Assembly: GCF_017357865.1 (NCBI RefSeq)
Contig: NZ_CP060096.1
Span: 1,785,001 to 1,849,000, forward strand
Reading direction: 5' to 3'
Source: Aceticella autotrophica
Lineage (GTDB): Bacteria; Bacillota; Thermoanaerobacteria; Thermoanaerobacterales; Thermoanaerobacteraceae
DNA length: 64,000 nucleotides
Under the pieces are notes generated by a model. The model was given only the letters and a program-made list of their open reading frames with translations, was not told the DNA's origin and did not search any database. The stretch's first letter is position 1, and every line of letters begins with the position of its first letter. Shown here piece by piece: positions 1 through 64,000 of the stretch. The position numbers were made by a program, and so were the translations under genes.

Positions 1-846
1 TGAAAGACAACCAATATAAATATAGTTACGTTCTTCATTAACCCATGATGTAAGGTTACCATGTGCTAATTCAGAGCAAGAAAGGACTAAGGTTTTAATT
101 TCATCAGGCATATATGATAACTGTAGGTATTGTTCTTCTCCATTGCTATTATAAAATTTATTTGTTATTTCTGTTATATTCCTATCATATTCTAAAAGAT
201 CTGAAGGTACTTCTATATGCCAACAATAGCTTTTATTATTATATTCCCAGACAAAGTCTTGGCTTATTGTGTGTATCTGGGGTACAGGTTGTGTTGTCGG
301 CTGCGATGTCAGCTGTGGTATTGGCTGCGGTGTCGGCTGTGTTGTATCTGGGTAATAAACCAGTACCTCATGATTTGCCTCATTCCAATCTACTGTATAA
401 CCTAATGCTTCTGCTACATATCTTGCAGGTACGAATGTTCTTCCAGTATCATTGCCTGAAACATCAAAAGTTGTTGCAGCTGTTTCCATCGTTATTGTTT
501 TTTTTACGCCATTCTTTGTTACAGACATTTGTTTGCTGCCAAGTGTGAATTGTATCGTTGTATCGCCTTTTACAAATGTTACTACTTTAGTATCCTTATC
601 ATAGTAAGACTGAGCATTGAGAGCTTCAGCAAGGTATCTTGCAGGTACGATGACACGACCATTTGTTTCATATGCAGCTGTATCCATTGTTTTAGTTGTG
701 CCATCTACTGTATAATTATTTGAACCTATTGTAAATATTGCTTTATATGTAGGTTTTGCTAAACCTAATATTGGCATTAAAAGAACAGTAAAACAAAGCA
801 TAACTCCTATCAATGCCTTAGCTGTTTTCTGTTTTGATATTAACAT
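1..846 (-). CDS. Secreted copper-amine-oxidase-N domain protein with transglutaminase-like region (C-terminus outside window)
   Basis: The gene runs off the left edge; 282 codons are visible. It starts at the ATG at 846, behind GGAGG. Residues 1-29 form a signal peptide (hydrophobic run, then LGLAKP). Two copies of the stalk repeat follow, with the hallmark GRVIVPARYLAEAL and RTFVPARYVAEALG, as in Cu_amine_oxidN1 domains. A Pro/Thr/Gln-rich linker comes next. The remaining stretch (VWEYNNKSYCWHIEVPSDLLEY, broken by variable residues) resembles the region preceding transglutaminase-like folds in clostridial surface proteins. The surface location and stalk domain are well supported. The transglutaminase assignment is inference, because the Cys-His-Asp core lies outside the window. 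Confidence 0.75.
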   Translation of the reverse strand, partial: MLISKQKTAKALIGVMLCFTVLLMPILGLAKPTYKAIFTIGSNNYTVDGTTKTMDTAAYETNGRVIVPARYLAEALNAQSYYDKDTKVVTFVKGDTTIQFTLGSKQMSVTKNGVKKTITMETAATTFDVSGNDTGRTFVPARYVAEALGYTVDWNEANHEVLVYYPDTTQPTPQPIPQLTSQPTTQPVPQIHTISQDFVWEYNNKSYCWHIEVPSDLLEYDRNITEITNKFYNSNGEEQYLQLSYMPDEIKTLVLSCSELAHGNLTSWVNEERNYIYIGCLS

Positions 847-982
847 AAAAACTGCCTCCATCTTTTTGATATTAAATTTACATAAATTATTTCGACATAA
901 ATCTGAAAAATCCTTTATTTTTAAAAATTTTATAAATGATGTAGTAGATTTTCACGATGCCTTTATTTAAACTTATAATCGT

Positions 983-1147
983 ATGTTTTATAATAATGTT
1001 TTTGAAGATATTAAAAAAAGAGCTAAATATAAGGACATGGGCTATGAGCTCAGAAAAGCGATAGACATGTACTGGGGAAGGGAGATAAGCGAAACGGAAC
1101 TTAAGGCATTATATCATAGTGTGACAAACAAGGAACGTCCCCATTTG
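983..1147 (+). pseudogene. Truncated small-ORF fragment (TIGR04540-like N-terminus)
   Basis: The frame opens MFYNNVFEDIKKRAKYKDM and continues RKAIDMYWGREISETELKAL. This resembles the N-terminal half of the short clostridial TIGR04540 family, which has the pattern AI..YW...I.E.EL. The reading frame then runs into the hairpin at 1115-1157, and codons beyond it are only the antisense of purD, so the natural C-terminus is missing. I see no clear ribosome site. It is most likely a relic cut off by the REP-like hairpin. The family name is a weak recognition. Confidence 0.3.
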
Positions 1148-1157
1148 TCACACTATG
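1115..1157. repeat. REP-like hairpin, 14-bp perfect arms
   Basis: CATAGTGTGACAAA (1115-1128) and TTTGTCACACTATG (1144-1157) are exact reverse complements around a 15-nt loop containing GGAACGTCCCC. The 'GACAAA..GGAACGTCCCC..TTTGTCAC' wording is typical of REP-like elements mobilised by IS200-type RAYT transposases in Clostridia. It supplies the last codons and stop of purD and interrupts the plus-strand frame opposite. It could also act as a two-way terminator between the convergent frames, although neither side has a long T-run. Confidence 0.6.
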
Positions 1158-2398
1158 CCGATGTCCTTTCTGTAATACATTCCTTTGAAATTTATCTTTT
1201 TAAGTTCTTTATAAACTTTTTTCCTTGCTTCATCATATGAATTTCCAAGTGCTGTCAGTGCAAGTACCCTTCCTCCTGATGTTACAATTTTGCCATTCTT
1301 TAATGCCGATCCTGCATGGTATACAAATACATCTTTAAGGTCATCAAAACCTGTTATTTCAAACCCTGTAACATATTTGCCGGGATACCCTTCTGATGCG
1401 GCAACAACGCATACTGCCTTTTTATCTTCCCATTCAATATTTACTTTATTGAGGTTTCCATCTATTATTGCCTCCATTATGTCAACAAGGTCGGTTTTTA
1501 GAAGGGGCAGTATAACCTGCGTTTCAGGGTCTCCAAACCTTGCATTGAATTCAAGAACTTTGGGTCCTTCCCTTGTAAGCATCAGACCCGCATATAGAAC
1601 ACCTTTATATTCAATCCCTTCTTTTCTAAGGGAATTAATTACTGGTTTTAATATCTTCTCCATAACTTCAACCTGCAATTTCTCATCGAAATATGGATTT
1701 GGTGCTACATTTCCCATTCCACCCGTATTAGGTCCTTTATCGCCTTCATAAATCTTTTTATAATCCATAGCTGAAATCATCGGAACAATTGTTTCTCCAT
1801 CAGTAAATGCAAGAACAGATACTTCCTTGCCGAAAAGCATCTCCTCAATAATAATGGTATCTCCTGATGTGCCGAATATTTTTTCCTTCATCATAAGGTC
1901 AATGGCTTCTTTTGCCTCTGTAAAACTTTTTACAAGAAATACTCCCTTACCTTGCGCAAGCCCGTCCGCTTTTACCGCAACCGGATACCATATTTCCTTT
2001 AAAAATTTAAGTGCCTCCTCATATTTGTTAAATGCTTTGTATCTGCCTGTAGGAATATTATATTTCTGCAATAAACACTTTGAAAAATTTTTGCTTCCTT
2101 CAATTGCAGCTGCGGCACTTCGCGGTCCGAATATTTTTAAACCCGCATTTTCAAATTCATCAACAATACCTTGTATTAAAGGTACCTCTGGTCCTACCAC
2201 CGTTATATCTATACCGCTCATTAATGCAAATCTTTTTAATTCATCGATGTTACTGACATTTATATCAATACAATCGGCAAGTTGAGAAATACCGGCATTA
2301 CCCGGTGCACAATAGATCTTGTCTACCTTCGGGCTTTGTGATAATTTATGAACGATAGCATGTTCCCTGCCTCCGCCTCCGACAACCAATATTTTCAT
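1148..2398 (-). CDS. purD: Phosphoribosylamine-glycine ligase (GAR synthetase)
   Basis: ATP-grasp enzyme joining glycine to 5-phosphoribosylamine, step 2 of de novo purine synthesis, in the cytosol. The protein opens MKILVVGGGGREHA, the PurD N-domain signature. It shows the ATP-grasp KADGLAQGKGV segment and FGDPETQ near the active site. Start chosen at 2398: GGGGGTG lies just upstream, whereas the ATG 15 nt earlier lacks a site. Length is about 416 aa, normal for the family. It is the last gene of the pur cluster, following purH after 14 nt. Oddity: the final residues and the stop come from the REP-like hairpin at 1115-1157, so the C-terminus (..KDIGIV) is remodelled. Confidence 0.96.
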   Translation of the reverse strand: MKILVVGGGGREHAIVHKLSQSPKVDKIYCAPGNAGISQLADCIDINVSNIDELKRFALMSGIDITVVGPEVPLIQGIVDEFENAGLKIFGPRSAAAAIEGSKNFSKCLLQKYNIPTGRYKAFNKYEEALKFLKEIWYPVAVKADGLAQGKGVFLVKSFTEAKEAIDLMMKEKIFGTSGDTIIIEEMLFGKEVSVLAFTDGETIVPMISAMDYKKIYEGDKGPNTGGMGNVAPNPYFDEKLQVEVMEKILKPVINSLRKEGIEYKGVLYAGLMLTREGPKVLEFNARFGDPETQVILPLLKTDLVDIMEAIIDGNLNKVNIEWEDKKAVCVVAASEGYPGKYVTGFEITGFDDLKDVFVYHAGSALKNGKIVTSGGRVLALTALGNSYDEARKKVYKELKKINFKGMYYRKDIGIV

Positions 2399-2412
2399 GC
2401 ATAACACCCCCA

Positions 2413-3939
2413 TTAATGTTTAAAATGTCTTATCCCCGTAAATACCATTGATATATTACTTTTATCTGCTTCTTCAATGGAATCCTTGTCCTTTATTGAA
2501 CCACCGGGCTGTATAATTGCCGTAATTCCCGATTCTTTAGCTGTTTTAACAACATCTGAAAATGGAAAAAATCCATCTGATGCAAGAACACTTCCATTTG
2601 CCTTATCACCGGCATGTTTAATAGCTTGTTTCGTAGGCCATATCCTGTTAACCTGCCCTGCACCGATGCCAACAGTTGCACCGTCTTTTGCAAGGACGAT
2701 TGCATTAGATTTTACATGTTTTACCACTTTCCATGCAAACCTTAGGTCCTTCATTTCTTTTTCGGAAGGTACTTTTTTTGTAACTATTTTTAAATCATCT
2801 TCGTTTAAGTCAATTTCGTCTTTTTCCTGTACTAAAAGTCCGCCTTCAACCTTCTTTATATCATATTCATTCACATATCCTTCTTTAAGCCTTAATATCC
2901 TTAGATTTTTCTTTTTCTTAAGTACCTCCAATGCTTCAATTTCAAAATCAGGTGCAATAACAATTTCAAGAAAAATCTTTATTAATTCTTCCGCAGTCTT
3001 AACATCAACCGTCCTGTTTAATGCAACAATACCGCCGAATATCGATACGGGATCGCATTCATATGCCTTGATATATGCATCATAAATATTTTCAGCAACC
3101 GCAACACCACATGGATTGGTATGTTTTAATGCAACCACCGCTGCTTCTCTGAATTCTTTTAAAAGCTCAATAGCTGCATTTGCATCATTAATATTATTAA
3201 AGGAAAGCTCCTTGCCTTGAAGCTTAATACAATCTGATATGCCATATGATTTTAAGGTGTTTTTGTAAAATGCCGCTTTTTGATGGGGATTTTCACCATA
3301 CCTCATGTCCTGTTCTTTTTCATATGCAAATGTCATTACATCAGGGAATTGTTCACCTGCTATCCTTGTTAAGTAATTGTATATAAGAGAATCATAAAGA
3401 GCTGTATGTCCAAATGCCTTTGCCGCAAGATAAAACCTTGTTTCTTCTTTTGTATTGCCGTATTCCTTTATTTCTTCTATAACCCTGTCATAGTCTTCGG
3501 GATCAACAATAATCGTAACATACTTGTTGTTTTTGGCTGCCGCTCTTATCATAGAAGGTCCGCCTATATCTATGTTTTCAATTGCTTCTTCAAGTGACAC
3601 ATTTTCTTTAAGAATGGTTTCCTTGAAAGGATATAAATTAACTACAACAATATCAATAGGTTTTATATCATGTTCTTTTAATGCCTTTGAATGTTCTTCA
3701 TTATCACGTACTGCAAGAAGGCCTCCATGAATCTTGGGATGCAGTGTTTTTACTCTTCCCTCCATGATTTCGGGAAAGCCTGTAACATCTGATACTTTTA
3801 TGACATTCAAGCCATTTTCTTTAAGAATCTTATATGTACCACCAGTCGATACTATTTCATATCCAAGCAGATTAAGATTTTTAGCAAAGCTTAGTATACT
3901 TGTCTTTTTAGAAACGCTGATGAGTGCTCTCTTTCCCAT
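2413..3939 (-). CDS. purH: Bifunctional AICAR transformylase / IMP cyclohydrolase
   Basis: Catalyses the last two steps to IMP: formylation of AICAR with 10-formyl-THF, then ring closure. The N-terminal MGS-like cyclohydrolase domain (about residues 1-190) shows [15 protein letters not shown] and [13 protein letters not shown]. The C-terminal transformylase domain has KHTNPCGVA, the conserved Lys-His active-site element, and ends with SDGFFPFSD and IQPGGSIKD. At 508 aa it matches the family. AGGAGG sits 7 nt before the ATG at 3939. It lies in the run purE-C-F-M-N-H-D, and its stop is followed closely by the purD ribosome site. Confidence 0.97.
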
Positions 3940-3954
3940 ATGATTACCTCCTGT

Positions 3955-4572
3955 TTATTTGAACTGATTTATATGGACTTTGCGCCCCTCTACTTTTAAC
4001 CTCCCTTCTGCAAATAATTTTACCGCATATGGCAAAAGTTTATGTTCGACTTCCAAGACTTTTTCAGCAATCGTCTCGGGGGTGTCATCCTCTTCTACCT
4101 TTACCACTTCTTGAAGTATAATAGGTCCTGTGTCTGCACCCGCATCAACAAAATGCACCGTACAACCCGTATATTTTACACCATATTCATAAACAGCTTT
4201 ATGAACCTTTTCGCCATAATATCCTTTACCGCAAAAAGAGGGTATTAAGGAAGGATGTATGTTTATGATTTTGTTTTGAAATTTATTGACTATTTCTTCG
4301 TTTAATATTGTAATAAATCCGGCGAGAATTATGCCGTCAGGGTTTATCTCTTCAATAATTCTCAATAATTCTCTATAAAATCTATCCTTTAAATCCTTTT
4401 TGGAGAGGCAATATGTCGGTATGCCATGGATTTTTGCTCTTTCAAGAGCATATGCACCCTCTTTATCGCTTATGACGGCAGCTATTTTTGCAGGAATAGA
4501 ACCTTCCTCAACACTATCTATTATAGACTGCAAATCAGTCCCGTTCCCTGACGCAAGTATAACCAACCTCAT
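3955..4572 (-). CDS. purN: Phosphoribosylglycinamide formyltransferase
   Basis: Transfers the formyl group of 10-formyl-THF to GAR (step 3 of purine synthesis). It has the family opening [16 protein letters not shown], the catalytic region [17 protein letters not shown] (Asn and His of the formyl-transfer site) and [17 protein letters not shown] with the essential Asp. 205 aa is the normal size. Its ATG overlaps the purM stop by 4 nt (ATGA), which indicates translational coupling. The ribosome site is AAAGGTG. Confidence 0.97.
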
Positions 4573-5579
4573 ATTATCACACCTTTGTTACCCTTTGTTA
4601 TTTCTCCTATGATATATGAGGTATCGCCTGCTTCTTTAAGCCTGTCAATTGCTTCTTGAACATCCTCAGGTGCTAATACAACCACCATTCCTATACCCAT
4701 ATTAAAGGTCCTGTACATTTCTGTATCCTCAATATCACCCATTTTCTGAAGAAATTTAAAGATTTCCGGTATCTCCCATGAATCTTTTTTTATTTTTGCA
4801 GATATCCCTTCTTTGAAAATTCTTGGAATATTTTCCAGAAAACCTCCCCCTGTTATATGGGCAATTCCTTTTATATTTAGCCCCTTTAATGCTTTAATTG
4901 AATTTACGTAAATTCTTGTAGGTGTTAGAAGTACATCACCCAGTGTTGTACCAAGTTCAGCTACATAATCATCTACAGACATTTTATTTTTATCAAACAA
5001 TACCTTTCTAACAAGTGAATAACCATTTGAATGTATACCCGATGATTTAAGCCCCAGTAATACATCTTCCTCTTTTATACCTTCTCCGGTTATTATTGCG
5101 TCCTTTTCCACAATACCTACAGCAAACCCTGCAAGGTCATATTCACCATCATTATACATACCAGGAAGCTCTGCTGTTTCACCGCCAATCAAGGCACATC
5201 CAGCTTGACGGCAACCCTCTGTTATACCTCTGACAACCTCCACGCCTACCTCGCTTATTAATTTGCCTGTCGCAAAATAATCGAGAAAGAATAGGGGTTC
5301 TGCTCCGCTGACCACTATATCATTTACACACATTGCAACAAGGTCAATCCCTATTGTGTCATGCTTATTCATCATAAATGCAATTTTAAGCTTTGTTCCA
5401 ACGCCATCTGTTCCTGATACCAGCACAGGTTTTTTATAATTTTTTATCTCAATCAATGCCCCAAATCCGCCTATGCCATTTAAAACCTCTTCTCTCATGG
5501 TTGTTTTTGCTAAGGGCTTTATCATTTCTATAAATTTATTCCCTTCATCTATGTTAACACCGGAATCCTTGTACTTCAT
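4569..5579 (-). CDS. purM: Phosphoribosylformylglycinamidine cyclo-ligase (AIR synthetase)
   Basis: ATP-dependent closure of the imidazole ring (FGAM to AIR), step 5 of the pathway. It opens [14 protein letters not shown], the PurM signature, followed by [17 protein letters not shown] (nucleotide-binding loop) and [13 protein letters not shown]-terminal domain contains [12 protein letters not shown]. 336 aa is typical. AAGGAG precedes the ATG. It lies 11 nt after purF and overlaps purN by 4 nt. Confidence 0.97.
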
Positions 5580-5590
5580 AAAAACACTCC

Positions 5591-6988
5591 TTATTTTTTT
5601 TCAAATAAATATTTGCTTCTTCCGCCAAGTACCTCCATCGGGTATTTGCCATCAAAACATCCAGTACAAGCAGTATTTAGCCCGACACTTTCTTTAAGCC
5701 CTTCTATGCTTAAAAAGCTTAAGCTGTCCGCCCCAATAAGGTCTTTAATCTCCTCTACAGACATTGTTGCACCAACAAGTTCCTTCTTAGTTGGAGTATC
5801 AATGCCAAAATAACAAGAATATTTTACAGGCGGTGAGCTTATCCTTACATGTACTTCTTTTGCTCCACCTTCCTTTAAAAGCTCAACAAGCCTTTTCATG
5901 GTGGTTCCCCTTACTATCGAATCATCTATCAATATTATTTTCTTGCCCTTCACAAGCTCCTTTAAAACATTTAATTTTATTCTTACGCCAATTTCCCTAT
6001 CGGTCTGTTCAGGACAAATAAAAGTTCTGCCAATATATTTGTTTTTTATAAGCCCTTCTCCAACAGGAATACCTGATTCAAATGAATATCCTCTTGAGGC
6101 AGGTATTCCTGAATCCGGCACCGGTACAACAAGGTCAGCATTAACCGGACTTTCCTTTGCAAGATGTCTTCCCATCTCATATCTAACCTTATATACGTTT
6201 TTTCCGTCTAAAATGCTGTCGGGTCTTGCAAAATAAATATATTCAAAAATACAGGGCATCTTTTTTTCATTTGTCTCAATCTTAACAGAACGTAAACCTT
6301 CATCATCAATAATGACAATCTCTCCGGCTTCTACATCCCTGATCAGCTCTGCTCCAATGACATCCAGTCCACAGGATTCTGATGCTATATAATAAGTATC
6401 ATCTTTTTTCCCGATACACAATGGTCTTATCCCATTTACATCCCTTATACCTATTAATTTGCCCTCAATCAAAATTGCCAATGCATATGAGCCTTTTATC
6501 TTGCCTATTGTAATTTTTAATGCTTCAATAAGACCTTTGCTGTAGTATTTTGCAATGAGATGAAGAATGATTTCACTGTCAGATGTTGTCTGTAGTATTC
6601 GCCCCTCATTTTCAAGCTCCTGCCTAAGCTCCAAGGCATTTATAAGATTTCCGTTGTGTGCAAGAGCCATATACCCATTATGGAAATTCGCAACAAAAGG
6701 CTGTGCATTACGAGCCTCATTATTGCCTGTAGTAGAATACCTGACATGCCCTATGCCTACCTTGCCTTCAAGTGCTGATAAATTTTCTTTTGTAAATACA
6801 TCTGTTATAAGCCCCATGCCTTTTACATAATTTACATATGACCCCTGCACTATGGCAATTCCCGCACTTTCCTGCCCTCTGTGTTGCAGTGCCTGAAGTC
6901 CGTAATAAATATGTTTTTGAATATTAGTATTTAAACTGTATGCACCAAAAACACCGCATTCTTCTTTTAATTTTATCATATTAAGCAT
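5591..6988 (-). CDS. purF: Amidophosphoribosyltransferase
   Basis: First committed step of purine synthesis: PRPP plus glutamine to phosphoribosylamine. The start at 6988 ([15 protein letters not shown]) follows GGCGAGG. A longer open frame upstream overlaps the end of purC and has no ribosome site. A short propeptide precedes Cys in EECGVFG, the Ntn glutaminase nucleophile freed by processing. The PRTase domain carries the PRPP loop [13 protein letters not shown]. The C-terminal Cys residues ([13 protein letters not shown] and [10 protein letters not shown]) fit the Bacillus-type enzyme with a structural 4Fe-4S cluster. About 465 aa. Confidence 0.97.
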
Positions 6989-7013
6989 TTTATTTACCTC
7001 GCCAGTATTATTC

Positions 7014-7718
7014 TTATTTTTCAAGCCTGTTAAGTATTTCAATATAAGCATCCTCAACATTACCAAGGTCTCTTCTGAATCTATCTTTATCAAGTTTTTT
7101 CATTGTTTGGCTGTCCCAAAGCCTGCATGTATCAGGAGATATTTCATCGGCAAGAATTACACAATTTCCCGTTATTCCAAATTCCAATTTAAAATCTGCA
7201 AGAATTACATTTTTCGATAATAAATATTTTGAAAGAATTTCATTGATTTTAAAAGAATATTCCTTTATTTTTTCGATTTCCTCTTTTGTAGCCAACCCCA
7301 TTGCCTCAATATGGTATTCATTTATCATCGGGTCTCCCAGCTTATCATTTTTATAGCAGAACTCTAATACGGTTGTCTTTAATTTATCACCCTCCGGAAT
7401 ACCCAGCCGCTTTGAAAGACTGCCTGCCGCATAATTTCTAACAATAACCTCAATCGGGAGTATCTTCACTTTTTTTACAAGCATTTCCCTATCGCTTAAA
7501 TTTTTGATAAAATGTGTAGGTATACCTTCCTTTTCCAGCAGTTCAAATAATATTGTTGAAATCTTATTATTTAGTATCCCTTTTTGTTGAATAATGCCTT
7601 TTTTAACACCGTTAAATGCTGTTGCATCATCTTTGTATTCAACAATATATAAGTTTTCATCATCTGTTTTATATACTTTTTTAGCCTTACCTTCATACAA
7701 CATTTCTAATTTTTCCAT
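7014..7718 (-). CDS. purC: SAICAR synthetase
   Basis: Joins aspartate to CAIR using ATP (step 8 of the pathway). It starts [16 protein letters not shown], the SAICAR synthetase N-terminus, and has [23 protein letters not shown] and [15 protein letters not shown], all signature blocks. 234 aa is typical of stand-alone bacterial PurC. GAAGGGATG provides the ribosome site. It is 23 nt from purE and 25 nt from the purF start, so the genes are co-transcribed. Confidence 0.97.
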
Positions 7719-7741
7719 AATAACAAATCATCCCTTCAAAT

Positions 7742-8212
7742 TTAAGATAATACTTCATCAGCCATCCTTTTTCTGTAATTAACAAGAAGTTCTTTTATAT
7801 ATGGGTATTTTAATGTCAAAATATGGCATGCCAATAATGCGGCATTTTCTGCCCCGTCAATAGCAACAGTTGCAACAGGTATACCCTTGGGCATCTGTAC
7901 TATAGAAAGAAGTGAATCAATCCCATCAAGAGTTGATGATTTTATTGGAAGACCTATAACAGGAAGTATTGTATATGATGCTATAACTCCCGGAAGATGT
8001 GCCGCCTTACCGGCACCTGCTATAATTAAATCATATACCTTATCGGCATTCTGAGCAAATTGCTGTGTTTCAACAGGTGTTCTGTGTGCAGATAATACTT
8101 TTAAATCATAATCAACGTTAAATTCATTAAGTATTTTTTCACATCCTTTTATGATTTGCAAATCGGATTTGCTGCCGACAACAATGGCAATTTTTGGTTT
8201 CGACAATATCAT
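7742..8212 (-). CDS. purE: N5-carboxyaminoimidazole ribonucleotide mutase (class I PurE)
   Basis: Isomerises N5-CAIR to CAIR. Recognised from [26 protein letters not shown] (active-site SAHR), [16 protein letters not shown] and VPVATVAID-like [15 protein letters not shown]. Length 156 aa is normal. First gene of the pur cluster proper, 50 nt downstream of the purine permease with a hairpin in the gap (8227-8257). No purK lies beside it in the window. Confidence 0.96.
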
Positions 8213-8226
8213 AACCCCCTTTTTTA

Positions 8227-8257
8227 AAACCCCGATTAATTTTAATAATCGGGGTTT
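8227..8257 (-). terminator. Hairpin between purine permease and purE
   Basis: AAACCCCGATTA and TAATCGGGGTTT form a perfect 12-bp stem with a 7-nt loop. On the minus strand it is followed by T then A-rich DNA, so the U-tract is only four bases. It looks like a leaky terminator or a processing/stability hairpin that could set the ratio between permease and pur-operon mRNA. Confidence 0.6.
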
Positions 8258-8262
8258 ATATT

Positions 8263-9624
8263 TTAACCTGCTAATGTTGCAAACCTTAAAATAAATAGCA
8301 GAGCAAGTATATATACTATCGGATGAACCTCTTTTGCTCTTCCAGATGTAATTTTAACAATTGGATATGCAATAAGCCCCGAGGCTATTCCGTTTGCTAT
8401 ACTGAAGGTAAACGGCATTAACGCAATTGCGAGAAAAGATGGAAGTGCTTCGGTAAAATCATCAAAATTTATATTTTTTATGGTACCCATCATTAAAGCA
8501 CCGACTATTATAAGTGCTGGTGCAGTAGCCTCAGAAGGAACCAATAAGGCAATCGGTGAAAAAAACAATGCAAAAATAAACATTATTGCTGTCATTAAGG
8601 CAGTAAGCCCTGTCCTGCCGCCTTCTGCAATACCTGCCGCACTTTCTACATATGTTGTAACAGTTGACGTACCTAATAAAGCACCTACGGATGTTGCAAT
8701 TGCATCTGATAAAAGACCTTTTTTCATATTGGGCATTTTCCCATTTTTATCAAGCATCCCTGCTTTTGAGCCTGTTCCAATAAATGTACCTATTGTATCA
8801 AACATGTCAACAAAGGTAAATGTCAATACCACATAAAGAAAGCTTGTTATCAATGCAATCGGTGCAATATGTTTACCTATGCCTAAAAGCCCGGCAAAAT
8901 CAAGCTTCAAAAAAGTAGGTGCAAGACTTGGAGGCATTTTTATCAAGGTAAAATCAGCGGGTATTTTTGTTACCCCCATAAAAATTCCCAGAATGCTTGT
9001 AAGAAGTATTCCTATCAATATTGAACCTTTTATTCTCCTTGACATTAAAATTGCAGTTATAAATAAACCGATTACGGCTAATAGCGGACCGGGCTTTGAT
9101 AGCTCTCCAAAACCTATATATGTTGCTTTATTTGCAATTATTATGCCTGCATTTTTAAATCCTATAAGTGCTATAAACAAGCCTATCCCACTGCTTACTG
9201 CATATTTCAACGACATAGGAATTGCATCAATAATCATTTCTCTTATACCGGAAATAGTTATTAAAATAAATATTATACCGGAAATAAAAACAGCTGCCAA
9301 CGCTTCTTGCCATGTATAACCCATTGTTAAAACAACCGTGTATGTAAAGAAAGCATTTAAACCCATACCCGGAGCCTGCGCAAATGGATAATTAGCATAA
9401 AAAGCCATCATCAAGGTGCCTATCGCCGCAGAAATAGCTGTTGCTGTAAATACGGCACCGGTATTCATACCGGCTTCCTTCAAAACAATTGGATTTACAA
9501 AAAGGATATACGCCATAGTGATGAATGTCGTAAGACCTGCTATTATTTCCGTTTTTACATTTGTTTTATGTCCGTCAAGGTCCCATATTTTGTTCGCTAA
9601 TGATATACATGAATTTTTCTCCAT
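8263..9624 (-). CDS. NCS2-family purine (hypoxanthine/guanine/adenine) permease
   Basis: Proton-coupled nucleobase importer of the AzgA/PbuG branch in the cytoplasmic membrane. The opening has KTNVKTEIIAGLTTFITMAYI and NPIVLKEAGM, followed by GMGLNAFFTY. Later come FVDMFDTIGTFIG and the GTSTVTTYVESAAGIAEGGRTG substrate-site block (conserved across AzgA-like proteins). About 12-14 membrane segments are predicted. Start set at the ATG at 9624, 9 nt after GGAG. A TTG at 9630 is too close to the site. Position ahead of purE suggests joint control of salvage and synthesis. The exact base specificity cannot be read. Confidence 0.9.
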   Translation of the reverse strand: MEKNSCISLANKIWDLDGHKTNVKTEIIAGLTTFITMAYILFVNPIVLKEAGMNTGAVFTATAISAAIGTLMMAFYANYPFAQAPGMGLNAFFTYTVVLTMGYTWQEALAAVFISGIIFILITISGIREMIIDAIPMSLKYAVSSGIGLFIALIGFKNAGIIIANKATYIGFGELSKPGPLLAVIGLFITAILMSRRIKGSILIGILLTSILGIFMGVTKIPADFTLIKMPPSLAPTFLKLDFAGLLGIGKHIAPIALITSFLYVVLTFTFVDMFDTIGTFIGTGSKAGMLDKNGKMPNMKKGLLSDAIATSVGALLGTSTVTTYVESAAGIAEGGRTGLTALMTAIMFIFALFFSPIALLVPSEATAPALIIVGALMMGTIKNINFDDFTEALPSFLAIALMPFTFSIANGIASGLIAYPIVKITSGRAKEVHPIVYILALLFILRFATLAG

Positions 9625-9691
9625 TGTCAAATTCTCCTTTAAATAATATACAATAATCTTACCTTAAAAGCTTGTCTAAAATCATATATCA

Positions 9692-9720
9692 ATATTAACA
9701 ATTTTTTTTTAATTAGTCAA
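9692..9720 (-). promoter_or_regulatory. Sigma-A promoter of purine permease-pur operon
   Basis: TTGACT (9715-9720), 17-bp spacer, TAATAT (9692-9697) on the minus strand, giving a leader of about 60 nt before the permease. I looked for a purine riboswitch in this leader and did not find its conserved core. Confidence 0.6.
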
Positions 9721-9769
9721 TCATTTTACCGAATATTATTTCATATTTTAATATCAAAGTTCGTCTTTT

Positions 9770-11308
9770 TTATTCCCACTCAATAGTTGCCGGCGGTTTT
9801 GATGTTATATCATACAGCACCCTGTTAACCCCATATACCTCATTTATAATACTTGTAGAAATATCCTCAAGAATATCATAAGGTATTCTTACCCAATCTG
9901 CTGTCATACCATCATCACTTTCAACAATCCTTAATATAATAGGATATTCGTATGTTCTTTCATCTCCCATAACCCCCACACTTTTTACGTTAAGTAAAAC
10001 AGCAAAGGACTGCCACACCCTATTATACCAGCCATGCTTTTTCATTTCTCTTAGAACTATGTTGTCAGCCTCTCTAAGTATTCCCAGCTTCTCCTCCGTA
10101 ATTTCCCCCAGTATCCTTACAGCAAGTCCCGGTCCCGGGAATGGCTGTCTGTTTAATATTTCCTCATGTATGCCAAGTTCTCTTCCAACCTGTCTTACTT
10201 CATCCTTAAACAGCATTTTTAATGGTTCAATAAGTTCAAATCCAATATCCTCTGGAAGCCCTCCAACATTATGATGGCTTTTTATTGTAGCCGCAACAGG
10301 GCTTCCGCTTTCAATTACATCAGGATATAAAGTACCTTGTACTAAATATTTAACTCCGCCTATTTTTTTTGCTTCTTCCTTAAAAACCTCTATAAACTCA
10401 TTTCCTATAATCTTCCTTTTTTCTTCAGGGTCTGTAATCCCTTTTAATTTTTCAAGAAATCTGTCTTTAGCGTCCACTCTGATTATATTCATATCGAAGT
10501 TTCTTTTAAATGTTTCTACTACTATATCCCCTTCATTTTTTCTTAATAGACCATTATCAACAAAAATACAAACAAGCTGCTCATGTATTGCCCTGTTAAC
10601 TAAAACTGCTGCAACCGATGAATCAACTCCACCGCTTAAGGCACATACCACCTTATGACCGTTAACCTTTTTACGTATCTCCTTTACTGTCTGTTCTATA
10701 AGGGAATCCATTGTCCAGTCTGCCGAACAATCACACACCTCAAAGAGAAAATTTCTTATTATCTCATTTCCTTTTGGTGTGTGTATAACTTCAGGATGGA
10801 ATTGTACTGAATACAGTTTTCTGTCAACATCCGCTATCGCCGCAATAGGACAATTTGCAGTTGACGCTATCACTTTAAAATCTGCCGGAGGTAACTCAAT
10901 CTGGTCTGTATGACTCATCCAACACATTGTTTCTTTTTCAATCCCTTTAAAAAGGGGTGTATTATTATTCAAAATAACTTCTGTTTTGCCATATTCTCTT
11001 ACAGGAGCAGATATAACCTTTCCCCCTAAAGACTTTGTCATAAGCTGTGCTCCATAACAAATACCAAGAATGGGATAACCTAAGTTAAAAATTGCATTAT
11101 CACAAATAGGTGCGTTCTTTGTATAAACACTTGAAGGTCCTCCTGACAATACTATACCCTTCGGATTTTTAGCTTTTATTTCATCAGGTTTAATATTATA
11201 TGGAACAATCTCGCAAAATACATTAGCTTCCCTAATACGTCTCGCTATAAGCTGAGTATATTGTCCTCCAAAATCAAGAATCAATATTACTTCTCTATTA
11301 ATATTCAT
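9770..11308 (-). CDS. guaA: GMP synthase (glutamine-hydrolysing)
   Basis: Converts XMP to GMP with ATP and glutamine. The N-terminal class I glutaminase domain (about 1-195) has [18 protein letters not shown], the nucleophile Cys in LGICYGAQL, and the His-Glu pair in SVQFHPEV. The PP-loop ATPase domain shows [13 protein letters not shown]. The C-terminal dimerisation domain ends KPPATIEWE, the invariant GuaA tail. 512 aa. GGAGG before the ATG. It follows guaB after 13 nt, forming a guaBA pair. Confidence 0.98.
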
Positions 11309-11321
11309 TAAAATCCTCCCT

Positions 11322-12788
<1,467 letters not shown>

Positions 12789-12851
12789 TCATAAATAAAA
12801 TTATAATAATTGTAAGTCTTAATAATATCTTTCCACTTTAAATTATAAAAC

Positions 12852-12880
12852 AATATAACAGAATTATATATACCTGTCAA
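12852..12880 (-). promoter_or_regulatory. guaBA promoter
   Basis: TTGACA (12875-12880), 17-bp spacer, TATATT (12852-12857) on the minus strand, about 70 nt ahead of guaB and downstream of the groEL terminator. Confidence 0.65.
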
Positions 12881-12910
12881 CCGAACATTAGCATCATAAA
12901 TCATAAACAG

Positions 12911-12968
12911 AAAGATTAATATATAAAAAAGACAGGAGAATTCTCCTGTCTTTTTTATATATTAATCT

Positions 12969-12970
<2 letters not shown>
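12911..12970 (-). terminator. groEL terminator inside a 60-bp perfect palindrome
   Basis: Thirty bases (12911-12940) are the exact reverse complement of the next thirty (12941-12970), with no loop bases. The core GACAGGAGAATTCTCCTGTC is flanked by A6 and T6, so it reads as an intrinsic terminator on both strands. The first bases of the arm overlap the groEL stop codon (12969-12971). Confidence 0.85.
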
Positions 12971-14600
<1,630 letters not shown>

Positions 14601-14608
14601 CTACCTCC

Positions 14609-14893
14609 TTATTCAACAATAGCTAAAATATCACTTTGTTTTAAAAGCAAATATTCCTGCCCATCAAGTTTAACCTCAGTACCTGCATACTTGGAGAATA
14701 TAACCTTATCTCCAACCTTTACCTCAAGTTCAACCTTTTTACCATCTATGTATTCTCCTGAACCAACTGCGAGAACTTCTCCCTGCTGAGGTTTTTCTTT
14801 TGCAGTACCCGGTAATACAATACCGCCTTTAGTAACCTCATCAGCCTCAATAGGTTTTACAACTACTCTGTCACCAAGTGGTTTTAATTTCAT
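14609..14893 (-). CDS. groS: Co-chaperonin GroES (Hsp10)
   Basis: Lid of the GroEL chamber. The start at 14893 gives [16 protein letters not shown], the standard GroES opening, 8 nt after GAGGAGGG. The longer open frame upstream runs into the CIRCE element and is not used. The mobile loop is [20 protein letters not shown], and the protein ends [13 protein letters not shown]. 94 aa is typical. Confidence 0.98.
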
Positions 14894-14915
14894 AATATCC
14901 CTCCTCATCTTTTTG

Positions 14916-14942
14916 TCAGCACTCATCAATCCTGAGTGCTAA
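14916..14942 (-). promoter_or_regulatory. CIRCE operator (HrcA)
   Basis: On the minus strand TTAGCACTC, 9 nt, GAGTGCTGA. The consensus is TTAGCACTC-N9-GAGTGCTAA, so only one base differs. It lies between the groES promoter and ribosome site, as expected for HrcA repression of groESL. Confidence 0.95.
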
Positions 14943-14953
14943 TCACACTTATA

Positions 14954-14982
14954 ATATTAATTTAACTATAACAACTTAGCAA
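14954..14982 (-). promoter_or_regulatory. groESL promoter
   Basis: TTGCTA (14977-14982), 17-bp spacer, TAATAT (14954-14959), immediately upstream of the CIRCE element on the minus strand. Confidence 0.6.
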
Positions 14983-15077
14983 ATCCTAAATTCATCTATT
15001 TTCACTTATATTTTGCAATTATTATGAATCATGCCCAAATATCTTCGATTTATGCTGTAAATTATAAAATTTCATAA

Positions 15078-15103
15078 AAAGATACAGGGTTCATTTCCCT
15101 GTA
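15078..15103 (-). terminator. Intrinsic terminator overlapping the stop of the 351-aa protein
   Basis: On the minus strand GGTACAGGG, 7-nt loop including the TGA stop, CCCTGTATC, then TTTTT. The left arm encodes the last residues of the protein. Confidence 0.75.
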
Positions 15104-16146
15104 CCTTCATTTTCATTCTCTGCTGTTTTTTTTATATCATTAATAGTATCATTTTCTTTTTTATCATAAACATCCTTGTTATTTCCTTGCTGCTTAAGAT
15201 TCTTTAACATATTAAGCATAAATTGCTGCTGTTCTTTTGTTAACATTGATTTCAAATTGTCAACAATCATAGACTGCTGTGGTGAAAGCCCTTCCAATAA
15301 ATCTTCTTTTTGCTTGTTATTTTCTTCAATAATCATTGGTACGGTTTTATTTTCGTTATTTTCAATTGATGATTTATCTTCATCTGAGGCTTCGGAATTT
15401 ACTTCTCCTGAAGGATTTTGCCCATTATTATTTATATCAATATCATTTATAGGCTCTGCATCCTTAGATGTGTTATTTTTTTCATTATTCCTCATTGTAG
15501 TCATTATTCCTTCTGCTTTATTCAGTGCTTCCACTATTCTAATATTTTTTATAAATTTATCTGCCATTTCCTTTTTATCATCAGGAATTATTGGCTTAAC
15601 CGCTTCAAAAATATCCAGTATTTTTTCTATAACATTTGTATCTTTGCCATCTCTTTCAGTATATTTACTGATTTTTTCATTTAAATTTTCTATTCCTTCA
15701 TGAAGCTTTAGAAATTTATCTATAAGAACCTGTTTTTCTTCACTCATATATGACCTTACAGCCCTTAATATTCCAATATGATCTATTTCTGTCTTACCTA
15801 TTTCATTTGTATTTTCCTCCTGCAATTCGCTTATATTCTTATGACATTCAGCTATCTCTGCCATTTTCGTAAAAATATCTATGTAATACTGTTCTCTTTT
15901 GTTTAAATATGGCTTTACACTTTCCATTAAATCTTTACTTTTTTGGATTTTTTGAAATATACTGATATTATCCTCGTTTCCTTTTTGATTTTTTTTATCC
16001 TTAATATGACTCATTTCTTCATCATTATCTGCTTCTTTTTTTAATTTCAAAGTATTTAATTCCGGATTTTCAAATATTTGGAATCTTATAAAAAATAATA
16101 TAAACAATTCAATGATAAATATCTTATATAATTTTTCTTTCTCCAA
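15091..16146 (-). CDS. Membrane-anchored protein with four ~33-aa helical repeats, unknown function
   Basis: 351 aa, starting with TTG behind GGGGGAG. Residues 6-22 form one hydrophobic segment, and the rest is highly charged (Lys/Glu/Asn). Four degenerate repeats are visible at about 68-101, 125-156, 176-209 and 293-318. They share the pattern V(K/R)xx(L/M/I)xx(K/E)(K/Q)xxxIDxFxKxxE; examples are SVKPYLNKREQYYIDIF and AVKPIIPDDKKEMADKF. These look like paired amphipathic helices. Similar proteins occur in Thermoanaerobacterales without known function. A structural role on the membrane face or in sporulation is only a guess. Confidence 0.7.
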   Translation of the reverse strand: MEKEKLYKIFIIELFILFFIRFQIFENPELNTLKLKKEADNDEEMSHIKDKKNQKGNEDNISIFQKIQKSKDLMESVKPYLNKREQYYIDIFTKMAEIAECHKNISELQEENTNEIGKTEIDHIGILRAVRSYMSEEKQVLIDKFLKLHEGIENLNEKISKYTERDGKDTNVIEKILDIFEAVKPIIPDDKKEMADKFIKNIRIVEALNKAEGIMTTMRNNEKNNTSKDAEPINDIDINNNGQNPSGEVNSEASDEDKSSIENNENKTVPMIIEENNKQKEDLLEGLSPQQSMIVDNLKSMLTKEQQQFMLNMLKNLKQQGNNKDVYDKKENDTINDIKKTAENENEGTGK

Positions 16147-16195
16147 TTTAACTCCCCCTAAATTTTAATATTTTTCTTATACATATATATGTATG

Positions 16196-16224
16196 GGGTT
16201 AGTCAAATATTATAAGACTAACCC
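16196..16224 (-). terminator. Hairpin downstream of small hydrophobic gene cluster
   Basis: GGGTTAGTC and GACTAACCC (9-bp stem, 11-nt loop) lie just after the stop of the 35-aa gene on the minus strand. No T-run follows, so termination may be weak. A 16-bp palindrome ATACATATATATGTAT (16179-16194) adjoins it. Confidence 0.5.
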
Positions 16225-16234
16225 TCTTTATTTA

Positions 16235-16342
16235 CTACTTTTTCTCGTTAATACAACCTGGAACAAATAAAAATATGATCAGTATAATTATAATAATCCA
16301 TATCCAGCCATAACCCCATGCAGCACATTTTTCTTCGGGCAT
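16235..16342 (-). CDS. 35-aa single-helix hydrophobic protein (copy A)
   Basis: Sequence MPEEKCAAWGYGWIW, then an Ile/Leu/Phe membrane helix, FVPG and a short charged tail. AAGGAGGGG precedes the ATG. It is 27/35 identical to the neighbour at 16360-16467. The size and Gly/Trp-aromatic plus poly-Ile helix recall the YjcZ/SscA-type tiny sporulation proteins of Firmicutes, but the match is by style, not by clear homology. Function unknown. Confidence 0.75.
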   Translation of the reverse strand: MPEEKCAAWGYGWIWIIIIILIIFLFVPGCINEKK

Positions 16343-16359
16343 ATTTATCCCCTCCTTAC

Positions 16360-16467
16360 TTATTTATCAAAAACAATTATTCCAGGTACAAATAAGAAGA
16401 TTAATAATATTATTAAGATGATCCATATCCAACCTGCACCCCATGCAGCACATTTTTGTTCAGGCAT
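16360..16467 (-). CDS. 35-aa single-helix hydrophobic protein (copy B)
   Basis: Tandem paralogue of the 16235-16342 gene: MPEQKCAAWGAGWIW, membrane helix, FVPG, tail IIVFDK. GGAGGAG lies before the ATG. The two genes are 17 nt apart and likely co-expressed. Cys6 is conserved between the copies and could anchor a disulfide or a lipid. No function can be assigned. Confidence 0.75.
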   Translation of the reverse strand: MPEQKCAAWGAGWIWIILIILLIFLFVPGIIVFDK

Positions 16468-16525
16468 ATTTATTCTCCTCCTTATTTTTATTGGCCAATA
16501 GACCTACTATATTATATGTGACCTT

Positions 16526-16717
16526 TTAAATACTGTTACTAAAATCCATTGCCGCAAGTGATTGTAATAACTTTTTCGCTTTTTTACGCGGTTTATCTTG
16601 TTGCAAAACAACCAAAAGCACAAAGAAAAATAATAAATCTTCAAATTCAAACTTTACATCCATTATCACAGTCAAGATTACAAAGAAAAACAGCAGTGTG
16701 TTACCTGTTATTGTCAT
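16526..16717 (-). CDS. 63-aa protein with duplicated LLFFF(V)xL hydrophobic motif
   Basis: Two hydrophobic blocks, TLLFFFVILTVIMD (about 7-20) and DLLFFFVLLVVLQQD (about 27-41), followed by a basic tail. The LLFFFxLLVV motif is recognisable from small uncharacterised proteins of Thermoanaerobacterales and related Clostridia. Paralogue of the 61-aa gene at 16816-17001. The ribosome site is GGAG about 13 nt before ATG, rather distant. Probably a small membrane or coat-associated protein; role unknown. Confidence 0.55.
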   Translation of the reverse strand: MTITGNTLLFFFVILTVIMDVKFEFEDLLFFFVLLVVLQQDKPRKKAKKLLQSLAAMDFSNSI

Positions 16718-16815
16718 ATAAAATCAGCTCCATTAATTTATTTTACTTTAGTATATTCATATTTATTATGTTTTGCGAAAGTAAAATGGCCCTATCTTGC
16801 GACAGAGCCACTTTA

Positions 16816-17001
16816 TTATTTCGCTTCATTTAAAAATAATCCCAGTCCGCCATCCATGACAATTACAAGTAATACAAAGAAGAAGAGCAATGTCTCCAAT
16901 GACCATGTGATATTAAGCCAGCCTCCGCCAAGTACTACAACAAGTATTAAGAAGAAAAACAATAAATTGCTTTCACCAAAAACTGAACTTGTTCCAGCCA
17001 T
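16816..17001 (-). CDS. 61-aa protein with duplicated LLFFFxL hydrophobic motif
   Basis: MAGTSSVFGESNLLFFFLILVVVLGGG, interrupted by WLNITWSLE, then TLLFFFVLLVIVMDGG: two copies of the same hydrophobic motif as in the 63-aa neighbour. AAGGAGG stands before the ATG. It belongs to the cluster of five tiny hydrophobic genes that precede the divergent subtilase. Function unknown. Confidence 0.65.
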   Translation of the reverse strand: MAGTSSVFGESNLLFFFLILVVVLGGGWLNITWSLETLLFFFVLLVIVMDGGLGLFLNEAK

Positions 17002-17033
17002 ATTTATCCTCCTTTTATAATATTAATTTAATT

Positions 17034-17144
17034 TCAAGCCTTGGGTTCTTCAACTATAAATCCTGGCACGAAAAATAATATGATTAATATTATTATGATA
17101 ATCCATACCCAGGTACCTCCCACCGTACCTTTATTTGTAGGCAT
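17034..17144 (-). CDS. 36-aa single-helix hydrophobic protein (copy C)
   Basis: MPTNKGTVGGTWVW, Ile/Leu/Phe helix, FFVPGFIVEEPKA. It shares the (G)xxW(I/V)W-I5-..FVPG layout with the 35-aa genes at 16235 and 16360 but lacks their Cys-Ala-Ala-Trp start. GGGGGAG precedes the ATG. First gene of the minus-strand run of tiny proteins. Function unknown. Confidence 0.7.
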   Translation of the reverse strand: MPTNKGTVGGTWVWIIIIILIILFFVPGFIVEEPKA

Positions 17145-17297
17145 AAGCAGCTCCCCCTTTCGCTTGAAATATTACATCAGGTCTTTTTTGACCTATTACA
17201 TAATATGTTATCAACCATTTTTGTGACACTTTAAAATCATATACTATCAAAAAATTATTTTTAACATATCTTGATATTATAAAAGGAGGTATATTTT

Positions 17298-18539
17298 ATG
17301 GATTATCTTTCTCTTTTGCTCATATCCAAAACATTGGGAATTTTGTATTCTAAAAGAAAAGTTGATAAAAGGCTTATATTAAAAGCTTCAACATTAAGAA
17401 GTGAATGTATCCCTGCCATTATATATTCCAATATGCCTTATGAAAAGCTTAAGAAGAGTATCGAATCAATTGGAGGAACAATAAAATATGAACTGCCCAT
17501 TATAAAAGGCTGGGCTGTTAACATACCCAGCAACAGAATAAATAATATCGCCATGAATAGAGGAATAAGCTTTATAGCAGAAGACACCACCATTAAAACA
17601 CAATTATATATCGCAACAGAAGAGATAAATTCAAAGGAAGTTAATAATCAAGGATATACAGGAAAGAACGTAACAATTGCATTTTTAGACACCGGCATAT
17701 ATCCACATCCGGATTTTACAAAACCTAATAACAGAATTATAGCATTTCATGATATAGTAAATGGTAAAAAAAATCCATATGACGATAATGGACATGGGAC
17801 ACATGTAGCAGGTGATGCTGCTGGTAATGGACACATGTCAGGAGGAAAATATAAAGGAGTTGCTCCTGATGCAAATATTGTATCCGTTAAAGTACTTGAT
17901 AAAAAAGGAAGCGGCTCAACATCGGATATCTTACAAGGAATGCAGTGGATTCTTGATAATAAGGAGAAATATAATATTAAGATTGTCTCATTATCAATGG
18001 GTGAAACAGCAGCTCTGCCAATATTCTTAGATCCTCTTGTGAAGGGTGTCGACAATATGTGGAAAAATGGTCTTGTAGTAACCGCAGCAGCAGGCAATTC
18101 CGGACCCAGATTCAATACAATTACATCCCCTGGTACAAGTCGAAATATCATAACAGTAGGTGCTGTTGACGATAAAAGAACCGTTGATATATCTGATGAT
18201 ACAATCGCTGATTTTTCCGGAAGGGGTTCAAGATTCATGTATAAACCAGATCTTGTAGCACCGGGTGTTAAAATCATTTCAACAGCATCTGGCAATACCC
18301 CTATTAGCTTGAATGATAAAATAATGCTTAATAAAGCTTATAGAACGGCTTCCGGTACTTCAATGTCAACACCTATTGTAGCCGGTGCCGCTGCTCTTTT
18401 GCTGGAAAAAGATCCTTCTCTAAGTAATGAACAAATAAAAAATATTTTGAAATCAACAGCAAAAGACATAAGCAATTACAGATATTGGTCACAGGGATAT
18501 GGCATGATAAACACATCAGAAGCACTAAAAAAAGTTTGA
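17298..18539 (+). CDS. Subtilisin-like serine protease (S8), intracellular type
   Basis: The catalytic triad is clear: Asp131 in AFLDTGIYPHPDF, His166 in NGHGTHVAG, Ser355 in ASGTSMSTPIVAGAAAL, with oxyanion Asn267 in AAAGNSGP. Residues 1-100 look like an I9-type propeptide without a signal peptide or lipobox, so export by Sec is not evident. 413 aa. AAGGAGG before the ATG at 17298. It stands alone, divergent from the small hydrophobic cluster, with its own terminator. A role in spore-coat or intracellular protein processing would fit, but this is inference. Confidence 0.9.
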   Translation: MDYLSLLLISKTLGILYSKRKVDKRLILKASTLRSECIPAIIYSNMPYEKLKKSIESIGGTIKYELPIIKGWAVNIPSNRINNIAMNRGISFIAEDTTIKTQLYIATEEINSKEVNNQGYTGKNVTIAFLDTGIYPHPDFTKPNNRIIAFHDIVNGKKNPYDDNGHGTHVAGDAAGNGHMSGGKYKGVAPDANIVSVKVLDKKGSGSTSDILQGMQWILDNKEKYNIKIVSLSMGETAALPIFLDPLVKGVDNMWKNGLVVTAAAGNSGPRFNTITSPGTSRNIITVGAVDDKRTVDISDDTIADFSGRGSRFMYKPDLVAPGVKIISTASGNTPISLNDKIMLNKAYRTASGTSMSTPIVAGAAALLLEKDPSLSNEQIKNILKSTAKDISNYRYWSQGYGMINTSEALKKV

Positions 18540-18565
18540 AGGCTCTATCCTTCAAACTTTTTATA
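18531..18565 (+). terminator. Terminator of the S8 protease gene
   Basis: AAAGTTTGAAGG, 6-nt loop, CCTTCAAACTTT, then TTAT. The stem includes the stop codon (18537-18539). Confidence 0.8.
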
Positions 18566-18586
18566 CTACATATTCCGGAATCAACT

Positions 18587-19378
18587 TTATGCAAGCATAA
18601 CCCTGTCATCAACAAATTCGCTGCCGTTTACCTTATTAAACATGTTTAAAAGTTTTTGTACTGTCATACCATGTTTTTCTTCTCTTATATCAAGTATGAT
18701 TTTGCCTTGGTGCATCATAATAAGTCGATTTCCAAAAATCAAAGCATGTTCAAGATTATGTGTAACCATTATTGTTGTAAGATTATTATTTTCTATTATC
18801 TTATTAGTGATATTATTAATTATAGATGCTGTTCTCGGATCAAGTGCTGCCGTATGTTCATCCAGCAACAATAATTTAGGCTTTACAAGGGTTGCCATTA
18901 ACAATGTCAAAGCCTGACGCTGTCCTCCTGATAACAAGCCCACCTTTGTTTTTAACCTGTTTTCAAGCCCCAGTCCAAGCTCAGAAAGCCTGTTTTTAAA
19001 TAATTCCCTATTTTTCTTATTAATACCCATTTTTAATTTCATTCCTTGGCTCTTGCTATATGCAAGGGATAAATTTTCCTCAATAGTCATTGACGGAGCT
19101 GTACCCAGAAGAGGATTTTGAAATACCCTTCCAATAAAACATGCCCTTTTATATTCAGGAAATAATGTTACATCAGTATTATCTACAATTATTGTACCGC
19201 TTTCAACCGGAAAAACACCTGCAATAAGATTTAAAAGGGTTGATTTGCCGGCACCGTTACTGCCTACAAGTGTTATAAAATCTCCATCTTTTATCTCCAA
19301 ATCTAAGTTTTCAAAAACCTTGTTTTCATTGACCGTATTTTTATTAAATACCTTGCATATATTATTTAACTTTAACAT
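18587..19378 (-). CDS. ABC transporter ATP-binding protein (TrpXYZ/ABC_sub_bind-type importer)
   Basis: Walker A GSNGAGKST, Q-loop RVFQNP, signature LSGGQRQALTL, Walker B LLLLDEHTAALDP (DEH in place of DEP, usual in this subfamily) and H-loop MVTHN. 263 aa. Third gene of a minus-strand set: binding lipoprotein, permease, ATPase. Together they form an importer of the family annotated for tryptophan/tyrosine or other small organic substrates. The substrate cannot be read from the sequence. Confidence 0.9.
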   Translation of the reverse strand: MLKLNNICKVFNKNTVNENKVFENLDLEIKDGDFITLVGSNGAGKSTLLNLIAGVFPVESGTIIVDNTDVTLFPEYKRACFIGRVFQNPLLGTAPSMTIEENLSLAYSKSQGMKLKMGINKKNRELFKNRLSELGLGLENRLKTKVGLLSGGQRQALTLLMATLVKPKLLLLDEHTAALDPRTASIINNITNKIIENNNLTTIMVTHNLEHALIFGNRLIMMHQGKIILDIREEKHGMTVQKLLNMFNKVNGSEFVDDRVMLA

Positions 19379-19416
19379 AATATACTCCCCTCATAATTTA
19401 AATAGCACAACACGTG

Positions 19417-20277
19417 CTATTTATTATTAAGTACGATTTTCTTTAATCCCGGCAGTGATAATGCAATAACCACAAGTACCGCCGTTAAAAGTTTCAAATC
19501 TGTGGGATTAAATCCAATGGTTAATGCAATAGATATCGCACCTCTATATATAATTGAACCTAATATTGCAGAAATAATCGACCATAAAATATTCTTATCC
19601 CTTAATAAAGCTTCTCCTATTATCACAGATGCCAAACCTGCAACAATTGTTCCTATACCCATTCCTACATCAGCAAATCCTTGATATTGTGCCACGAGAG
19701 AACCGGAAAGAGCCACAAGAGCGTTTGCAATAATTAGTCCCAATATGATTGTCGTATTTGTATTTATTCCTATACTCCTTACCATTTGCTGGTTATCCCC
19801 CGTAGCTCTGAGGGCAAATCCTGCACCGGTCTGCAAAAATATATTGATTATAACAATCACAATGACAACAACCAAAGCAAAAGAAACCAAGTACTTATAA
19901 TTATTTAAAAAATTAAAATAATCAAAAATTGTTCTTTGCCCTAAAAGAGGTAAATTTGATTTTCCCATTATCCTTAAATTTACCGAATACAATGCCGTCA
20001 TAGTCAAAATTCCTGCCAACAATTCCGTTATCTTTAACTTAGTATTCAAAAATCCGGTAACAGCCCCTGCAATACCACCGGATATTATAGCAACAATTAT
20101 TGCAATAATTGGGCTAACACCGCTTAGTATTAGCTTGGCAGTAACAGCAGCTCCCAGTGGAAAACTGCCGTCTACTGTCAAATCAGCAAAATTGATTATT
20201 TTAAATGATATATAAACGCCAAGTGCCATTATTCCAAACACAAGTCCCTGCTCTAACGATGAGATGGCAAATGCCAT
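19417..20277 (-). CDS. ABC transporter permease (TrpY-like, LivH/BPD_transp_2 fold)
   Basis: Eight to nine hydrophobic segments in 286 aa. It opens SSLEQGLVFGIMALGVYISF, with INFADLTVDGSFPLGAA and RDKNILWSII, characteristic of the permease partner of PF04392 binding proteins. GGAGG precedes the ATG. It sits between the binding protein and the ATPase and presumably works as a homodimer. Confidence 0.88.
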   Translation of the reverse strand: MAFAISSLEQGLVFGIMALGVYISFKIINFADLTVDGSFPLGAAVTAKLILSGVSPIIAIIVAIISGGIAGAVTGFLNTKLKITELLAGILTMTALYSVNLRIMGKSNLPLLGQRTIFDYFNFLNNYKYLVSFALVVVIVIVIINIFLQTGAGFALRATGDNQQMVRSIGINTNTTIILGLIIANALVALSGSLVAQYQGFADVGMGIGTIVAGLASVIIGEALLRDKNILWSIISAILGSIIYRGAISIALTIGFNPTDLKLLTAVLVVIALSLPGLKKIVLNNK

Positions 20278-20319
20278 ATTAATTCCTCCAAAAATATTAT
20301 TGTCCTGAAAATTTATCTA

Positions 20320-21321
20320 TTATTTAATTATATCCTGTGCTTTTTTCAAAACACTATCAGGTATCTTAATACCAATTGTATCTGCTTCTTTTTGATTTAT
20401 TACAAGCTGTAATTTATCAGCTGTTTCAACCTTAATATTTTCCGGCTTTTCTCCCTTTAATATTCTAACAGCTATTTTACCTGCTTGGTATCCTAAGTCA
20501 TTATAATTTATTCCAAGTGTCGCTAAACCTCCCCCTTCAACCATTCCTTTTTCTGCAGGAATTACCGGTTTTTTGGCTTGATTTGCTACTTTTATTATTG
20601 CACCTATTGAAGATGCAACGGTATTATCGGTAGGAAGCCATATTACATCAACTTTGCCAACAATTGACTGGGTTGCCTGATTAACCTCACTGCTGTTTGA
20701 AACAGTAGCCTCTGAAACAGTATACCCCATTGATTCGGCAGCAGCTTTTGCCTGCTTAACCTGAACGGTTGAATTAACCTCACCTGCATTATATATTATA
20801 CCTAATTTTTTTGCATCTGGAACGATTTCTTTGATTAAATTTATCTGATCCTTTACAGGTACCATATCAGAAGTCCCTGTTGCATTCGTACCCGGCTTAT
20901 CCATCGATTTTACAAGACCCGCGGCTACCGGATCGGTAACAGCAGTAAAAACAATAGGAATACTGTCCGTGGCTTTTTTTGCTGCTTGTGAAGTTGGTGT
21001 AGCTATAGAAAAGATTAAATTAACCTTTTGGTCAACAAATTTTTTGGCGATTGTTTGAGCGGTAGACATATCACCCTGTGCATTTTCCATTATATAATTT
21101 ACATTTTTACCTTCTTCATAACCATTATCTTTCAATGCCTTTATAAATCCTTCTCTTGCACTGTCGAGTGCTGGATGTTCTACTATCTGCATAATGCCGA
21201 TAGTAACTTTTTTATCAGAACTGCTATTCTTTGAAGCTTGGTTTGATGATGTACCATTACATCCTGATAATGCAAACATCAATGTAAAGATTATTGAGAA
21301 TACCACTAAAACCCTTTTCAT
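20320..21321 (-). CDS. ABC transporter substrate-binding lipoprotein (ABC_sub_bind, PF04392-like)
   Basis: The start at 21321 (MKRVLVVFSIIFTLMFAL) follows GGAGG. A longer frame upstream has no site. Lipobox LSGC at residues 19-22. The mature part has IGIMQIVEHPALD, IFSIATPTSQAA, PIVFTAVTDPVAAGLV and GTSDMVP, hallmarks of the family that pairs with TrpY-like permeases. About 333 aa. Upstream is a shared intergenic region with the divergent livJ. No T-box or riboswitch was seen in it. Confidence 0.9.
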   Translation of the reverse strand: MKRVLVVFSIIFTLMFALSGCNGTSSNQASKNSSSDKKVTIGIMQIVEHPALDSAREGFIKALKDNGYEEGKNVNYIMENAQGDMSTAQTIAKKFVDQKVNLIFSIATPTSQAAKKATDSIPIVFTAVTDPVAAGLVKSMDKPGTNATGTSDMVPVKDQINLIKEIVPDAKKLGIIYNAGEVNSTVQVKQAKAAAESMGYTVSEATVSNSSEVNQATQSIVGKVDVIWLPTDNTVASSIGAIIKVANQAKKPVIPAEKGMVEGGGLATLGINYNDLGYQAGKIAVRILKGEKPENIKVETADKLQLVINQKEADTIGIKIPDSVLKKAQDIIK

Positions 21322-21489
21322 TAAAAATTCCTCCCATTTTACACGGCAACAGACAAAAAAATTTACCATGCTACCATGCTAAGTTTTTAATCTATTTTCT
21401 TCAATATTATGATAAAAAATTTATTAAGTCAATAAAATTTTTTTGTAATATTTATTATAAAATTTGAATACTTGTTAAAATTTTTAATC

Positions 21490-21518
21490 TTGAATAATAA
21501 AAGTAGTTAAAATATAAT
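21490..21518 (+). promoter_or_regulatory. liv operon promoter
   Basis: TTGAAT (21490-21495), 17-bp spacer, TATAAT (21513-21518) on the plus strand, about 90 nt before livJ. Confidence 0.6.
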
Positions 21519-21611
21519 AAAACAATGAATATAGATAATATAACACTATTTGTTGTATAATAATTTTATGAAAAATACAACAAAAATAAACTTAGAAGGA
21601 GAGGAATTTTC

Positions 21612-22796
21612 ATGAAAAAATCACTCAAGTATTTACCTTTATTTTTATGCATTGTATTAGTTTTTTCTTTATTATCAGGATGTTCTAAAAATACACCGTC
21701 TACTTCTTCAGCAAATGATAAAATCAAAGTAGGTGCACTATTTGAATTAACAGGACAGGTTGCCTCATATGGCACATCTGAATACAATGCTGTTAAACTT
21801 TATATTGATGATGTCAACAAAAACGGCGGTTTATTGGGAAAACAAATAGAATTATTAAAAACAGATAATAAATCTGCATCTGATGAAAGTATCAATCAAG
21901 CAACAAAATTAATAGTACAGGATAAAGTTGTTGCAATATTGGGACCTGCCACAACAGGTGCAACAAAAGCTGCTTCATCTATTGCAATGGATAAAAAAGT
22001 TCCATTAATAACTCCTTCCGGTACTTCTCTTGATGTTACTGTAGACCCTAATACAAATAAGGTCAAAAGTGAGATTTTCAGGGCATGTTATACAGACCCA
22101 TACCAAGGCAAGGTTATGGGAGAGTTTGCTGCAAAGGATTTAAAGGCAAAGAACGCAATTTTATATATAGATGATAAAAGCGACTACAGCAAGGGGTTAG
22201 CGCAGAGTTTCAAAGAGCAGTTTGAAAAACTCGGCGGCAAAATAATTGATAAGGAAGCATATGTTGCAAATGACCAGGACTTCAAATCTGCTTTAACTAA
22301 AATAAAGGGTTTAAATGCTGATGTTATATTTGTTCCGGGTTATTATCAGGATACAGCTAAAATTGTAAGACAAGCAAGAGAAATGGGAATAAATACGCCT
22401 TTCTTAGGTGGTGACGGATGGGATTCACCAGACTTAGTAAAAATCGCCGGAGCATCTGCACTAAATAATGTATATTACAGCAATCACTTTATTTCATCAG
22501 ATCCTGACAAGACTGTACAGGATTTTATACAGAAATACAAAGCGGCATACGGTGTTGAACCAGATGCATTTGCAGCATTGGGCTATGATTCGGCAGGTAT
22601 GCTTGTACAGGCAATAAAAAATGCCAATTCAGCTGATCCAGCAAAAATAACAGATGCTTTATCTAAACTGCAAAATTTCAAAGGTGTAACAGGTTCAATA
22701 ACAATAGATAAGCAGCATAATCCTATTAAACAAACAGTTATAATAGAATTAAAGGATGGTAAACAAATTCTTAAAAAGAAAATAAGTGCAAAATAA
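21612..22796 (+). CDS. livJ: Branched-chain amino-acid ABC transporter, substrate-binding lipoprotein
   Basis: Lipobox LLSGC around residues 18-22, then a Thr/Ser-rich linker and the Peripla_BP_6 fold: KVGALFELTGQVASYG, AILGPATTGAT, PLITPSGTS, AVYVANDQDF-like and DAFAALGYDSA. 394 aa. AGAAGGAGAGG precedes the ATG. First gene of livJHMGF. A stable hairpin separates it from livH, which may raise livJ mRNA over the rest. Amino-acid specificity (Leu/Ile/Val or other) is assigned by family. Confidence 0.92.
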   Translation: MKKSLKYLPLFLCIVLVFSLLSGCSKNTPSTSSANDKIKVGALFELTGQVASYGTSEYNAVKLYIDDVNKNGGLLGKQIELLKTDNKSASDESINQATKLIVQDKVVAILGPATTGATKAASSIAMDKKVPLITPSGTSLDVTVDPNTNKVKSEIFRACYTDPYQGKVMGEFAAKDLKAKNAILYIDDKSDYSKGLAQSFKEQFEKLGGKIIDKEAYVANDQDFKSALTKIKGLNADVIFVPGYYQDTAKIVRQAREMGINTPFLGGDGWDSPDLVKIAGASALNNVYYSNHFISSDPDKTVQDFIQKYKAAYGVEPDAFAALGYDSAGMLVQAIKNANSADPAKITDALSKLQNFKGVTGSITIDKQHNPIKQTVIIELKDGKQILKKKISAK

Positions 22797-22873
22797 ATTC
22801 AAACAAAATTGCAGTATTAATAAAAAATAATTCTTAAAATAAAAGTAAAACCATAAAACTATAAAATTAGAGC

Positions 22874-22907
22874 GGCAATGCGGTCATCTTTATATGACCG
22901 CATTGCC
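22874..22907 (+). promoter_or_regulatory. Stable intercistronic hairpin between livJ and livH
   Basis: GGCAATGCGGTCAT and ATGACCGCATTGCC form a perfect 14-bp, GC-rich stem with a 6-nt loop. No U-run follows, so it is more likely a 3' stabiliser for the livJ message or a partial attenuator than a full terminator. Confidence 0.7.
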
Positions 22908-22950
22908 ATCATGTTTAAGTATATGAAAAATTTAGATATGAGGTGAAATC

Positions 22951-23835
22951 ATGAAGACATTCATCGAACAACTAATAAATGGTCTTTCACTGGGAAGTAT
23001 ATATGCATTGATTGCTCTTGGATATACAATGGTATATGGAATAATGAAACTTATAAACTTCGCCCATGGAGATATATACATGGTAGGAGCATTTACAGGC
23101 TTTTTTGCATCCACTACCTTACATCTTGGTTTTATCCCGTCACTGCTTTTGGCGATGCTTGTAAGCACCATTTTCGGTGTTACAATCGAACGTATAGCAT
23201 ATAGACCTTTAAGAGGAAAATCTAAAATATCAATATTAATAACAGCAATTGGTGTTTCGCTTTTTCTTGAAAACAGTGGTATAATTCTTTTTACACCAAG
23301 AACAAGAACATATCCGCAGATATTTAAGCAACATGTTTATTCGCTTTTGAATGGATATGTAACAATATCAAACCAGCAAATTGTTATATTCGTTGTTTCA
23401 ATTATAATGATGGTAGGATTACAATTTATAATTTATAAAACTAAAATAGGTAAAGCAATGAGAGCGGTGTCCCTTGACCCTGATGCCGCAAAGCTTATGG
23501 GAGTTAATGTTGATAATACAGTATCATTTACTTTCGCTATAGGTTCAGCCCTTGCAGCTGTTGCAGGTGTCCTTGTAGGTATTTACTATAACTCTATTGA
23601 CCCTTTAATGGGCATTATGCCAGGATTAAAGGCTTTTATAGCCGCTGTTTTAGGAGGCATCGGCATAATACCTGGTGCTATGGTGGGTGGTCTTTTAATG
23701 GGTGTCATTGAAGCAATGGTATCAGGATACGGCAGTTCTCTATACAGGGACGGTGTTGCATTTGCCTTACTGATAATAATCCTTATAATTAAGCCTGCGG
23801 GATTATTTGGTAAAAATATCAGGGAGAAAGTGTAG
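22951..23835 (+). CDS. livH: Branched-chain amino-acid ABC permease LivH
   Basis: 294 aa, about 8 membrane spans. It opens FIEQLINGLSLGSIYALIALGYTMVYG, broken by no gaps, then KLINFAHGDIYMVGAF, AYRPLRG and FTFAIGSALAAVAG, all LivH signatures. AGGTGA ribosome site. Its TAG is followed directly by the GTG of livM. Confidence 0.95.
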   Translation: MKTFIEQLINGLSLGSIYALIALGYTMVYGIMKLINFAHGDIYMVGAFTGFFASTTLHLGFIPSLLLAMLVSTIFGVTIERIAYRPLRGKSKISILITAIGVSLFLENSGIILFTPRTRTYPQIFKQHVYSLLNGYVTISNQQIVIFVVSIIMMVGLQFIIYKTKIGKAMRAVSLDPDAAKLMGVNVDNTVSFTFAIGSALAAVAGVLVGIYYNSIDPLMGIMPGLKAFIAAVLGGIGIIPGAMVGGLLMGVIEAMVSGYGSSLYRDGVAFALLIIILIIKPAGLFGKNIREKV

Positions 23836-24801
23836 GTGCTTGAGTTGAAACAGGTATTAAAAAACAGATTGATAATTTTTGCAGGACTTATAGCCTTTTA
23901 TGGAATTATACAGGCTCTCATATCCTTCAATTTCCTAAATGATTACTATGTTGTCAATATAATATTAATGGGAATAAATGTCATACTTGCTGTAAGCCTT
24001 AACCTTATAAATGGTTTTACAGGGCAATTTTCAATAGGGCATGCCGGTTTTATGGCAATAGGTGCTTATTCATCAGCCATCATAACATATAAGCTTGGTC
24101 TTCCTTTCCCACTGGCTATTTTAATTGGCGGTATTTCTGCAGGTATCGTAGGAATATTGATAGGAATCCCTTCATTGAGATTAAAGGGGGATTATCTTGC
24201 TATTACAACACTTGGTTTCGGAGAAATAATCAGGGTTATATTTTTAAATACAGAATATGTCGGTGGCGCCAGCGGACTTTCCGGCATACCAAAATACACC
24301 AATTGGACATGGGTATTCTGGCTTTCTGTAATAACAGTTGTATTAATTAGAAATTTTGTTAATTCAAGCTATGGAAGATGCTGTATTGCCATAAGAGAAG
24401 ATGAAGTTGCAGCAGAATCTATGGGAATAAATACAACCAATTATAAAACCCTTGCATTTGCTTTAGGAGCGTTTTTTGCCGGAATAGGCGGCTCTCTTTA
24501 TGCACATAACTTCTACATTATACAGCCTGAAAATTTTGGTTTCATGAAATCATTTGATATCTTGACAATGGTTGTATTAGGCGGTCTTGGAAGCATTACC
24601 GGTTCAGTCTTATCAGCAATTCTCCTAACATTTGTATATGCTGTACTGCAAGATTATGCAGCACTTAGAATGGTTATTTATTCATTGCTCTTAATCATCG
24701 TAATGCTGTTTAGACCTGAAGGGCTTATGGGAACCAAGGAATTTTCCTTTAAGAAATTGTTAAACAGGAGGGCTGCAAAAAATGAACTTACTGTCAATTA
24801 A
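23836..24801 (+). CDS. livM: Branched-chain amino-acid ABC permease LivM
   Basis: About 321 aa with 8-10 spans, signatures LNLINGFTGQFSIGHAGFMAIGAY and TTLGFGEIIRVIF, and LVVLGGLGSITG-like VVLGGLGSITGS. The likely start is GTG at 23836, immediately after the livH stop with GGGAG 9 nt upstream. A TTG at 23845 is the alternative. It overlaps livG by 20 nt. Confidence 0.94.
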   Translation: MLELKQVLKNRLIIFAGLIAFYGIIQALISFNFLNDYYVVNIILMGINVILAVSLNLINGFTGQFSIGHAGFMAIGAYSSAIITYKLGLPFPLAILIGGISAGIVGILIGIPSLRLKGDYLAITTLGFGEIIRVIFLNTEYVGGASGLSGIPKYTNWTWVFWLSVITVVLIRNFVNSSYGRCCIAIREDEVAAESMGINTTNYKTLAFALGAFFAGIGGSLYAHNFYIIQPENFGFMKSFDILTMVVLGGLGSITGSVLSAILLTFVYAVLQDYAALRMVIYSLLLIIVMLFRPEGLMGTKEFSFKKLLNRRAAKNELTVN

Positions 24802-25573
24802 AAATCTTTCTAAAAATTTCGGAGGTATAAAAGCCCTTATCGATGTAAATATAGAACTTAAAAAGGGTTCTCTTACAGGGCTTATCGGACCTAACGGTGC
24901 CGGTAAATCTACGGTTTTTAATATGATAACAGGTATTTATCCACCCTCAAGCGGCACTATAACCTTTAATGGGGTTAATATTACAACAAAACCTTATAAA
25001 AATACAAAACTCGGCATTGCAAGAACCTTTCAAAACATCAGGCTTTTTAAAAACCTTACTGTACTTGACAATGTCAAAATTCCTGAACACTTACATGTAG
25101 AGTACGGTATATTAAGTTCATTTTTACAGGGTCCTAAATATCTTAAAGGTGAAAAAGCAGAGGATAATGAAGCAATAGAACTGCTGAAAATTTTTAATCT
25201 TGATAAATTTAAAATGAACCTTGCCAAGAATCTTCCATATGGTGAACAAAGAAAATTAGAAATTGCAAGGGCTCTTGCTACAAAGCCACTGCTTCTACTT
25301 CTTGATGAACCAGCTGCAGGCATGAATCCGCAAGAAACAAAGGAATTGCTTGATACTGTAAAATTTGTGCGAGATAAATTCAACATTACTGTATTTCTTA
25401 TTGAACACGATATGTCATTTGTAATGGAACTATGTGAGGATATATATGTTATGGATTATGGAGAAATAATCGCACATGGCACACCGGATGAAATCAAAAG
25501 AAACCCCAAGGTTATAGCCGCATATCTCGGTGAAGACACAAACGAAATAACACTTGAGGGAGGTATTTCATAA
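24782..25573 (+). CDS. livG: Branched-chain amino-acid ABC ATP-binding protein LivG
   Basis: Walker A GPNGAGKST, Q-loop ARTFQNIRLF, signature LPYGEQRKLEIARAL (the LivG variant), Walker B LLLLDEPAAGMNP, H-loop IEHDMSFVM. 263 aa. ATG within livM behind AGGAGGG. The stop overlaps the livF start. Confidence 0.96.
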   Translation: MNLLSIKNLSKNFGGIKALIDVNIELKKGSLTGLIGPNGAGKSTVFNMITGIYPPSSGTITFNGVNITTKPYKNTKLGIARTFQNIRLFKNLTVLDNVKIPEHLHVEYGILSSFLQGPKYLKGEKAEDNEAIELLKIFNLDKFKMNLAKNLPYGEQRKLEIARALATKPLLLLLDEPAAGMNPQETKELLDTVKFVRDKFNITVFLIEHDMSFVMELCEDIYVMDYGEIIAHGTPDEIKRNPKVIAAYLGEDTNEITLEGGIS

Positions 25574-26274
25574 TGCTTGAAATTAAGGATTTATATGTAT
25601 CATATGGTATGGTTAATGCCCTCAAAGGGATAAACTTGAAAGTAATGGATAATGAAATTGTAACAATAATCGGTGCAAATGGTGCGGGTAAAAGCACGAC
25701 TTTAATGACAATTTCCGGTATATTAAAGCCTAAAAAAGGAACCATAAGGTACAATAACATTGACATTACTAAAAAACATGCTCCGGATATAGTAGGTATG
25801 GGTATATGTCAAGTCCCTGAAGGAAGGCGTATATTTACAAACATGACGGTTCTGGAGAATCTTGAAATGGGTGCATACCTTAGAAAAGATAAAATGATAT
25901 CGACTGATATGGAAAAAGTATTTCAACTTTTCCCAAGATTAAAAGAACGCCGCAAACAAGTAGCCGGCACCTTGAGCGGCGGAGAACAGCAGATGCTGGC
26001 AATAGGGAGAGCTTTGATGTCAAAACCAAAAATGCTTTTGTTGGACGAACCCTCTATGGGTCTTGCTCCAATAGTAGTACAAGATATATTTAAGACCATA
26101 AAAAGTATTAATAAAAGCGGTACCACAATCCTTCTTGTAGAACAAAATGCAAAAATGGCACTATCCATCGCTGATCGTGCTTATGTATTAGAAACAGGTA
26201 AGATATCGCTTGAAGGAGAAGCTACTGTGTTAATAAATGATGAAAGGGTAAAAAAGGCATATTTAGGAGGATAG
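25573..26274 (+). CDS. livF: Branched-chain amino-acid ABC ATP-binding protein LivF
   Basis: Walker A GANGAGKST, CQVPEGRRIF (LivF-specific), signature LSGGEQQMLAIGRAL, Walker B LLLDEPSMGLAP, H-loop LVEQNAKMAL. The C-terminus is ERVKKAYLGG. 233 aa. Translationally coupled to livG (TAATG). A second, broken livF remnant lies at 27885-28056. Confidence 0.96.
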   Translation: MLEIKDLYVSYGMVNALKGINLKVMDNEIVTIIGANGAGKSTTLMTISGILKPKKGTIRYNNIDITKKHAPDIVGMGICQVPEGRRIFTNMTVLENLEMGAYLRKDKMISTDMEKVFQLFPRLKERRKQVAGTLSGGEQQMLAIGRALMSKPKMLLLDEPSMGLAPIVVQDIFKTIKSINKSGTTILLVEQNAKMALSIADRAYVLETGKISLEGEATVLINDERVKKAYLGG

Positions 26275-26299
26275 GCAGGTGTACTAACTGCCTATTTGT
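26271..26299 (+). terminator. liv operon terminator
   Basis: ATAGGCAG, 9-nt loop, CTGCCTAT followed by TTGT. The stem starts just before the livF stop. Confidence 0.65.
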
Positions 26300-26442
26300 C
26301 TATGGATATGCCACTTCACCCCAATCTTGATTTTGGTATCCACTCTATCCTTTTTTATCCATCTTGAAAATTTTTGGCTTGTATTTCTTTAAATTCCACA
26401 ATCTTTATTTCATATTGAAAATCATATTATTTTAATAAATAA

Positions 26443-27711
26443 TCAAATCTTATCCTCAAATTGAAGAATTGATGTGAATTTTTCAATAAAAGGCGTTCCT
26501 GATGAAGTCAGTAAAAGCGTCGAGGTCACTCCAACTTCATTTACCGGAACAAATTCATATTCATTTCCCTTTTTTATACCATATCCGCTAAAGTCATGTA
26601 TAATATACGGAATTCCATTTTCAGTTCCTATATATATCATAGCATGACCAGGCATATATATAGCAGCACCTGGTTTTACTTCATTAAAAAGCTGTATTCT
26701 TTCCCACACCTTTGTTCCTTCTCCAAATTTATATGATATACCAGCACTCTCTTCTTGTTCATTGGCGTTCCTTGGAAGTCTAAATCCAAATGTCTTATAT
26801 ACATACATTATAAAGCTTGAGCAATCCCTTCCATTAAAGATGTCACCCCAGCCATACCTATCACCAAGAAGTTTAAATGCTTGTCTTAAAATATTTGCTC
26901 TCGTATATGGAAGGTAACCTATATTTATATCTTGCAACATTGATACCAATGCATCTTTAAATACAAGATTTCCATTAACATCTCTTGTAGGCAACTTAAC
27001 ATCATGATTTCCAAATGCATTTTGATTGCCTATACTTACAAGCTTATTAATTTCTATGGGTATCCTTGTACCCATATCAAATTCTAATTCTGAAATATCT
27101 TTATCTAATCGGTTAAATTGAGTCCTTATGCAATTTCCTGTTACAACTATAAAATCCTTTGTATCTAAATAATCAAATATTTCCTTTTTGTCTTTGGCAA
27201 TGGCTATATCATCTTTTTTAACCCATCCCCTGTAATTGTACATCTGCACAAAAAACCATTTACCATCATAACTTGTATGAAGTATAATAACAGGTTCTAT
27301 TGCTTGACATCCCGTTTCTTGAAATCTATCAAATTCATTATCCCCTTTTATGCTATATATACCGGTATCTGTCGGAAATGTCCGTATGGAGGTATCTCTT
27401 ACCGTTATCCCATATTTTACAGGGTTTATTTTTTTAATACCAACTAAATTTGTATTTTCTATTAAAGAATCATAAAAATCTTTTGTCACGACATTTCCAT
27501 TAGTAAAATATCTTTCTTTTGTAGGGACTTTGTATTCATTAATATACCCCATTAATTCATCTTTTGTAAGACTTTCTTTGTATTTTTCAAGATTATATAC
27601 CTTATTAATTCTTTCTATTATCTTTTGATTAAATTTGCTTATCTCATTTTTCGTCATTATTACTTTATCAGCATCATGAATTTTCCCGATCCAGTAATCC
27701 GCATGAAGCAT
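26443..27711 (-). CDS. NlpC/P60 cell-wall peptidase with N_NLPC_P60 and SH3 domains
   Basis: Order: N_NLPC_P60 stabilising segment (ADYWIGKIHDADKVIM, about 4-100), two bacterial SH3-like domains (about 110-300, with VRDTSIRTFPTD and YRGWVKKDD), and the NlpC/P60 peptidase (about 300-422). Catalytic Cys is in NGRDCSSFIMYVYKTFG, His in MPGHAMIYIG, with a third polar residue in IIHDFSG. It should cleave peptide stems of peptidoglycan. Odd: the conserved N-terminus continues upstream in frame (NNIPGTTDGM) with no ATG/GTG/TTG and no signal peptide. Either a rare ATT/ATC start after GAGAGGAG or a lost 5' end must be assumed. Confidence 0.82.
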   Translation of the reverse strand: MLHADYWIGKIHDADKVIMTKNEISKFNQKIIERINKVYNLEKYKESLTKDELMGYINEYKVPTKERYFTNGNVVTKDFYDSLIENTNLVGIKKINPVKYGITVRDTSIRTFPTDTGIYSIKGDNEFDRFQETGCQAIEPVIILHTSYDGKWFFVQMYNYRGWVKKDDIAIAKDKKEIFDYLDTKDFIVVTGNCIRTQFNRLDKDISELEFDMGTRIPIEINKLVSIGNQNAFGNHDVKLPTRDVNGNLVFKDALVSMLQDINIGYLPYTRANILRQAFKLLGDRYGWGDIFNGRDCSSFIMYVYKTFGFRLPRNANEQEESAGISYKFGEGTKVWERIQLFNEVKPGAAIYMPGHAMIYIGTENGIPYIIHDFSGYGIKKGNEYEFVPVNEVGVTSTLLLTSSGTPFIEKFTSILQFEDKI

Positions 27712-27884
27712 TCCATCTGTGGTTCCAGGTATATTATTGATAATACCACTCCTCTCATAAGCATAGTTGGTTGGTAAAATTAATTACTGTCTAATATTCT
27801 ACATTAACAAATTATATATAAATTTTCCAACCTATATAATCTATTCATTTCTCGAAAACTTATTTATTCTTGCTTATCATATAA

Positions 27885-28056
27885 AAGATCAAAAAAGTCG
27901 ATAGCAACTTAGATAAGGTTTATAACCTTTTTCCTCGGCTAAAAGAACGTTTACAAACAGAATGGATATGTTTTGCAAAGTGGCAGTATAATACTTGCAG
28001 ATGATGCTGCTAAGCTTTCAAATAATACATTGGTACGGGAAGCTTATCTTGGGTAA
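27885..28056 (+). pseudogene. Broken livF remnant (ABC ATPase C-terminal pieces)
   Basis: 27885-27959 translates to KIKKVDSNLDKVYNLFPRLKERLQT (25 codons). It matches the LivF segment before the ABC signature; the intact LivF at 25573 has EKVFQLFPRLKER there. In another frame 27964-28056 reads GYVLQSGSIILADDAAKLSN and ends LVREAYLG-stop, matching the LivF C-terminus (AYVLETGKI..VKKAYLGG). The signature, Walker B and H-loop between them are deleted. It is a decayed second liv ATPase with diverged sequence, not a copy of the present livF. Confidence 0.8.
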
Positions 28057-28064
28057 AAATATTT

Positions 28065-28481
28065 TTAATATCTTAATGACCTGTGTCCCAATCCAATCGC
28101 AGCTTCATTTAAATTCAACATGCCTACTGCAAAAAGCCCACAAACACATAGGTGTTCACCATAAAAGGCTATGCCAATCTTTCCGCCTATATTTAACCCC
28201 ATAGCCTTATCTTTTATTTGCATTATCGCATCATGTGAAGCACCTGCGACAGCCCCTTCCCCTACATGGTTATCCTCTATAACACCCTCTCTTTTTGCAG
28301 CAACAACAGCCCTTTCTATTATCTTTGAAATAGAATTTATATATTCACCGCCATAATCAACAGCAGCAACCTTGATCCCCTGTTGTCTGAACCTTTCTTT
28401 TAATGTGATTTCATCTTCTCTGCTTGACATTGCCATACTAATAGCCACCCTTGCAATATCAATGCTTTTAATATTCTTCAT
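28065..28481 (-). CDS. HutP family protein
   Basis: 138 aa from the ATG at 28481 behind GGAGGT. The block IIERAVVAAKREGVI, GEGAVAGASHDAI and NIGGKIGIAFYGEHL and the ending AIGLGHRSLRY fit clostridial HutP-like proteins, relatives of the L-histidine/Mg2+-dependent antiterminator of Bacillus hut mRNA. No hut genes are in the window. The gene overlaps the start of the message after DUF554 (28487). Probably an RNA-binding regulator with an unknown target. Family recognition is fairly good, function is inferred. Confidence 0.7.
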   Translation of the reverse strand: MKNIKSIDIARVAISMAMSSREDEITLKERFRQQGIKVAAVDYGGEYINSISKIIERAVVAAKREGVIEDNHVGEGAVAGASHDAIMQIKDKAMGLNIGGKIGIAFYGEHLCVCGLFAVGMLNLNEAAIGLGHRSLRY

Positions 28482-28486
28482 ATATT

Positions 28487-29185
28487 TTACCTCCAAAATA
28501 TCTTTAATAATAATTGATACACAATAGGTATAAAGATGGCAGGAAGCATATTCCCCACCTTTATTTTTATAATATTCAATATATTTAAAGAAATACCTAT
28601 GATAAGAATTCCGCCAATAGCTGACATATCAACAATAATTGATTTTGTCAAAAGCTCCTGAAGAAATGAAGAACCTATGGTTATTATACCCTGATATAAA
28701 AAAACAGATACCGAAGAAAGCACAACACCTATGCCAAATGTTGAGCCAAAAATTATAGCAGAAATACCATCCAGCATTGATTTTGCATACAAAATACTGT
28801 GATCACCCTGCAGCCCGTCTTTTAATGCACCAACAATTGACATTGCACCAACACAGTAAATTAAACTTGTCGTAACAAATCCTTTACTTATATTTGAATT
28901 ACCGTCATTCTTTGCAAATTTCTTCTCGATACTGTTGCCAAAATTATTAAGCAATCTTTCAATATCTATTGCTTCACCTATTATACAACCAATTACAATA
29001 CTTATGATAACAAGCAAAAGATTTTTATATTTTAATGCATTATCCAAACCTATAACAAGGACACTTAGGGATAATCCCTGCATTATAATTTTCTTAAATC
29101 TATCAGATATACCTATTTTTAATAAAGTTCCAATTGTACCTCCAATTATAATTGATACAGTATTCACTAATGTTCCAAGCATCAT
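28487..29185 (-). CDS. DUF554 family membrane protein (YdfK/YqgA)
   Basis: 232 aa with six to seven hydrophobic segments. It opens MLGTLVNTVSIIIGGTIGTLLK, followed by GLSLSVLVIGLDNALK, VGAMSIVGALKDGLQGDHSILYAKSMLDG (DUF554 hallmark, with acidic and glycine-rich core) and AIGGILIIGISLNIL. Function unknown in the family; possibly a transporter or channel. Its ATG overlaps the ogg stop by 4 nt. Confidence 0.9.
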   Translation of the reverse strand: MMLGTLVNTVSIIIGGTIGTLLKIGISDRFKKIIMQGLSLSVLVIGLDNALKYKNLLLVIISIVIGCIIGEAIDIERLLNNFGNSIEKKFAKNDGNSNISKGFVTTSLIYCVGAMSIVGALKDGLQGDHSILYAKSMLDGISAIIFGSTFGIGVVLSSVSVFLYQGIITIGSSFLQELLTKSIIVDMSAIGGILIIGISLNILNIIKIKVGNMLPAIFIPIVYQLLLKIFWR

Positions 29186-30078
29186 TTTTCCCTTTCTATG
29201 AATTTTTCTTTTGATACATGATCCTTAGCATAATAAAAAAGATACTGTTGTGCAAAACCTGCAAGCTCTCTGAACTTTTCCTTTGCAAAATATTGAATAT
29301 CCTTATTGGTTATCTTCTTTTTAAGATATAAAAATTCAACAGCCTTCTTTATCCAGACATCTACAGGAAAAACCTCATATCTGCCAATGGAATACAAGAT
29401 TACACAGTCTGCTACCTTTTCTCCAACACCCTTAATTCTCATCAACAAATCTCTTATAAAATCAGTATCATAAAGCTGTAATTCAAAAAGATTTATTTCT
29501 TCATCAAATATTTTACTTGCTGCATCGATAATATATTTTGCCCTAAAACCACACTTACTGCTGTTTAAAATCTCTGCATCAGAAACAATTATATCCTTAA
29601 TCTTTGGAAACGTATAATACACACTGTCCTTGTAATAAATCGGATGTCCCAATGCCTTGCTTAAGTTTTCAATTACCTTTTTTATTTGAGATATTCTATT
29701 ATTTTGAGATATTATGAAAGAAATCAAGGTTTCCCAAGTATCCTGTCTTAGTATCCGTATTCCTTCACCATATTTAATAGCTTCCTTCAGGACCTCATCC
29801 TGCGATAAAATATCTTTTATTCTTCCATAATCCCTTCCAAGGTCAAAATAGTCAAACCATATATCATTAAAATCTGACAGATTTGTATTATCTATGATTA
29901 AAATATCCCCGTCCAATTTCACATTTATAACCCTGTCAAAAGCTACACCTGTATAACTTCCATCTTTTTCTTCATTCCATCTGAAACATTGTCCACACTC
30001 AAGTGTTTCTCTCAAATTAAAATCCCTGATTCCATGAACAATAACCTTTGTCCCTGTCATCTCAACTAAATATTTCAT
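29182..30078 (-). CDS. ogg: 8-oxoguanine DNA glycosylase / AP lyase (OGG1-type)
   Basis: Base-excision repair of 8-oxoguanine. The N-terminal OGG_N domain has LRETLECGQCFRW. The HhH-GPD domain has ISFIISQNNRISQIKKVI, CGFRAKYI, the helix-hairpin-helix IKGVGEKVADC with the Schiff-base Lys, and FPVDVWIKKAV with the catalytic Asp. About 298 aa. ATG at 30078 is preferred, although GGAG is only one base away. Alternative starts exist at 30114 and 30057. Translationally coupled to DUF554. Confidence 0.92.
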   Translation of the reverse strand: MKYLVEMTGTKVIVHGIRDFNLRETLECGQCFRWNEEKDGSYTGVAFDRVINVKLDGDILIIDNTNLSDFNDIWFDYFDLGRDYGRIKDILSQDEVLKEAIKYGEGIRILRQDTWETLISFIISQNNRISQIKKVIENLSKALGHPIYYKDSVYYTFPKIKDIIVSDAEILNSSKCGFRAKYIIDAASKIFDEEINLFELQLYDTDFIRDLLMRIKGVGEKVADCVILYSIGRYEVFPVDVWIKKAVEFLYLKKKITNKDIQYFAKEKFRELAGFAQQYLFYYAKDHVSKEKFIEREK

Positions 30079-30196
30079 TCTCCTCACCCACATTTTTGGT
30101 TTTTTATACTGCATTTAATATAATAATATTTATTTTGGTCTATGAATATTATTATATTATTTTTAACAAATAAAATAAAGTACTTAGCCCTGTAAA

Positions 30197-31030
30197 TTAT
30201 AAATATATTATATTCTTTTTCCTGTATTTTTTGACATTCAATGACCTGACAAAAATTACTACATTAATAACATTAAGAGAAGTCATGTATTCAACCTCTT
30301 TTCTCACATATTTAATTACTTTAAGCAGTACAGGTCTTAAAAGTACACCATAATCTATTATCAGGTCAATTTTTATTATAACACCTTCAGGATAATTTTC
30401 CGTTATTATTTTGTTAATTTTATATATCTCTTTAAATTTTTTAGCTTCATTTAATACAATACAATTAATCACATTTTCAGAAATCGTATATTTACCAAGA
30501 TAACTGAAATTTGGTCTGATAACTGTTTTATCCAAATCTATTTCTCTGTTCCGCCTAAAAATCCTTAATGGATCAATGAAATATCCGGAAAACTGCTTTT
30601 TTACTTCAAACGCAGGTACAGGTATAATATGCTTTCCTTCAATGTCACGTTTTCTTTTTGCAATATCGATTTCCTCTGGTGAAACAACCTCTTCAATGTA
30701 TATTCTCTTGCTTACAGGCGGTAAACCAAGTTTTAAAGCTATTTTATCAGTCATTTTATCAGATGTTCCTATTATCATAATTTTTTCGGGTTTTAATTCT
30801 TCTATGGATTTTTTTACCTTTTTTACATGCTCCGGATCTAAAAAAATTGCCCTTCTAATTGCAGCGATTTTAGTCTGCTCCTTTTTGGCAGATAACCCTG
30901 ATAATATACGATTTTCATAAATTAATAATCCATCATCAATTATAAATTTTATATTATATTTACCTGCAACAATTGATGCATGATGACTTTTACCAGTTCC
31001 ACTTTCACCAACAAATGAATATACTTTCAA
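30197..31030 (-). CDS. P-loop ATPase with C-terminal Asp23/Gls24-like domain
   Basis: 277 aa, TTG start at 31030 behind GGAGG. Walker A is GESGTGKSHHAS (residues 8-19). A possible Walker B (KIMIIGTSD) and basic stretches follow. Residues about 170-277 (YTISENVINCIV, then MTSLNVINVVIFVRSL) look like the Asp23/Gls24 envelope-stress fold with its 'I..hV..VNVFV' end. It lies between ogg and rex on the same strand. The combination is seen in some Clostridia without a known role. A kinase- or switch-like control of envelope or metabolism is conjecture. Confidence 0.65.
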   Translation of the reverse strand: MKVYSFVGESGTGKSHHASIVAGKYNIKFIIDDGLLIYENRILSGLSAKKEQTKIAAIRRAIFLDPEHVKKVKKSIEELKPEKIMIIGTSDKMTDKIALKLGLPPVSKRIYIEEVVSPEEIDIAKRKRDIEGKHIIPVPAFEVKKQFSGYFIDPLRIFRRNREIDLDKTVIRPNFSYLGKYTISENVINCIVLNEAKKFKEIYKINKIITENYPEGVIIKIDLIIDYGVLLRPVLLKVIKYVRKEVEYMTSLNVINVVIFVRSLNVKKYRKKNIIYL

Positions 31031-31150
31031 AAAACTTTACCTCCAAAATCATATTTAATTTAATTATATGGTATCACAAAGACATTTTGCAAGTAAGAAA
31101 ATGAAAATAAAAATGAAATGCTAAAAATAGATAGAATGGGATATATTTAG

Positions 31151-31185
31151 AAAAATAAATGGATGTTTCTTATCCATTTATTTTT
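31151..31185 (-). terminator. rex terminator
   Basis: AAAAATAAATGGAT and ATCCATTTATTTTT pair perfectly over 14 bp with a 7-nt loop. The stem includes the rex stop, and A/T tracts make it usable on both strands. Confidence 0.75.
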
Positions 31186-31837
31186 CTTCTGTACTGTTTT
31201 TAAATAAATCTTCTTCATTTAATCTGTAAGATACTGTCAATAAACTATCGCTTAAATGGACATTTTCCAATATAACATCATCAGGTACCCGCAAATCAAT
31301 AGGAGAAAAATTCCATATAGCTTTAATTCCGTTTTTTGTAAGCCTATCTGCTATTTTCTGTGCATTGTCCTTAGGAATACAAAGTATAGCTATATCGATA
31401 TTATTATTTGAAATAAATTCATTTAGTTTATCAATGTCCATTATTTCAATATCTTTAATCTTTGTTCCGATTAAATCCGACTTAATATCAAATATGCCCT
31501 TTACTTTGAATCCTTTTCTTTCAAAATTTGTATATCTTGCAATTGCCTGTCCAAGATTGCCGGCACCTATAACTATTGTATTATATGTCCTGTCAAGCCC
31601 CAATATCTTTGATATTGTATTGTACAGTTCTTCAACATTATATCCATAGCCTTGCTGACCAAACCCACCATAATTATTTAAATCCTGTCTTATTTGCGAA
31701 GCCGTAACCCCCATCTTTTCACTCAATTCTTTTGAAGAGATACGCTTTATATCATTCTTTAAAAGCTCTTCAAGATATCTGTGATATCTGGGAAGCCTCC
31801 TAATTACAGCCATAGAAACAATAGACTTTTTTGCCAT
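31178..31837 (-). CDS. rex: Redox-sensing transcriptional repressor Rex
   Basis: NAD+/NADH-responsive repressor of fermentation and respiration genes. N-terminal winged helix: AVIRRLPRYHRYLEEL and VTASQIRQDLNNYGGFGQQGYGY. Rossmann domain: VIGAGNLGQAIARY with the NAD(H) glycine motif, then KGIFDI, and the C-terminal domain-swap helix. 219 aa. GAGGTGA before the ATG. I did not find a clear TTGTGA/TTAACAA-type Rex box in its own upstream DNA. Confidence 0.96.
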   Translation of the reverse strand: MAKKSIVSMAVIRRLPRYHRYLEELLKNDIKRISSKELSEKMGVTASQIRQDLNNYGGFGQQGYGYNVEELYNTISKILGLDRTYNTIVIGAGNLGQAIARYTNFERKGFKVKGIFDIKSDLIGTKIKDIEIMDIDKLNEFISNNNIDIAILCIPKDNAQKIADRLTKNGIKAIWNFSPIDLRVPDDVILENVHLSDSLLTVSYRLNEEDLFKNSTEEK

Positions 31838-31898
31838 AAAATCACCTCAGAAATATTTAGTATAAATGTATTATATTATTCTGTAAATTTTTTGTCAA

Positions 31899-32627
31899 CT
31901 AATTCTTTGGCTCCCATTTATTATATTCCACATTCATAATAACTATATCAACTCTCCTGTTTAATTGCCTGTTTTTATCACTATCATTCGGGGCTATCGG
32001 TCTATATTCCCCATATCCGACAGCAGATATTCTTTCTGGATTTATTTTAACCTCATCTACAAGAATTTTCACTACATTGGTTGCTCTTATTACGGAAAGT
32101 TCCCAATTGGAATGAAAATTATTATTGTATATGGGAATATTATCTGTAAAGCCTTCTACCCTGATTTGATTTGGAAGAGTTTTTAACATATTACCTAATT
32201 TAATTACCGTATCCTTTTCATTAAGATGCACATCTGCAGAACCAAGGTCGAAAAGAAGAGTATCCTGCAAACTAATAACAAGCCCTCTCTCGTTGATATA
32301 ATCTGTAATCTTGCCTTGAAGATTATTTTCTTTAATAAAGGCATTAACCTGTTTTTCTACTTCCTTCAAATCATTCTGAACACCTGAAGTCCCTTTGTTT
32401 CCAAGATCTCCCGGTACAACGCTCGTGCCGCTGTACTGTCCTATCGCATATTGAGAACCATCAAATGTTTTACTTAAAACATTTGCTATCTTTGCAAACT
32501 TTTCAGCATTTACCGAACTTATCGTATACATAACTATAAAAAAAATCATGAGCAATGTAATCATATCCGAATATGTAAGAAGCCACCTCTCTTTATTTTC
32601 CTTTTTATTCTCTTCAAGCTTTTTCAT
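31899..32627 (-). CDS. motB: Flagellar motor stator protein MotB
   Basis: MKKLEENKKENKERWLLTYSD begins the N-terminal segment. A single membrane helix (MITLLMIFFIVMYTISSV) carries the proton- or sodium-binding Asp in SDMITLL. A C-terminal OmpA-like peptidoglycan-binding domain (about 120-240) has RVEGFTDNIP and NWELSVIRATNVV, VGYGEYRP and NRRVDIVIM. The ATG at 32627 is preferred; a GTG at 32639 is possible. Overlaps motA. Confidence 0.94.
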   Translation of the reverse strand: MKKLEENKKENKERWLLTYSDMITLLMIFFIVMYTISSVNAEKFAKIANVLSKTFDGSQYAIGQYSGTSVVPGDLGNKGTSGVQNDLKEVEKQVNAFIKENNLQGKITDYINERGLVISLQDTLLFDLGSADVHLNEKDTVIKLGNMLKTLPNQIRVEGFTDNIPIYNNNFHSNWELSVIRATNVVKILVDEVKINPERISAVGYGEYRPIAPNDSDKNRQLNRRVDIVIMNVEYNKWEPKN

Positions 32628-33429
32628 TTGCAATATCACTGTCCTTCATCCCGGTATTATCTTCTTTTTTAGCACTATCTGTTATAAAGGTGCGCAGTTT
32701 TTTCTCCAGTATCTTTGGATTTTCCCCAACCTGCAGCGATAAACTTCCCTCTAAAATAATTTCTCTTTCAGTCCTTTTTTTGTTTGCCCTGTTTTTTAAT
32801 TTCTGCCCGATTGGCAGCCAAAAAAGATTTGCCGAACTAATACCATATAGTGTCGCGATAAATGCAGCAGCAATAGCAGGACCTAATTTATCAGGTTCGC
32901 TTAAATTACCCAAAACATGTACAAGTCCCATAACCGTACCTATAATACCCATCGTAGGAGCATAACCTCCTGCCGCTTCAAAGATTTCTGCATCCATTTT
33001 CTGAGCATGTTCTTCAACATAAATTTTATTTTCCATAGTTGTTTTAATAAGCTCAATATCCGCTCCATCGACAACAAATTCGATACATTCTTTTAAAATA
33101 GGATCAAAATTTTTCATTTCTTCAGAATTTATTTCCTGTTCAAGGCTTAATAAACCTTCACTTCTCGCTTTTTGCGATAAATATACAAAGTATTTTATTA
33201 TTTCATTATGGTGTTCCTTTTCTTCTTTAAAAGCAACGGCTATAAGACGTGGAAGTTTTAACATATCCTTCATCGAATATGAAACCATCGTAGCTCCTAT
33301 CGTACCTCCAAAAACAATCAATGCAGCCGATACGGTTATTAATGACCCTAAAGTGCCGCCTTCAATGATAAACGCAAATATTACTGAACCAACGCCAATA
33401 ATAATTCCTAATAATGTGGCTAAATCCAT
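32614..33429 (-). CDS. motA: Flagellar motor stator protein MotA
   Basis: Four membrane helices: MDLATLLGIIIGVGSVIFAF, GTLGSLITVSAALIVFGG, and two after residue 150 around YAPTMGIIGTVMGLVHVL and AAAFIATLYGISSANLFWLP. The cytoplasmic loop (about 60-145) contacts the rotor. 271 aa. GAGAGGGG precedes the ATG. No other flagellar genes are in the window. A sigma-D-like promoter is placed just upstream (33464-33490). Confidence 0.94.
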   Translation of the reverse strand: MDLATLLGIIIGVGSVIFAFIIEGGTLGSLITVSAALIVFGGTIGATMVSYSMKDMLKLPRLIAVAFKEEKEHHNEIIKYFVYLSQKARSEGLLSLEQEINSEEMKNFDPILKECIEFVVDGADIELIKTTMENKIYVEEHAQKMDAEIFEAAGGYAPTMGIIGTVMGLVHVLGNLSEPDKLGPAIAAAFIATLYGISSANLFWLPIGQKLKNRANKKRTEREIILEGSLSLQVGENPKILEKKLRTFITDSAKKEDNTGMKDSDIANEKA

Positions 33430-33463
33430 ATTTATCCCCTCTCAATAAGTCAATCTTATATAT

Positions 33464-33490
33464 ATATCGACAAAATCCATTTAAAAGTTA
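33464..33490 (-). promoter_or_regulatory. Candidate sigma-D (motility) promoter of motAB
   Basis: On the minus strand TAAC, 15 nt, GTCGATAT, compared with the sigma-D/FliA consensus TAAA-N15-GCCGATAA. Position (35 nt before the motA ATG) and function agree. Confidence 0.5.
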
Positions 33491-33544
33491 ATACTTTAAA
33501 AAATCCTTTTTTTTTGATATATTAATGTTATTGGAGGAATTGCT

Positions 33545-35437
33545 ATGCTTTGTATAACTGTTAATAATTTAAGCAAATCATATGGTATTGATAGAATTTT
33601 ACATGATATTTCTTTTGTTGTTAATGAAGGTGACCGCATAGGGGTAGTGGGTGAAAACGGTACCGGCAAATCAACATTATTCAAACTTTTGACTGGCGAG
33701 ATAAAACCGGACTGTGGGAATATCTTTATGCCGCAGATTGTTATGGGTTATCTTGAACAAAACACAATTATTGATAGTGAAAAATCACTTTATGAAGAAG
33801 TAAAAAATGTTTTTGAATATATCTTTGAATTAGAAAATGATATAAGAAAATTAGAAAAAGAAATATCCAATACAAAAAATGAGGTATTGTTAAATAAACT
33901 CTTAGATGAGTATTCCTCACTTATGAGCAAATATAATAAACTTGATGGCTATTCCGTTGACAGCCGAATCAAGGGAGTATTAAAAGGTCTTGGTTTTTCC
34001 GAATCGCAATTCGATATGTCTGTGTCAAATCTAAGTGGGGGGCAAAAAACCCGCCTTATGTTAAGCAAAACTTTATTAAAAAATCCAGATGTACTTCTTT
34101 TGGATGAGCCAACAAACCATTTAGATATATCTTCAATTGAATGGCTTGAACAATATTTAAGATTTTATAAGGGAACTGTTATGGTTATTTCCCATGACAG
34201 ATATTTTCTTGACAGGATAGTAAACCGGATTTTTGAATTAGAAAACAAAACATTAAAGGAATATGCGGGAAACTACTCTGAATATTTAAGAAAGAAAAAC
34301 GATGAAATAAAAATACAGATGAAGGCATATGAAAATCAGCAAAAGGAGATTAAGCGAATACAAGAAATGATAATGATTCAAAAAAACAGGAGACGTGAAA
34401 AATCTGTTAAAATGGCTGAAAACAAGCAAAAAATGCTTGACAGAATGAAAAAAATAGAAAAACCTCTAATTAACAATAACGCAATAAAAATAAATTTTGA
34501 CTTCGATGAAAAAAGTGGAAACGATGTGTTAAGTGTCAGAAATCTTACCCTAAGATTTGATCATCATATATTTCATAATGTTTCTTTCGATATCAAAAAG
34601 GGAGATAGAATTGCAATCCTTGGTCCTAACGGTATTGGAAAAACCTCTCTTTTGAAAATTTTATTGGGTATAATTGACAATTATGAAGGAAGTGTGGTAT
34701 GGGGTACAAATGTAATAACAGGTTATTATGACCAGCAATTATCCAATCTCAATAATGACAAAACTATTATTGATGAAATCTGGGATGAAAATCCATATCT
34801 CACGCAAACAGAAATAAGGACACTTTTAGGTTCGTTTTTATTTTCAGGTGATGATGTTTTTAAAATAATTAGTAAATTAAGCGGCGGAGAAAAAGCCAAG
34901 GTTTCATTATTAAAGCTCATATTATCAAAATCAAATTTTCTTTTGATGGATGAACCTACAAACCATTTGGATTTGAAATCAAAGGAGGTACTTGAAAAAG
35001 CTTTGTTGGATTACAGGGGAACCTTATTATTCGTTTCACACGACAGGTATTTTATCGATACAATTGCAACAAAAATCTTCGAGCTTAAAAGTGAGGGTAT
35101 TACCAAATACTATGGAAATTATTCCTATTATTTGGAAAAGAAAAATGAAACAACAAATGTTGAAGATAAAATTAAAAGTAAGACAAAAACACAACTAAAA
35201 AACGAAAAGTATCGGGAAAAATTAAGTCGTCAGCAGGAAAAAAAGCAAAAAGAATACATTAAAAATTTAGAAAATAATATTATGGAAATTGAGGGCAAAA
35301 TAAAAGAACTTGAAGAAAAAATGTGCGATCCGGAAATTTATAAAAATGGTGAAATTATTAAAGCACAGTCGGACTACAAGGATTTAAAAGAGTTGTTAAC
35401 TTCCCTTTATAAAGAATGGGAAGATTTATGCTGTTAA
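33545..35437 (+). CDS. ABC-F family ATPase (Uup/YdiF type)
   Basis: Soluble protein with two ABC domains and no membrane segment. Domain 1: GENGTGKST, LSGGQKTRLMLSK, LLLDEPTNHLD. Linker of about 80 aa (helical, Lys/Gln-rich, the P-site tRNA interaction motif) at 240-320. Domain 2: GPNGIGKTS, LSGGEKAKVSLLK, LMDEPTNHLD. The C-terminal coiled coil (about 550-630, Lys/Glu-rich) fits Uup/YdiF-type members. These act on the ribosome. 630 aa. TTGGAGG before ATG. Converges with yvcK, with only 23 nt between stops. Confidence 0.92.
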   Translation: MLCITVNNLSKSYGIDRILHDISFVVNEGDRIGVVGENGTGKSTLFKLLTGEIKPDCGNIFMPQIVMGYLEQNTIIDSEKSLYEEVKNVFEYIFELENDIRKLEKEISNTKNEVLLNKLLDEYSSLMSKYNKLDGYSVDSRIKGVLKGLGFSESQFDMSVSNLSGGQKTRLMLSKTLLKNPDVLLLDEPTNHLDISSIEWLEQYLRFYKGTVMVISHDRYFLDRIVNRIFELENKTLKEYAGNYSEYLRKKNDEIKIQMKAYENQQKEIKRIQEMIMIQKNRRREKSVKMAENKQKMLDRMKKIEKPLINNNAIKINFDFDEKSGNDVLSVRNLTLRFDHHIFHNVSFDIKKGDRIAILGPNGIGKTSLLKILLGIIDNYEGSVVWGTNVITGYYDQQLSNLNNDKTIIDEIWDENPYLTQTEIRTLLGSFLFSGDDVFKIISKLSGGEKAKVSLLKLILSKSNFLLMDEPTNHLDLKSKEVLEKALLDYRGTLLFVSHDRYFIDTIATKIFELKSEGITKYYGNYSYYLEKKNETTNVEDKIKSKTKTQLKNEKYREKLSRQQEKKQKEYIKNLENNIMEIEGKIKELEEKMCDPEIYKNGEIIKAQSDYKDLKELLTSLYKEWEDLCC

Positions 35438-35460
35438 ACCGCTTAATCTCCTCTTTGCCT

Positions 35461-36450
35461 TCATTTTATACCTTTATCCGATTGCCTGTCAACACACCTT
35501 TGTATTAAATCCATAATCACCTCTGCAAGTTTTTCCTCATCATGCCTTATAAAATTCTGTTTGATTGCAACTACATCCTTCTCAATTATTTTTATTCCAA
35601 GTGAATTAAGTTTATCTTTATCATATGTAACTGGTTGTGCCATATCCTCACTGTAACGTGTTCTGTATTCATAAGGTATTTTACCACAGTTAACAATAAT
35701 ATAATCAAGGGATTTAAGTCCGTGAGAAAAAAGAGCTTTAACATGGTCATATGCATCAAGAGATGTTGTTTCGCCTGGTTGTGTCATAATATTACATACA
35801 TATATTTTTACTGCTTTAGAAATTTCAATTGCATCGCATATTTCATCAACCAATAAATTAGGAATAATGCTTGTATACAAACTGCCGGGTCCCAGTACTA
35901 CAGCATCTGCTCTTATAAGTTCAAGAAGGACATCTTTGACAGGTTTTACATTGGGAGGCTCTAAATAAATTCTTTTAATCGGGCTTTTCTCTATTAATTG
36001 CCTCTTTGGTATTTGAGATTCTCCATTTATAACTGTGCCATTCTCCAATACCGCTTTGAGCCTTACATTATTGAGTGTTACAGGCAACACCTTGCCTGAT
36101 ACAGCTAATACATCACTCATCTTTTTTACAGCTTCTTCAAAATTATCTGAAATTCCATTCATCGCCGCTAAAAATAAATTCCCGAAACTCTGCCCCTTTA
36201 ACATCCCTTCGGTAAACCTGTACTGCAAAAGCTTTTCCATTGTAGGTTCTGTATTTGCAAGTGCAAGTATACAATTTCTTATATCACCGGGAGGCAGCAT
36301 ACCAAGGTCCTGCCTTAATATACCTGAACCGCCTCCATCATCTGCAACCGTTACGATTGCTGTCAAATTATTGGTATGTTTTTTTAGTCCCCTCAACATC
36401 GTGGAAAGACCAGTACCTCCACCTATTACAGCTATTTTATACCCATCCAT
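35461..36450 (-). CDS. yvcK: YvcK/CofD-like gluconeogenesis and cell-wall morphogenesis factor
   Basis: 329 aa of the 2-phospho-L-lactate transferase-like fold: IAVIGGGTGLSTMLRGLK, VTVADDGGGSGILRQDLGMLPPGDIR (split signature), FGNLFLAAM, VLGPGSLYTSIIPNLL, and NIMTQPGETTSLDAYDHV. Binds UDP-sugars in Bacillus and is needed for shape on gluconeogenic carbon. Follows rapZ after 4 nt. The usual next gene, whiA, is absent; the ABC-F gene comes in from the other side. Confidence 0.95.
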   Translation of the reverse strand: MDGYKIAVIGGGTGLSTMLRGLKKHTNNLTAIVTVADDGGGSGILRQDLGMLPPGDIRNCILALANTEPTMEKLLQYRFTEGMLKGQSFGNLFLAAMNGISDNFEEAVKKMSDVLAVSGKVLPVTLNNVRLKAVLENGTVINGESQIPKRQLIEKSPIKRIYLEPPNVKPVKDVLLELIRADAVVLGPGSLYTSIIPNLLVDEICDAIEISKAVKIYVCNIMTQPGETTSLDAYDHVKALFSHGLKSLDYIIVNCGKIPYEYRTRYSEDMAQPVTYDKDKLNSLGIKIIEKDVVAIKQNFIRHDEEKLAEVIMDLIQRCVDRQSDKGIK

Positions 36451-36454
36451 AATA

Positions 36455-37309
36455 TTACTCCTCTCCTATATCACGATGGTCTACTACGACTGAATACCCT
36501 CTCTCCTTTAAAATTTCATATAAAGCATTTACAATAGTTATAGACCTGTGCTTTCCACCCGTACATCCTATTGCAATTACCAACTGAGATTTTCCTTCCC
36601 TTATATAGAAGGGTAATAAAAACTCGATCATGTCGTCAAGCTTATTCAGAAATTCTTTTGCTTCATCCCATTTCATAACATAATCTCTTACTTTTGCATC
36701 ATTACCTGTCAGGGATTTTAATTCATTTATATAGTACGGATTAGGCAAAAATCTTACGTCAAATACCAAGTCAGCATCCAGAGGAATTCCATATTTATAG
36801 CCAAAAGACATTACATTAACAATAATACCTTTAAATTTCCTACCTTCTAAAAATATATTAAAAAGTTCTTGTTTTAACTGTGCTGCCGTGAGATTTGATG
36901 TATCTATTATGCTGTTTGCCATCCTCCTGATATCTTCAAGTTTTTGCTTTTCATCATTTATGCCGGTAATTATTCTCCCACCGTCAGACAATGGGTGTTT
37001 TCTCCTTGTTTCTTTAAATCTTTTTATCAACACTTCGTTAGAGGCTTCCAAAAATATAATCTCATAATCATATTTATTCTTTTTTAGGTATTCAAGTGCA
37101 GAAAAAATATCCTTGAAAAGCTGACCTCCCCTCAAATCCATACCCAAAGCTACCTTATCAATATTTTTTGATTCGTAAAATAAATCCGCCAATTTAGGTA
37201 TAAGTGCTGGAGGAAAATTATCTATGCAAAAAAACCCAATATCCTCCATTGCTTTTAAAGCTTGGCTTTTCCCGGCACCAGATAAACCTGTTATTATTAC
37301 AAATCTCAT
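36455..37309 (-). CDS. rapZ: RNase adapter protein RapZ (YvcJ)
   Basis: P-loop nucleotide-binding protein. Walker A GLSGAGKSQA (8-17), CIDNFPP, RRKHPLSD, VNVMSFGYKYGIP and DVRFLPNPYY, C-terminal AIGCTGGKHRSITIVNAL. 284 aa. ATG overlaps the PHP gene stop. In Bacillus YvcJ affects competence; in enterobacteria RapZ directs RNase E to GlmZ. The exact role here is unknown. Confidence 0.95.
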   Translation of the reverse strand: MRFVIITGLSGAGKSQALKAMEDIGFFCIDNFPPALIPKLADLFYESKNIDKVALGMDLRGGQLFKDIFSALEYLKKNKYDYEIIFLEASNEVLIKRFKETRRKHPLSDGGRIITGINDEKQKLEDIRRMANSIIDTSNLTAAQLKQELFNIFLEGRKFKGIIVNVMSFGYKYGIPLDADLVFDVRFLPNPYYINELKSLTGNDAKVRDYVMKWDEAKEFLNKLDDMIEFLLPFYIREGKSQLVIAIGCTGGKHRSITIVNALYEILKERGYSVVVDHRDIGEE

Positions 37310-38046
37310 TTCAATTCCTCCTTCGCATTTATTATATCTTTTATCAATAAACCAGCTTTTTCTGCAATATTAATGCCACGCTTAAAATCCCCAACCCGAG
37401 CCGGTGTATGTGCATCACTATCTATTACAAACCTTGCACCTGCTTCTTTAGCTATTTTAGCATATTCAGAGGTTATATAACCATGCCCTGAGTTTATCTC
37501 CAATGCTGTACCCTTTACGCCAGCAGCTTCAGCTAATCTTTTTGTATCAATATCCACCTTAGCACCCGGATGTGTAATTATATCTATTTTGTATTTATTT
37601 ATTGCTTTTATGATTGCATCTGTATTTTGCTCCCTTATAACAGGTCTTAATGCTTTTACAAAACACCCAAGTGTATTTTTCCCAAACAAATTTATGCCAC
37701 TGTAAAAATCTTTTGGCAAAACACCCGTATGATATCCAAGTAAAAGTATATCGAGATATTTCATTAATTCATCCGGTACATCTATATCTCCTTCAAGGCT
37801 TATAAGATTAGCCTCTACCCCCATTAAAACTTTTATCTGCGGATATTTCTCATTAATCCTATATATTTCGTCACGTATTTTTCTGAAATTTTCTTTTTTG
37901 ATTCCAATTAATATATGATTTGGTCCATGGTCAGTAATAGCAATTTCTTCTAAACCTTTTTCTAAGGCTGCTTTTACGTTATCTTCTATAGTTCCTTTAC
38001 CATGACTATATATTGTATGTGTATGATAATCTGCAAATATTTTCAT
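37306..38046 (-). CDS. PHP-domain phosphoesterase (YcdX-like)
   Basis: Start at 38046: MKIFADYHTHTIYSHGKG, with AAGGAT beside it. The metal ligands of the PHP fold are visible: DYHTHT, AITDHGPNH, GVEANLIS, LLGYHTG, ITHPGAK and DSDAHTP. About 246 aa. It sits between murB and rapZ, a conserved order in Clostridia. Probably a trinuclear-metal phosphatase; the substrate is unknown. Confidence 0.88.
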   Translation of the reverse strand: MKIFADYHTHTIYSHGKGTIEDNVKAALEKGLEEIAITDHGPNHILIGIKKENFRKIRDEIYRINEKYPQIKVLMGVEANLISLEGDIDVPDELMKYLDILLLGYHTGVLPKDFYSGINLFGKNTLGCFVKALRPVIREQNTDAIIKAINKYKIDIITHPGAKVDIDTKRLAEAAGVKGTALEINSGHGYITSEYAKIAKEAGARFVIDSDAHTPARVGDFKRGINIAEKAGLLIKDIINAKEELK

Positions 38047-38059
38047 ATCCTTATTCCAC

Positions 38060-38965
38060 CTATTGCTCTCCAACAATCTTAACCTCTGGTACAAGCTGAA
38101 CCCCGAATTTTTCTTTTACTTTATTTTGTATATACTTAATAAGATTTAATACATCTTCAGCAGTAGCATTTCCTTTATTTATAATAAATCCGCAGTGTTT
38201 CTCCGACACCTGTGCATCACCTATAGAATAACCCCTCAATCCGGCATCCTGAATTAATTTGCCTGCATAATTTCCATGGGGTCTTTTAAATATACTTCCA
38301 GCGCTTGGATATTCAAGCGGCTGTTTTTCTTTTCTCATGTTATTTAACTCATTCATCCTTTTTTTTATAACATCATACTCTTCTTTATGTAATCTAAGCC
38401 ATGCCCTGACTGCTATTAAATTATCATTTTGAATAATACTACTTCTATAAGAAAAAGCCATCTTACCATTTTCAAGTATATGTATATCACCATTTGAATC
38501 TATAACCTCAACCTTTGTGATAACATCTTTTATTTCTGTCCCATATGCTCCTGCATTCATTGCAATTGCTCCTCCAATAGTACCCGGGATACCGCTGGCA
38601 AATTCAAAACCTGCTAAACCATGTGAAAGTGCGGCATTTGCAATGGCAGAAAGCAATGCACCAGTTTCTGATATGATTGTTATATCATCAACCATAATAT
38701 TTTTAAGCGCAGTTAATTTTATAACAACCCCTCTTATTCCCTTATCCCGAACAAGTAAATTTGTTCCATTGCCGATAATTAAATAAGGCATATTATAACT
38801 TCTAATTATATTTATAACATCAATAAGTTCCTTCCTGCTCCGTGGTATTATTAAAATATCAGCCGGTCCTCCTATTCTCAAAGATGTATGTTTTGACATA
38901 GGTTCATCTTTAAAAATACCTTCATCTGAAACAATTTTTTTTAATTTGTCATAAAAATTTACCAC
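38060..38965 (-). CDS. murB: UDP-N-acetylenolpyruvoylglucosamine reductase
   Basis: FAD-dependent reduction giving UDP-MurNAc, in cell-wall synthesis. The start is GTG at 38965, 6 nt after GGAGG. The ATG/TTG-type frame extension upstream contains this site and is not translated. FAD domain: SLRIGGPADILIIP, LIIGNGTNLLV, FASGIPGTIGGAIAMNAGAYG. Active-site Ser in YPSAGSIFKRP, and Glu in the tail LVPEVKIVG. About 301 aa (type II MurB). Confidence 0.96.
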   Translation of the reverse strand: MVNFYDKLKKIVSDEGIFKDEPMSKHTSLRIGGPADILIIPRSRKELIDVINIIRSYNMPYLIIGNGTNLLVRDKGIRGVVIKLTALKNIMVDDITIISETGALLSAIANAALSHGLAGFEFASGIPGTIGGAIAMNAGAYGTEIKDVITKVEVIDSNGDIHILENGKMAFSYRSSIIQNDNLIAVRAWLRLHKEEYDVIKKRMNELNNMRKEKQPLEYPSAGSIFKRPHGNYAGKLIQDAGLRGYSIGDAQVSEKHCGFIINKGNATAEDVLNLIKYIQNKVKEKFGVQLVPEVKIVGEQ

Positions 38966-39105
38966 ATTATCCCTCCAATATATAAGCAAATTATTCCATT
39001 ATAATATTTTATCCTTTATATTTTATTTTAATTCCTTCTATAAAATAGTATAACACTTTTTTTATTTACAAGACATAAAAATAATAGAGAGGCGATTTCC
39101 CTCTC

Positions 39106-39276
39106 TCAAACATTATAACAAATCTTAAATCTTTTACTTATACAGCCTTCTGAATCATAAACACTTACAACTGCGGTACATTTTTTAATCTTAATTTCAC
39201 AGTTGCAATCCCTGCAAAAAAACAGGTTATTACCTATTTTGCCCACGTTTGTGCTCTTACAATTAGGGCATTCCAT
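39106..39276 (-). CDS. Small zinc-ribbon protein
   Basis: 56 aa from ATG at 39276 behind GAGGTGAGG: MECPNCKSTNVGKIGNN, FCRDCNCEIK, then a basic and aromatic tail. Four Cys in CPNC/CRDC make a zinc ribbon. Function unknown. The DNA directly before it is the 3' end of a P-type ATPase gene (39298-39351), so it may once have been co-transcribed with it. Confidence 0.65.
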   Translation of the reverse strand: MECPNCKSTNVGKIGNNLFFCRDCNCEIKIKKCTAVVSVYDSEGCISKRFKICYNV

Positions 39277-39297
39277 ATACCTCACCTCTCTACCTTG

Positions 39298-39351
39298 CGG
39301 CTTTAAACCTCTAAGCCTCAAGGCATTCGAAACTACTGATACAGAGCTTAA
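39298..39351 (-). pseudogene. 3' remnant of a copper-type P-type ATPase gene
   Basis: Eighteen codons read LSSVSVVSNALRLRGLKP, the last membrane helix and tail typical of CopA (..MALSSVSVVSNALRLRRFKP in many Firmicutes). Nothing further upstream on this strand resembles the ATPase, so only the 3' tip of the gene is left. Short, but this motif is very specific. Confidence 0.6.
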
Positions 39352-39454
39352 TACCGTTATAGTCTTTATACCTTATTAAAGATAGTATGTTTAATTGATT
39401 TAATGCTAACATTCTGACTATTTATTAACTTAATTTAGATTATAGTTCTTTGGA

Positions 39455-39483
39455 TTATATTATAACATATATAATATAATCTG
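39455..39483. repeat. AT-rich inverted repeat
   Basis: GATTATATTATA and TATAATATAATC, perfect 12-bp arms with a 5-nt loop, in the 335-bp gap between the Zn-ribbon and sigma genes. Possible terminator of the sigma gene or operator. The rest of this gap is AT-rich without recognisable content apart from the ATPase relic. Confidence 0.5.
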
Positions 39484-39611
39484 GTATAATATCGAATTTA
39501 ACTGAATTATTCAATATTATTTGTTTATCTTGAATTTTTTTGTTTTTACTCGATATTTCTAATCATACCCTCATTTTTCATTATTTTTTGTTATAATTTT
39601 TTAAATCCATA

Positions 39612-40175
39612 TTACTCCTTTGTACAAATAATCTCTCTCAGCTTTTTTATTGCTCTATTTTTGAGTTTTACAATGCTCTGATAATGTAAACCCATTTCTT
39701 TAGCAATATCAGCCATTGAAATTCTTTCAAAATAGTGTAATAATATGATTTTTTTCTGCTTTTCTGTTAATTTTCCAAATGCAGTTTTTAATTCACTTTT
39801 AAGTATATTATTTATTATGGTTTCTTCTATTGAAAGTCCTTCATTTTTTATCAAATCTATCATTTCTGTCTCACTATCATCAGTTGATTTTTCATTTAAG
39901 GACAAGGCATTTATCCTGCATCTTGCTTTATTTCTATAAAAAAATCTTAGCTGGATATTTACATATCCTAAAAAATCCCTCCCTTTTTCTGGGTCAAATT
40001 CTTTTATACATTCCATTATTCTGACCCTTCCGTCTTGAAGCATATCGTTAAAATCATCATAAGGAAATTTATTGGCAAGTGATATCAATAATGGATTTAA
40101 TCTTTTTATTATCTCTTCTACACTTCCTTTATCTCCCTTCTTTGCATTAAAGCACAGTTCATTAAAACCAATCAT
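39612..40175 (-). CDS. Orphan sigma-70 family RNA polymerase sigma factor
   Basis: 187 aa. Region 2 spans about 25-90: DDFNDMLQDGRVRIMECIKEFDPEKG and FLGYVNIQLRFFYRN. Region 4 spans about 130-185: KLTEKQKKIILLHYFERISMADIAKEMGLH, followed by the recognition helix QSIVKLKNRAIKKLRE. No anti-sigma gene is adjacent. The layout recalls the small BotR/UviA/TcdR-like or ECF-like sigma factors of Clostridia. The ribosome site is buried in a hairpin (see 40184-40226), which suggests translational control. Target genes unknown. Confidence 0.85.
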   Translation of the reverse strand: MIGFNELCFNAKKGDKGSVEEIIKRLNPLLISLANKFPYDDFNDMLQDGRVRIMECIKEFDPEKGRDFLGYVNIQLRFFYRNKARCRINALSLNEKSTDDSETEMIDLIKNEGLSIEETIINNILKSELKTAFGKLTEKQKKIILLHYFERISMADIAKEMGLHYQSIVKLKNRAIKKLREIICTKE

Positions 40176-40183
40176 AGCTTACA

Positions 40184-40226
40184 CCTCACGTTATAGTGAG
40201 GACCGGTCCTTTTCAGTGCGGCACTG
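40184..40226 (-). promoter_or_regulatory. Triple-palindrome leader sequestering the sigma-factor ribosome site
   Basis: In transcript order: CAGTGC-C-GCACTG (40214-40226), GGACCGGTCC (40200-40209) and CCTCAC-6 nt-GTGAGG (40184-40201), all perfect. The last right arm GTGAGG is the Shine-Dalgarno of the sigma gene, 9 nt before its ATG, so folding should block initiation. The middle palindrome shares two bases with the last, making alternative structures possible. Could also be DNA operators. Confidence 0.65.
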
Positions 40227-40397
40227 TACTTTAATTTTATACGGAGATATTCTTTATGTTAAATCATGAGTTAATCTTATTCTTCCAACAAATAATGCTG
40301 AATTATATTAATTCACGATTATTTTCTCTAAAGATTTAAAAATTCAGATATTGACTATTATAAAATACCAATATATTTTCCCTTTTAACATAAATGC

Positions 40398-40435
40398 AAA
40401 GAGAGACAGCTTTTTAGACTATCTCTCTTTTTGAT
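40398..40435 (-). terminator. Terminator of the exported YckD-like gene
   Basis: On the minus strand AAAGAGAGATAG, 9-nt loop, CTGTCTCTCTTTG, then CATTT. It lies 13 nt after the stop. Confidence 0.65.
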
Positions 40436-40447
40436 ATGTTTCATCTA

Positions 40448-41074
40448 TTATAGGCTGTTTGAAGTTTTAAAATTACTTGTCGTATTGGCTTTGTTGAAAT
40501 TATTTTTATCGGTTTTTAAATAATTTAGTATGTCTTGCTCCTGCTGAGCAGTGATTTTATTATCTTTTACAGCTTGGTCAAGGGCTTTTTTAAATCTACC
40601 ATCTGCATTTTTATGCATCTTCATCCCAAATAAACCCCTAAGCTCTTTAGGATAACCCTTGCCATCCCATTTATTAACCTTGTCTGTGAAATTTTGAATC
40701 ATTGAATTTGCTTTATCTTGCGTTAATTTGCCATCTTTTACCCTTTGGTTTATTCTTGCTGTAAAATCTTTAATAAGTGTCTGCTTTTTCTGATCAAGGG
40801 TCATATTGTTAAAATCTTTTATCTTTTGTTCTGCATCATTAATTTTTGTCAACATTTTATTTTCCTCATCTTGACTTATTTTGCCTGCTTTGAATTTTTC
40901 AGTTATCTTTGACTTGAGGTCTTCCAATCTTTGAATAGGATCACCCTTTTGGAAAACACCTTGATGTTTCATGTTGGCATTTGCACTTGGTACAGCTGTT
41001 GTAGCTGCAAATGCTGTGGCTGTTAATAACATTATGCCTATGACTGATGTAGCAATAATTTTTTTCGAATTCAT
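40448..41074 (-). CDS. Exported DUF2680/YckD-like helical repeat protein
   Basis: 208 aa with a signal peptide (KKIIATSVIGIMLLTATAFAATT, cleavage near residue 24). The mature part has three repeats of the form (G/N)K(I/L)(S/T)Qx(E/K/Q)xxxML/I at about 60-75, 110-125 and 172-188. Examples are AGKISQDEENKML and DGKLTQDKANSMI. This is the DUF2680-like unit of Bacillus YckD and clostridial exported proteins. No catalytic motif. Monocistronic with its own terminator. AAGGAGG before the start. Confidence 0.75.
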   Translation of the reverse strand: MNSKKIIATSVIGIMLLTATAFAATTAVPSANANMKHQGVFQKGDPIQRLEDLKSKITEKFKAGKISQDEENKMLTKINDAEQKIKDFNNMTLDQKKQTLIKDFTARINQRVKDGKLTQDKANSMIQNFTDKVNKWDGKGYPKELRGLFGMKMHKNADGRFKKALDQAVKDNKITAQQEQDILNYLKTDKNNFNKANTTSNFKTSNSL

Positions 41075-41209
41075 ATGATTTTTTACCTCCTTTTGATTTT
41101 TTGTTACATTCTCATTATATCCATAGTTTATGTCAAAATTATGTCCTATCCTTTAATAAACTGTAAAATTTTTATAAAAAATCTTGCTCAAATTTAATAA
41201 GGGTATAAG

Positions 41210-41896
41210 TTATACCCTTATTAAAACCTCTTCAATATTACTCTCAAACATTTTTTTAATCCCTTCCAAAAATTCTATTTCACATGGCTTAGTACCGCAC
41301 AACTTTTTATCAAGAACATCATCATTATATTTGTATCCCTGTAATACATATCTCTTTGCGGGTGAAAGCCATTTAGAAATTGAGATAAAATCTTCTATAT
41401 GGAGAATTTTTTCATTAACTGTTGTCCTGAATTCATATCCTTTACCAGAATTTTTGATAATCTCAACACTTAGTTTTACATTACTTATATCCGACTCATT
41501 ATTTGAAAAAAGTCCATATTTATTTAGTGGTGCTTTTATATCCATGGCTATATAATCAAGCAAATCTTCATTAATCAATTCTTTTAATTTTTCAGCTCTT
41601 GAACCGTTAGTATCAAGTTTTACGCAAAGGTCCAATGCCTTTACTCTTTCTGTAAAGTTTTTTAATCCTTTCCATAAGGTCGGTTCACCACCTGTTATAC
41701 AAACACCGTCAATACGTCCTTTTCTGTTTTTTAAGTATTTAAAAATGTCCGCTTCATCACAAATCCCTTCCCTTACTGATATAAGAGAACTATTATGACA
41801 ATAAGGGCATCTAAAATTGCAGCCACTTACAAAAACTGTGGCTGCAATCTTACCCGGATAATCAATAAAAGATACAGGAATAAAATCATATATCAT
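41210..41896 (-). CDS. nrdG: Anaerobic ribonucleotide reductase activating protein (radical SAM)
   Basis: Generates the glycyl radical in NrdD with S-adenosylmethionine. The radical SAM Cys motif is in SGCNFRCPYCHN (CX3CX2C), followed by VCITGGEPTLW and KLDTNGS. 228 aa. Its start overlaps the nrdD stop by 4 nt. This size and the YDFIPVSFIDYPGKIAATVF opening match the clostridial NrdG/PflA-like branch. Confidence 0.93.
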   Translation of the reverse strand: MIYDFIPVSFIDYPGKIAATVFVSGCNFRCPYCHNSSLISVREGICDEADIFKYLKNRKGRIDGVCITGGEPTLWKGLKNFTERVKALDLCVKLDTNGSRAEKLKELINEDLLDYIAMDIKAPLNKYGLFSNNESDISNVKLSVEIIKNSGKGYEFRTTVNEKILHIEDFISISKWLSPAKRYVLQGYKYNDDVLDKKLCGTKPCEIEFLEGIKKMFESNIEEVLIRV

Positions 41897-43962
41897 ATGA
41901 TAAATTCCTTCCTGTCTTGAAATTCTTTTCGCTTTCCTTCATTCCAATTTCTAACAGGTCTATAATATCCTACAACGCGGCTGTAAACCTCACAATCTTT
42001 TCCGCAGTAAGGGCATTTAAAATGTTCTCCGGATATATATCCATGGTCTGTACATATGGAAAAGGTTGGCGTTATTGTATAATAGGGTATTTTATAACTA
42101 TATGCTATTTTCTTTACAAGTTCTTTACAAGTATTTATATCATCTATCTTTTCACCGATAAATCCATGCAGCACAGTACCGCCCGTATACTTGCACTGCA
42201 ATTCTTCCTGTAAATCAAGAGCTGTAAATATATCCTCTGTAAAATCTACGGGAAGTTGTGTTGAATTCGTATAATACGGTATATCTCTCCCGCAGGATAT
42301 TATATCCGAATACAATATCCTGTCTTTTTTTGCAAGCCTAAAGGAAGCACCTTCAGCGGGAGATGCCTCAAGGTTAAACAACAAATCTGTTTCTATTTGA
42401 TATTCCTTGAGTTTGTCTCTCATAAAATCAAGTGTTTCAAGAGCAAAATTCTTTCCTTCATCGCTTGTTATATCTTTACCCATAAAGTTTAACAATGCCT
42501 CATTCATCCCAACAAGACCAATCGTATTAAAATGATTCTGCCAGTAAAGACCGAATCTTTTTTTCACATCTCTCAAATAATACTTAGCATATGGATAAAG
42601 ACCCGAAGATGTCATTTTTTCAAGAACTTCCCTTTTGATAACAAGGCTTGTTTTTGCAATATCCATAAGTCTTTCTACCCGTTCAAGAAATTCTTTTTTT
42701 GTATTTGATAAATAGCCTATTCTTGGCATATTTAATGTGACAACACCTATTGAACCGGTAAGGGGATTTGCGCCAAAAAGACCTCCGCCCCGTTTTCTTA
42801 ATTCTTCATTGGAAAGCCTAAGCCGACAGCACATACTCCTGACATCATCAGGCTTCATATCGCTGTTGATGAAATTGCTGAAATATGGAAGTCCATATTT
42901 TGCAGTCATCTCCATTATTTTATCAACAACAGGTCTATCCCAGTCAAATTCTCTGACAAGATTATATGTTGGTATTGGAAATGTAAAAATTCTCCCATTA
43001 GCATCACCTTCCATCATAACCTCTGCAAACGCAAGATTCAGCATCTCCATTTCTTTTTGAAAGTCCTTGTATGTTTTATCCATCAATTTTCCACCGATGA
43101 TTACCGCTTCATCTTTTAGTGATATTGGCGGCACCAAGTCTAATGTGATATTACTGAAGGGCGTTTGAAAACCTACCCTTGTCGGAACATTTATATTGAA
43201 TATAAATTCCTGAAGGGCTTGTTTAACCTCATGATATTTAAGGTTGTCATAATATATAAAAGGTGCCAAATATGTATCAAAATTCGAAAATGCTTGAGCG
43301 CCTGCTGCTTCTCCCTGAAGTGTATAAAAAAAATTAACAATCTGACCCAGCGCCGTTCTAAAATGTTTTGGCGGTTTGCTTGCAACCTTCCCTTCTACTC
43401 CTGTGAATCCGGAAAGCAGTAAATCCCGCAAATCCCATCCGCAGCAATATACCGATAAAAGACCTAAGTCATGTATATGAAAATCCCCATTAATATGAGC
43501 ATTCCTAACCTCTTCAGGATATATCTTGTTCAACCAGTATTGAGCGGTTATAGTACTTGATATGTGATTATTCAACCCCTGCAGCGAATAACTCATATTG
43601 CTGTTTTCATTTACTCTCCAGTCCAGCTTGCCGATATATTCATCTACCATTTTTTCAATATCCATAAACATATTCTTTATATTTCTCACATCGGAGCGCT
43701 GTTTGCGGTACAAAATATATGCTTTTGCAGCTTGGCTCATCCCATGTTCAATAAGTTTTTGTTCGACAATATCTTGAATTTCTTCAACAGTAGGTGCTTT
43801 ATCCTTAAAATTTTTCCGCAAATAATCTGTTACCTCTTGTGAAATATTTAATGCATCATCAAACGTCGAAGAACCCACTGCTTTAAATGCCTTAAACACA
43901 GCATTTGCAATCTTTAAGCTGTCAAAATCCACTTCTCTTCCATCTCTTTTAATAACCTTCAT
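41893..43962 (-). CDS. nrdD: Anaerobic ribonucleoside-triphosphate reductase
   Basis: Makes dNTPs from NTPs under anoxia. An N-terminal ATP-cone (about 1-90: KVIKRDGREVDFDSLKIANAV) gives allosteric control. The barrel has active-site Cys residues (for example LSVYCCGWDLRDLL, near 175). The C-terminal zinc site is CSTDHGYISG..CPYCGKDC. The glycyl-radical loop is YSRVVGYYRPV, Gly about 665. 689 aa. GAGGAGG before the ATG. Promoter and two NrdR-box-like sites lie upstream. Confidence 0.96.
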   Translation of the reverse strand: MKVIKRDGREVDFDSLKIANAVFKAFKAVGSSTFDDALNISQEVTDYLRKNFKDKAPTVEEIQDIVEQKLIEHGMSQAAKAYILYRKQRSDVRNIKNMFMDIEKMVDEYIGKLDWRVNENSNMSYSLQGLNNHISSTITAQYWLNKIYPEEVRNAHINGDFHIHDLGLLSVYCCGWDLRDLLLSGFTGVEGKVASKPPKHFRTALGQIVNFFYTLQGEAAGAQAFSNFDTYLAPFIYYDNLKYHEVKQALQEFIFNINVPTRVGFQTPFSNITLDLVPPISLKDEAVIIGGKLMDKTYKDFQKEMEMLNLAFAEVMMEGDANGRIFTFPIPTYNLVREFDWDRPVVDKIMEMTAKYGLPYFSNFINSDMKPDDVRSMCCRLRLSNEELRKRGGGLFGANPLTGSIGVVTLNMPRIGYLSNTKKEFLERVERLMDIAKTSLVIKREVLEKMTSSGLYPYAKYYLRDVKKRFGLYWQNHFNTIGLVGMNEALLNFMGKDITSDEGKNFALETLDFMRDKLKEYQIETDLLFNLEASPAEGASFRLAKKDRILYSDIISCGRDIPYYTNSTQLPVDFTEDIFTALDLQEELQCKYTGGTVLHGFIGEKIDDINTCKELVKKIAYSYKIPYYTITPTFSICTDHGYISGEHFKCPYCGKDCEVYSRVVGYYRPVRNWNEGKRKEFQDRKEFII

Positions 43963-44045
43963 AATTTTTCCTCCTCTTTAATCAAAAGCCAGTTTTTTTC
44001 TTTTTTTAATTAAATATCGATCTTAAAGAGTAAAATAAAAAAATA

Positions 44046-44088
44046 ACTAAATATTGTATGTTTTAATAAATTATCATCAATATATAGT
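44046..44088 (-). promoter_or_regulatory. Pair of candidate NrdR boxes upstream of nrdDG
   Basis: Two AT-rich imperfect palindromes, ACTAAATATTGT (44046-44057) and TCAATATATAGT (44077-44088), resemble the NrdR box core ACTATATATAGT/ACAATATATTGT. Their centres are 31 bp apart, three helical turns, the spacing typical for NrdR. The second one adjoins and overlaps the -10. Confidence 0.45.
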
Positions 44089-44114
44089 ATAAACCAAGAT
44101 AATTTTAATGTCAA
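44086..44114 (-). promoter_or_regulatory. nrdDG promoter
   Basis: TTGACA (44109-44114), 17-bp spacer, TATACT (44086-44091) on the minus strand, about 120 nt before nrdD. Confidence 0.65.
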
Positions 44115-44170
44115 TGTCATAAATTGTTTAATCAAAAGCAAATAAAATATGCAGTAAATGCATCAAAAGC

Positions 44171-44614
44171 TCATGTTTTTGTACTGCATTTACTGCATAT
44201 TCCATAAAAATTTAATTCTCCATAATAAATATCAAAATTATACTTTTTCCTAATTTCAACAATCTCCTCTATTAGGCGCGCATCAAAATATTCATCAATG
44301 CTGCCACATTTATTACAAATTAAATGAATATGGATTTTTTTCTTGCTAAACATCTTTAATTCATAATATTTAGTATCTTTTATTGTATTTTCTGATAAAA
44401 TATCTTTTTGTATTAAAAGTTTCAAATTCCTGTATAAAGTCGCTATCCCATACCGGGAATTAATTTTTCTAACAGCATTAAGCAATGCTGTGAAATCAAA
44501 ATGTAAATTGGGATTATCCAAAAACACATCCAGTAAAAGCTCACGCTCTTTTGTTATCTTTACACCGTCCGCTTTTAATACCTTTATTATGGTATTTTTA
44601 ATATCATTTTTCAT
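44171..44614 (-). CDS. Fur-family metal-dependent transcriptional regulator
   Basis: 147 aa. Winged helix (about 10-85): GVKITKERELLLDVFLDN and YGIATLYRNLKLLIQKDIL. Dimerisation and metal domain: KKKIHIHLICNKCGSIDEYFD (H-x-H plus first CxxC), and FYGICSKC near the end (second CxxC zinc site). Cannot tell iron (Fur), peroxide (PerR) or zinc (Zur) from this alone. Fur-like boxes at nearby feo/DUF2325 genes favour iron. The promoter overlaps a 7-1-7 operator, suggesting self-control. Confidence 0.9.
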   Translation of the reverse strand: MKNDIKNTIIKVLKADGVKITKERELLLDVFLDNPNLHFDFTALLNAVRKINSRYGIATLYRNLKLLIQKDILSENTIKDTKYYELKMFSKKKIHIHLICNKCGSIDEYFDARLIEEIVEIRKKYNFDIYYGELNFYGICSKCSTKT

Positions 44615-44643
44615 CGAAAAATCACCAAATTTTTTGACATATG

Positions 44644-44658
44644 TATACTATTAGTATA
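44644..44658. promoter_or_regulatory. 7-1-7 Fur/PerR-type operator
   Basis: TATACTA-T-TAGTATA is a perfect 7-1-7 inverted repeat, the geometry of Fur and PerR boxes. It overlaps the -10 of the regulator's promoter. Outer arms TTGACATATG (44634-44643) and CATATGTCAA (44671-44680) are also exact inverted repeats, so -35-like TTGACA stands on both strands. Confidence 0.6.
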
Positions 44659-44680
44659 AAGTATTTTAATCATATGTCAA
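44659..44680 (-). promoter_or_regulatory. Promoter of the Fur-family gene
   Basis: TTGACA (44675-44680) then 16 bp to TATACT, which lies in the right half of the 7-1-7 repeat (44653-44658). Confidence 0.55.
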
Positions 44681-44726
44681 TAATTATTTTTAAAAGGACA
44701 ATCCCTTTTTCCATAATAAGTATTTT

Positions 44727-45008
44727 TTATACATTAATATTCTCAACTTCTTCTGCAATGTGGGACCATGACCTTTTAACAAAAACCATCTTTAAATTAC
44801 GCTTTTTGCCCTCTTTCTTGATTATATTAACAATCTCGTGTTTTACATAATCAATAAAGACAAAAACCGTATCCACATCACAGGGTATTCCGCCTTCAAT
44901 TTCACGTTTTTTTCTTCCTGTAATATGTTTAACAATCTTGTAACCGTTTTTCTCTAAATTTTTATATATATTTCCCAGTTTGTCTCCACCTATAATCATG
45001 GCAGACAT
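44727..45008 (-). CDS. DUF2325 domain protein (copy 1)
   Basis: 93 aa: MSAMIIGGDKLGNIYKNLEK and HITGRKKREIEGGIPCDVDTVFVFIDY, ending VFVKRSWSHIAEE. The nucleotide-binding-like start (IIGGDKLGNI) and SWSHI end define DUF2325, a small Rossmann-like family of unknown role often found near metal genes. AAGGAGG before ATG. Promoter and terminator-like hairpin lie far upstream (45178-45328). Paralogue of 45363-45635. Confidence 0.85.
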   Translation of the reverse strand: MSAMIIGGDKLGNIYKNLEKNGYKIVKHITGRKKREIEGGIPCDVDTVFVFIDYVKHEIVNIIKKEGKKRNLKMVFVKRSWSHIAEEVENINV

Positions 45009-45177
45009 ATCTTACACCTCCTTTAAGTAAATTTTCTCCTCATTAATCATTTTCATACCTTCATAAAACATCAGTTTATCTCAGCTTCTTATATTAATTT
45101 ATCTCCAGCAATTTGCTTATAATTATTATTAAAATAACATTAGCTGCATCTCTTATTTTTTAGTTATTAAAAAAACA

Positions 45178-45238
45178 GCTTTTATTTTTATTAAGTGTCA
45201 TCTTTTTTAAAATTATAACACTAAATAAAAATAAAAGC
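45178..45238 (-). terminator. Attenuator/terminator-like hairpin in the DUF2325-1 leader
   Basis: Two 21-nt arms (45178-45198 and 45218-45238), AT-rich, pair with a single mismatch around a 19-nt loop. On the minus strand the stem is followed by TGTTTTTTT, as in intrinsic terminators. It sits about 55 nt after a predicted transcription start and 170 nt before the DUF2325-1 ATG. Confidence 0.55.
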
Positions 45239-45299
45239 AAGTAAAAATTAAATTTTTTTTTATTTTTTTTATAAAAATTTTTAACTTTATTTAAAAATA

Positions 45300-45328
45300 A
45301 ATATAAACCACGTAAGTAAAATTGTCAA
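45300..45328 (-). promoter_or_regulatory. Promoter driving the long DUF2325-1 leader
   Basis: TTGACA (45323-45328), 17-bp spacer, TATATT (45300-45305) on the minus strand, about 285 nt before the DUF2325-1 ATG. The 45009-45362 gap contains nothing else recognisable apart from the hairpin and A/T tracts. Confidence 0.55.
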
Positions 45329-45362
45329 TAGCATTAAATTAAAATATGTATTATTTTATAAT

Positions 45363-45635
45363 TTATATTTTAATTTCATCCGCAATATGAGACCATGACC
45401 TTTTAACAAAGATCATTTTAAAATTTCTTTTCTTGCCTTCCCTTTTTATCGTATTGACAACCTCATGATTCACATAATCAGTAAATACCATAACCATATC
45501 TATATTACATGGTATATTACAGTTTACTTCACGTTTTTTCCTTCCCGAAACATGTTTTACAACATCATATCCATATATCTGCAAATTTTTAACAATATTG
45601 CCTAGTCTATCTCCACCTATAATCATAACAGACAT
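45363..45635 (-). CDS. DUF2325 domain protein (copy 2)
   Basis: 90 aa: MSVMIIGGDRLGNIVKNLQI, HVSGRKKREVNCNIPCNIDMVMVF and VKRSWSHIADEIKI. About two-thirds identical to copy 1, so the pair arose by duplication. GAGGTG before the ATG, with a Fur-like box immediately upstream. Iron-linked function is inferred from this operator and from the feo genes next door. Confidence 0.85.
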   Translation of the reverse strand: MSVMIIGGDRLGNIVKNLQIYGYDVVKHVSGRKKREVNCNIPCNIDMVMVFTDYVNHEVVNTIKREGKKRNFKMIFVKRSWSHIADEIKI

Positions 45636-45651
45636 TTTTTACACCTCACAT

Positions 45652-45670
45652 GATATTGATATTCATTCTC
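45652..45670. promoter_or_regulatory. Fur-box-like site upstream of DUF2325-2
   Basis: GATATTGATATTCATTCTC matches the 19-bp Fur consensus GATAATGATAATCATTATC at 16 positions. It lies between the feo-operon hairpin and the DUF2325-2 ribosome site. Confidence 0.6.
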
Positions 45671-45681
45671 ATTGAATATTT

Positions 45682-45714
45682 AAATATTAACCTCCTAAAA
45701 GGAGGTTAATATTT
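45682..45714 (-). terminator. feo operon 1 terminator
   Basis: AAATATTAACCTCCT and AGGAGGTTAATATTT form a perfect 15-bp stem with a 3-nt loop. The stem includes part of the stop of the FeoB-associated gene. A second run of A/T follows. Confidence 0.75.
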
Positions 45715-45850
45715 ATTTTCTCAAACCGCAATCCCTGCATTTTTTATTATAATACATGCATATATCACCTTTGAATTCTTTTTTAATCTCGTGGAATATC
45801 AATTCCACAGATATAAATACTGCAAAAGCAATTACAACAAAATCCACCAT
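45713..45850 (-). CDS. FeoB-associated Cys-rich membrane peptide
   Basis: 45 aa: MVDFVVIAFAVFISVEL membrane helix, then HEIKKEFKGD and Cys-rich tail CMYYNKKCRDCGLRK. This fits the FeoB_associated family (PF12669) that accompanies FeoB in Firmicutes. It starts 24 nt after feoB. Probably an accessory of Fe(II) uptake, perhaps in place of FeoC. Confidence 0.75.
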   Translation of the reverse strand: MVDFVVIAFAVFISVELIFHEIKKEFKGDICMYYNKKCRDCGLRK

Positions 45851-45873
45851 TTATTTCACCTTCTAAAAAATTT

Positions 45874-47925
45874 TTAATTAATACCCAGTAATCTGCCTCC
45901 TTGATATATAAGTACAGCCATTATCCAGCCTAAAATAAGACTGTAACCTACCGAAAAACCTGTCCAACCCCATGAATTCGTTTCTCTCTTAATAGCTCCA
46001 ATTGCAGCTGCACACGGAATATAGATTAATGTCATTACCATAAAAGCATATGCAGATAATGGAGTAAAATTTTGCTGAATAACCTTTGCAAGTCCTGTTT
46101 CTTCCACACCATACACAACACCAAACGTACCTATTACTACTTCCTTAGCTAAAACACCAAATATCAGTGATGCTGCTGCCTGCCATGTTCCAAATCCTGC
46201 AGGTTTTAAAACAGGCGATACAAAACTTCCAATCTTACCTATATAACTGCTCTGACTGGCATATTCAACACCAAAAGGCAGATGTGAAAGAACCCAAATT
46301 AAAATAACAACACCCAGAATTATTGTTCCAGCCTTTTTAACAAATGCCTCACCCTTTTCCCACATATGGATAAATACACCTTTTAATGTTGGAATCCTAT
46401 ATGGAGGCAATTCCATTACAAATGGAGAGGTTTTTCCCCTGAATAAGAATTTTTTTAATAATTTGGCTGTCAATATAGCAAGTACAATCCCTAAAATATA
46501 TATTGAAAATATTACCAATCCCTGATTTTTACTGAATAATGCACCTGCAAACAATACATAAACAGGCAGCCTTGCCGTGCATGACATAAACGGATTAATC
46601 AAAATCGTAATAAGCCTGTCATTTTTGTTTTCTAATGTCCTTGTAGCCATAATCCCCGGAATATTGCATCCAAAACCCAATAACATCGGAATAAATGATT
46701 TTCCATGCAAACCCAAAGAATGCATCAACCTATCCATAATATAAGCAATACGTGCCATATATCCGCTGTCCTCCAGCAGTGATAATGCAAAAAACATAAG
46801 AAAGATAGGAGGAATAAATACCAATACAGAACCTACTCCACCGATAATACCATCTTTAAAAAAGGATATTATAATCTCCGGTGTTTTTATACCTGTTAAA
46901 ATATTTGAAAGCCATGAACCTGTAAAATCAAAGAATTTTTGTATCAAGTCTGTTAATGGCGCTCCTAATTTGAAAGTAAACTGAAAAAGTCCATACATTA
47001 TAAGCAAAAAGATAGGGATACCAAGATATCTATTCGTAACAAATTTATCAATCTTGTCTGATATGGTATATCTCTCTTCCGATGTTTGGAGTTTCCTGAC
47101 ACTTTCTTTTATTAGTCCTGAAATATATCCATATCTCATATCTGCTATTAAAATTTCCGGATCATCTCCTAAGATTTCCTGTAAGTAGCGTCTGCTCCTT
47201 TCCACCTGCGACAAAGTCTCCAAATTTGTTGTCTTTTTAATTTCATTAAAAATGTAAGAATCTTTTTCCAATAACTTTATAGCTGTCCATCTTACCGGAT
47301 ATCTTTTTGAAATTTCAGGATAATTTAATATAATACCCGTAAGTTTCTTTATCTCTTCTTCTATTTCTTTACCATAATCAATGATGAATCCATCCTTAGG
47401 TTTTATATTTGAAATTGATAAAATCTTATCTATCAATTCATTTAAACCTTCTTTCCTTGTTGCAATCGTAGGTATAACGGGTATGTTTAAAAAATCCGAT
47501 AAGGCATTGATATTAATATTAATATTTTTGTTTTTAGCCTCATCAATCATATTTAATGCTAACACTATATTTGCATTCATCTCGAGAAGTTGTATAGTCA
47601 AATAAAGGTTCCTCTCTAAATTAGTCGAATCTACAACATTAACAACTACATCAGGTTTTTCATTTATTATATAATTTCTAGCTATCACCTCATCCTCTGA
47701 ATATGCACCTAAGCTATATGTTCCCGGCAAATCAATAACCTTTATGCTCTTATCACCTTTTTCAAATCTTCCTTCTTTCTTTTCAACGGTTACACCAGGC
47801 CAATTCCCCACATGCTGCCTTGCTCCAGTTAAATCATTAAACAAGCATGTTTTACCTGAATTCGGATTGCCTACAAGTGCAATCTCAATCTCTTTTTTGC
47901 CTTTTAATACATCAATTTCTCCCAT
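45874..47925 (-). CDS. feoB: Ferrous iron transporter FeoB (copy 1)
   Basis: 683 aa. Cytosolic G-protein domain: G1 [13 protein letters not shown]2 region with [12 protein letters not shown]3 [16 protein letters not shown]4 NMID. GDI-like helical domain at about 170-270. Membrane part with the two Gate motifs, for example [18 protein letters not shown] and [14 protein letters not shown], each with Cys in the proposed pore. AAGGAGGG before ATG. Together with feoA and the DtxR-type regulator it forms one metal-controlled operon. Confidence 0.96.
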
Positions 47926-47942
47926 AAATATTTTCCCTCCTT

Positions 47943-47962
47943 ATGTTAGGTTATACTAACAT
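47943..47962. promoter_or_regulatory. DtxR-like operator between feoA and feoB
   Basis: ATGTTAG-6 nt-CTAACAT. Within it GTTAGGTTATACTAAC (47945-47960) matches the pattern of the site at 48893-48908. Confidence 0.55.
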
Positions 47963-47972
47963 TTGCTTAAAA

Positions 47973-48215
47973 TTAAACTTCCTCAACCATGATTTTTTGA
48001 GCCATTCCAAAACCTAAAACCATTCTGCTTTCACCTAATGCAACAATCAACGGTCCAAAATCATTTTTTAAAACCTCAACAACCGTCCCCTTTGCAAAAC
48101 CCAATTCAAGCAACCGACGACGCATTCCTTCACCTCCGACTATATTGACTATAATTCCCTTCCTTCCTATAGTAAGCATGGTTAAGGGTATAAATACCTT
48201 TTTACCGACTATCAT
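47973..48215 (-). CDS. feoA: FeoA (SH3-fold partner of FeoB)
   Basis: 80 aa: LTIGRKGIIVNIVGGEGMRRRLLELGFAKGTVVEVL and GPLIVALGESRMVLGFGMAQKI, the FeoA layout with LxELGF and final SRxxLG. Presumed cytosolic regulator of FeoB. GGAGGTGA before the ATG and 2 nt after the regulator gene. Confidence 0.93.
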   Translation of the reverse strand: MIVGKKVFIPLTMLTIGRKGIIVNIVGGEGMRRRLLELGFAKGTVVEVLKNDFGPLIVALGESRMVLGFGMAQKIMVEEV

Positions 48216-48217
48216 TA

Positions 48218-48871
48218 TTAGATCACCTCCACATAAATATCTGCTACTTCTTTTTTTCTAAGACTTAAATGATATCCTCTAACTGAAATTTCAATAGGAT
48301 CACCTAAGGGTGCAACCGCTTCTACTTTAAATTCAGCACCTGTTGTAAGTCCCATATCCATTATACGCCGTCTTATCTCACCCTCCGAAGCTATTTTAAT
48401 AATTTTTCCTCTTGTACCTATAGATAATTTATCTAAAGTAAGCACATGCTTTTTTGACACTGAAATTTCCCCCTTTTTTTCTTTTAAATTAACATTGTTT
48501 TCAAGAAATCTAACGAGTCCCTCCATTGTTGCACAGCTAACCACGTGTTCCATGAGACAAGCGTCCTTTTCAGCAATTTCCGGTTTAATATTTAAAACCT
48601 CAATTAAAAATTTCTTTAATATACGATGCCTCTGGCGTATCCTTTCCGCATATTCCCTACCCTCCTTTGTCAGCTCAATTGGTCCGTATTTATCATGTTT
48701 AAGTAATTTTAAATTAATAAGAGCTTTTACCGCCTGTGTAGCACTGGCTTTTGCAATATTTAATTTCTCTGCAATATCAGTAATCCTTACAATATTATTT
48801 TTTTCATAAAGATTTAATATGGTTTCAAGATAATCTTCCAATGCCGGCGAAATGCTTAATATCTCACCCAT
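48218..48871 (-). CDS. DtxR/IdeR-type iron-dependent repressor with C-terminal FeoA-like domain
   Basis: 217 aa. HTH (about 8-65): LEDYLETILNLYEKNNIVRITDIAEKLNIAKASATQAV. Dimer and metal domain: EKDACLMEHVVS corresponds to DtxR EACRWEHVMS, including the Cys and Glu-His ligands. That favours iron over manganese (MntR has no such Cys). The C-terminal 75 residues form an SH3/FeoA-like domain. First gene of the feo1 operon. Boxes at 48893 and 47945 suggest autoregulation and feoB control. Confidence 0.92.
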   Translation of the reverse strand: MGEILSISPALEDYLETILNLYEKNNIVRITDIAEKLNIAKASATQAVKALINLKLLKHDKYGPIELTKEGREYAERIRQRHRILKKFLIEVLNIKPEIAEKDACLMEHVVSCATMEGLVRFLENNVNLKEKKGEISVSKKHVLTLDKLSIGTRGKIIKIASEGEIRRRIMDMGLTTGAEFKVEAVAPLGDPIEISVRGYHLSLRKKEVADIYVEVI

Positions 48872-48892
48872 TTATACTCACCGCCTTTATTT

Positions 48893-48908
48893 GTTAGGCA
48901 TACCTAAC
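48893..48908. promoter_or_regulatory. DtxR-like operator upstream of the feo1 regulator
   Basis: GTTAGG-CATA-CCTAAC, perfect 6-4-6 inverted repeat with the TTAGG/CCTAA halves of DtxR boxes, 22 nt before the ATG. Confidence 0.65.
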
Positions 48909-48941
48909 CATTAATGACACTAATTCTCATTATCTAAATTA

Positions 48942-48970
48942 ATTTTATCACGCATTTTTATTAATGTCAA
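48942..48970 (-). promoter_or_regulatory. Promoter of the feo1 operon
   Basis: TTGACA (48965-48970), 17-bp spacer, TAAAAT (48942-48947) on the minus strand. A Fur half-site-like stretch (GATAATGAGAATTA) follows at about 48922-48935. Confidence 0.6.
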
Positions 48971-49008
48971 TATGTTTTTTGAGAAAGTTTTTTTGTTTTG
49001 CAAGTGTC

Positions 49009-49254
49009 CTATCTGGATTTATATGAGATGGCATGTAAATGGCATACCGGAATACATGCCTTGCAGTTTTGACATTCATCAGCATCAATATAAGCAATGC
49101 CGTTTTCTATTTTTATTGCTTCAAAGGAGCACATTCTCAAACATTTTCCACATCCGACACAAAGTTCAGCATTAATTATGGGTTTGCTAAGTTTTACATC
49201 ATTTGTTGTATCTATATCTGCAGATTGTCCATTGTTCTCTGTAAATTCAGACAT
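49009..49254 (-). CDS. 2[4Fe-4S] ferredoxin-like protein
   Basis: 81 aa from ATG at 49254 behind GGAGGT. After an acidic N-tail come two clusters: CVGCGKCLRMC and CQNCKACIPVC (both CX2CX2CX3C, then distal Cys shared between sites), with HAISYKSR at the end. Likely electron carrier. Lies downstream of the MBL and MinD/NifX cluster, which also carries ferredoxin domains, so it may serve the same Fe-S pathway. Confidence 0.85.
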   Translation of the reverse strand: MSEFTENNGQSADIDTTNDVKLSKPIINAELCVGCGKCLRMCSFEAIKIENGIAYIDADECQNCKACIPVCHLHAISYKSR

Positions 49255-49298
49255 ATTTACCTCCAAAAAATTATAGTATATGTGAAAAATTAAAGCTA

Positions 49299-50117
49299 TT
49301 ATATGATGATTGATGAACTTGTTGTTAAATATGATATCCTGTCTCTTAGAATATTTTTTAATATTGCGTATTCCTCAACACCGGTACAATGACCTGTGTA
49401 TATTTTCTCCATATTATATTCTTTTAAATTCCAGGCAATATCTTCAACCTCTGAAGAAGGCATTCCCTTCAAATGAAAGCCCCCAATAAGTGATTTTATC
49501 TTGAAACCTTCAAATCTTTTTTTTGCGGTATGCAAAATATTTAAAATACCCGCATGAGAACACCCTGTAATTATATTTATTACATTTCCTTCTTTGACAA
49601 CGACAAATACCTCATCTTCAAATTTATCCATTAATTTTTTATTATTTTTTTCAATAAGAAAATGCTTTGTGGTAAAATCGTTATTATATTCAATGTTTGT
49701 ATTGGTAACCACATAGAAATCCTTTTCTATCTCCTTGTCTTCAGAAATTAATATGAAATTCTCTTTATTTTTTTCATATAGAGAAATGTCAAAGCCAATT
49801 TCCTCTATATCACCGCTTTTTCTTTCAATATATTTTTTGCTGAGAATTTCGTTATTAGCATAAATATGTACATTCCTATTCTCTTCAATAAGCTTTTTAA
49901 GCCCTCCAACATGGTCATAATGCCCATGTGTCAACACGACCTTTTTAATCTTCTTTAAATCGATCCCCATTAACCCGGAATTTTTCATGAAATTATCAGT
50001 TTGACCGGTATCTATTAAAACCTCTGCATCATCTTTTTTAACAAGCAATGAAAGACCATGTTCAGCAATAAAACCTTTTTTATATATGAGATTTTCAATC
50101 AAAACCTGAATTTCCAT
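49299..50117 (-). CDS. Metallo-beta-lactamase fold hydrolase/oxidoreductase (FlpA/MPT-synthase-like group)
   Basis: 272 aa. Metal motif LTHGHYDHVGGL (HxHxDH), ITGCSHAGILNIL and IGGFHLKG, C-terminal YTGHCTGVEEY. This set defines the MBL subgroup annotated as dihydropterin-aminobenzene phosphate synthase-like proteins. It usually accompanies MinD-ATPase/NifX genes in anaerobes. Substrate unknown. Confidence 0.85.
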   Translation of the reverse strand: MEIQVLIENLIYKKGFIAEHGLSLLVKKDDAEVLIDTGQTDNFMKNSGLMGIDLKKIKKVVLTHGHYDHVGGLKKLIEENRNVHIYANNEILSKKYIERKSGDIEEIGFDISLYEKNKENFILISEDKEIEKDFYVVTNTNIEYNNDFTTKHFLIEKNNKKLMDKFEDEVFVVVKEGNVINIITGCSHAGILNILHTAKKRFEGFKIKSLIGGFHLKGMPSSEVEDIAWNLKEYNMEKIYTGHCTGVEEYAILKNILRDRISYLTTSSSIII

Positions 50118-50185
50118 TTCTCCGCCCCTTTTCGCTTAAATCTTTATACTGCTCATTTCTTTTGAAATGAGCAGTATAATATTTA

Positions 50186-50542
50186 TTAATCTTCACAATG
50201 TCCTTCATGTTCATGATTTTCACATGCACTTCCGGTAGAAACAAGTGTACCATCTATATATCTTTTTATTACCTCATCTGTATTACCTTGTGCACCTGTT
50301 ATAACATCTATACCAAAATTATTAAACAATTCAATTGCACTGCCTCCCATACCACCTGCAATGATACAGGATATACCTTTATCTTTTAAGAACTCCGGCA
50401 AATATCCGGGTCTGTGGCCTGGATTGGGAACAAAATTCGAGCTTTTTATCTGCTTATTCTCAATATCATAAATCATAAAACCTTCACAGTGCCCAAAATG
50501 CATTGATACACTATTTCCTTCTGCTGCAATTGCTATTTTCAT
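50186..50542 (-). CDS. NifX/NifB-C family protein (dinitrogenase iron-molybdenum cofactor domain), copy 1
   Basis: 118 aa from ATG at 50542 (site AAGGAGATG). KIAIAAEGNSVSMHFGHCEGFMIYDI, CIIAGGMGGSAIELF and a His/Cys-rich tail (ACENHEHEGH). No nitrogenase genes are present, so it is better read as a general Fe-S or metal-carrier of the NifX fold. Its start overlaps the MinD ATPase stop. Confidence 0.88.
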   Translation of the reverse strand: MKIAIAAEGNSVSMHFGHCEGFMIYDIENKQIKSSNFVPNPGHRPGYLPEFLKDKGISCIIAGGMGGSAIELFNNFGIDVITGAQGNTDEVIKRYIDGTLVSTGSACENHEHEGHCED

Positions 50543-51411
50543 ACACAAACATCTCCTTTTTTAAGATAATTTTCTATTTTATTCCATATATCAATAATCT
50601 GATTATATGCCGTACTTTCCTTATATTCTGATAAATTTTTTAACCTTTTAAGAGATTCTACTACAGCTTCATCAAAGTCTATTTTCCCAACAACTGTAAT
50701 ATTATTTTCCCGACAATAATTTTGTATTTTTTCTGTTACCTCTTCATTTAAATCCCATTTGTTTATACAAACGAAAGACGGAATTTTAAACTTTTCAACC
50801 ACCGATAATACCCTTTTCATGTCTTCAAACCCCGACATGGTCGGCTCAGTTACTATCAAAGCAGCATCAGTACCGGTTGCAGATGCAAGTACCGGACATC
50901 CTACACCCGGCATTCCATCTATTATCATATAACTGCTTTCACCCTTTAATTCCACGGCTTTTTTCCTTACCTCTGTTACTAACTTACCTGACCCATCTGC
51001 CCCGGGATACAGCAGTGCATAAACAATCTTTTCTCCGTTTTTAATTTTTGATACTATAACTTCACCTGTTTTTTCATACTCCATCCTTATAGCCCCAACA
51101 GGACATTTATACATACAAAGTCCGCAACCTTCGCAGTATAAAGGATTAACCTTGAAACCTGATATGGCATCAAACCGGCAGAGTTCTTCACATAACCCAC
51201 ATTGTACACATTCATCGCTGTCAATTACAGCAGATTCCTTGCCATAAAAATCTTCTTTTTTAATAACTTCCCCTTGCAAAACAATATCAAGGTTCGGCGC
51301 TTCCACATCACAATCAGCCATAATTTTATTTTTAACAACTGTACTTAATGTTGTTGCGACAGTAGTTTTGCCTGTACCACCCTTACCACTTAATATTACT
51401 ATCTGTTTCAT
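50539..51411 (-). CDS. MinD/Mrp-type ATPase with inserted 4Fe-4S ferredoxin domain (A)
   Basis: 290 aa. Deviant Walker A LSGKGGTGKTTVATTL, then CDVEAPN, ferredoxin insert CVQCGLCEELCRFDAI and CEGCGLCMYKCPVGAI (about 68-110), and DGMPGVGCPVL. Family members sit beside NifX proteins and are thought to load or carry Fe-S or other metal centres. Overlaps its partner at 51408 by 4 nt. Confidence 0.9.
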   Translation of the reverse strand: MKQIVILSGKGGTGKTTVATTLSTVVKNKIMADCDVEAPNLDIVLQGEVIKKEDFYGKESAVIDSDECVQCGLCEELCRFDAISGFKVNPLYCEGCGLCMYKCPVGAIRMEYEKTGEVIVSKIKNGEKIVYALLYPGADGSGKLVTEVRKKAVELKGESSYMIIDGMPGVGCPVLASATGTDAALIVTEPTMSGFEDMKRVLSVVEKFKIPSFVCINKWDLNEEVTEKIQNYCRENNITVVGKIDFDEAVVESLKRLKNLSEYKESTAYNQIIDIWNKIENYLKKGDVCV

Positions 51412-52259
51412 CTTTTAATCAGCTCCATTACTTGTCCAGATAACTGTTTGAATTTATCTTTGATTTCTTTGTCAAAATCCACTAATAATTTGCCTTTTGA
51501 ATAAGCCTTAGCAATCTCCTTTTTGAAGGGAATTTTCATTAAAACATCTATATCCTGTTCCTTACAGTATTTCTCAATAATTTCGTCTTCGTCACCCGAT
51601 TTATTTATAACAACTGCCATTGGCAAATTCATGGATCTGACAAGTTCTACCGCAAGCTTAAGGTCATGAAACCCGTAAGGTGTTGGTTCAGTTACAAGAA
51701 TACACATGTCACTGTTATCAATAGAATTTATTACTGAGCAGGAGGTCCCCGGCGAACTGTCAACTACAACAATTTTATCATTATATGAATTTATTATTTT
51801 TTTTATCTCTTTAAGTATGGGTACCCCTATTGCTTCACCTATATTTAGTTTGCCTTCGATAAAATCAACACTGCCTGATTTGCCTATCCTTATACCACCA
51901 ATTATTTTGTCCTTTTCAATTATAGCATTATGCGGACACATTTCAAAGCAGGCTCCACAGGAATGGCAAAGGTGATCAAACACAAGTATTCTTTTCCCAA
52001 TATGCGCTAAAGCCCCAAATCTGCATGCTTTTACACAATCACCACATAAGGTGCATTTGCTGTAATCTATCTCAGGTATTTTTATTTTAACTGGTATTTC
52101 CTTTGTAATATCGGGAATTAAAAACAGGTAGCCGTTCGGTTCTTCTACATCGCAATCTGCGTATAAACTATTGTCAATTACCTTGGCAAGATTTACCGCA
52201 ACGGTTGTCTTACCTGTACCGCCTTTCCCACTCAGTACAGAAATTTTCACATTCCTCAT
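51408..52259 (-). CDS. MinD/Mrp-type ATPase with inserted 4Fe-4S ferredoxin domain (B)
   Basis: 283 aa. VLSGKGGTGKTTVAVNLAK, ADCDVEEPNGYLF, CTLCGDCVKACRFGAL and CHSCGACFEMCPHNAI, VVDSSPGTSC. Paralogue of the ATPase at 50539; the two probably form a heterodimer. Follows a NifX-type gene by 2 nt. Confidence 0.9.
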   Translation of the reverse strand: MRNVKISVLSGKGGTGKTTVAVNLAKVIDNSLYADCDVEEPNGYLFLIPDITKEIPVKIKIPEIDYSKCTLCGDCVKACRFGALAHIGKRILVFDHLCHSCGACFEMCPHNAIIEKDKIIGGIRIGKSGSVDFIEGKLNIGEAIGVPILKEIKKIINSYNDKIVVVDSSPGTSCSVINSIDNSDMCILVTEPTPYGFHDLKLAVELVRSMNLPMAVVINKSGDEDEIIEKYCKEQDIDVLMKIPFKKEIAKAYSKGKLLVDFDKEIKDKFKQLSGQVMELIKR

Positions 52260-52261
52260 TA

Positions 52262-52627
52262 TTAATTCCTGCCGTGAAGCCCTTTATTTGTAGGCTCTGA
52301 TATTTTTTCCAAAAGACCTTTATTAAAGTGCTCGACAGCTTCTTTAATACTAAGATTTGATGCCTTGTACGCCGGTATATTTGCAGCAACTAATACATCC
52401 ATGGCATTTGGACCAACATTGCTTGATATAACAGCCTCAACACCTTTGTTAACCAGCTGCTGTGCTGCTTCTGTCCCTGCTCCGCCGCTTTTTGCTGCAG
52501 CACTATTCTTTATTGCTTCATACTCCATTGTTTTGTTATCAACAATTATAAAGTATTCTGCACGTCCAAACCTTGTATCCATTTTGGAATCAATTGAACT
52601 GCCTTCTGAAGAAACTGCAATTTTCAT
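52262..52627 (-). CDS. NifX/NifB-C family protein, copy 2
   Basis: 121 aa from ATG at 52627 (GGAGGT 9 nt before). KIAVSSEGSSIDSKMDTRFGRAEYFIIVD, AVISSNVGPNAMDVLVAANI. First gene of the NifX-MinD-MinD-NifX-MBL-ferredoxin run. A promoter is placed at 52675-52703. Confidence 0.88.
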   Translation of the reverse strand: MKIAVSSEGSSIDSKMDTRFGRAEYFIIVDNKTMEYEAIKNSAAAKSGGAGTEAAQQLVNKGVEAVISSNVGPNAMDVLVAANIPAYKASNLSIKEAVEHFNKGLLEKISEPTNKGLHGRN

Positions 52628-52674
52628 AATACTCAAACCTCCATCCTCTATATTTAATATGTATTTACAATATA

Positions 52675-52703
52675 ACTATATTATTATTTTTACCATATGT
52701 CAA
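52675..52703 (-). promoter_or_regulatory. Promoter of the NifX-MinD cluster
   Basis: TTGACA (52698-52703), 17-bp spacer, TATAGT (52675-52680) on the minus strand, preceded by AATTA. Confidence 0.6.
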
Positions 52704-52835
52704 TAATTTTATAAATGAATATGATAAAATAATATTTCTTATTATATACTTTATTTTATAAAATAAAATCTGCTGACAGAAGGTTATCTGCCAGCAATCC
52801 TATCTTAACTAAGTATACAGACCTAAAAACAAATA

Positions 52836-53129
52836 TTACTTTTCATTATTGTTTTTTTTCTCTATCTCATCAAGCCTTTTATTGATAAGGTCAAGCTGTT
52901 CCTTCAGGTATTGAGCCTCAGCATTTAAAGCATCTTCATCATTTGCAGCATAAGCAGCTCTGCCCCAGCCCGGAATACCTGTTGCATAATACATATTTCT
53001 ATATCCTCTCCGCATACCAAAACCTGCTCTGTTCGCATAGCCTGGAACATTATATCCTGAACAGTAACCCATACCTCTTCCTGTTCTCGGTCCCATACCC
53101 ATTGGACCTGTACCATTTCCTCTTGGCAT
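52836..53129 (-). CDS. DUF5320 family protein
   Basis: 97 aa from ATG at 53129 (AAAGGAG). Opens MPRGNGTGPMGMGPRTGRGMG, Gly/Met/Arg-rich, and ends with a helix LKEQLDLINKRLDEIEKK, the DUF5320 layout. These proteins commonly travel with NifX/MinD clusters in anaerobes. Function unknown. Own promoter and a palindromic operator upstream. Confidence 0.85.
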   Translation of the reverse strand: MPRGNGTGPMGMGPRTGRGMGYCSGYNVPGYANRAGFGMRRGYRNMYYATGIPGWGRAAYAANDEDALNAEAQYLKEQLDLINKRLDEIEKKNNNEK

Positions 53130-53154
53130 AATGATCACTCCTTTGCATTTATTT

Positions 53155-53168
53155 TGGTCATATGACCA
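53155..53168. promoter_or_regulatory. Palindromic operator candidate upstream of DUF5320 gene
   Basis: TGGTCATATGACCA, perfect 14-bp palindrome, between the promoter and the ATG. Confidence 0.5.
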
Positions 53169-53181
53169 TAACTACATTATT

Positions 53182-53210
53182 ATGATACCACTGTTTTAAA
53201 CTTATGTCAA
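53182..53210 (-). promoter_or_regulatory. Promoter of the DUF5320 gene
   Basis: TTGACA (53205-53210), 17-bp spacer, TATCAT (53182-53187) on the minus strand. Confidence 0.55.
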
Positions 53211-53303
53211 TAATTTTTTTATTTTTTTTGTAATTATTCTGTGATAATGTCATATTGAATTTATTCTGATAAAATGTCATGTATGAGAGAGGAGATATTC
53301 AAT

Positions 53304-54641
53304 ATGACTCAAAAAGAAATAAGTCGTCTTAGAGTTATCAATCAGACTATTGATAAAATTATAACCGTAAGAGAAGCTGCTGAGCTTCTGGGCCTCAGTG
53401 AACGCCAAGTAATAAGGTTAAAAGGAGGGGTTTTAAAAGATGGTCCTGCGTTCATAATTCATAAAAATAGAGGTAGGAAGCCTAAGCATGCTCTCTCGGA
53501 TGAAATCGGAACCAAAATTGTTGAGTTAAAACAAACAAAGTACCAAGAGGCTAATTTCATGCATTTTTCTGAGTTACTGGAAGAACATGAAAATATTAAT
53601 GTGAGTTATTCTACAATATATAGGATATTGACTAAAGAGGGTATTAAAAGCCCTAAAAAACATCGTAAGCGTAAATCTCATCATCGAAGAAAGAGAAAGC
53701 CTCAAAAGGGAATGCTGGTTCAGATTGATGCTTCTCCACATGAATGGATCATAGGAGATAAATCATTTACTCTACATGGAGCTATAGATGACGCTACCGG
53801 TGAAATTCTTGCACTTTTTTTTGCTCCTAACGAGTGTATGGAAGGATATTTCGAAGTCATAAGACAAATCGTTAACAACCATGGTATCCCTATCAGTATA
53901 TATTCTGACCGTCACACTATCTTTGTCTCTCCTAACAGCGGTAAACTATCTATAGAAGAACAATTAGAGGGAAAGACAGTTAATTTTACTCAGTTTGAAA
54001 GAGCTATGGGAGAGCTTGGAATCAACGTTATTAAGGCTAATTCTCCACAAGCTAAAGGCCGCATTGAAAAGCTATGGGATACGCTTCAAAGCAGGCTTCC
54101 TGTTGAGTTTAAGATTCATGGAATTGATACTATGAAAGCTGCTAATGCATTTTTATCGCAATTTATTGTCGCTTACAATGAAAAGTTTGGTGTCGAACCT
54201 GAAAATCCTGAACATGCTTTTAGAACGCTTGATTCTAATATTAACCTTGATTATATCTTATGCGTAAAGGAAGAGCGTACTATCATTGAAGGGTCTGCTT
54301 TTTCTTACAAGGGTAAGTATTATCAACTTATCAAGAATGGTAAAAAGGCTCCAGCTATGCCCAAAGCTAAACTTACTGTCTTAAGTAGTTCTAAAATAGG
54401 CGTAAAAGCTTTCTATGCTGATGTTATATATGATACTTTGCTTCTTGATGAACGTCCAAAAAAAGAATCTTTAAAGTTATCTAAAGAGAAAACTGTGAAA
54501 CAAACTATAGTAAAGCCAAGTGCCGATCACCCATGGCGGCATGCACAAAAGAAGAAGCCCAATTACGCGTATGAAGAAACCGATCGTGAGATCGTTGAAA
54601 TGCTTAATCAGCTTTTCAATTCTACGCGTGCATGGGCATAG
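53304..54641 (+). CDS. IS1202/ISNCY-type DDE transposase
   Basis: 445 aa from ATG at 53304 (MTQKEISRLRVINQTIDK), 8 nt after GAGGAG. An ATG at 53274 in the inverted repeat has no site. N-terminal HTH: TVREAAELLGLSERQVIRL. Integrase core (rve) with DDE residues in LVQIDASPHEW, SIYSDRHTIF and QAKGRIEKLWDTLQ. Full length with no stop, so it may be active. The + strand orientation is opposite to most of its neighbours. Confidence 0.9.
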   Translation: MTQKEISRLRVINQTIDKIITVREAAELLGLSERQVIRLKGGVLKDGPAFIIHKNRGRKPKHALSDEIGTKIVELKQTKYQEANFMHFSELLEEHENINVSYSTIYRILTKEGIKSPKKHRKRKSHHRRKRKPQKGMLVQIDASPHEWIIGDKSFTLHGAIDDATGEILALFFAPNECMEGYFEVIRQIVNNHGIPISIYSDRHTIFVSPNSGKLSIEEQLEGKTVNFTQFERAMGELGINVIKANSPQAKGRIEKLWDTLQSRLPVEFKIHGIDTMKAANAFLSQFIVAYNEKFGVEPENPEHAFRTLDSNINLDYILCVKEERTIIEGSAFSYKGKYYQLIKNGKKAPAMPKAKLTVLSSSKIGVKAFYADVIYDTLLLDERPKKESLKLSKEKTVKQTIVKPSADHPWRHAQKKKPNYAYEETDREIVEMLNQLFNSTRAWA

Positions 54642-54733
54642 AAAAATATTGTCATATATTATGATACTCGCTTTGATGGTATTTATCAAGGCTTAATTTC
54701 CTATGCCTTTTTTAAGGTTTCTCTTTTAAAGAG

Positions 54734-54795
54734 ATGTATAGAATAAATTGCATGTTTTTATGTCTTTAGATTACAAGACATAATATTCTATACAT
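54734..54795 (+). repeat. Nested hairpin in the IS 3' region
   Basis: Outer arms ATGTATAGAATA (54734-54745) and TATTCTATACAT (54784-54795), inner arms ATGTCTT (54760-54766) and AAGACAT (54775-54781), both perfect. Could be the transposase terminator or a structure protecting the IS from read-through. Confidence 0.6.
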
Positions 54796-55016
54796 AGTAT
54801 ATCTACAATTAACGCGTGCTTTGAAAGGCTCTTCGACAATTTTATATTATTATCAATTCAAAATCTTTTGCTACAATTTTACTTCGTTTTAAGAAAAATT
54901 TGTTACCATCACTGAAACATAAAAGCATATTTAAACATGACATTTTCACTGAATAAATTTGCTCTTTTTTAGGTGACATTTTCACAGACTATTGACATAA
55001 TTTTTTTATTTTTTTA

Positions 55017-55045
55017 TTGACAATTTTATTAGTTAGTGTTATCAT
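55017..55045 (+). promoter_or_regulatory. Promoter of nikR
   Basis: TTGACA (55017-55022), 17-bp spacer, TATCAT (55040-55045), outside the IS right end (54988). Confidence 0.6.
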
Positions 55046-55134
55046 TTTTTTAAAAGTTATACTAAAAGTTAAATTACAAAAGGTATCTCATATTTTACTT
55101 TTTGTATAAAATCCAATGAAAAGGAGGAATTACT

Positions 55135-55557
55135 CTGGAAGAGAATATAACACGTTTTGGAGTTTCAATGGACACTAAGCTTCTTTCACAATTTGACAAA
55201 TTAATAAATAAAAAAAATTACAATAACAGATCAGAAGCAATAAGAGACCTTATGAGGGATTATATTGTAGAAAATCAATGGGAAGAAGGAGATGACATTG
55301 AAACTGTCGGAACAATCACTTATGTATATAATCACGAAGTAAGAGAATTAAGCGACAAACTCACTGATATGCAGCATGGACATCATACAAATATAATTTC
55401 AAGTATGCATGTGCATCTTGATAAACATAACTGCCTTGAAGTAATGGTTGTAAAGGGAACTCCAAAATTAATATCAGCGATTGCCGACGAGATTATTAGT
55501 ACAAAGGGAGTAAAACACGGAAAATTAATTATGACAACAACAGGTAAAGATTTATAA
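55135..55557 (+). CDS. nikR: NikR-type nickel-responsive ribbon-helix-helix regulator (CTG start)
   Basis: About 140 aa if started at CTG 55135, 7 nt after AAGGAGG: then [20 protein letters not shown], which supplies the beta strand of the RHH DNA-binding domain. The ATG at 55168 would delete that strand. The ACT-like metal domain keeps the four Ni ligands of NikR (His, His-x-His, Cys in [18 protein letters not shown], spacing 11/2/6). Convergent with feoB2. Metal and targets (Ni transport or feo) are not certain. Confidence 0.85.
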
Positions 55558-55589
55558 AAAATAGGGATGGAGAATCTCTTTCAAATAAC

Positions 55590-57566
55590 TTATTTTAATA
55601 GAAACCCCCATAACTGATTTATTATTCCACCTATCAATATTGCACCAAAAATATTTAGAAAAACTATCCATATTGTCTTTCTCCATCCGATTGTCCTTTT
55701 TAAGGCGGCAATTGTTGCAATACATGGAATGTAAAGCATTGTTACAACACCAAAAATAACCATCTGACGTGGATTTAAAATCTGCGTTATCACTGTCGTA
55801 CCAGACAGTGTAAGAAGCATAATAAGCGTCAATTCTTTTCTTAGTACTCCAAATATCAGTACAATACCCACAATTGAAGGAAGCCCAAGCCACTTTACTA
55901 TAATCGGATTTGTCAGGTATGTTATATATTTAAATAAATTCAAATACTTTAATATCTCCAATGCAAAACTTCCGATAATTATTATAGGAAGCGCAACATA
56001 AAGAAAATCCTTTATCCTAAACCATATTTGCTTTAAAGTAGGTTTTAATGCAGGCATTCTATAACCGGGAAGTTCCATTATAAGGTCATAGGGTTTACCG
56101 GGTGCTATTTTATTTGCAAAAAATGCGGCAATGTAAACTACCAAGACATCAAAGGCAAAAACCGCAAGTGCATACTGAGGTCCCATAAAAATCCCGATTG
56201 TCCCAAGAATAATAACAATTCTTGCCGAACATGGCACCAGTGTTGCCATAAAAGAAGCGATAAATATCTCCCTATCTGTTTCAAGGATTTTTGTCCCCAA
56301 TACTGCCGGAACATTACATCCTACCCCCATAAGTATCGGTATCAATGCTTTTCCATGAAGTCCTACCTTATGCATTATCTTATCCGTAAGAAATGCAATT
56401 CTTGCAAGATATCCTGTGTTTTCAAGTATGGCAAGAAATACATAAAATGGAAGAATATACGGCAATACAATTGTAACAGCAGAAATAAATCCTTCTATCA
56501 ATCCATTCCAGAGTATATCTTTATACATTATTGGAATACTTAAATTGTATATAAATGGTTTAAAACCATCGAAAAAGTTTGAAAGTATCTCTGAAAAATA
56601 TCCTCCAAAGTTAAATATACCATAAAACGCCAAAAAAATAACAGCTGTCATCGTAATATATCCCCAAAATTTATCAAGGGCAATATTATCCAACATGTCA
56701 TTTAATGTGAATTTATTTTCTTTTACCGTAGTACACTCATTTGTTATATATGAAGCTATCTTATACCTGTCAGAAGTCACTATGGTTGAAAGTGAATCAT
56801 TAAATTTAGACTTTAATATCCCGATTTCCTCTATAATAGCTTTATACGCTTCCTCACCGCCTTTTTTATTCTTTAACTTTTCTATGATATCTTTATCTTC
56901 CTCTATAAGCTTCAACGCAATCCACATAGGATGATATGCTTCTATAATATCAATATTATTTTTCAGTAATATCTTGTATATATTCATTACCGTTTCTTTT
57001 ATTTCGCTTCTGTAATTAAGCACTCTTTCCTGATTAATATCATAGGATTTTATATCCTTATCTCTAACATGTTCTGCCATTTCTATAATGGCATCCGACA
57101 ATGCTTCAAGTCCTTTACCCTTTGTCGCAACAGTTTTTACCACAGGTATGCCCAGCAAATTGCTAAGTTTTTTTGCATCTATGTCTATGCCTTTTTTATT
57201 GGCATAATCTATCTGATTTAAAGCCAAAACCATCGGAACATGCAGTTCCAAAAGCTGTATCGTAAGAAGCAGATTCCTTTCAAGATTTGATGCATCTACA
57301 ACATTTACCACAACATCCGGTTTTTCAAATGCAATAAATTCTCTTGAAACAATTTCCTCTTGTGAATAAGCAGAAAGGGAATAAATACCCGGCAAATCAA
57401 TAATCTTTATTGTCCTGTTTTTATATTTTAAAATCCCTTCTGCTCTCTCAACCGTCTTTCCGGGCCAATTTCCTATTATTTGATTTAAACCAGTTAATTG
57501 ATTAAAAATAACACTTTTACCCACGTTTGCATTGCCAGCCAGTGCAATTACGATTTCCTCCTTCAC
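55590..57566 (-). CDS. feoB: Ferrous iron transporter FeoB (copy 2)
   Basis: 658 aa, GTG start 6 nt after AGGAGG. G-protein motifs [43 protein letters not shown] and NQID. Membrane half with gate motifs [16 protein letters not shown] and [14 protein letters not shown]. Clearly diverged from FeoB1 (different gate residues, shorter C-terminus), so an old duplication or transfer. Partner of feoA2, controlled by a Fur-like box. Could carry another divalent metal. Confidence 0.95.
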
Positions 57567-57592
57567 ATTATTCCTCCTTTCCGTTTCAGCTT

Positions 57593-57868
57593 TTACACTG
57601 CTTTAACATAAATTTTTGAAGCTAGTCCATGACCTATTACCAAATGTGAATTTCTTACCTTGATTTCAACAGGACCACTCAATATACCATTCCTTAAAAC
57701 TTTTACCTCTGTCTCAGGAACCAAACCCATCTCATTTAACCTTTGGACAGCAAACCCACATGCATCTATCTTAATTACTTTTCCTTTATTTCCCTTCTTT
57801 AAACAAGTAAGGGGTATTAAATTATTACAGTTTTCATTATACTCTATTCTTTTCTCCATCATTTGCAT
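57593..57868 (-). CDS. feoA: FeoA (copy 2)
   Basis: 91 aa: LTCLKKGNKGKVIKIDACGFAVQRLNEMGLVPETEV and GPVEIKVRNSHLVIGHGLASKIYV. Start at 57868 or at the ATG 6 nt further (57862), both after AAAGGGG. 26 nt before feoB2. SH3-fold partner of FeoB2. Confidence 0.9.
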   Translation of the reverse strand: MQMMEKRIEYNENCNNLIPLTCLKKGNKGKVIKIDACGFAVQRLNEMGLVPETEVKVLRNGILSGPVEIKVRNSHLVIGHGLASKIYVKAV

Positions 57869-57883
57869 ACATCCCCTTTAATT

Positions 57884-57902
57884 GAAAATAATTATCAATA
57901 TC
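57884..57902. promoter_or_regulatory. Fur box upstream of feoAB2
   Basis: GATATTGATAATTATTTTC (minus strand) matches the Fur consensus GATAATGATAATCATTATC at 16 of 19 positions, between the promoter and feoA2. Confidence 0.65.
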
Positions 57903-57911
57903 CGTACATTT

Positions 57912-57941
57912 ATTATACCATGTCAAAGATTTTTCTGTCAA
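57912..57941 (-). promoter_or_regulatory. Promoter of feoAB2
   Basis: TTGACA (57936-57941), 18-bp spacer, TATAAT (57912-57917) on the minus strand. A second TTGACA (57921-57926) lies within the spacer. Confidence 0.6.
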
Positions 57942-58037
57942 CACTTAATTTCTTTAATATTTTTTTATTAATTTTACTCTTATTATAATTACATTCCATT
58001 TCATTACATTATATCCAGACAATAAAAATTAATCACA

Positions 58038-58123
58038 ATATCCACAGGGTTATCCACAGCATAGAAGCACCATCATGTATGAAATTCACGTATTTTTCCA
58101 CAATCTACACAAAATTATCCTCA
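58038..58123. other. Cluster of DnaA-box-like 9-mers
   Basis: TTATCCACA (58050-58058, perfect DnaA box) with near-matches ATATCCACA (58038-58046), TTTTCCACA (58094-58102) and TTATCCTCA (58115-58123), all in one orientation in the tsaD 3' gap. dnaA and dnaN are not nearby, so this is not oriC as such. Could be a DnaA-titrating or reactivating site, or chance. Confidence 0.4.
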
Positions 58124-59143
58124 ACAACCTTCACAAATCTTCAAATAAGGAACTGCATTTAAATTTAAATCTGACCTTTTTCCGCGCATAAAATCGAAAT
58201 ACCCGGCACTTGCTATCATTGCTCCATTGTCCGTACAAAATACTGCTTCGGGATAATGAAGCAAAATATTTTCCTTTTCGGCTTTTTCTTTTAACATTGA
58301 CCTTAATAAACTGTTTGAAGCAACCCCGCCCGCTATGGATATTTTGTTGATATTTTTAACCTTTGCGGCTTCAATTAGTTTATATGTAAGTACCTCAACA
58401 ACATTTTTCTGAAAGCTGGCAGCAAAATCCGCAATGTTTATTTCTATTCCCTTCATTCTGTTTTTGTTCAACTGATTTAAAACAGCGGTTTTAATTCCGC
58501 TAAAACTGAAATCAAAATTCCCGTTTTCCATAAAGGATTTCGGAAATACATATGCATCCGGATTACCTTCTTTTGAAAGTCTGTCAATCTCCGGTCCCCC
58601 CGGATATCCCAATCCTAATGCCCTTGCCACTTTATCAAATGCCTCGCCTGCCGCATCATCAACCGTCCTCCCCAATACTTCATATTCTCCATAATCCTTA
58701 ACATATACAAGATGGCAGTGCCCACCTGATGCAACAAGGCAAATAAATGGAGGTTCAAAACCCTCTCCAATGTAATTAGCAGATATATGCCCTTCGATAT
58801 GATTAACACCGACAAACGGTAAATCTCTTGCATATGCTAATGCCTTACCATATGATAAACCAACAAGAAGCGCTCCGACAAGCCCCGGTCCATATGTAAC
58901 GGCTATACCGTCAATATCATCAAGATTACATTCAGCATCATCAAGAGCCTTTGTAACAACCTCACCTATCGTCTCTATGTGATGTCTTGAAGCAATTTCC
59001 GGTACTACACCGCCATATTTCTTGTGTATCTCTATTTGTGAATATATTATATTTGATAATACATATTTCCCTGATTTAACAACACTTGCTGAGGTCTCAT
59101 CACAGGATGTTTCTATACCTAAAAATATTAAATCTTTTTTCAT
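58121..59143 (-). CDS. tsaD: tRNA threonylcarbamoyladenosine transferase TsaD
   Basis: Transfers threonylcarbamoyl to A37 of ANN-decoding tRNAs with TsaB and TsaE. ASKHA fold: [28 protein letters not shown] (metal-binding HxxxH), [29 protein letters not shown]. 340 aa. Last gene of tsaE-tsaB-rimI-tsaD. Confidence 0.97.
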
Positions 59144-59158
59144 CTGCTGTCACCACCA

Positions 59159-59605
59159 TTAAACATCATATTTCCACATTATTATAGCATCTTCTTTATT
59201 GTCCTGATAATATCCCCTTCTCCTGCCTACAGGTCTAAATCCAAATTTCTTATAGAGGGCTTGTGCTGCAATATTTGATTCCCTTACTTCAAGTGTCATA
59301 GAAGTAACAGCTTTTTTCTTGGCTATGTTGAGCATCTCTTCCATAATGGCAGAGCCTACCCCAAGGAACCTAAAATCCGGATGTACCGCAATATTTGTTA
59401 TATGCCCTTCATCAACAACAACCCAAAAGCCTCCATAACCTACAACCCTATTGTCGATTTCCGCCACCGCATAATGAGCACATTTGTTTTTTGTTATTTC
59501 CAATAAAAAAGCTTCTTTTGACCAAGGTACACTGAAACACATTCTCTCTATTTCCATCACCTCATCAATGTCATTTTTCCTTATTTCCCGCACCACAACA
59601 TTCAT
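59159..59605 (-). CDS. rimI: Ribosomal-protein-alanine N-acetyltransferase RimI
   Basis: GNAT fold: DIDEVMEIERMCFSVPWSKEAF, ITNIAVHPDFRFLGVGSAIM (acetyl-CoA Q/RxxGxG/A loop), ESNIAAQALYKKFGF. 148 aa. GGAGGGG before ATG. Typical location between tsaB and tsaD in Firmicutes. Confidence 0.94.
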   Translation of the reverse strand: MNVVVREIRKNDIDEVMEIERMCFSVPWSKEAFLLEITKNKCAHYAVAEIDNRVVGYGGFWVVVDEGHITNIAVHPDFRFLGVGSAIMEEMLNIAKKKAVTSMTLEVRESNIAAQALYKKFGFRPVGRRRGYYQDNKEDAIIMWKYDV

Positions 59606-59627
59606 TTTTGCCCCTCCACATCTTTCA

Positions 59628-60314
59628 TTAAGCTTTCATATTACATTCAGCAGCAGGCTTTCTGATATAATAAGGCTTAAAATCAATATATGTACTTAAA
59701 TCTCCTTTAATAATTTTTTTAACAGAGAGCATACCTATTGATGAAGCCCTTGAAATATTGTCTACAGGAGAAGCAAAAAAAATATTTATCTCTGTCATGC
59801 TTAAAAGCTCACTTTTGTACACATTAACACCATCACCTGTAAAAATAACATCGTTTCCGTAATTTTTTATTATTTCACACAGTTCTTTTACCGGTATCAA
59901 CAAAGTATCCGACAACCTCTTTAACTCATATCCGCTGCTGTAAAATGCGGTATAAACGTATCCCTTTAATGCGTCTATAACCGGACAGATAATCCCTTTA
60001 AATTCCTGTATATTATATGCAAGACCATCAAGGGAGGATACCCCTGCTATCGGTATTTTAAGGGCATGAGCAAGTCCTTTTGCGGTTGCGGCTCCAATTC
60101 TTAATCCGGTAAAAGAACCCGGACCTTTACTGACTGCCAAATGCGTTATCTCTTTTTTGTTTACCCCTGTCGTTTTTAAAAGGTCATCTATCATCGGCAT
60201 TAGTATAACCGAAGACTTAAGATAGTTTACAGAATATTCGCCAATTATACCATCCTCATCAACAATTGCGGCTGTTGCATTCCTTGATGACGAATCTATC
60301 GCAAGAATTTTCAT
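59628..60314 (-). CDS. tsaB: tRNA threonylcarbamoyladenosine biosynthesis protein TsaB
   Basis: 228 aa: ILAIDSSSRNATAAIV, LAVSKGPGSFTGLRIGAATAKGLA and PVIDALKGYVYTAFY, the short ASKHA-fold partner of TsaD. Start overlaps the tsaE stop by 4 nt. Confidence 0.95.
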   Translation of the reverse strand: MKILAIDSSSRNATAAIVDEDGIIGEYSVNYLKSSVILMPMIDDLLKTTGVNKKEITHLAVSKGPGSFTGLRIGAATAKGLAHALKIPIAGVSSLDGLAYNIQEFKGIICPVIDALKGYVYTAFYSSGYELKRLSDTLLIPVKELCEIIKNYGNDVIFTGDGVNVYKSELLSMTEINIFFASPVDNISRASSIGMLSVKKIIKGDLSTYIDFKPYYIRKPAAECNMKA

Positions 60315-60772
60315 CTGTTCATCTCCTTCAATATATCATTATATCTTTCACCATTTGAAATTATTTCGATATCCCTTTCACCCTCTGCATCACCCATTTT
60401 CAAAAACACATGAAGATTATCTTTCGGAAGAAGCGGTTCGATTTTTTCAGACCATTCGATAACACACACACCGTCACCATAAAAATACTCCTCATATCCT
60501 ATGTCATATAATTCGCTATAATCTGCAATCCTGTATACATCAAAATGATAAAGAGGAATCTTCCCGGTATGTTCATTAACCAGCATAAAAGTGGGACTTG
60601 TTATATAATCATTTATTCCCATACCCCTGCCAATTCCCTTGGCAAAAACGGTTTTACCTGCTCCAAGGTCTCCTGTCAGCAAAATAATATCACCTTTTTT
60701 TAAAAGCCTTCCTATCTTTTCTCCTAATGCTTCCGTTTCTTCTGAGCTTTTTGATTTTATATTAACCTTCAC
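60311..60772 (-). CDS. tsaE: tRNA threonylcarbamoyladenosine biosynthesis ATPase TsaE
   Basis: GTG start at 60772 behind AAGGTGG (VKVNIKSKSSEETEALG). Walker A LTGDLGAGKTVFAKG, TSPTFMLVNEH, YHFDVYRI and VIEWSEKI. About 153 aa. Binds TsaBD and hydrolyses ATP in the cycle. Confidence 0.94.
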   Translation of the reverse strand: MKVNIKSKSSEETEALGEKIGRLLKKGDIILLTGDLGAGKTVFAKGIGRGMGINDYITSPTFMLVNEHTGKIPLYHFDVYRIADYSELYDIGYEEYFYGDGVCVIEWSEKIEPLLPKDNLHVFLKMGDAEGERDIEIISNGERYNDILKEMNR

Positions 60773-60933
60773 AAAATACACCACCTTATGTATTATACAC
60801 ATATTATATACTATGTTTAGTATAATTTAAACAAAAAACCTATCCTTAATCAAGTTGGCGAATACAAAATACTGGATATTGCAAAAAAAATTTGATATAA
60901 TTTTTATAGAATAAAATAGGAGAAGATAAATAT

Positions 60934-61209
60934 ATGGGAGAATTATCACGATTTGATGATATAAAAATAAAAATGTATCCATTTGATACTCAAAAACATA
61001 AAGAACCACATTTTCATGTAATATTATCAAATGGTAAAAAAGCGTCTGTTGCTATATCAGATGGAAGGATATTAGAGGGTGTATTAAATAAAAGACAAAA
61101 AGATTTAATCATGGCATGGATGCTTATTCATAAAGAAGAAATATGGGATAGATGGAATAAAGCAGTTGCCGGGGAATATATAGAAAAAATTAAGCCAAAA
61201 CAAATTTAG
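60934..61209 (+). CDS. DUF4160 domain protein
   Basis: 91 aa: MGELSRFDDIKIKMYP, KEPHFHVILSNGKKASVAI (EPHxHV is the DUF4160 hallmark), then MAWMLIHKEEIWDRWNKA. AGGAGA before the ATG. Paired with a DUF2442 gene 17 nt downstream. Such pairs are widespread and mobile, and are sometimes listed as toxin-antitoxin-like, without experimental proof known to me. Confidence 0.88.
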   Translation: MGELSRFDDIKIKMYPFDTQKHKEPHFHVILSNGKKASVAISDGRILEGVLNKRQKDLIMAWMLIHKEEIWDRWNKAVAGEYIEKIKPKQI

Positions 61210-61226
61210 ATGAAGGAGGTATTATT

Positions 61227-61484
61227 ATGAAAAGTCCTGATATAATAAGAGCAAAAGTTCTTGACGATTATTTAATTCATATAACATTTGAAAATGGAGA
61301 AGAAAGAATTTTTGATATTAAACCATATTTAAAATATCCTGTATTTAAACCGCTAAAAGATGAAAAAGAATTTAATTCATATAAAATTGTTGATGGAACT
61401 ATTGAATGGAGCTGTGGTGCAGACCTCAGCACTGATACATTTTATATTGAAAGCAAAGCCTTGAAAAATAATGCTATTATGTAA
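61227..61484 (+). CDS. DUF2442 domain protein
   Basis: 85 aa: IIRAKVLDDYLIHITFENGEERIFDIKPYL, FNSYKIVDGTIEWSCGADLSTDTFYIES, standard DUF2442 (ends DL-x-PD/T-x-hY). AAGGAGG before ATG. Partner of the DUF4160 gene. Confidence 0.88.
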   Translation: MKSPDIIRAKVLDDYLIHITFENGEERIFDIKPYLKYPVFKPLKDEKEFNSYKIVDGTIEWSCGADLSTDTFYIESKALKNNAIM

Positions 61485-61521
61485 AAATAACCGCTTTTAT
61501 ACATCATAAATTTTTAATATT

Positions 61522-61560
61522 AATATATTCCCCGGAAATAAAAACCGGAGAATATATTTT
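61522..61560. terminator. Bidirectional terminator between DUF2442 and the carbamoyltransferase gene
   Basis: AATATATTCCCCGG and CCGGAGAATATATT pair over 14 positions with one non-Watson-Crick step, loop 9 nt, flanked by TTTT and AAAA. Serves the two converging genes. Confidence 0.65.
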
Positions 61561-61611
61561 AATATCTCAAAATCTTCTTGTATATCATCAATGCTATTAT
61601 CTCAAAGCTTA

Positions 61612-62553
61612 TTAAAGCATTGTGGCTATTATAACTGCTTTTATTGTATGCTTCCTGTTTTCAGCCTCATCCCAAACCCTTGATTGTTTACCTTCCATCA
61701 CATCAAATGTTACCTCTTGACCTTTTATTGCTGGTAAACAATGAAGGAATATCGTATCATCTCTGCCTGTCCTCTGCATCATTTCTTTATTAACCTGAAA
61801 CGGTTTCAAGAGTTCCTCTTTTTCTTTCCGTTTTGCCTCTTCTCCCATTGATACCCATATGTCTGTGTATACGGCATGGGCACCCTCTAAGCCTTCACCG
61901 GGAACATCCGTTACCTCAAAGGTACTGCCATTTTCCCTCGCCATTTCCCTTATTTCATTTATGTATTCCTGTGATGGCCAAAGTTCCCTCGGTGAATTTA
62001 TAAGGTAATTTATACCCATTTTTGAACATCCTATTGCAAGAGTATTTGCCATGTTGTTCCTACCGTCACCTACAAAAACAAGTTTTGTACCCTTTAGATA
62101 TCCAAATTCCTCTTCTATAGTCATAAGGTCTGCCAGAACCTGAGTTGGATGATATTCGTCAGTCAAGCCGTTATAAACCGGAATTCCTGAATACTTTGCA
62201 AGCGCATTAACGGTTTCCTGTTTAAAACCTCTAAACTCTATGGCATCAAACATTCTTCCAAGAACCCTTGCAGTGTCTTCAATCGATTCCTTCGCTCCAA
62301 GCTGTATATCATTCATCGAAAGAAAAACGGGATGCCCGCCTTCTTCACCAAATGCAGTTTCAAATGCACACCTCGTCCTAGTGGACCTTTTTTCAAATAT
62401 CAGTGCGATAGTCTTTCCCAGAAATCTCTGATGTATAACTCCAGCCCTTCTATCTGCTTTTACCTTTTTTGCAATATCTATAAGATAGCTTATTTCCTGG
62501 GGTGTATAATCTTTTAAGGATAAAAGACACCTTCCTTTTAAATTAAATGCCAT
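61612..62553 (-). CDS. argF: Ornithine carbamoyltransferase
   Basis: 313 aa. Carbamoyl phosphate site EKRSTRTRCAFE, ornithine loop around IFLHCLPAI, HPTQVLADL in the middle. The stretch SIEDTARVLGRMFDAIEFRGF is of the E. coli ArgF/catabolic ArcB kind, so the direction (arginine synthesis or arginine fermentation) is open. No other arg or arc genes are in the window. AAGGAGG before ATG. Confidence 0.9.
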   Translation of the reverse strand: MAFNLKGRCLLSLKDYTPQEISYLIDIAKKVKADRRAGVIHQRFLGKTIALIFEKRSTRTRCAFETAFGEEGGHPVFLSMNDIQLGAKESIEDTARVLGRMFDAIEFRGFKQETVNALAKYSGIPVYNGLTDEYHPTQVLADLMTIEEEFGYLKGTKLVFVGDGRNNMANTLAIGCSKMGINYLINSPRELWPSQEYINEIREMARENGSTFEVTDVPGEGLEGAHAVYTDIWVSMGEEAKRKEKEELLKPFQVNKEMMQRTGRDDTIFLHCLPAIKGQEVTFDVMEGKQSRVWDEAENRKHTIKAVIIATML

Positions 62554-62627
62554 AATAAACCTCCTTTAATTAATCTACTCTTAATTTTATATTATTTATT
62601 AATTTTCGTAAAGTATTACACCATAAA

Positions 62628-63788
62628 TTATTCACTTTTATATACCATTTTACCATTAATAAATACAAATTTTACCTTTGTCCTAAGGTCTGTAGGATTT
62701 CCATCAAATACAGTTATATCGGCATCTTTACCTTTTTCTATGCTTCCTACTGTTTTATCAATTCCTGTGATTTCAGCAGGATAAATTGTAATAGCTTTTA
62801 ATGCCTCCATCTCCTCCATTCCTTCTTTAACAGCAAGACCTGCACAAAGTGGAAGATAATTTATCGGAATTACCGGATGGTCTGTCATTATAGCAATTTT
62901 AAGACCGGCATTTGAAAGTATGCCCGGTGTCTTAAATGAAAGATGAGTAAGCTCTATTTTAGACCTTTCAGATAATGACGGACCTACAATACATTTTGCA
63001 TTTTTTTCTACAAGGTAATCAGCAATCAAATGACCTTCCGTACAATGGTCAAGAGTAATATCAACATTAAACTCCTTTGCAATCCTAAGCGCCGTAAATA
63101 TATCATCAGCCCTGTGGGCATGTGCCTTTAAAGGTATCTCATGTTTTAAAACCTTGACAAGGACTTCAAGACCTAAATCCCTTTCAGGTCTCTTTTCAGG
63201 GTCATCTGCAAACTTTTCCATGTTTTCCATGTATTCCTGCGCCTTTACCAACTCCTGCCTCAACAGTGCTGCAACCGCCATCCTTGTTATTGGCATTTTG
63301 TGCTGTTCATTATATACTGATTTAGGATTTTCCCCAAAGGCTATTTTAACCGCAGCAGGCTCCTTTACAATCATGTCGTCTATCCTTTTGCCAAATGTCT
63401 TTATTGCTGCAAATTGCCCTCCTATGACATTGGCACTTCCGGGACCTGTTACAACGGTTGTAACACCTGCTTTATAAGCTTCTTCAAAGTATTTATCCAT
63501 GGGATTTATACCGTCGATTGCTCTCATCTGGGGTGTTACGGGGTCTGTCGCTTCATTGCCGTCAGCCCCCTCAAATCCCATCGCATTTTCCCACAAGCCC
63601 AGATGGCAATGTGCATCAATCATACCGGGCATAACAATAAAACCGGCTGTATCTATAACCTCAGCATCAGAAGGTACAACCAAATTTTCCCCTACATCCA
63701 TGATTTTACCCTTATCTATGACAACATCTGCCTTATCATAATTTTCACCTGACATTGTCAGGACATTTCCTCCTTTTAAAACATACAT
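62628..63788 (-). CDS. Amidohydrolase family protein (imidazolonepropionase-like)
   Basis: 386 aa. Metal site VMPGMIDAHCHLG (HxH), AHAHRADDI, LDHCTEGHLI and MTDHPVIP (catalytic Asp), with C-terminal KGKDADITVFDGNP. Composite-domain amidohydrolase of the subgroup with atypical, often unknown substrates. Monocistronic here, 75 nt upstream of the carbamoyltransferase gene on the same strand. GGGGGA before ATG. Confidence 0.88.
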   Translation of the reverse strand: MYVLKGGNVLTMSGENYDKADVVIDKGKIMDVGENLVVPSDAEVIDTAGFIVMPGMIDAHCHLGLWENAMGFEGADGNEATDPVTPQMRAIDGINPMDKYFEEAYKAGVTTVVTGPGSANVIGGQFAAIKTFGKRIDDMIVKEPAAVKIAFGENPKSVYNEQHKMPITRMAVAALLRQELVKAQEYMENMEKFADDPEKRPERDLGLEVLVKVLKHEIPLKAHAHRADDIFTALRIAKEFNVDITLDHCTEGHLIADYLVEKNAKCIVGPSLSERSKIELTHLSFKTPGILSNAGLKIAIMTDHPVIPINYLPLCAGLAVKEGMEEMEALKAITIYPAEITGIDKTVGSIEKGKDADITVFDGNPTDLRTKVKFVFINGKMVYKSE

Positions 63789-63833
63789 TACGAAATCCCC
63801 CTTATATTTAATACGACAAATATTATATTCTCA

Positions 63834-64000
63834 TTATCTTGATTTATCAATTCTATTTAGCTTTTTCATGATTTTATCTTTATTCAACATACCAATTATA
63901 AAAAGCATTAATGCTATTACTGAAATGCTTCCGGCTAATAGATAATTCTTGCTTTGAAAGTTTGCACCTATACATGCCGAAAAAACTATCCCCGGAAGCC
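63834..64000 (-). CDS. C-terminus of a multispan membrane protein (possible VTT/TVP38 family)
   Basis: Only the last 54 codons are in the window: LPGIVFSACIGANF, then GSISVIALMLFIIGML helix and a basic tail NKDKIMKKLNRIDKSR. The LPG-hydrophobic entry and last helix suggest a TVP38/DedA-like membrane protein. Too short to be sure. Confidence 0.4.
   Translation of the reverse strand, partial: LPGIVFSACIGANFQSKNYLLAGSISVIALMLFIIGMLNKDKIMKKLNRIDKSR

Follow-up and report, generated by a model that had tools for sequence, protein, structure and literature searches.

What are three perfect inverted repeats doing directly in front of the start codon of a sigma factor gene? The locus lies in a 64,000-nucleotide stretch of the Aceticella autotrophica genome (contig NZ_CP060096.1, positions 1,785,001 to 1,849,000), which is called the window here; coordinates are window positions, and the features of the locus are all on the minus strand. 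An earlier note on this DNA had described an orphan sigma factor whose ribosome site is held in a hairpin. That description is supported by the sequence, where the product has regions 2 and 4 and the putative hairpin encloses the Shine-Dalgarno (SD) sequence.

The sigma gene and its leader

The gene (39612..40175) encodes a sigma-70 family factor of 187 amino acids in which regions 2 and 4, and only these, are found. Pfam matches to Sigma70_r2, Sigma70_r4 and Sigma70_r4_2 are above cut-off and TIGR02937 matches at 4e-22. The upstream neighbour is a small exported protein with no Pfam match, separated from the sigma gene by its own terminator-like stem (40430-40398). Downstream lie a small cysteine-rich, zinc-ribbon-like open reading frame (CPNC...CRDC, 39106-39321) and then murB, and the claim that no anti-sigma factor is adjacent thus holds in the window. 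Toxin or bacteriocin genes were not seen near the window sigma gene, nor were DUF1659-like or DUF2922-like genes found there; a ComK-like protein is the neighbour of the sigma gene in several other families of orthologs. Elsewhere in the window, a small Gly/Met/Arg-rich protein (52836-53138, minus strand) has the perfect 14-bp palindrome TGGTCATATGACCA about 23 nt ahead of its start, and this site upstream of 53138 is possibly an operator.

The leader of the sigma gene reads AAAGTACAGTGCCGCACTGAAAAGGACCGGTCCTCACTATAACGTGAGGTGTAAGCT-ATG. The three perfect palindromes are found exactly as the earlier note had placed them, spanning 43 bp. The first, P1, is a hairpin at the predicted 5' end (CAGTGC-C-GCACTG, 40214..40226). 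The second, P2, has the core GGACCGGTCC (40209-40200), which the next pair extends to AGGACCGGTCCT (40210-40199). The third, H3, is a hairpin whose loop has 6 nt (CCTCAC-TATAAC-GTGAGG, 40184..40201), in which CCTCAC pairs with the GTGAGG of the ribosome site as had been read from the sequence. Most of the SD (GAGGTG, 40182..40187) sits in the 3' arm of H3, and the ATG (40175-40173) follows 6 nt later. The 5' half of P2 (AGGAC) is itself SD-like, while its 3' half is common to the anti-SD arm CCTCAC; in the window leader P2 and H3 have two bases in common. P2 could therefore act as an alternative partner of the anti-SD arm.

A consensus scan predicts a sigma-A-like promoter, TTAACA-17-TAAAAT (40234..40262), which would place the transcript start at about 40227, ahead of all three repeats. 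A start downstream of the palindromes, the outcome that the earlier note took to count against its proposal, is not indicated by this prediction, and all three repeats would be transcribed. P1, at the 5' end, probably protects or insulates the leader.

Conservation in close relatives and control genes

Are the repeats more than a chance occurrence? Single-sequence folding of the window leader is unremarkable (z = -1.4), so the significance of the leader comes from comparison and not from the fold of one sequence. All nine genomes searched from a second genus in the same bacterial family have a sigma ortholog (52-59% identity); a third genus of the family was searched and yielded no ortholog. 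The sigma proteins of the window and the second genus are 53-59% identical, yet their 59-nt leaders match at 83-88% (four genomes), the opposite pattern to control genes compared alike (proteins 70-91%, leaders 47-78%). The contrast appears when the window's own genus is included; within the second genus only, conservation of the sigma leader is unexceptional. The loop base of P1 varies and so does the H3 loop, whose length runs from 4 to 6 nt within family f1, while the stems stay constant. One ortholog of the second genus (G001; L005 / L048:7286-7852) has an in-frame stop in its sigma gene and a G.U pair in its H3.

The combination of elements is also specific to this gene. A hairpin in the SD zone occurs in 13 of 284 genes from the window and related loci; 11 of them also have an adjoining palindrome that enters the anti-SD arm, and all 11 are orthologs of the window sigma gene. 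Of 44 orthologs, 27 have a GC-rich palindrome in the P2 zone; among 407 control leaders, which were inspected, the number is 5. From these sequence comparisons, the three inverted repeats are not a product of chance. The leader core occurs in one copy per genome, by which a repeated or mobile element was rejected. The sequence TTAAAGCACAGTGC was tried as a regulon motif and gave many scattered near-matches with no clear regulon.

The same layout in distant families

A scan of genome contigs with the window protein returned one distant match only, and profile searches added about 40 further orthologs, most of another class. Many of the distant orthologs, in ten further families, keep the layout in different letters: a P2 of 10-18 nt whose 3' half overlaps the anti-SD arm, followed by H3. 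P2 is found in eleven families, in forms that include GGACCGGTCC, GGGCCGGCCC, AGGCCGGCCT, GGGTCGACCC, GAGCCGGCTC, GGGTGCACCC and AAAGAGCGCTCTTT, and ten of these families also have H3, with arms such as CCTCAC/GTGAGG, CCTGTTA/TAACAGG, CCTCATCA/TGATGAGG, GTCCTC/GAGGAT, GCCCTC/GAGGGC, CACCCT/AGGGTG and GCTCT/GGAGC. Neither element is seen in f3, f178, f82 and several single orthologs. In the protein tree every leader type falls in one clade, with long branches between families.

The overlap between the 3' half of P2 and the anti-SD arm of H3 amounts to 3-7 nt and is present in all ten families with H3; the two folds are therefore mutually exclusive. The suggestion that the middle palindrome offers an alternative fold is borne out by this overlap. 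One ortholog, L136, has a long P2 and no H3. A counterpart of P1 occurs in most families, with variable size and spacing.

Covariation of P2 and H3

Compensatory changes are found in both P2 and H3, with the pairing conserved and covarying across families, so that a lack of conserved pairing, which would have weakened the original proposal, is not what the relatives present. Among 30 distinct P2 sequences, two-sided compensatory changes affect 6 of 6 pairs and 97.8% of the compared cells pair. The covariation score is 0.584, against 0.272 when shuffled and at most 0.205 in slid registers. When P2 arms are swapped between families, in-register pairing drops from 5.55 to 3.79 of 6, and swapping H3 arms changes the energy from -10.0 to -6.9 kcal/mol, with 0 of 3000 exchanges as good in either case. 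Pairing served both to locate the arms and, later, as the property under test, which favours the natural set, and the exchange evens this bias only in part. Slid registers and control genes served as checks on it. The SD side of H3 is constrained in any case. Within family f184, L161 and its tree neighbour L133 differ by matched changes in P2 and H3 together.

Could P2, and P1 with it, instead be DNA operators for a dimeric regulator bound just 3' of the promoter, with H3 a separate translational lock? Both palindromes are symmetric through their centres, and the symmetry takes in bases that an ordinary RNA hairpin could not pair. At the centre of P2 the two bases are CG in 10 of the 11 families and the next pair covaries; symmetry through the centre is not needed for an ordinary hairpin. 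One RNA explanation of this feature is a two-base loop closed by the covarying next pair, for which the CUUG tetraloop offers a comparison; the alternative would be a DNA operator or an RNA dimer. Operators fit poorly with the rest of the comparison: the letters of P2 differ between families while the symmetry is kept, the P1-P2 distance ranges from 13 to 29 nt, P2 overlaps an H3 arm in every family with H3, and the length of the H3 loop is variable even within f1. Furthermore, the non-Watson-Crick P2 pairs within five pairs of the centre are all G.U (3 of 3). The operator explanation is for these reasons rated as distinctly improbable.

A proposed translational switch

The reading preferred here is that the 5' leader of about 50 nt is a cis-acting translational switch, in which H3 is the sequestor and P2 a mutually exclusive anti-sequestor; judged from sequence comparison, this is probable, if by no means certain. 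By default, CCTCAC would pair with GTGAGG and H3 would cover the ribosome site, with a predicted energy of about -8 kcal/mol at 37 C, so that little sigma factor would be made even with the gene transcribed. P2 would emerge earlier in transcription and is the weaker of the two; if it formed, either first during transcription or stabilised by some factor, the SD arm would be left unpaired and the ribosome site freed. H3 would thus lower translation and P2 would open the lock.

With standard parameters, P2 is predicted to be far less stable than H3 in 32 of 33 leaders, and the switch therefore needs a helper or kinetics. The symmetry of P2 through its centre, the P2 of L136 without H3 and the orthologs with neither element also count against the switch. 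The same imbalance, together with the fact that no trigger was found, speaks for a fixed hairpin that simply keeps sigma synthesis low, with P2 a by-product of an SD-like tract lying beside an anti-SD tract. However, the inner pairs of P2 covary although they lie outside any SD-like tract, and L136 retains its long P2 with no H3. A fixed down-tuning hairpin is accordingly considered unlikely, although it is the strongest of the competing explanations.

Heat could also be imagined to open the lock. The messenger RNA of rpoH (sigma-32) is a thermometer in which structure involving a long coding segment hides the start and opens with heat, and the window leader resembles it as a sigma-factor message with a hidden start and an SD placed in a short hairpin. 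Unlike rpoH, no melting is predicted for the present leader: at 60 C the SD arm is still predicted to be 97% paired within the 5' UTR, little opening is predicted up to 70 C in most relatives, and the SD would thus stay closed over the growth range. Melting of H3 would also leave P2 unexplained, and a thermometer appears very improbable.

The earlier note had seen in the leader the layout of an RNA thermometer, a riboswitch or an antisense-controlled message. A plain thermometer is disfavoured by the predicted stability of the hairpin. Mutually exclusive elements placed like the sequestor and anti-sequestor of a riboswitch are present. Neither an antisense RNA nor a known aptamer turned up for the leader, and the P1-P2 spacer is not conserved across families. 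A search of Rfam with the leader gave no family match and a literature search found no description of it, in agreement with the proposal of an undescribed control system. The leader looks like a real, undescribed on/off control of the sigma factor.

A further contact may involve the coding sequence. In nearly all of f1, a 12-nt complement links a strand at 40223..40234 with codons 5-10 (40147..40158), where the codons CTG TGC TTT are identical in 8 of 8 orthologs compared. With G.U allowed, about 20% of resampled genes give a complement of 12 nt from the amino-acid sequence alone, and part of the 5' strand would be lost if transcription began near 40227. The long-range helix is thus weakly supported and suggestive only.

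Possible links to DNA damage and competence

When would such a sigma factor be needed? A LexA-type box with 0-1 mismatch is located at the sigma promoter in the second genus and in f3, and perfect LexA boxes precede the sigma gene in L154, L158, L165 and L167. The window's genome and the second genus have a similar box at their lexA genes. The window sigma gene has no LexA box, its best site within 300 nt having 3 mismatches. LexA binding was rejected as an explanation of the palindromes: the box, where there is one, sits upstream of the repeats, and the window gene lacks it.

Near the sigma gene of f101, f184, f162 and f170 is a gene with a perfect LexA box whose product is weakly similar to ComK; 6 of 10 members of this ComK-like family match Pfam ComK, the best at 2.6e-7. 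Elsewhere in the genome, a ComK-like gene is found in f2, f3, the second genus and the window's genome; in f3 and the second genus it is under a LexA-type box. In the window's genome the frame of this gene (L176, G000:C1:778454-778988) looks interrupted (two frames, a stop); a transposase-like open reading frame lies beside it and the LexA-type site GAACATACGTTT before it.

Several other neighbours recur. An XRE-type HTH regulator with perfect LexA boxes lies near the sigma gene in L152, L153, L155, L160, L163, L164 and L165 (mostly f178). In several families, small DUF1659-like and DUF2922-like genes lie downstream of the sigma gene (L131, L132, L133, L142, L146 and L149; Pfam-confirmed for L132 and L133); a literature search on DUF1659/DUF2922 operons found none. 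A pair resembling Ku and a LigD-type ligase, recognised by eye, lies few genes from the sigma gene in the second genus (L045-L052), which fits a DNA-damage setting.

Because of the LexA boxes and ComK-like neighbours in relatives, a link of the sigma gene to DNA damage, perhaps to competence, is plausible from sequence. The likely setting of the switch would then be a rare damage- or competence-linked programme that is silent by default.

Relation to known systems and significance

The closest precedent is the sigH leader of Staphylococcus aureus, where expression is blocked post-transcriptionally by an inverted repeat of 13 bases ahead of the start; deletion of half of the repeat activates all cells, and translational silencing was shown (PMC3486894). 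There too, an orphan secondary sigma factor has an inverted repeat before the start codon that covers the ribosome site, an arrangement that sequence and prediction also place in the window leader. The likeness drawn here is one of leader architecture. The sigH leader has a single repeat and no described alternative hairpin, whereas the present leader combines mutually exclusive P2 and H3 that covary over many families.

Clostridial sigma factors of the UviA/TcdR type, which control toxin or bacteriocin genes and are carried on mobile elements (PMC4885068), are likewise short, two-domain and without an adjacent anti-sigma factor, a likeness in description. A study on the type I toxin mRNA aapA1 describes metastable competing hairpins that control translation (PMC6733600). 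Competing mRNA hairpins are a feature shared with the present leader, but aapA1 is part of a toxin-antitoxin system, of which none was seen at the window locus. The present leader would belong to a known kind, the sigH-type translational lock on a sigma-factor mRNA; new are the alternative hairpin that overlaps the lock and the breadth of the covariation.

So far, locked sigma-factor messages are known from isolated examples like S. aureus sigH, and leaders that covary over many bacterial families would show translational silencing of orphan sigma factors to be a general strategy. The P2/H3 overlap provides a directly testable switch. More tentatively, and with the odds rather against it, this may be a widespread and undescribed translational switch RNA of Clostridia-type bacteria, holding a damage- and competence-linked sigma factor silent by default and opened via P2 through co-transcriptional folding, a ligand or a protein. 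The ComK-like protein and the LexA boxes in relatives hint where to seek the control of DNA uptake and of the damage response, of which little is known in these bacteria. If true, the switch RNA, together with an SOS-controlled ComK-like protein, would form one piece of the competence control still missing for Clostridia-type bacteria.
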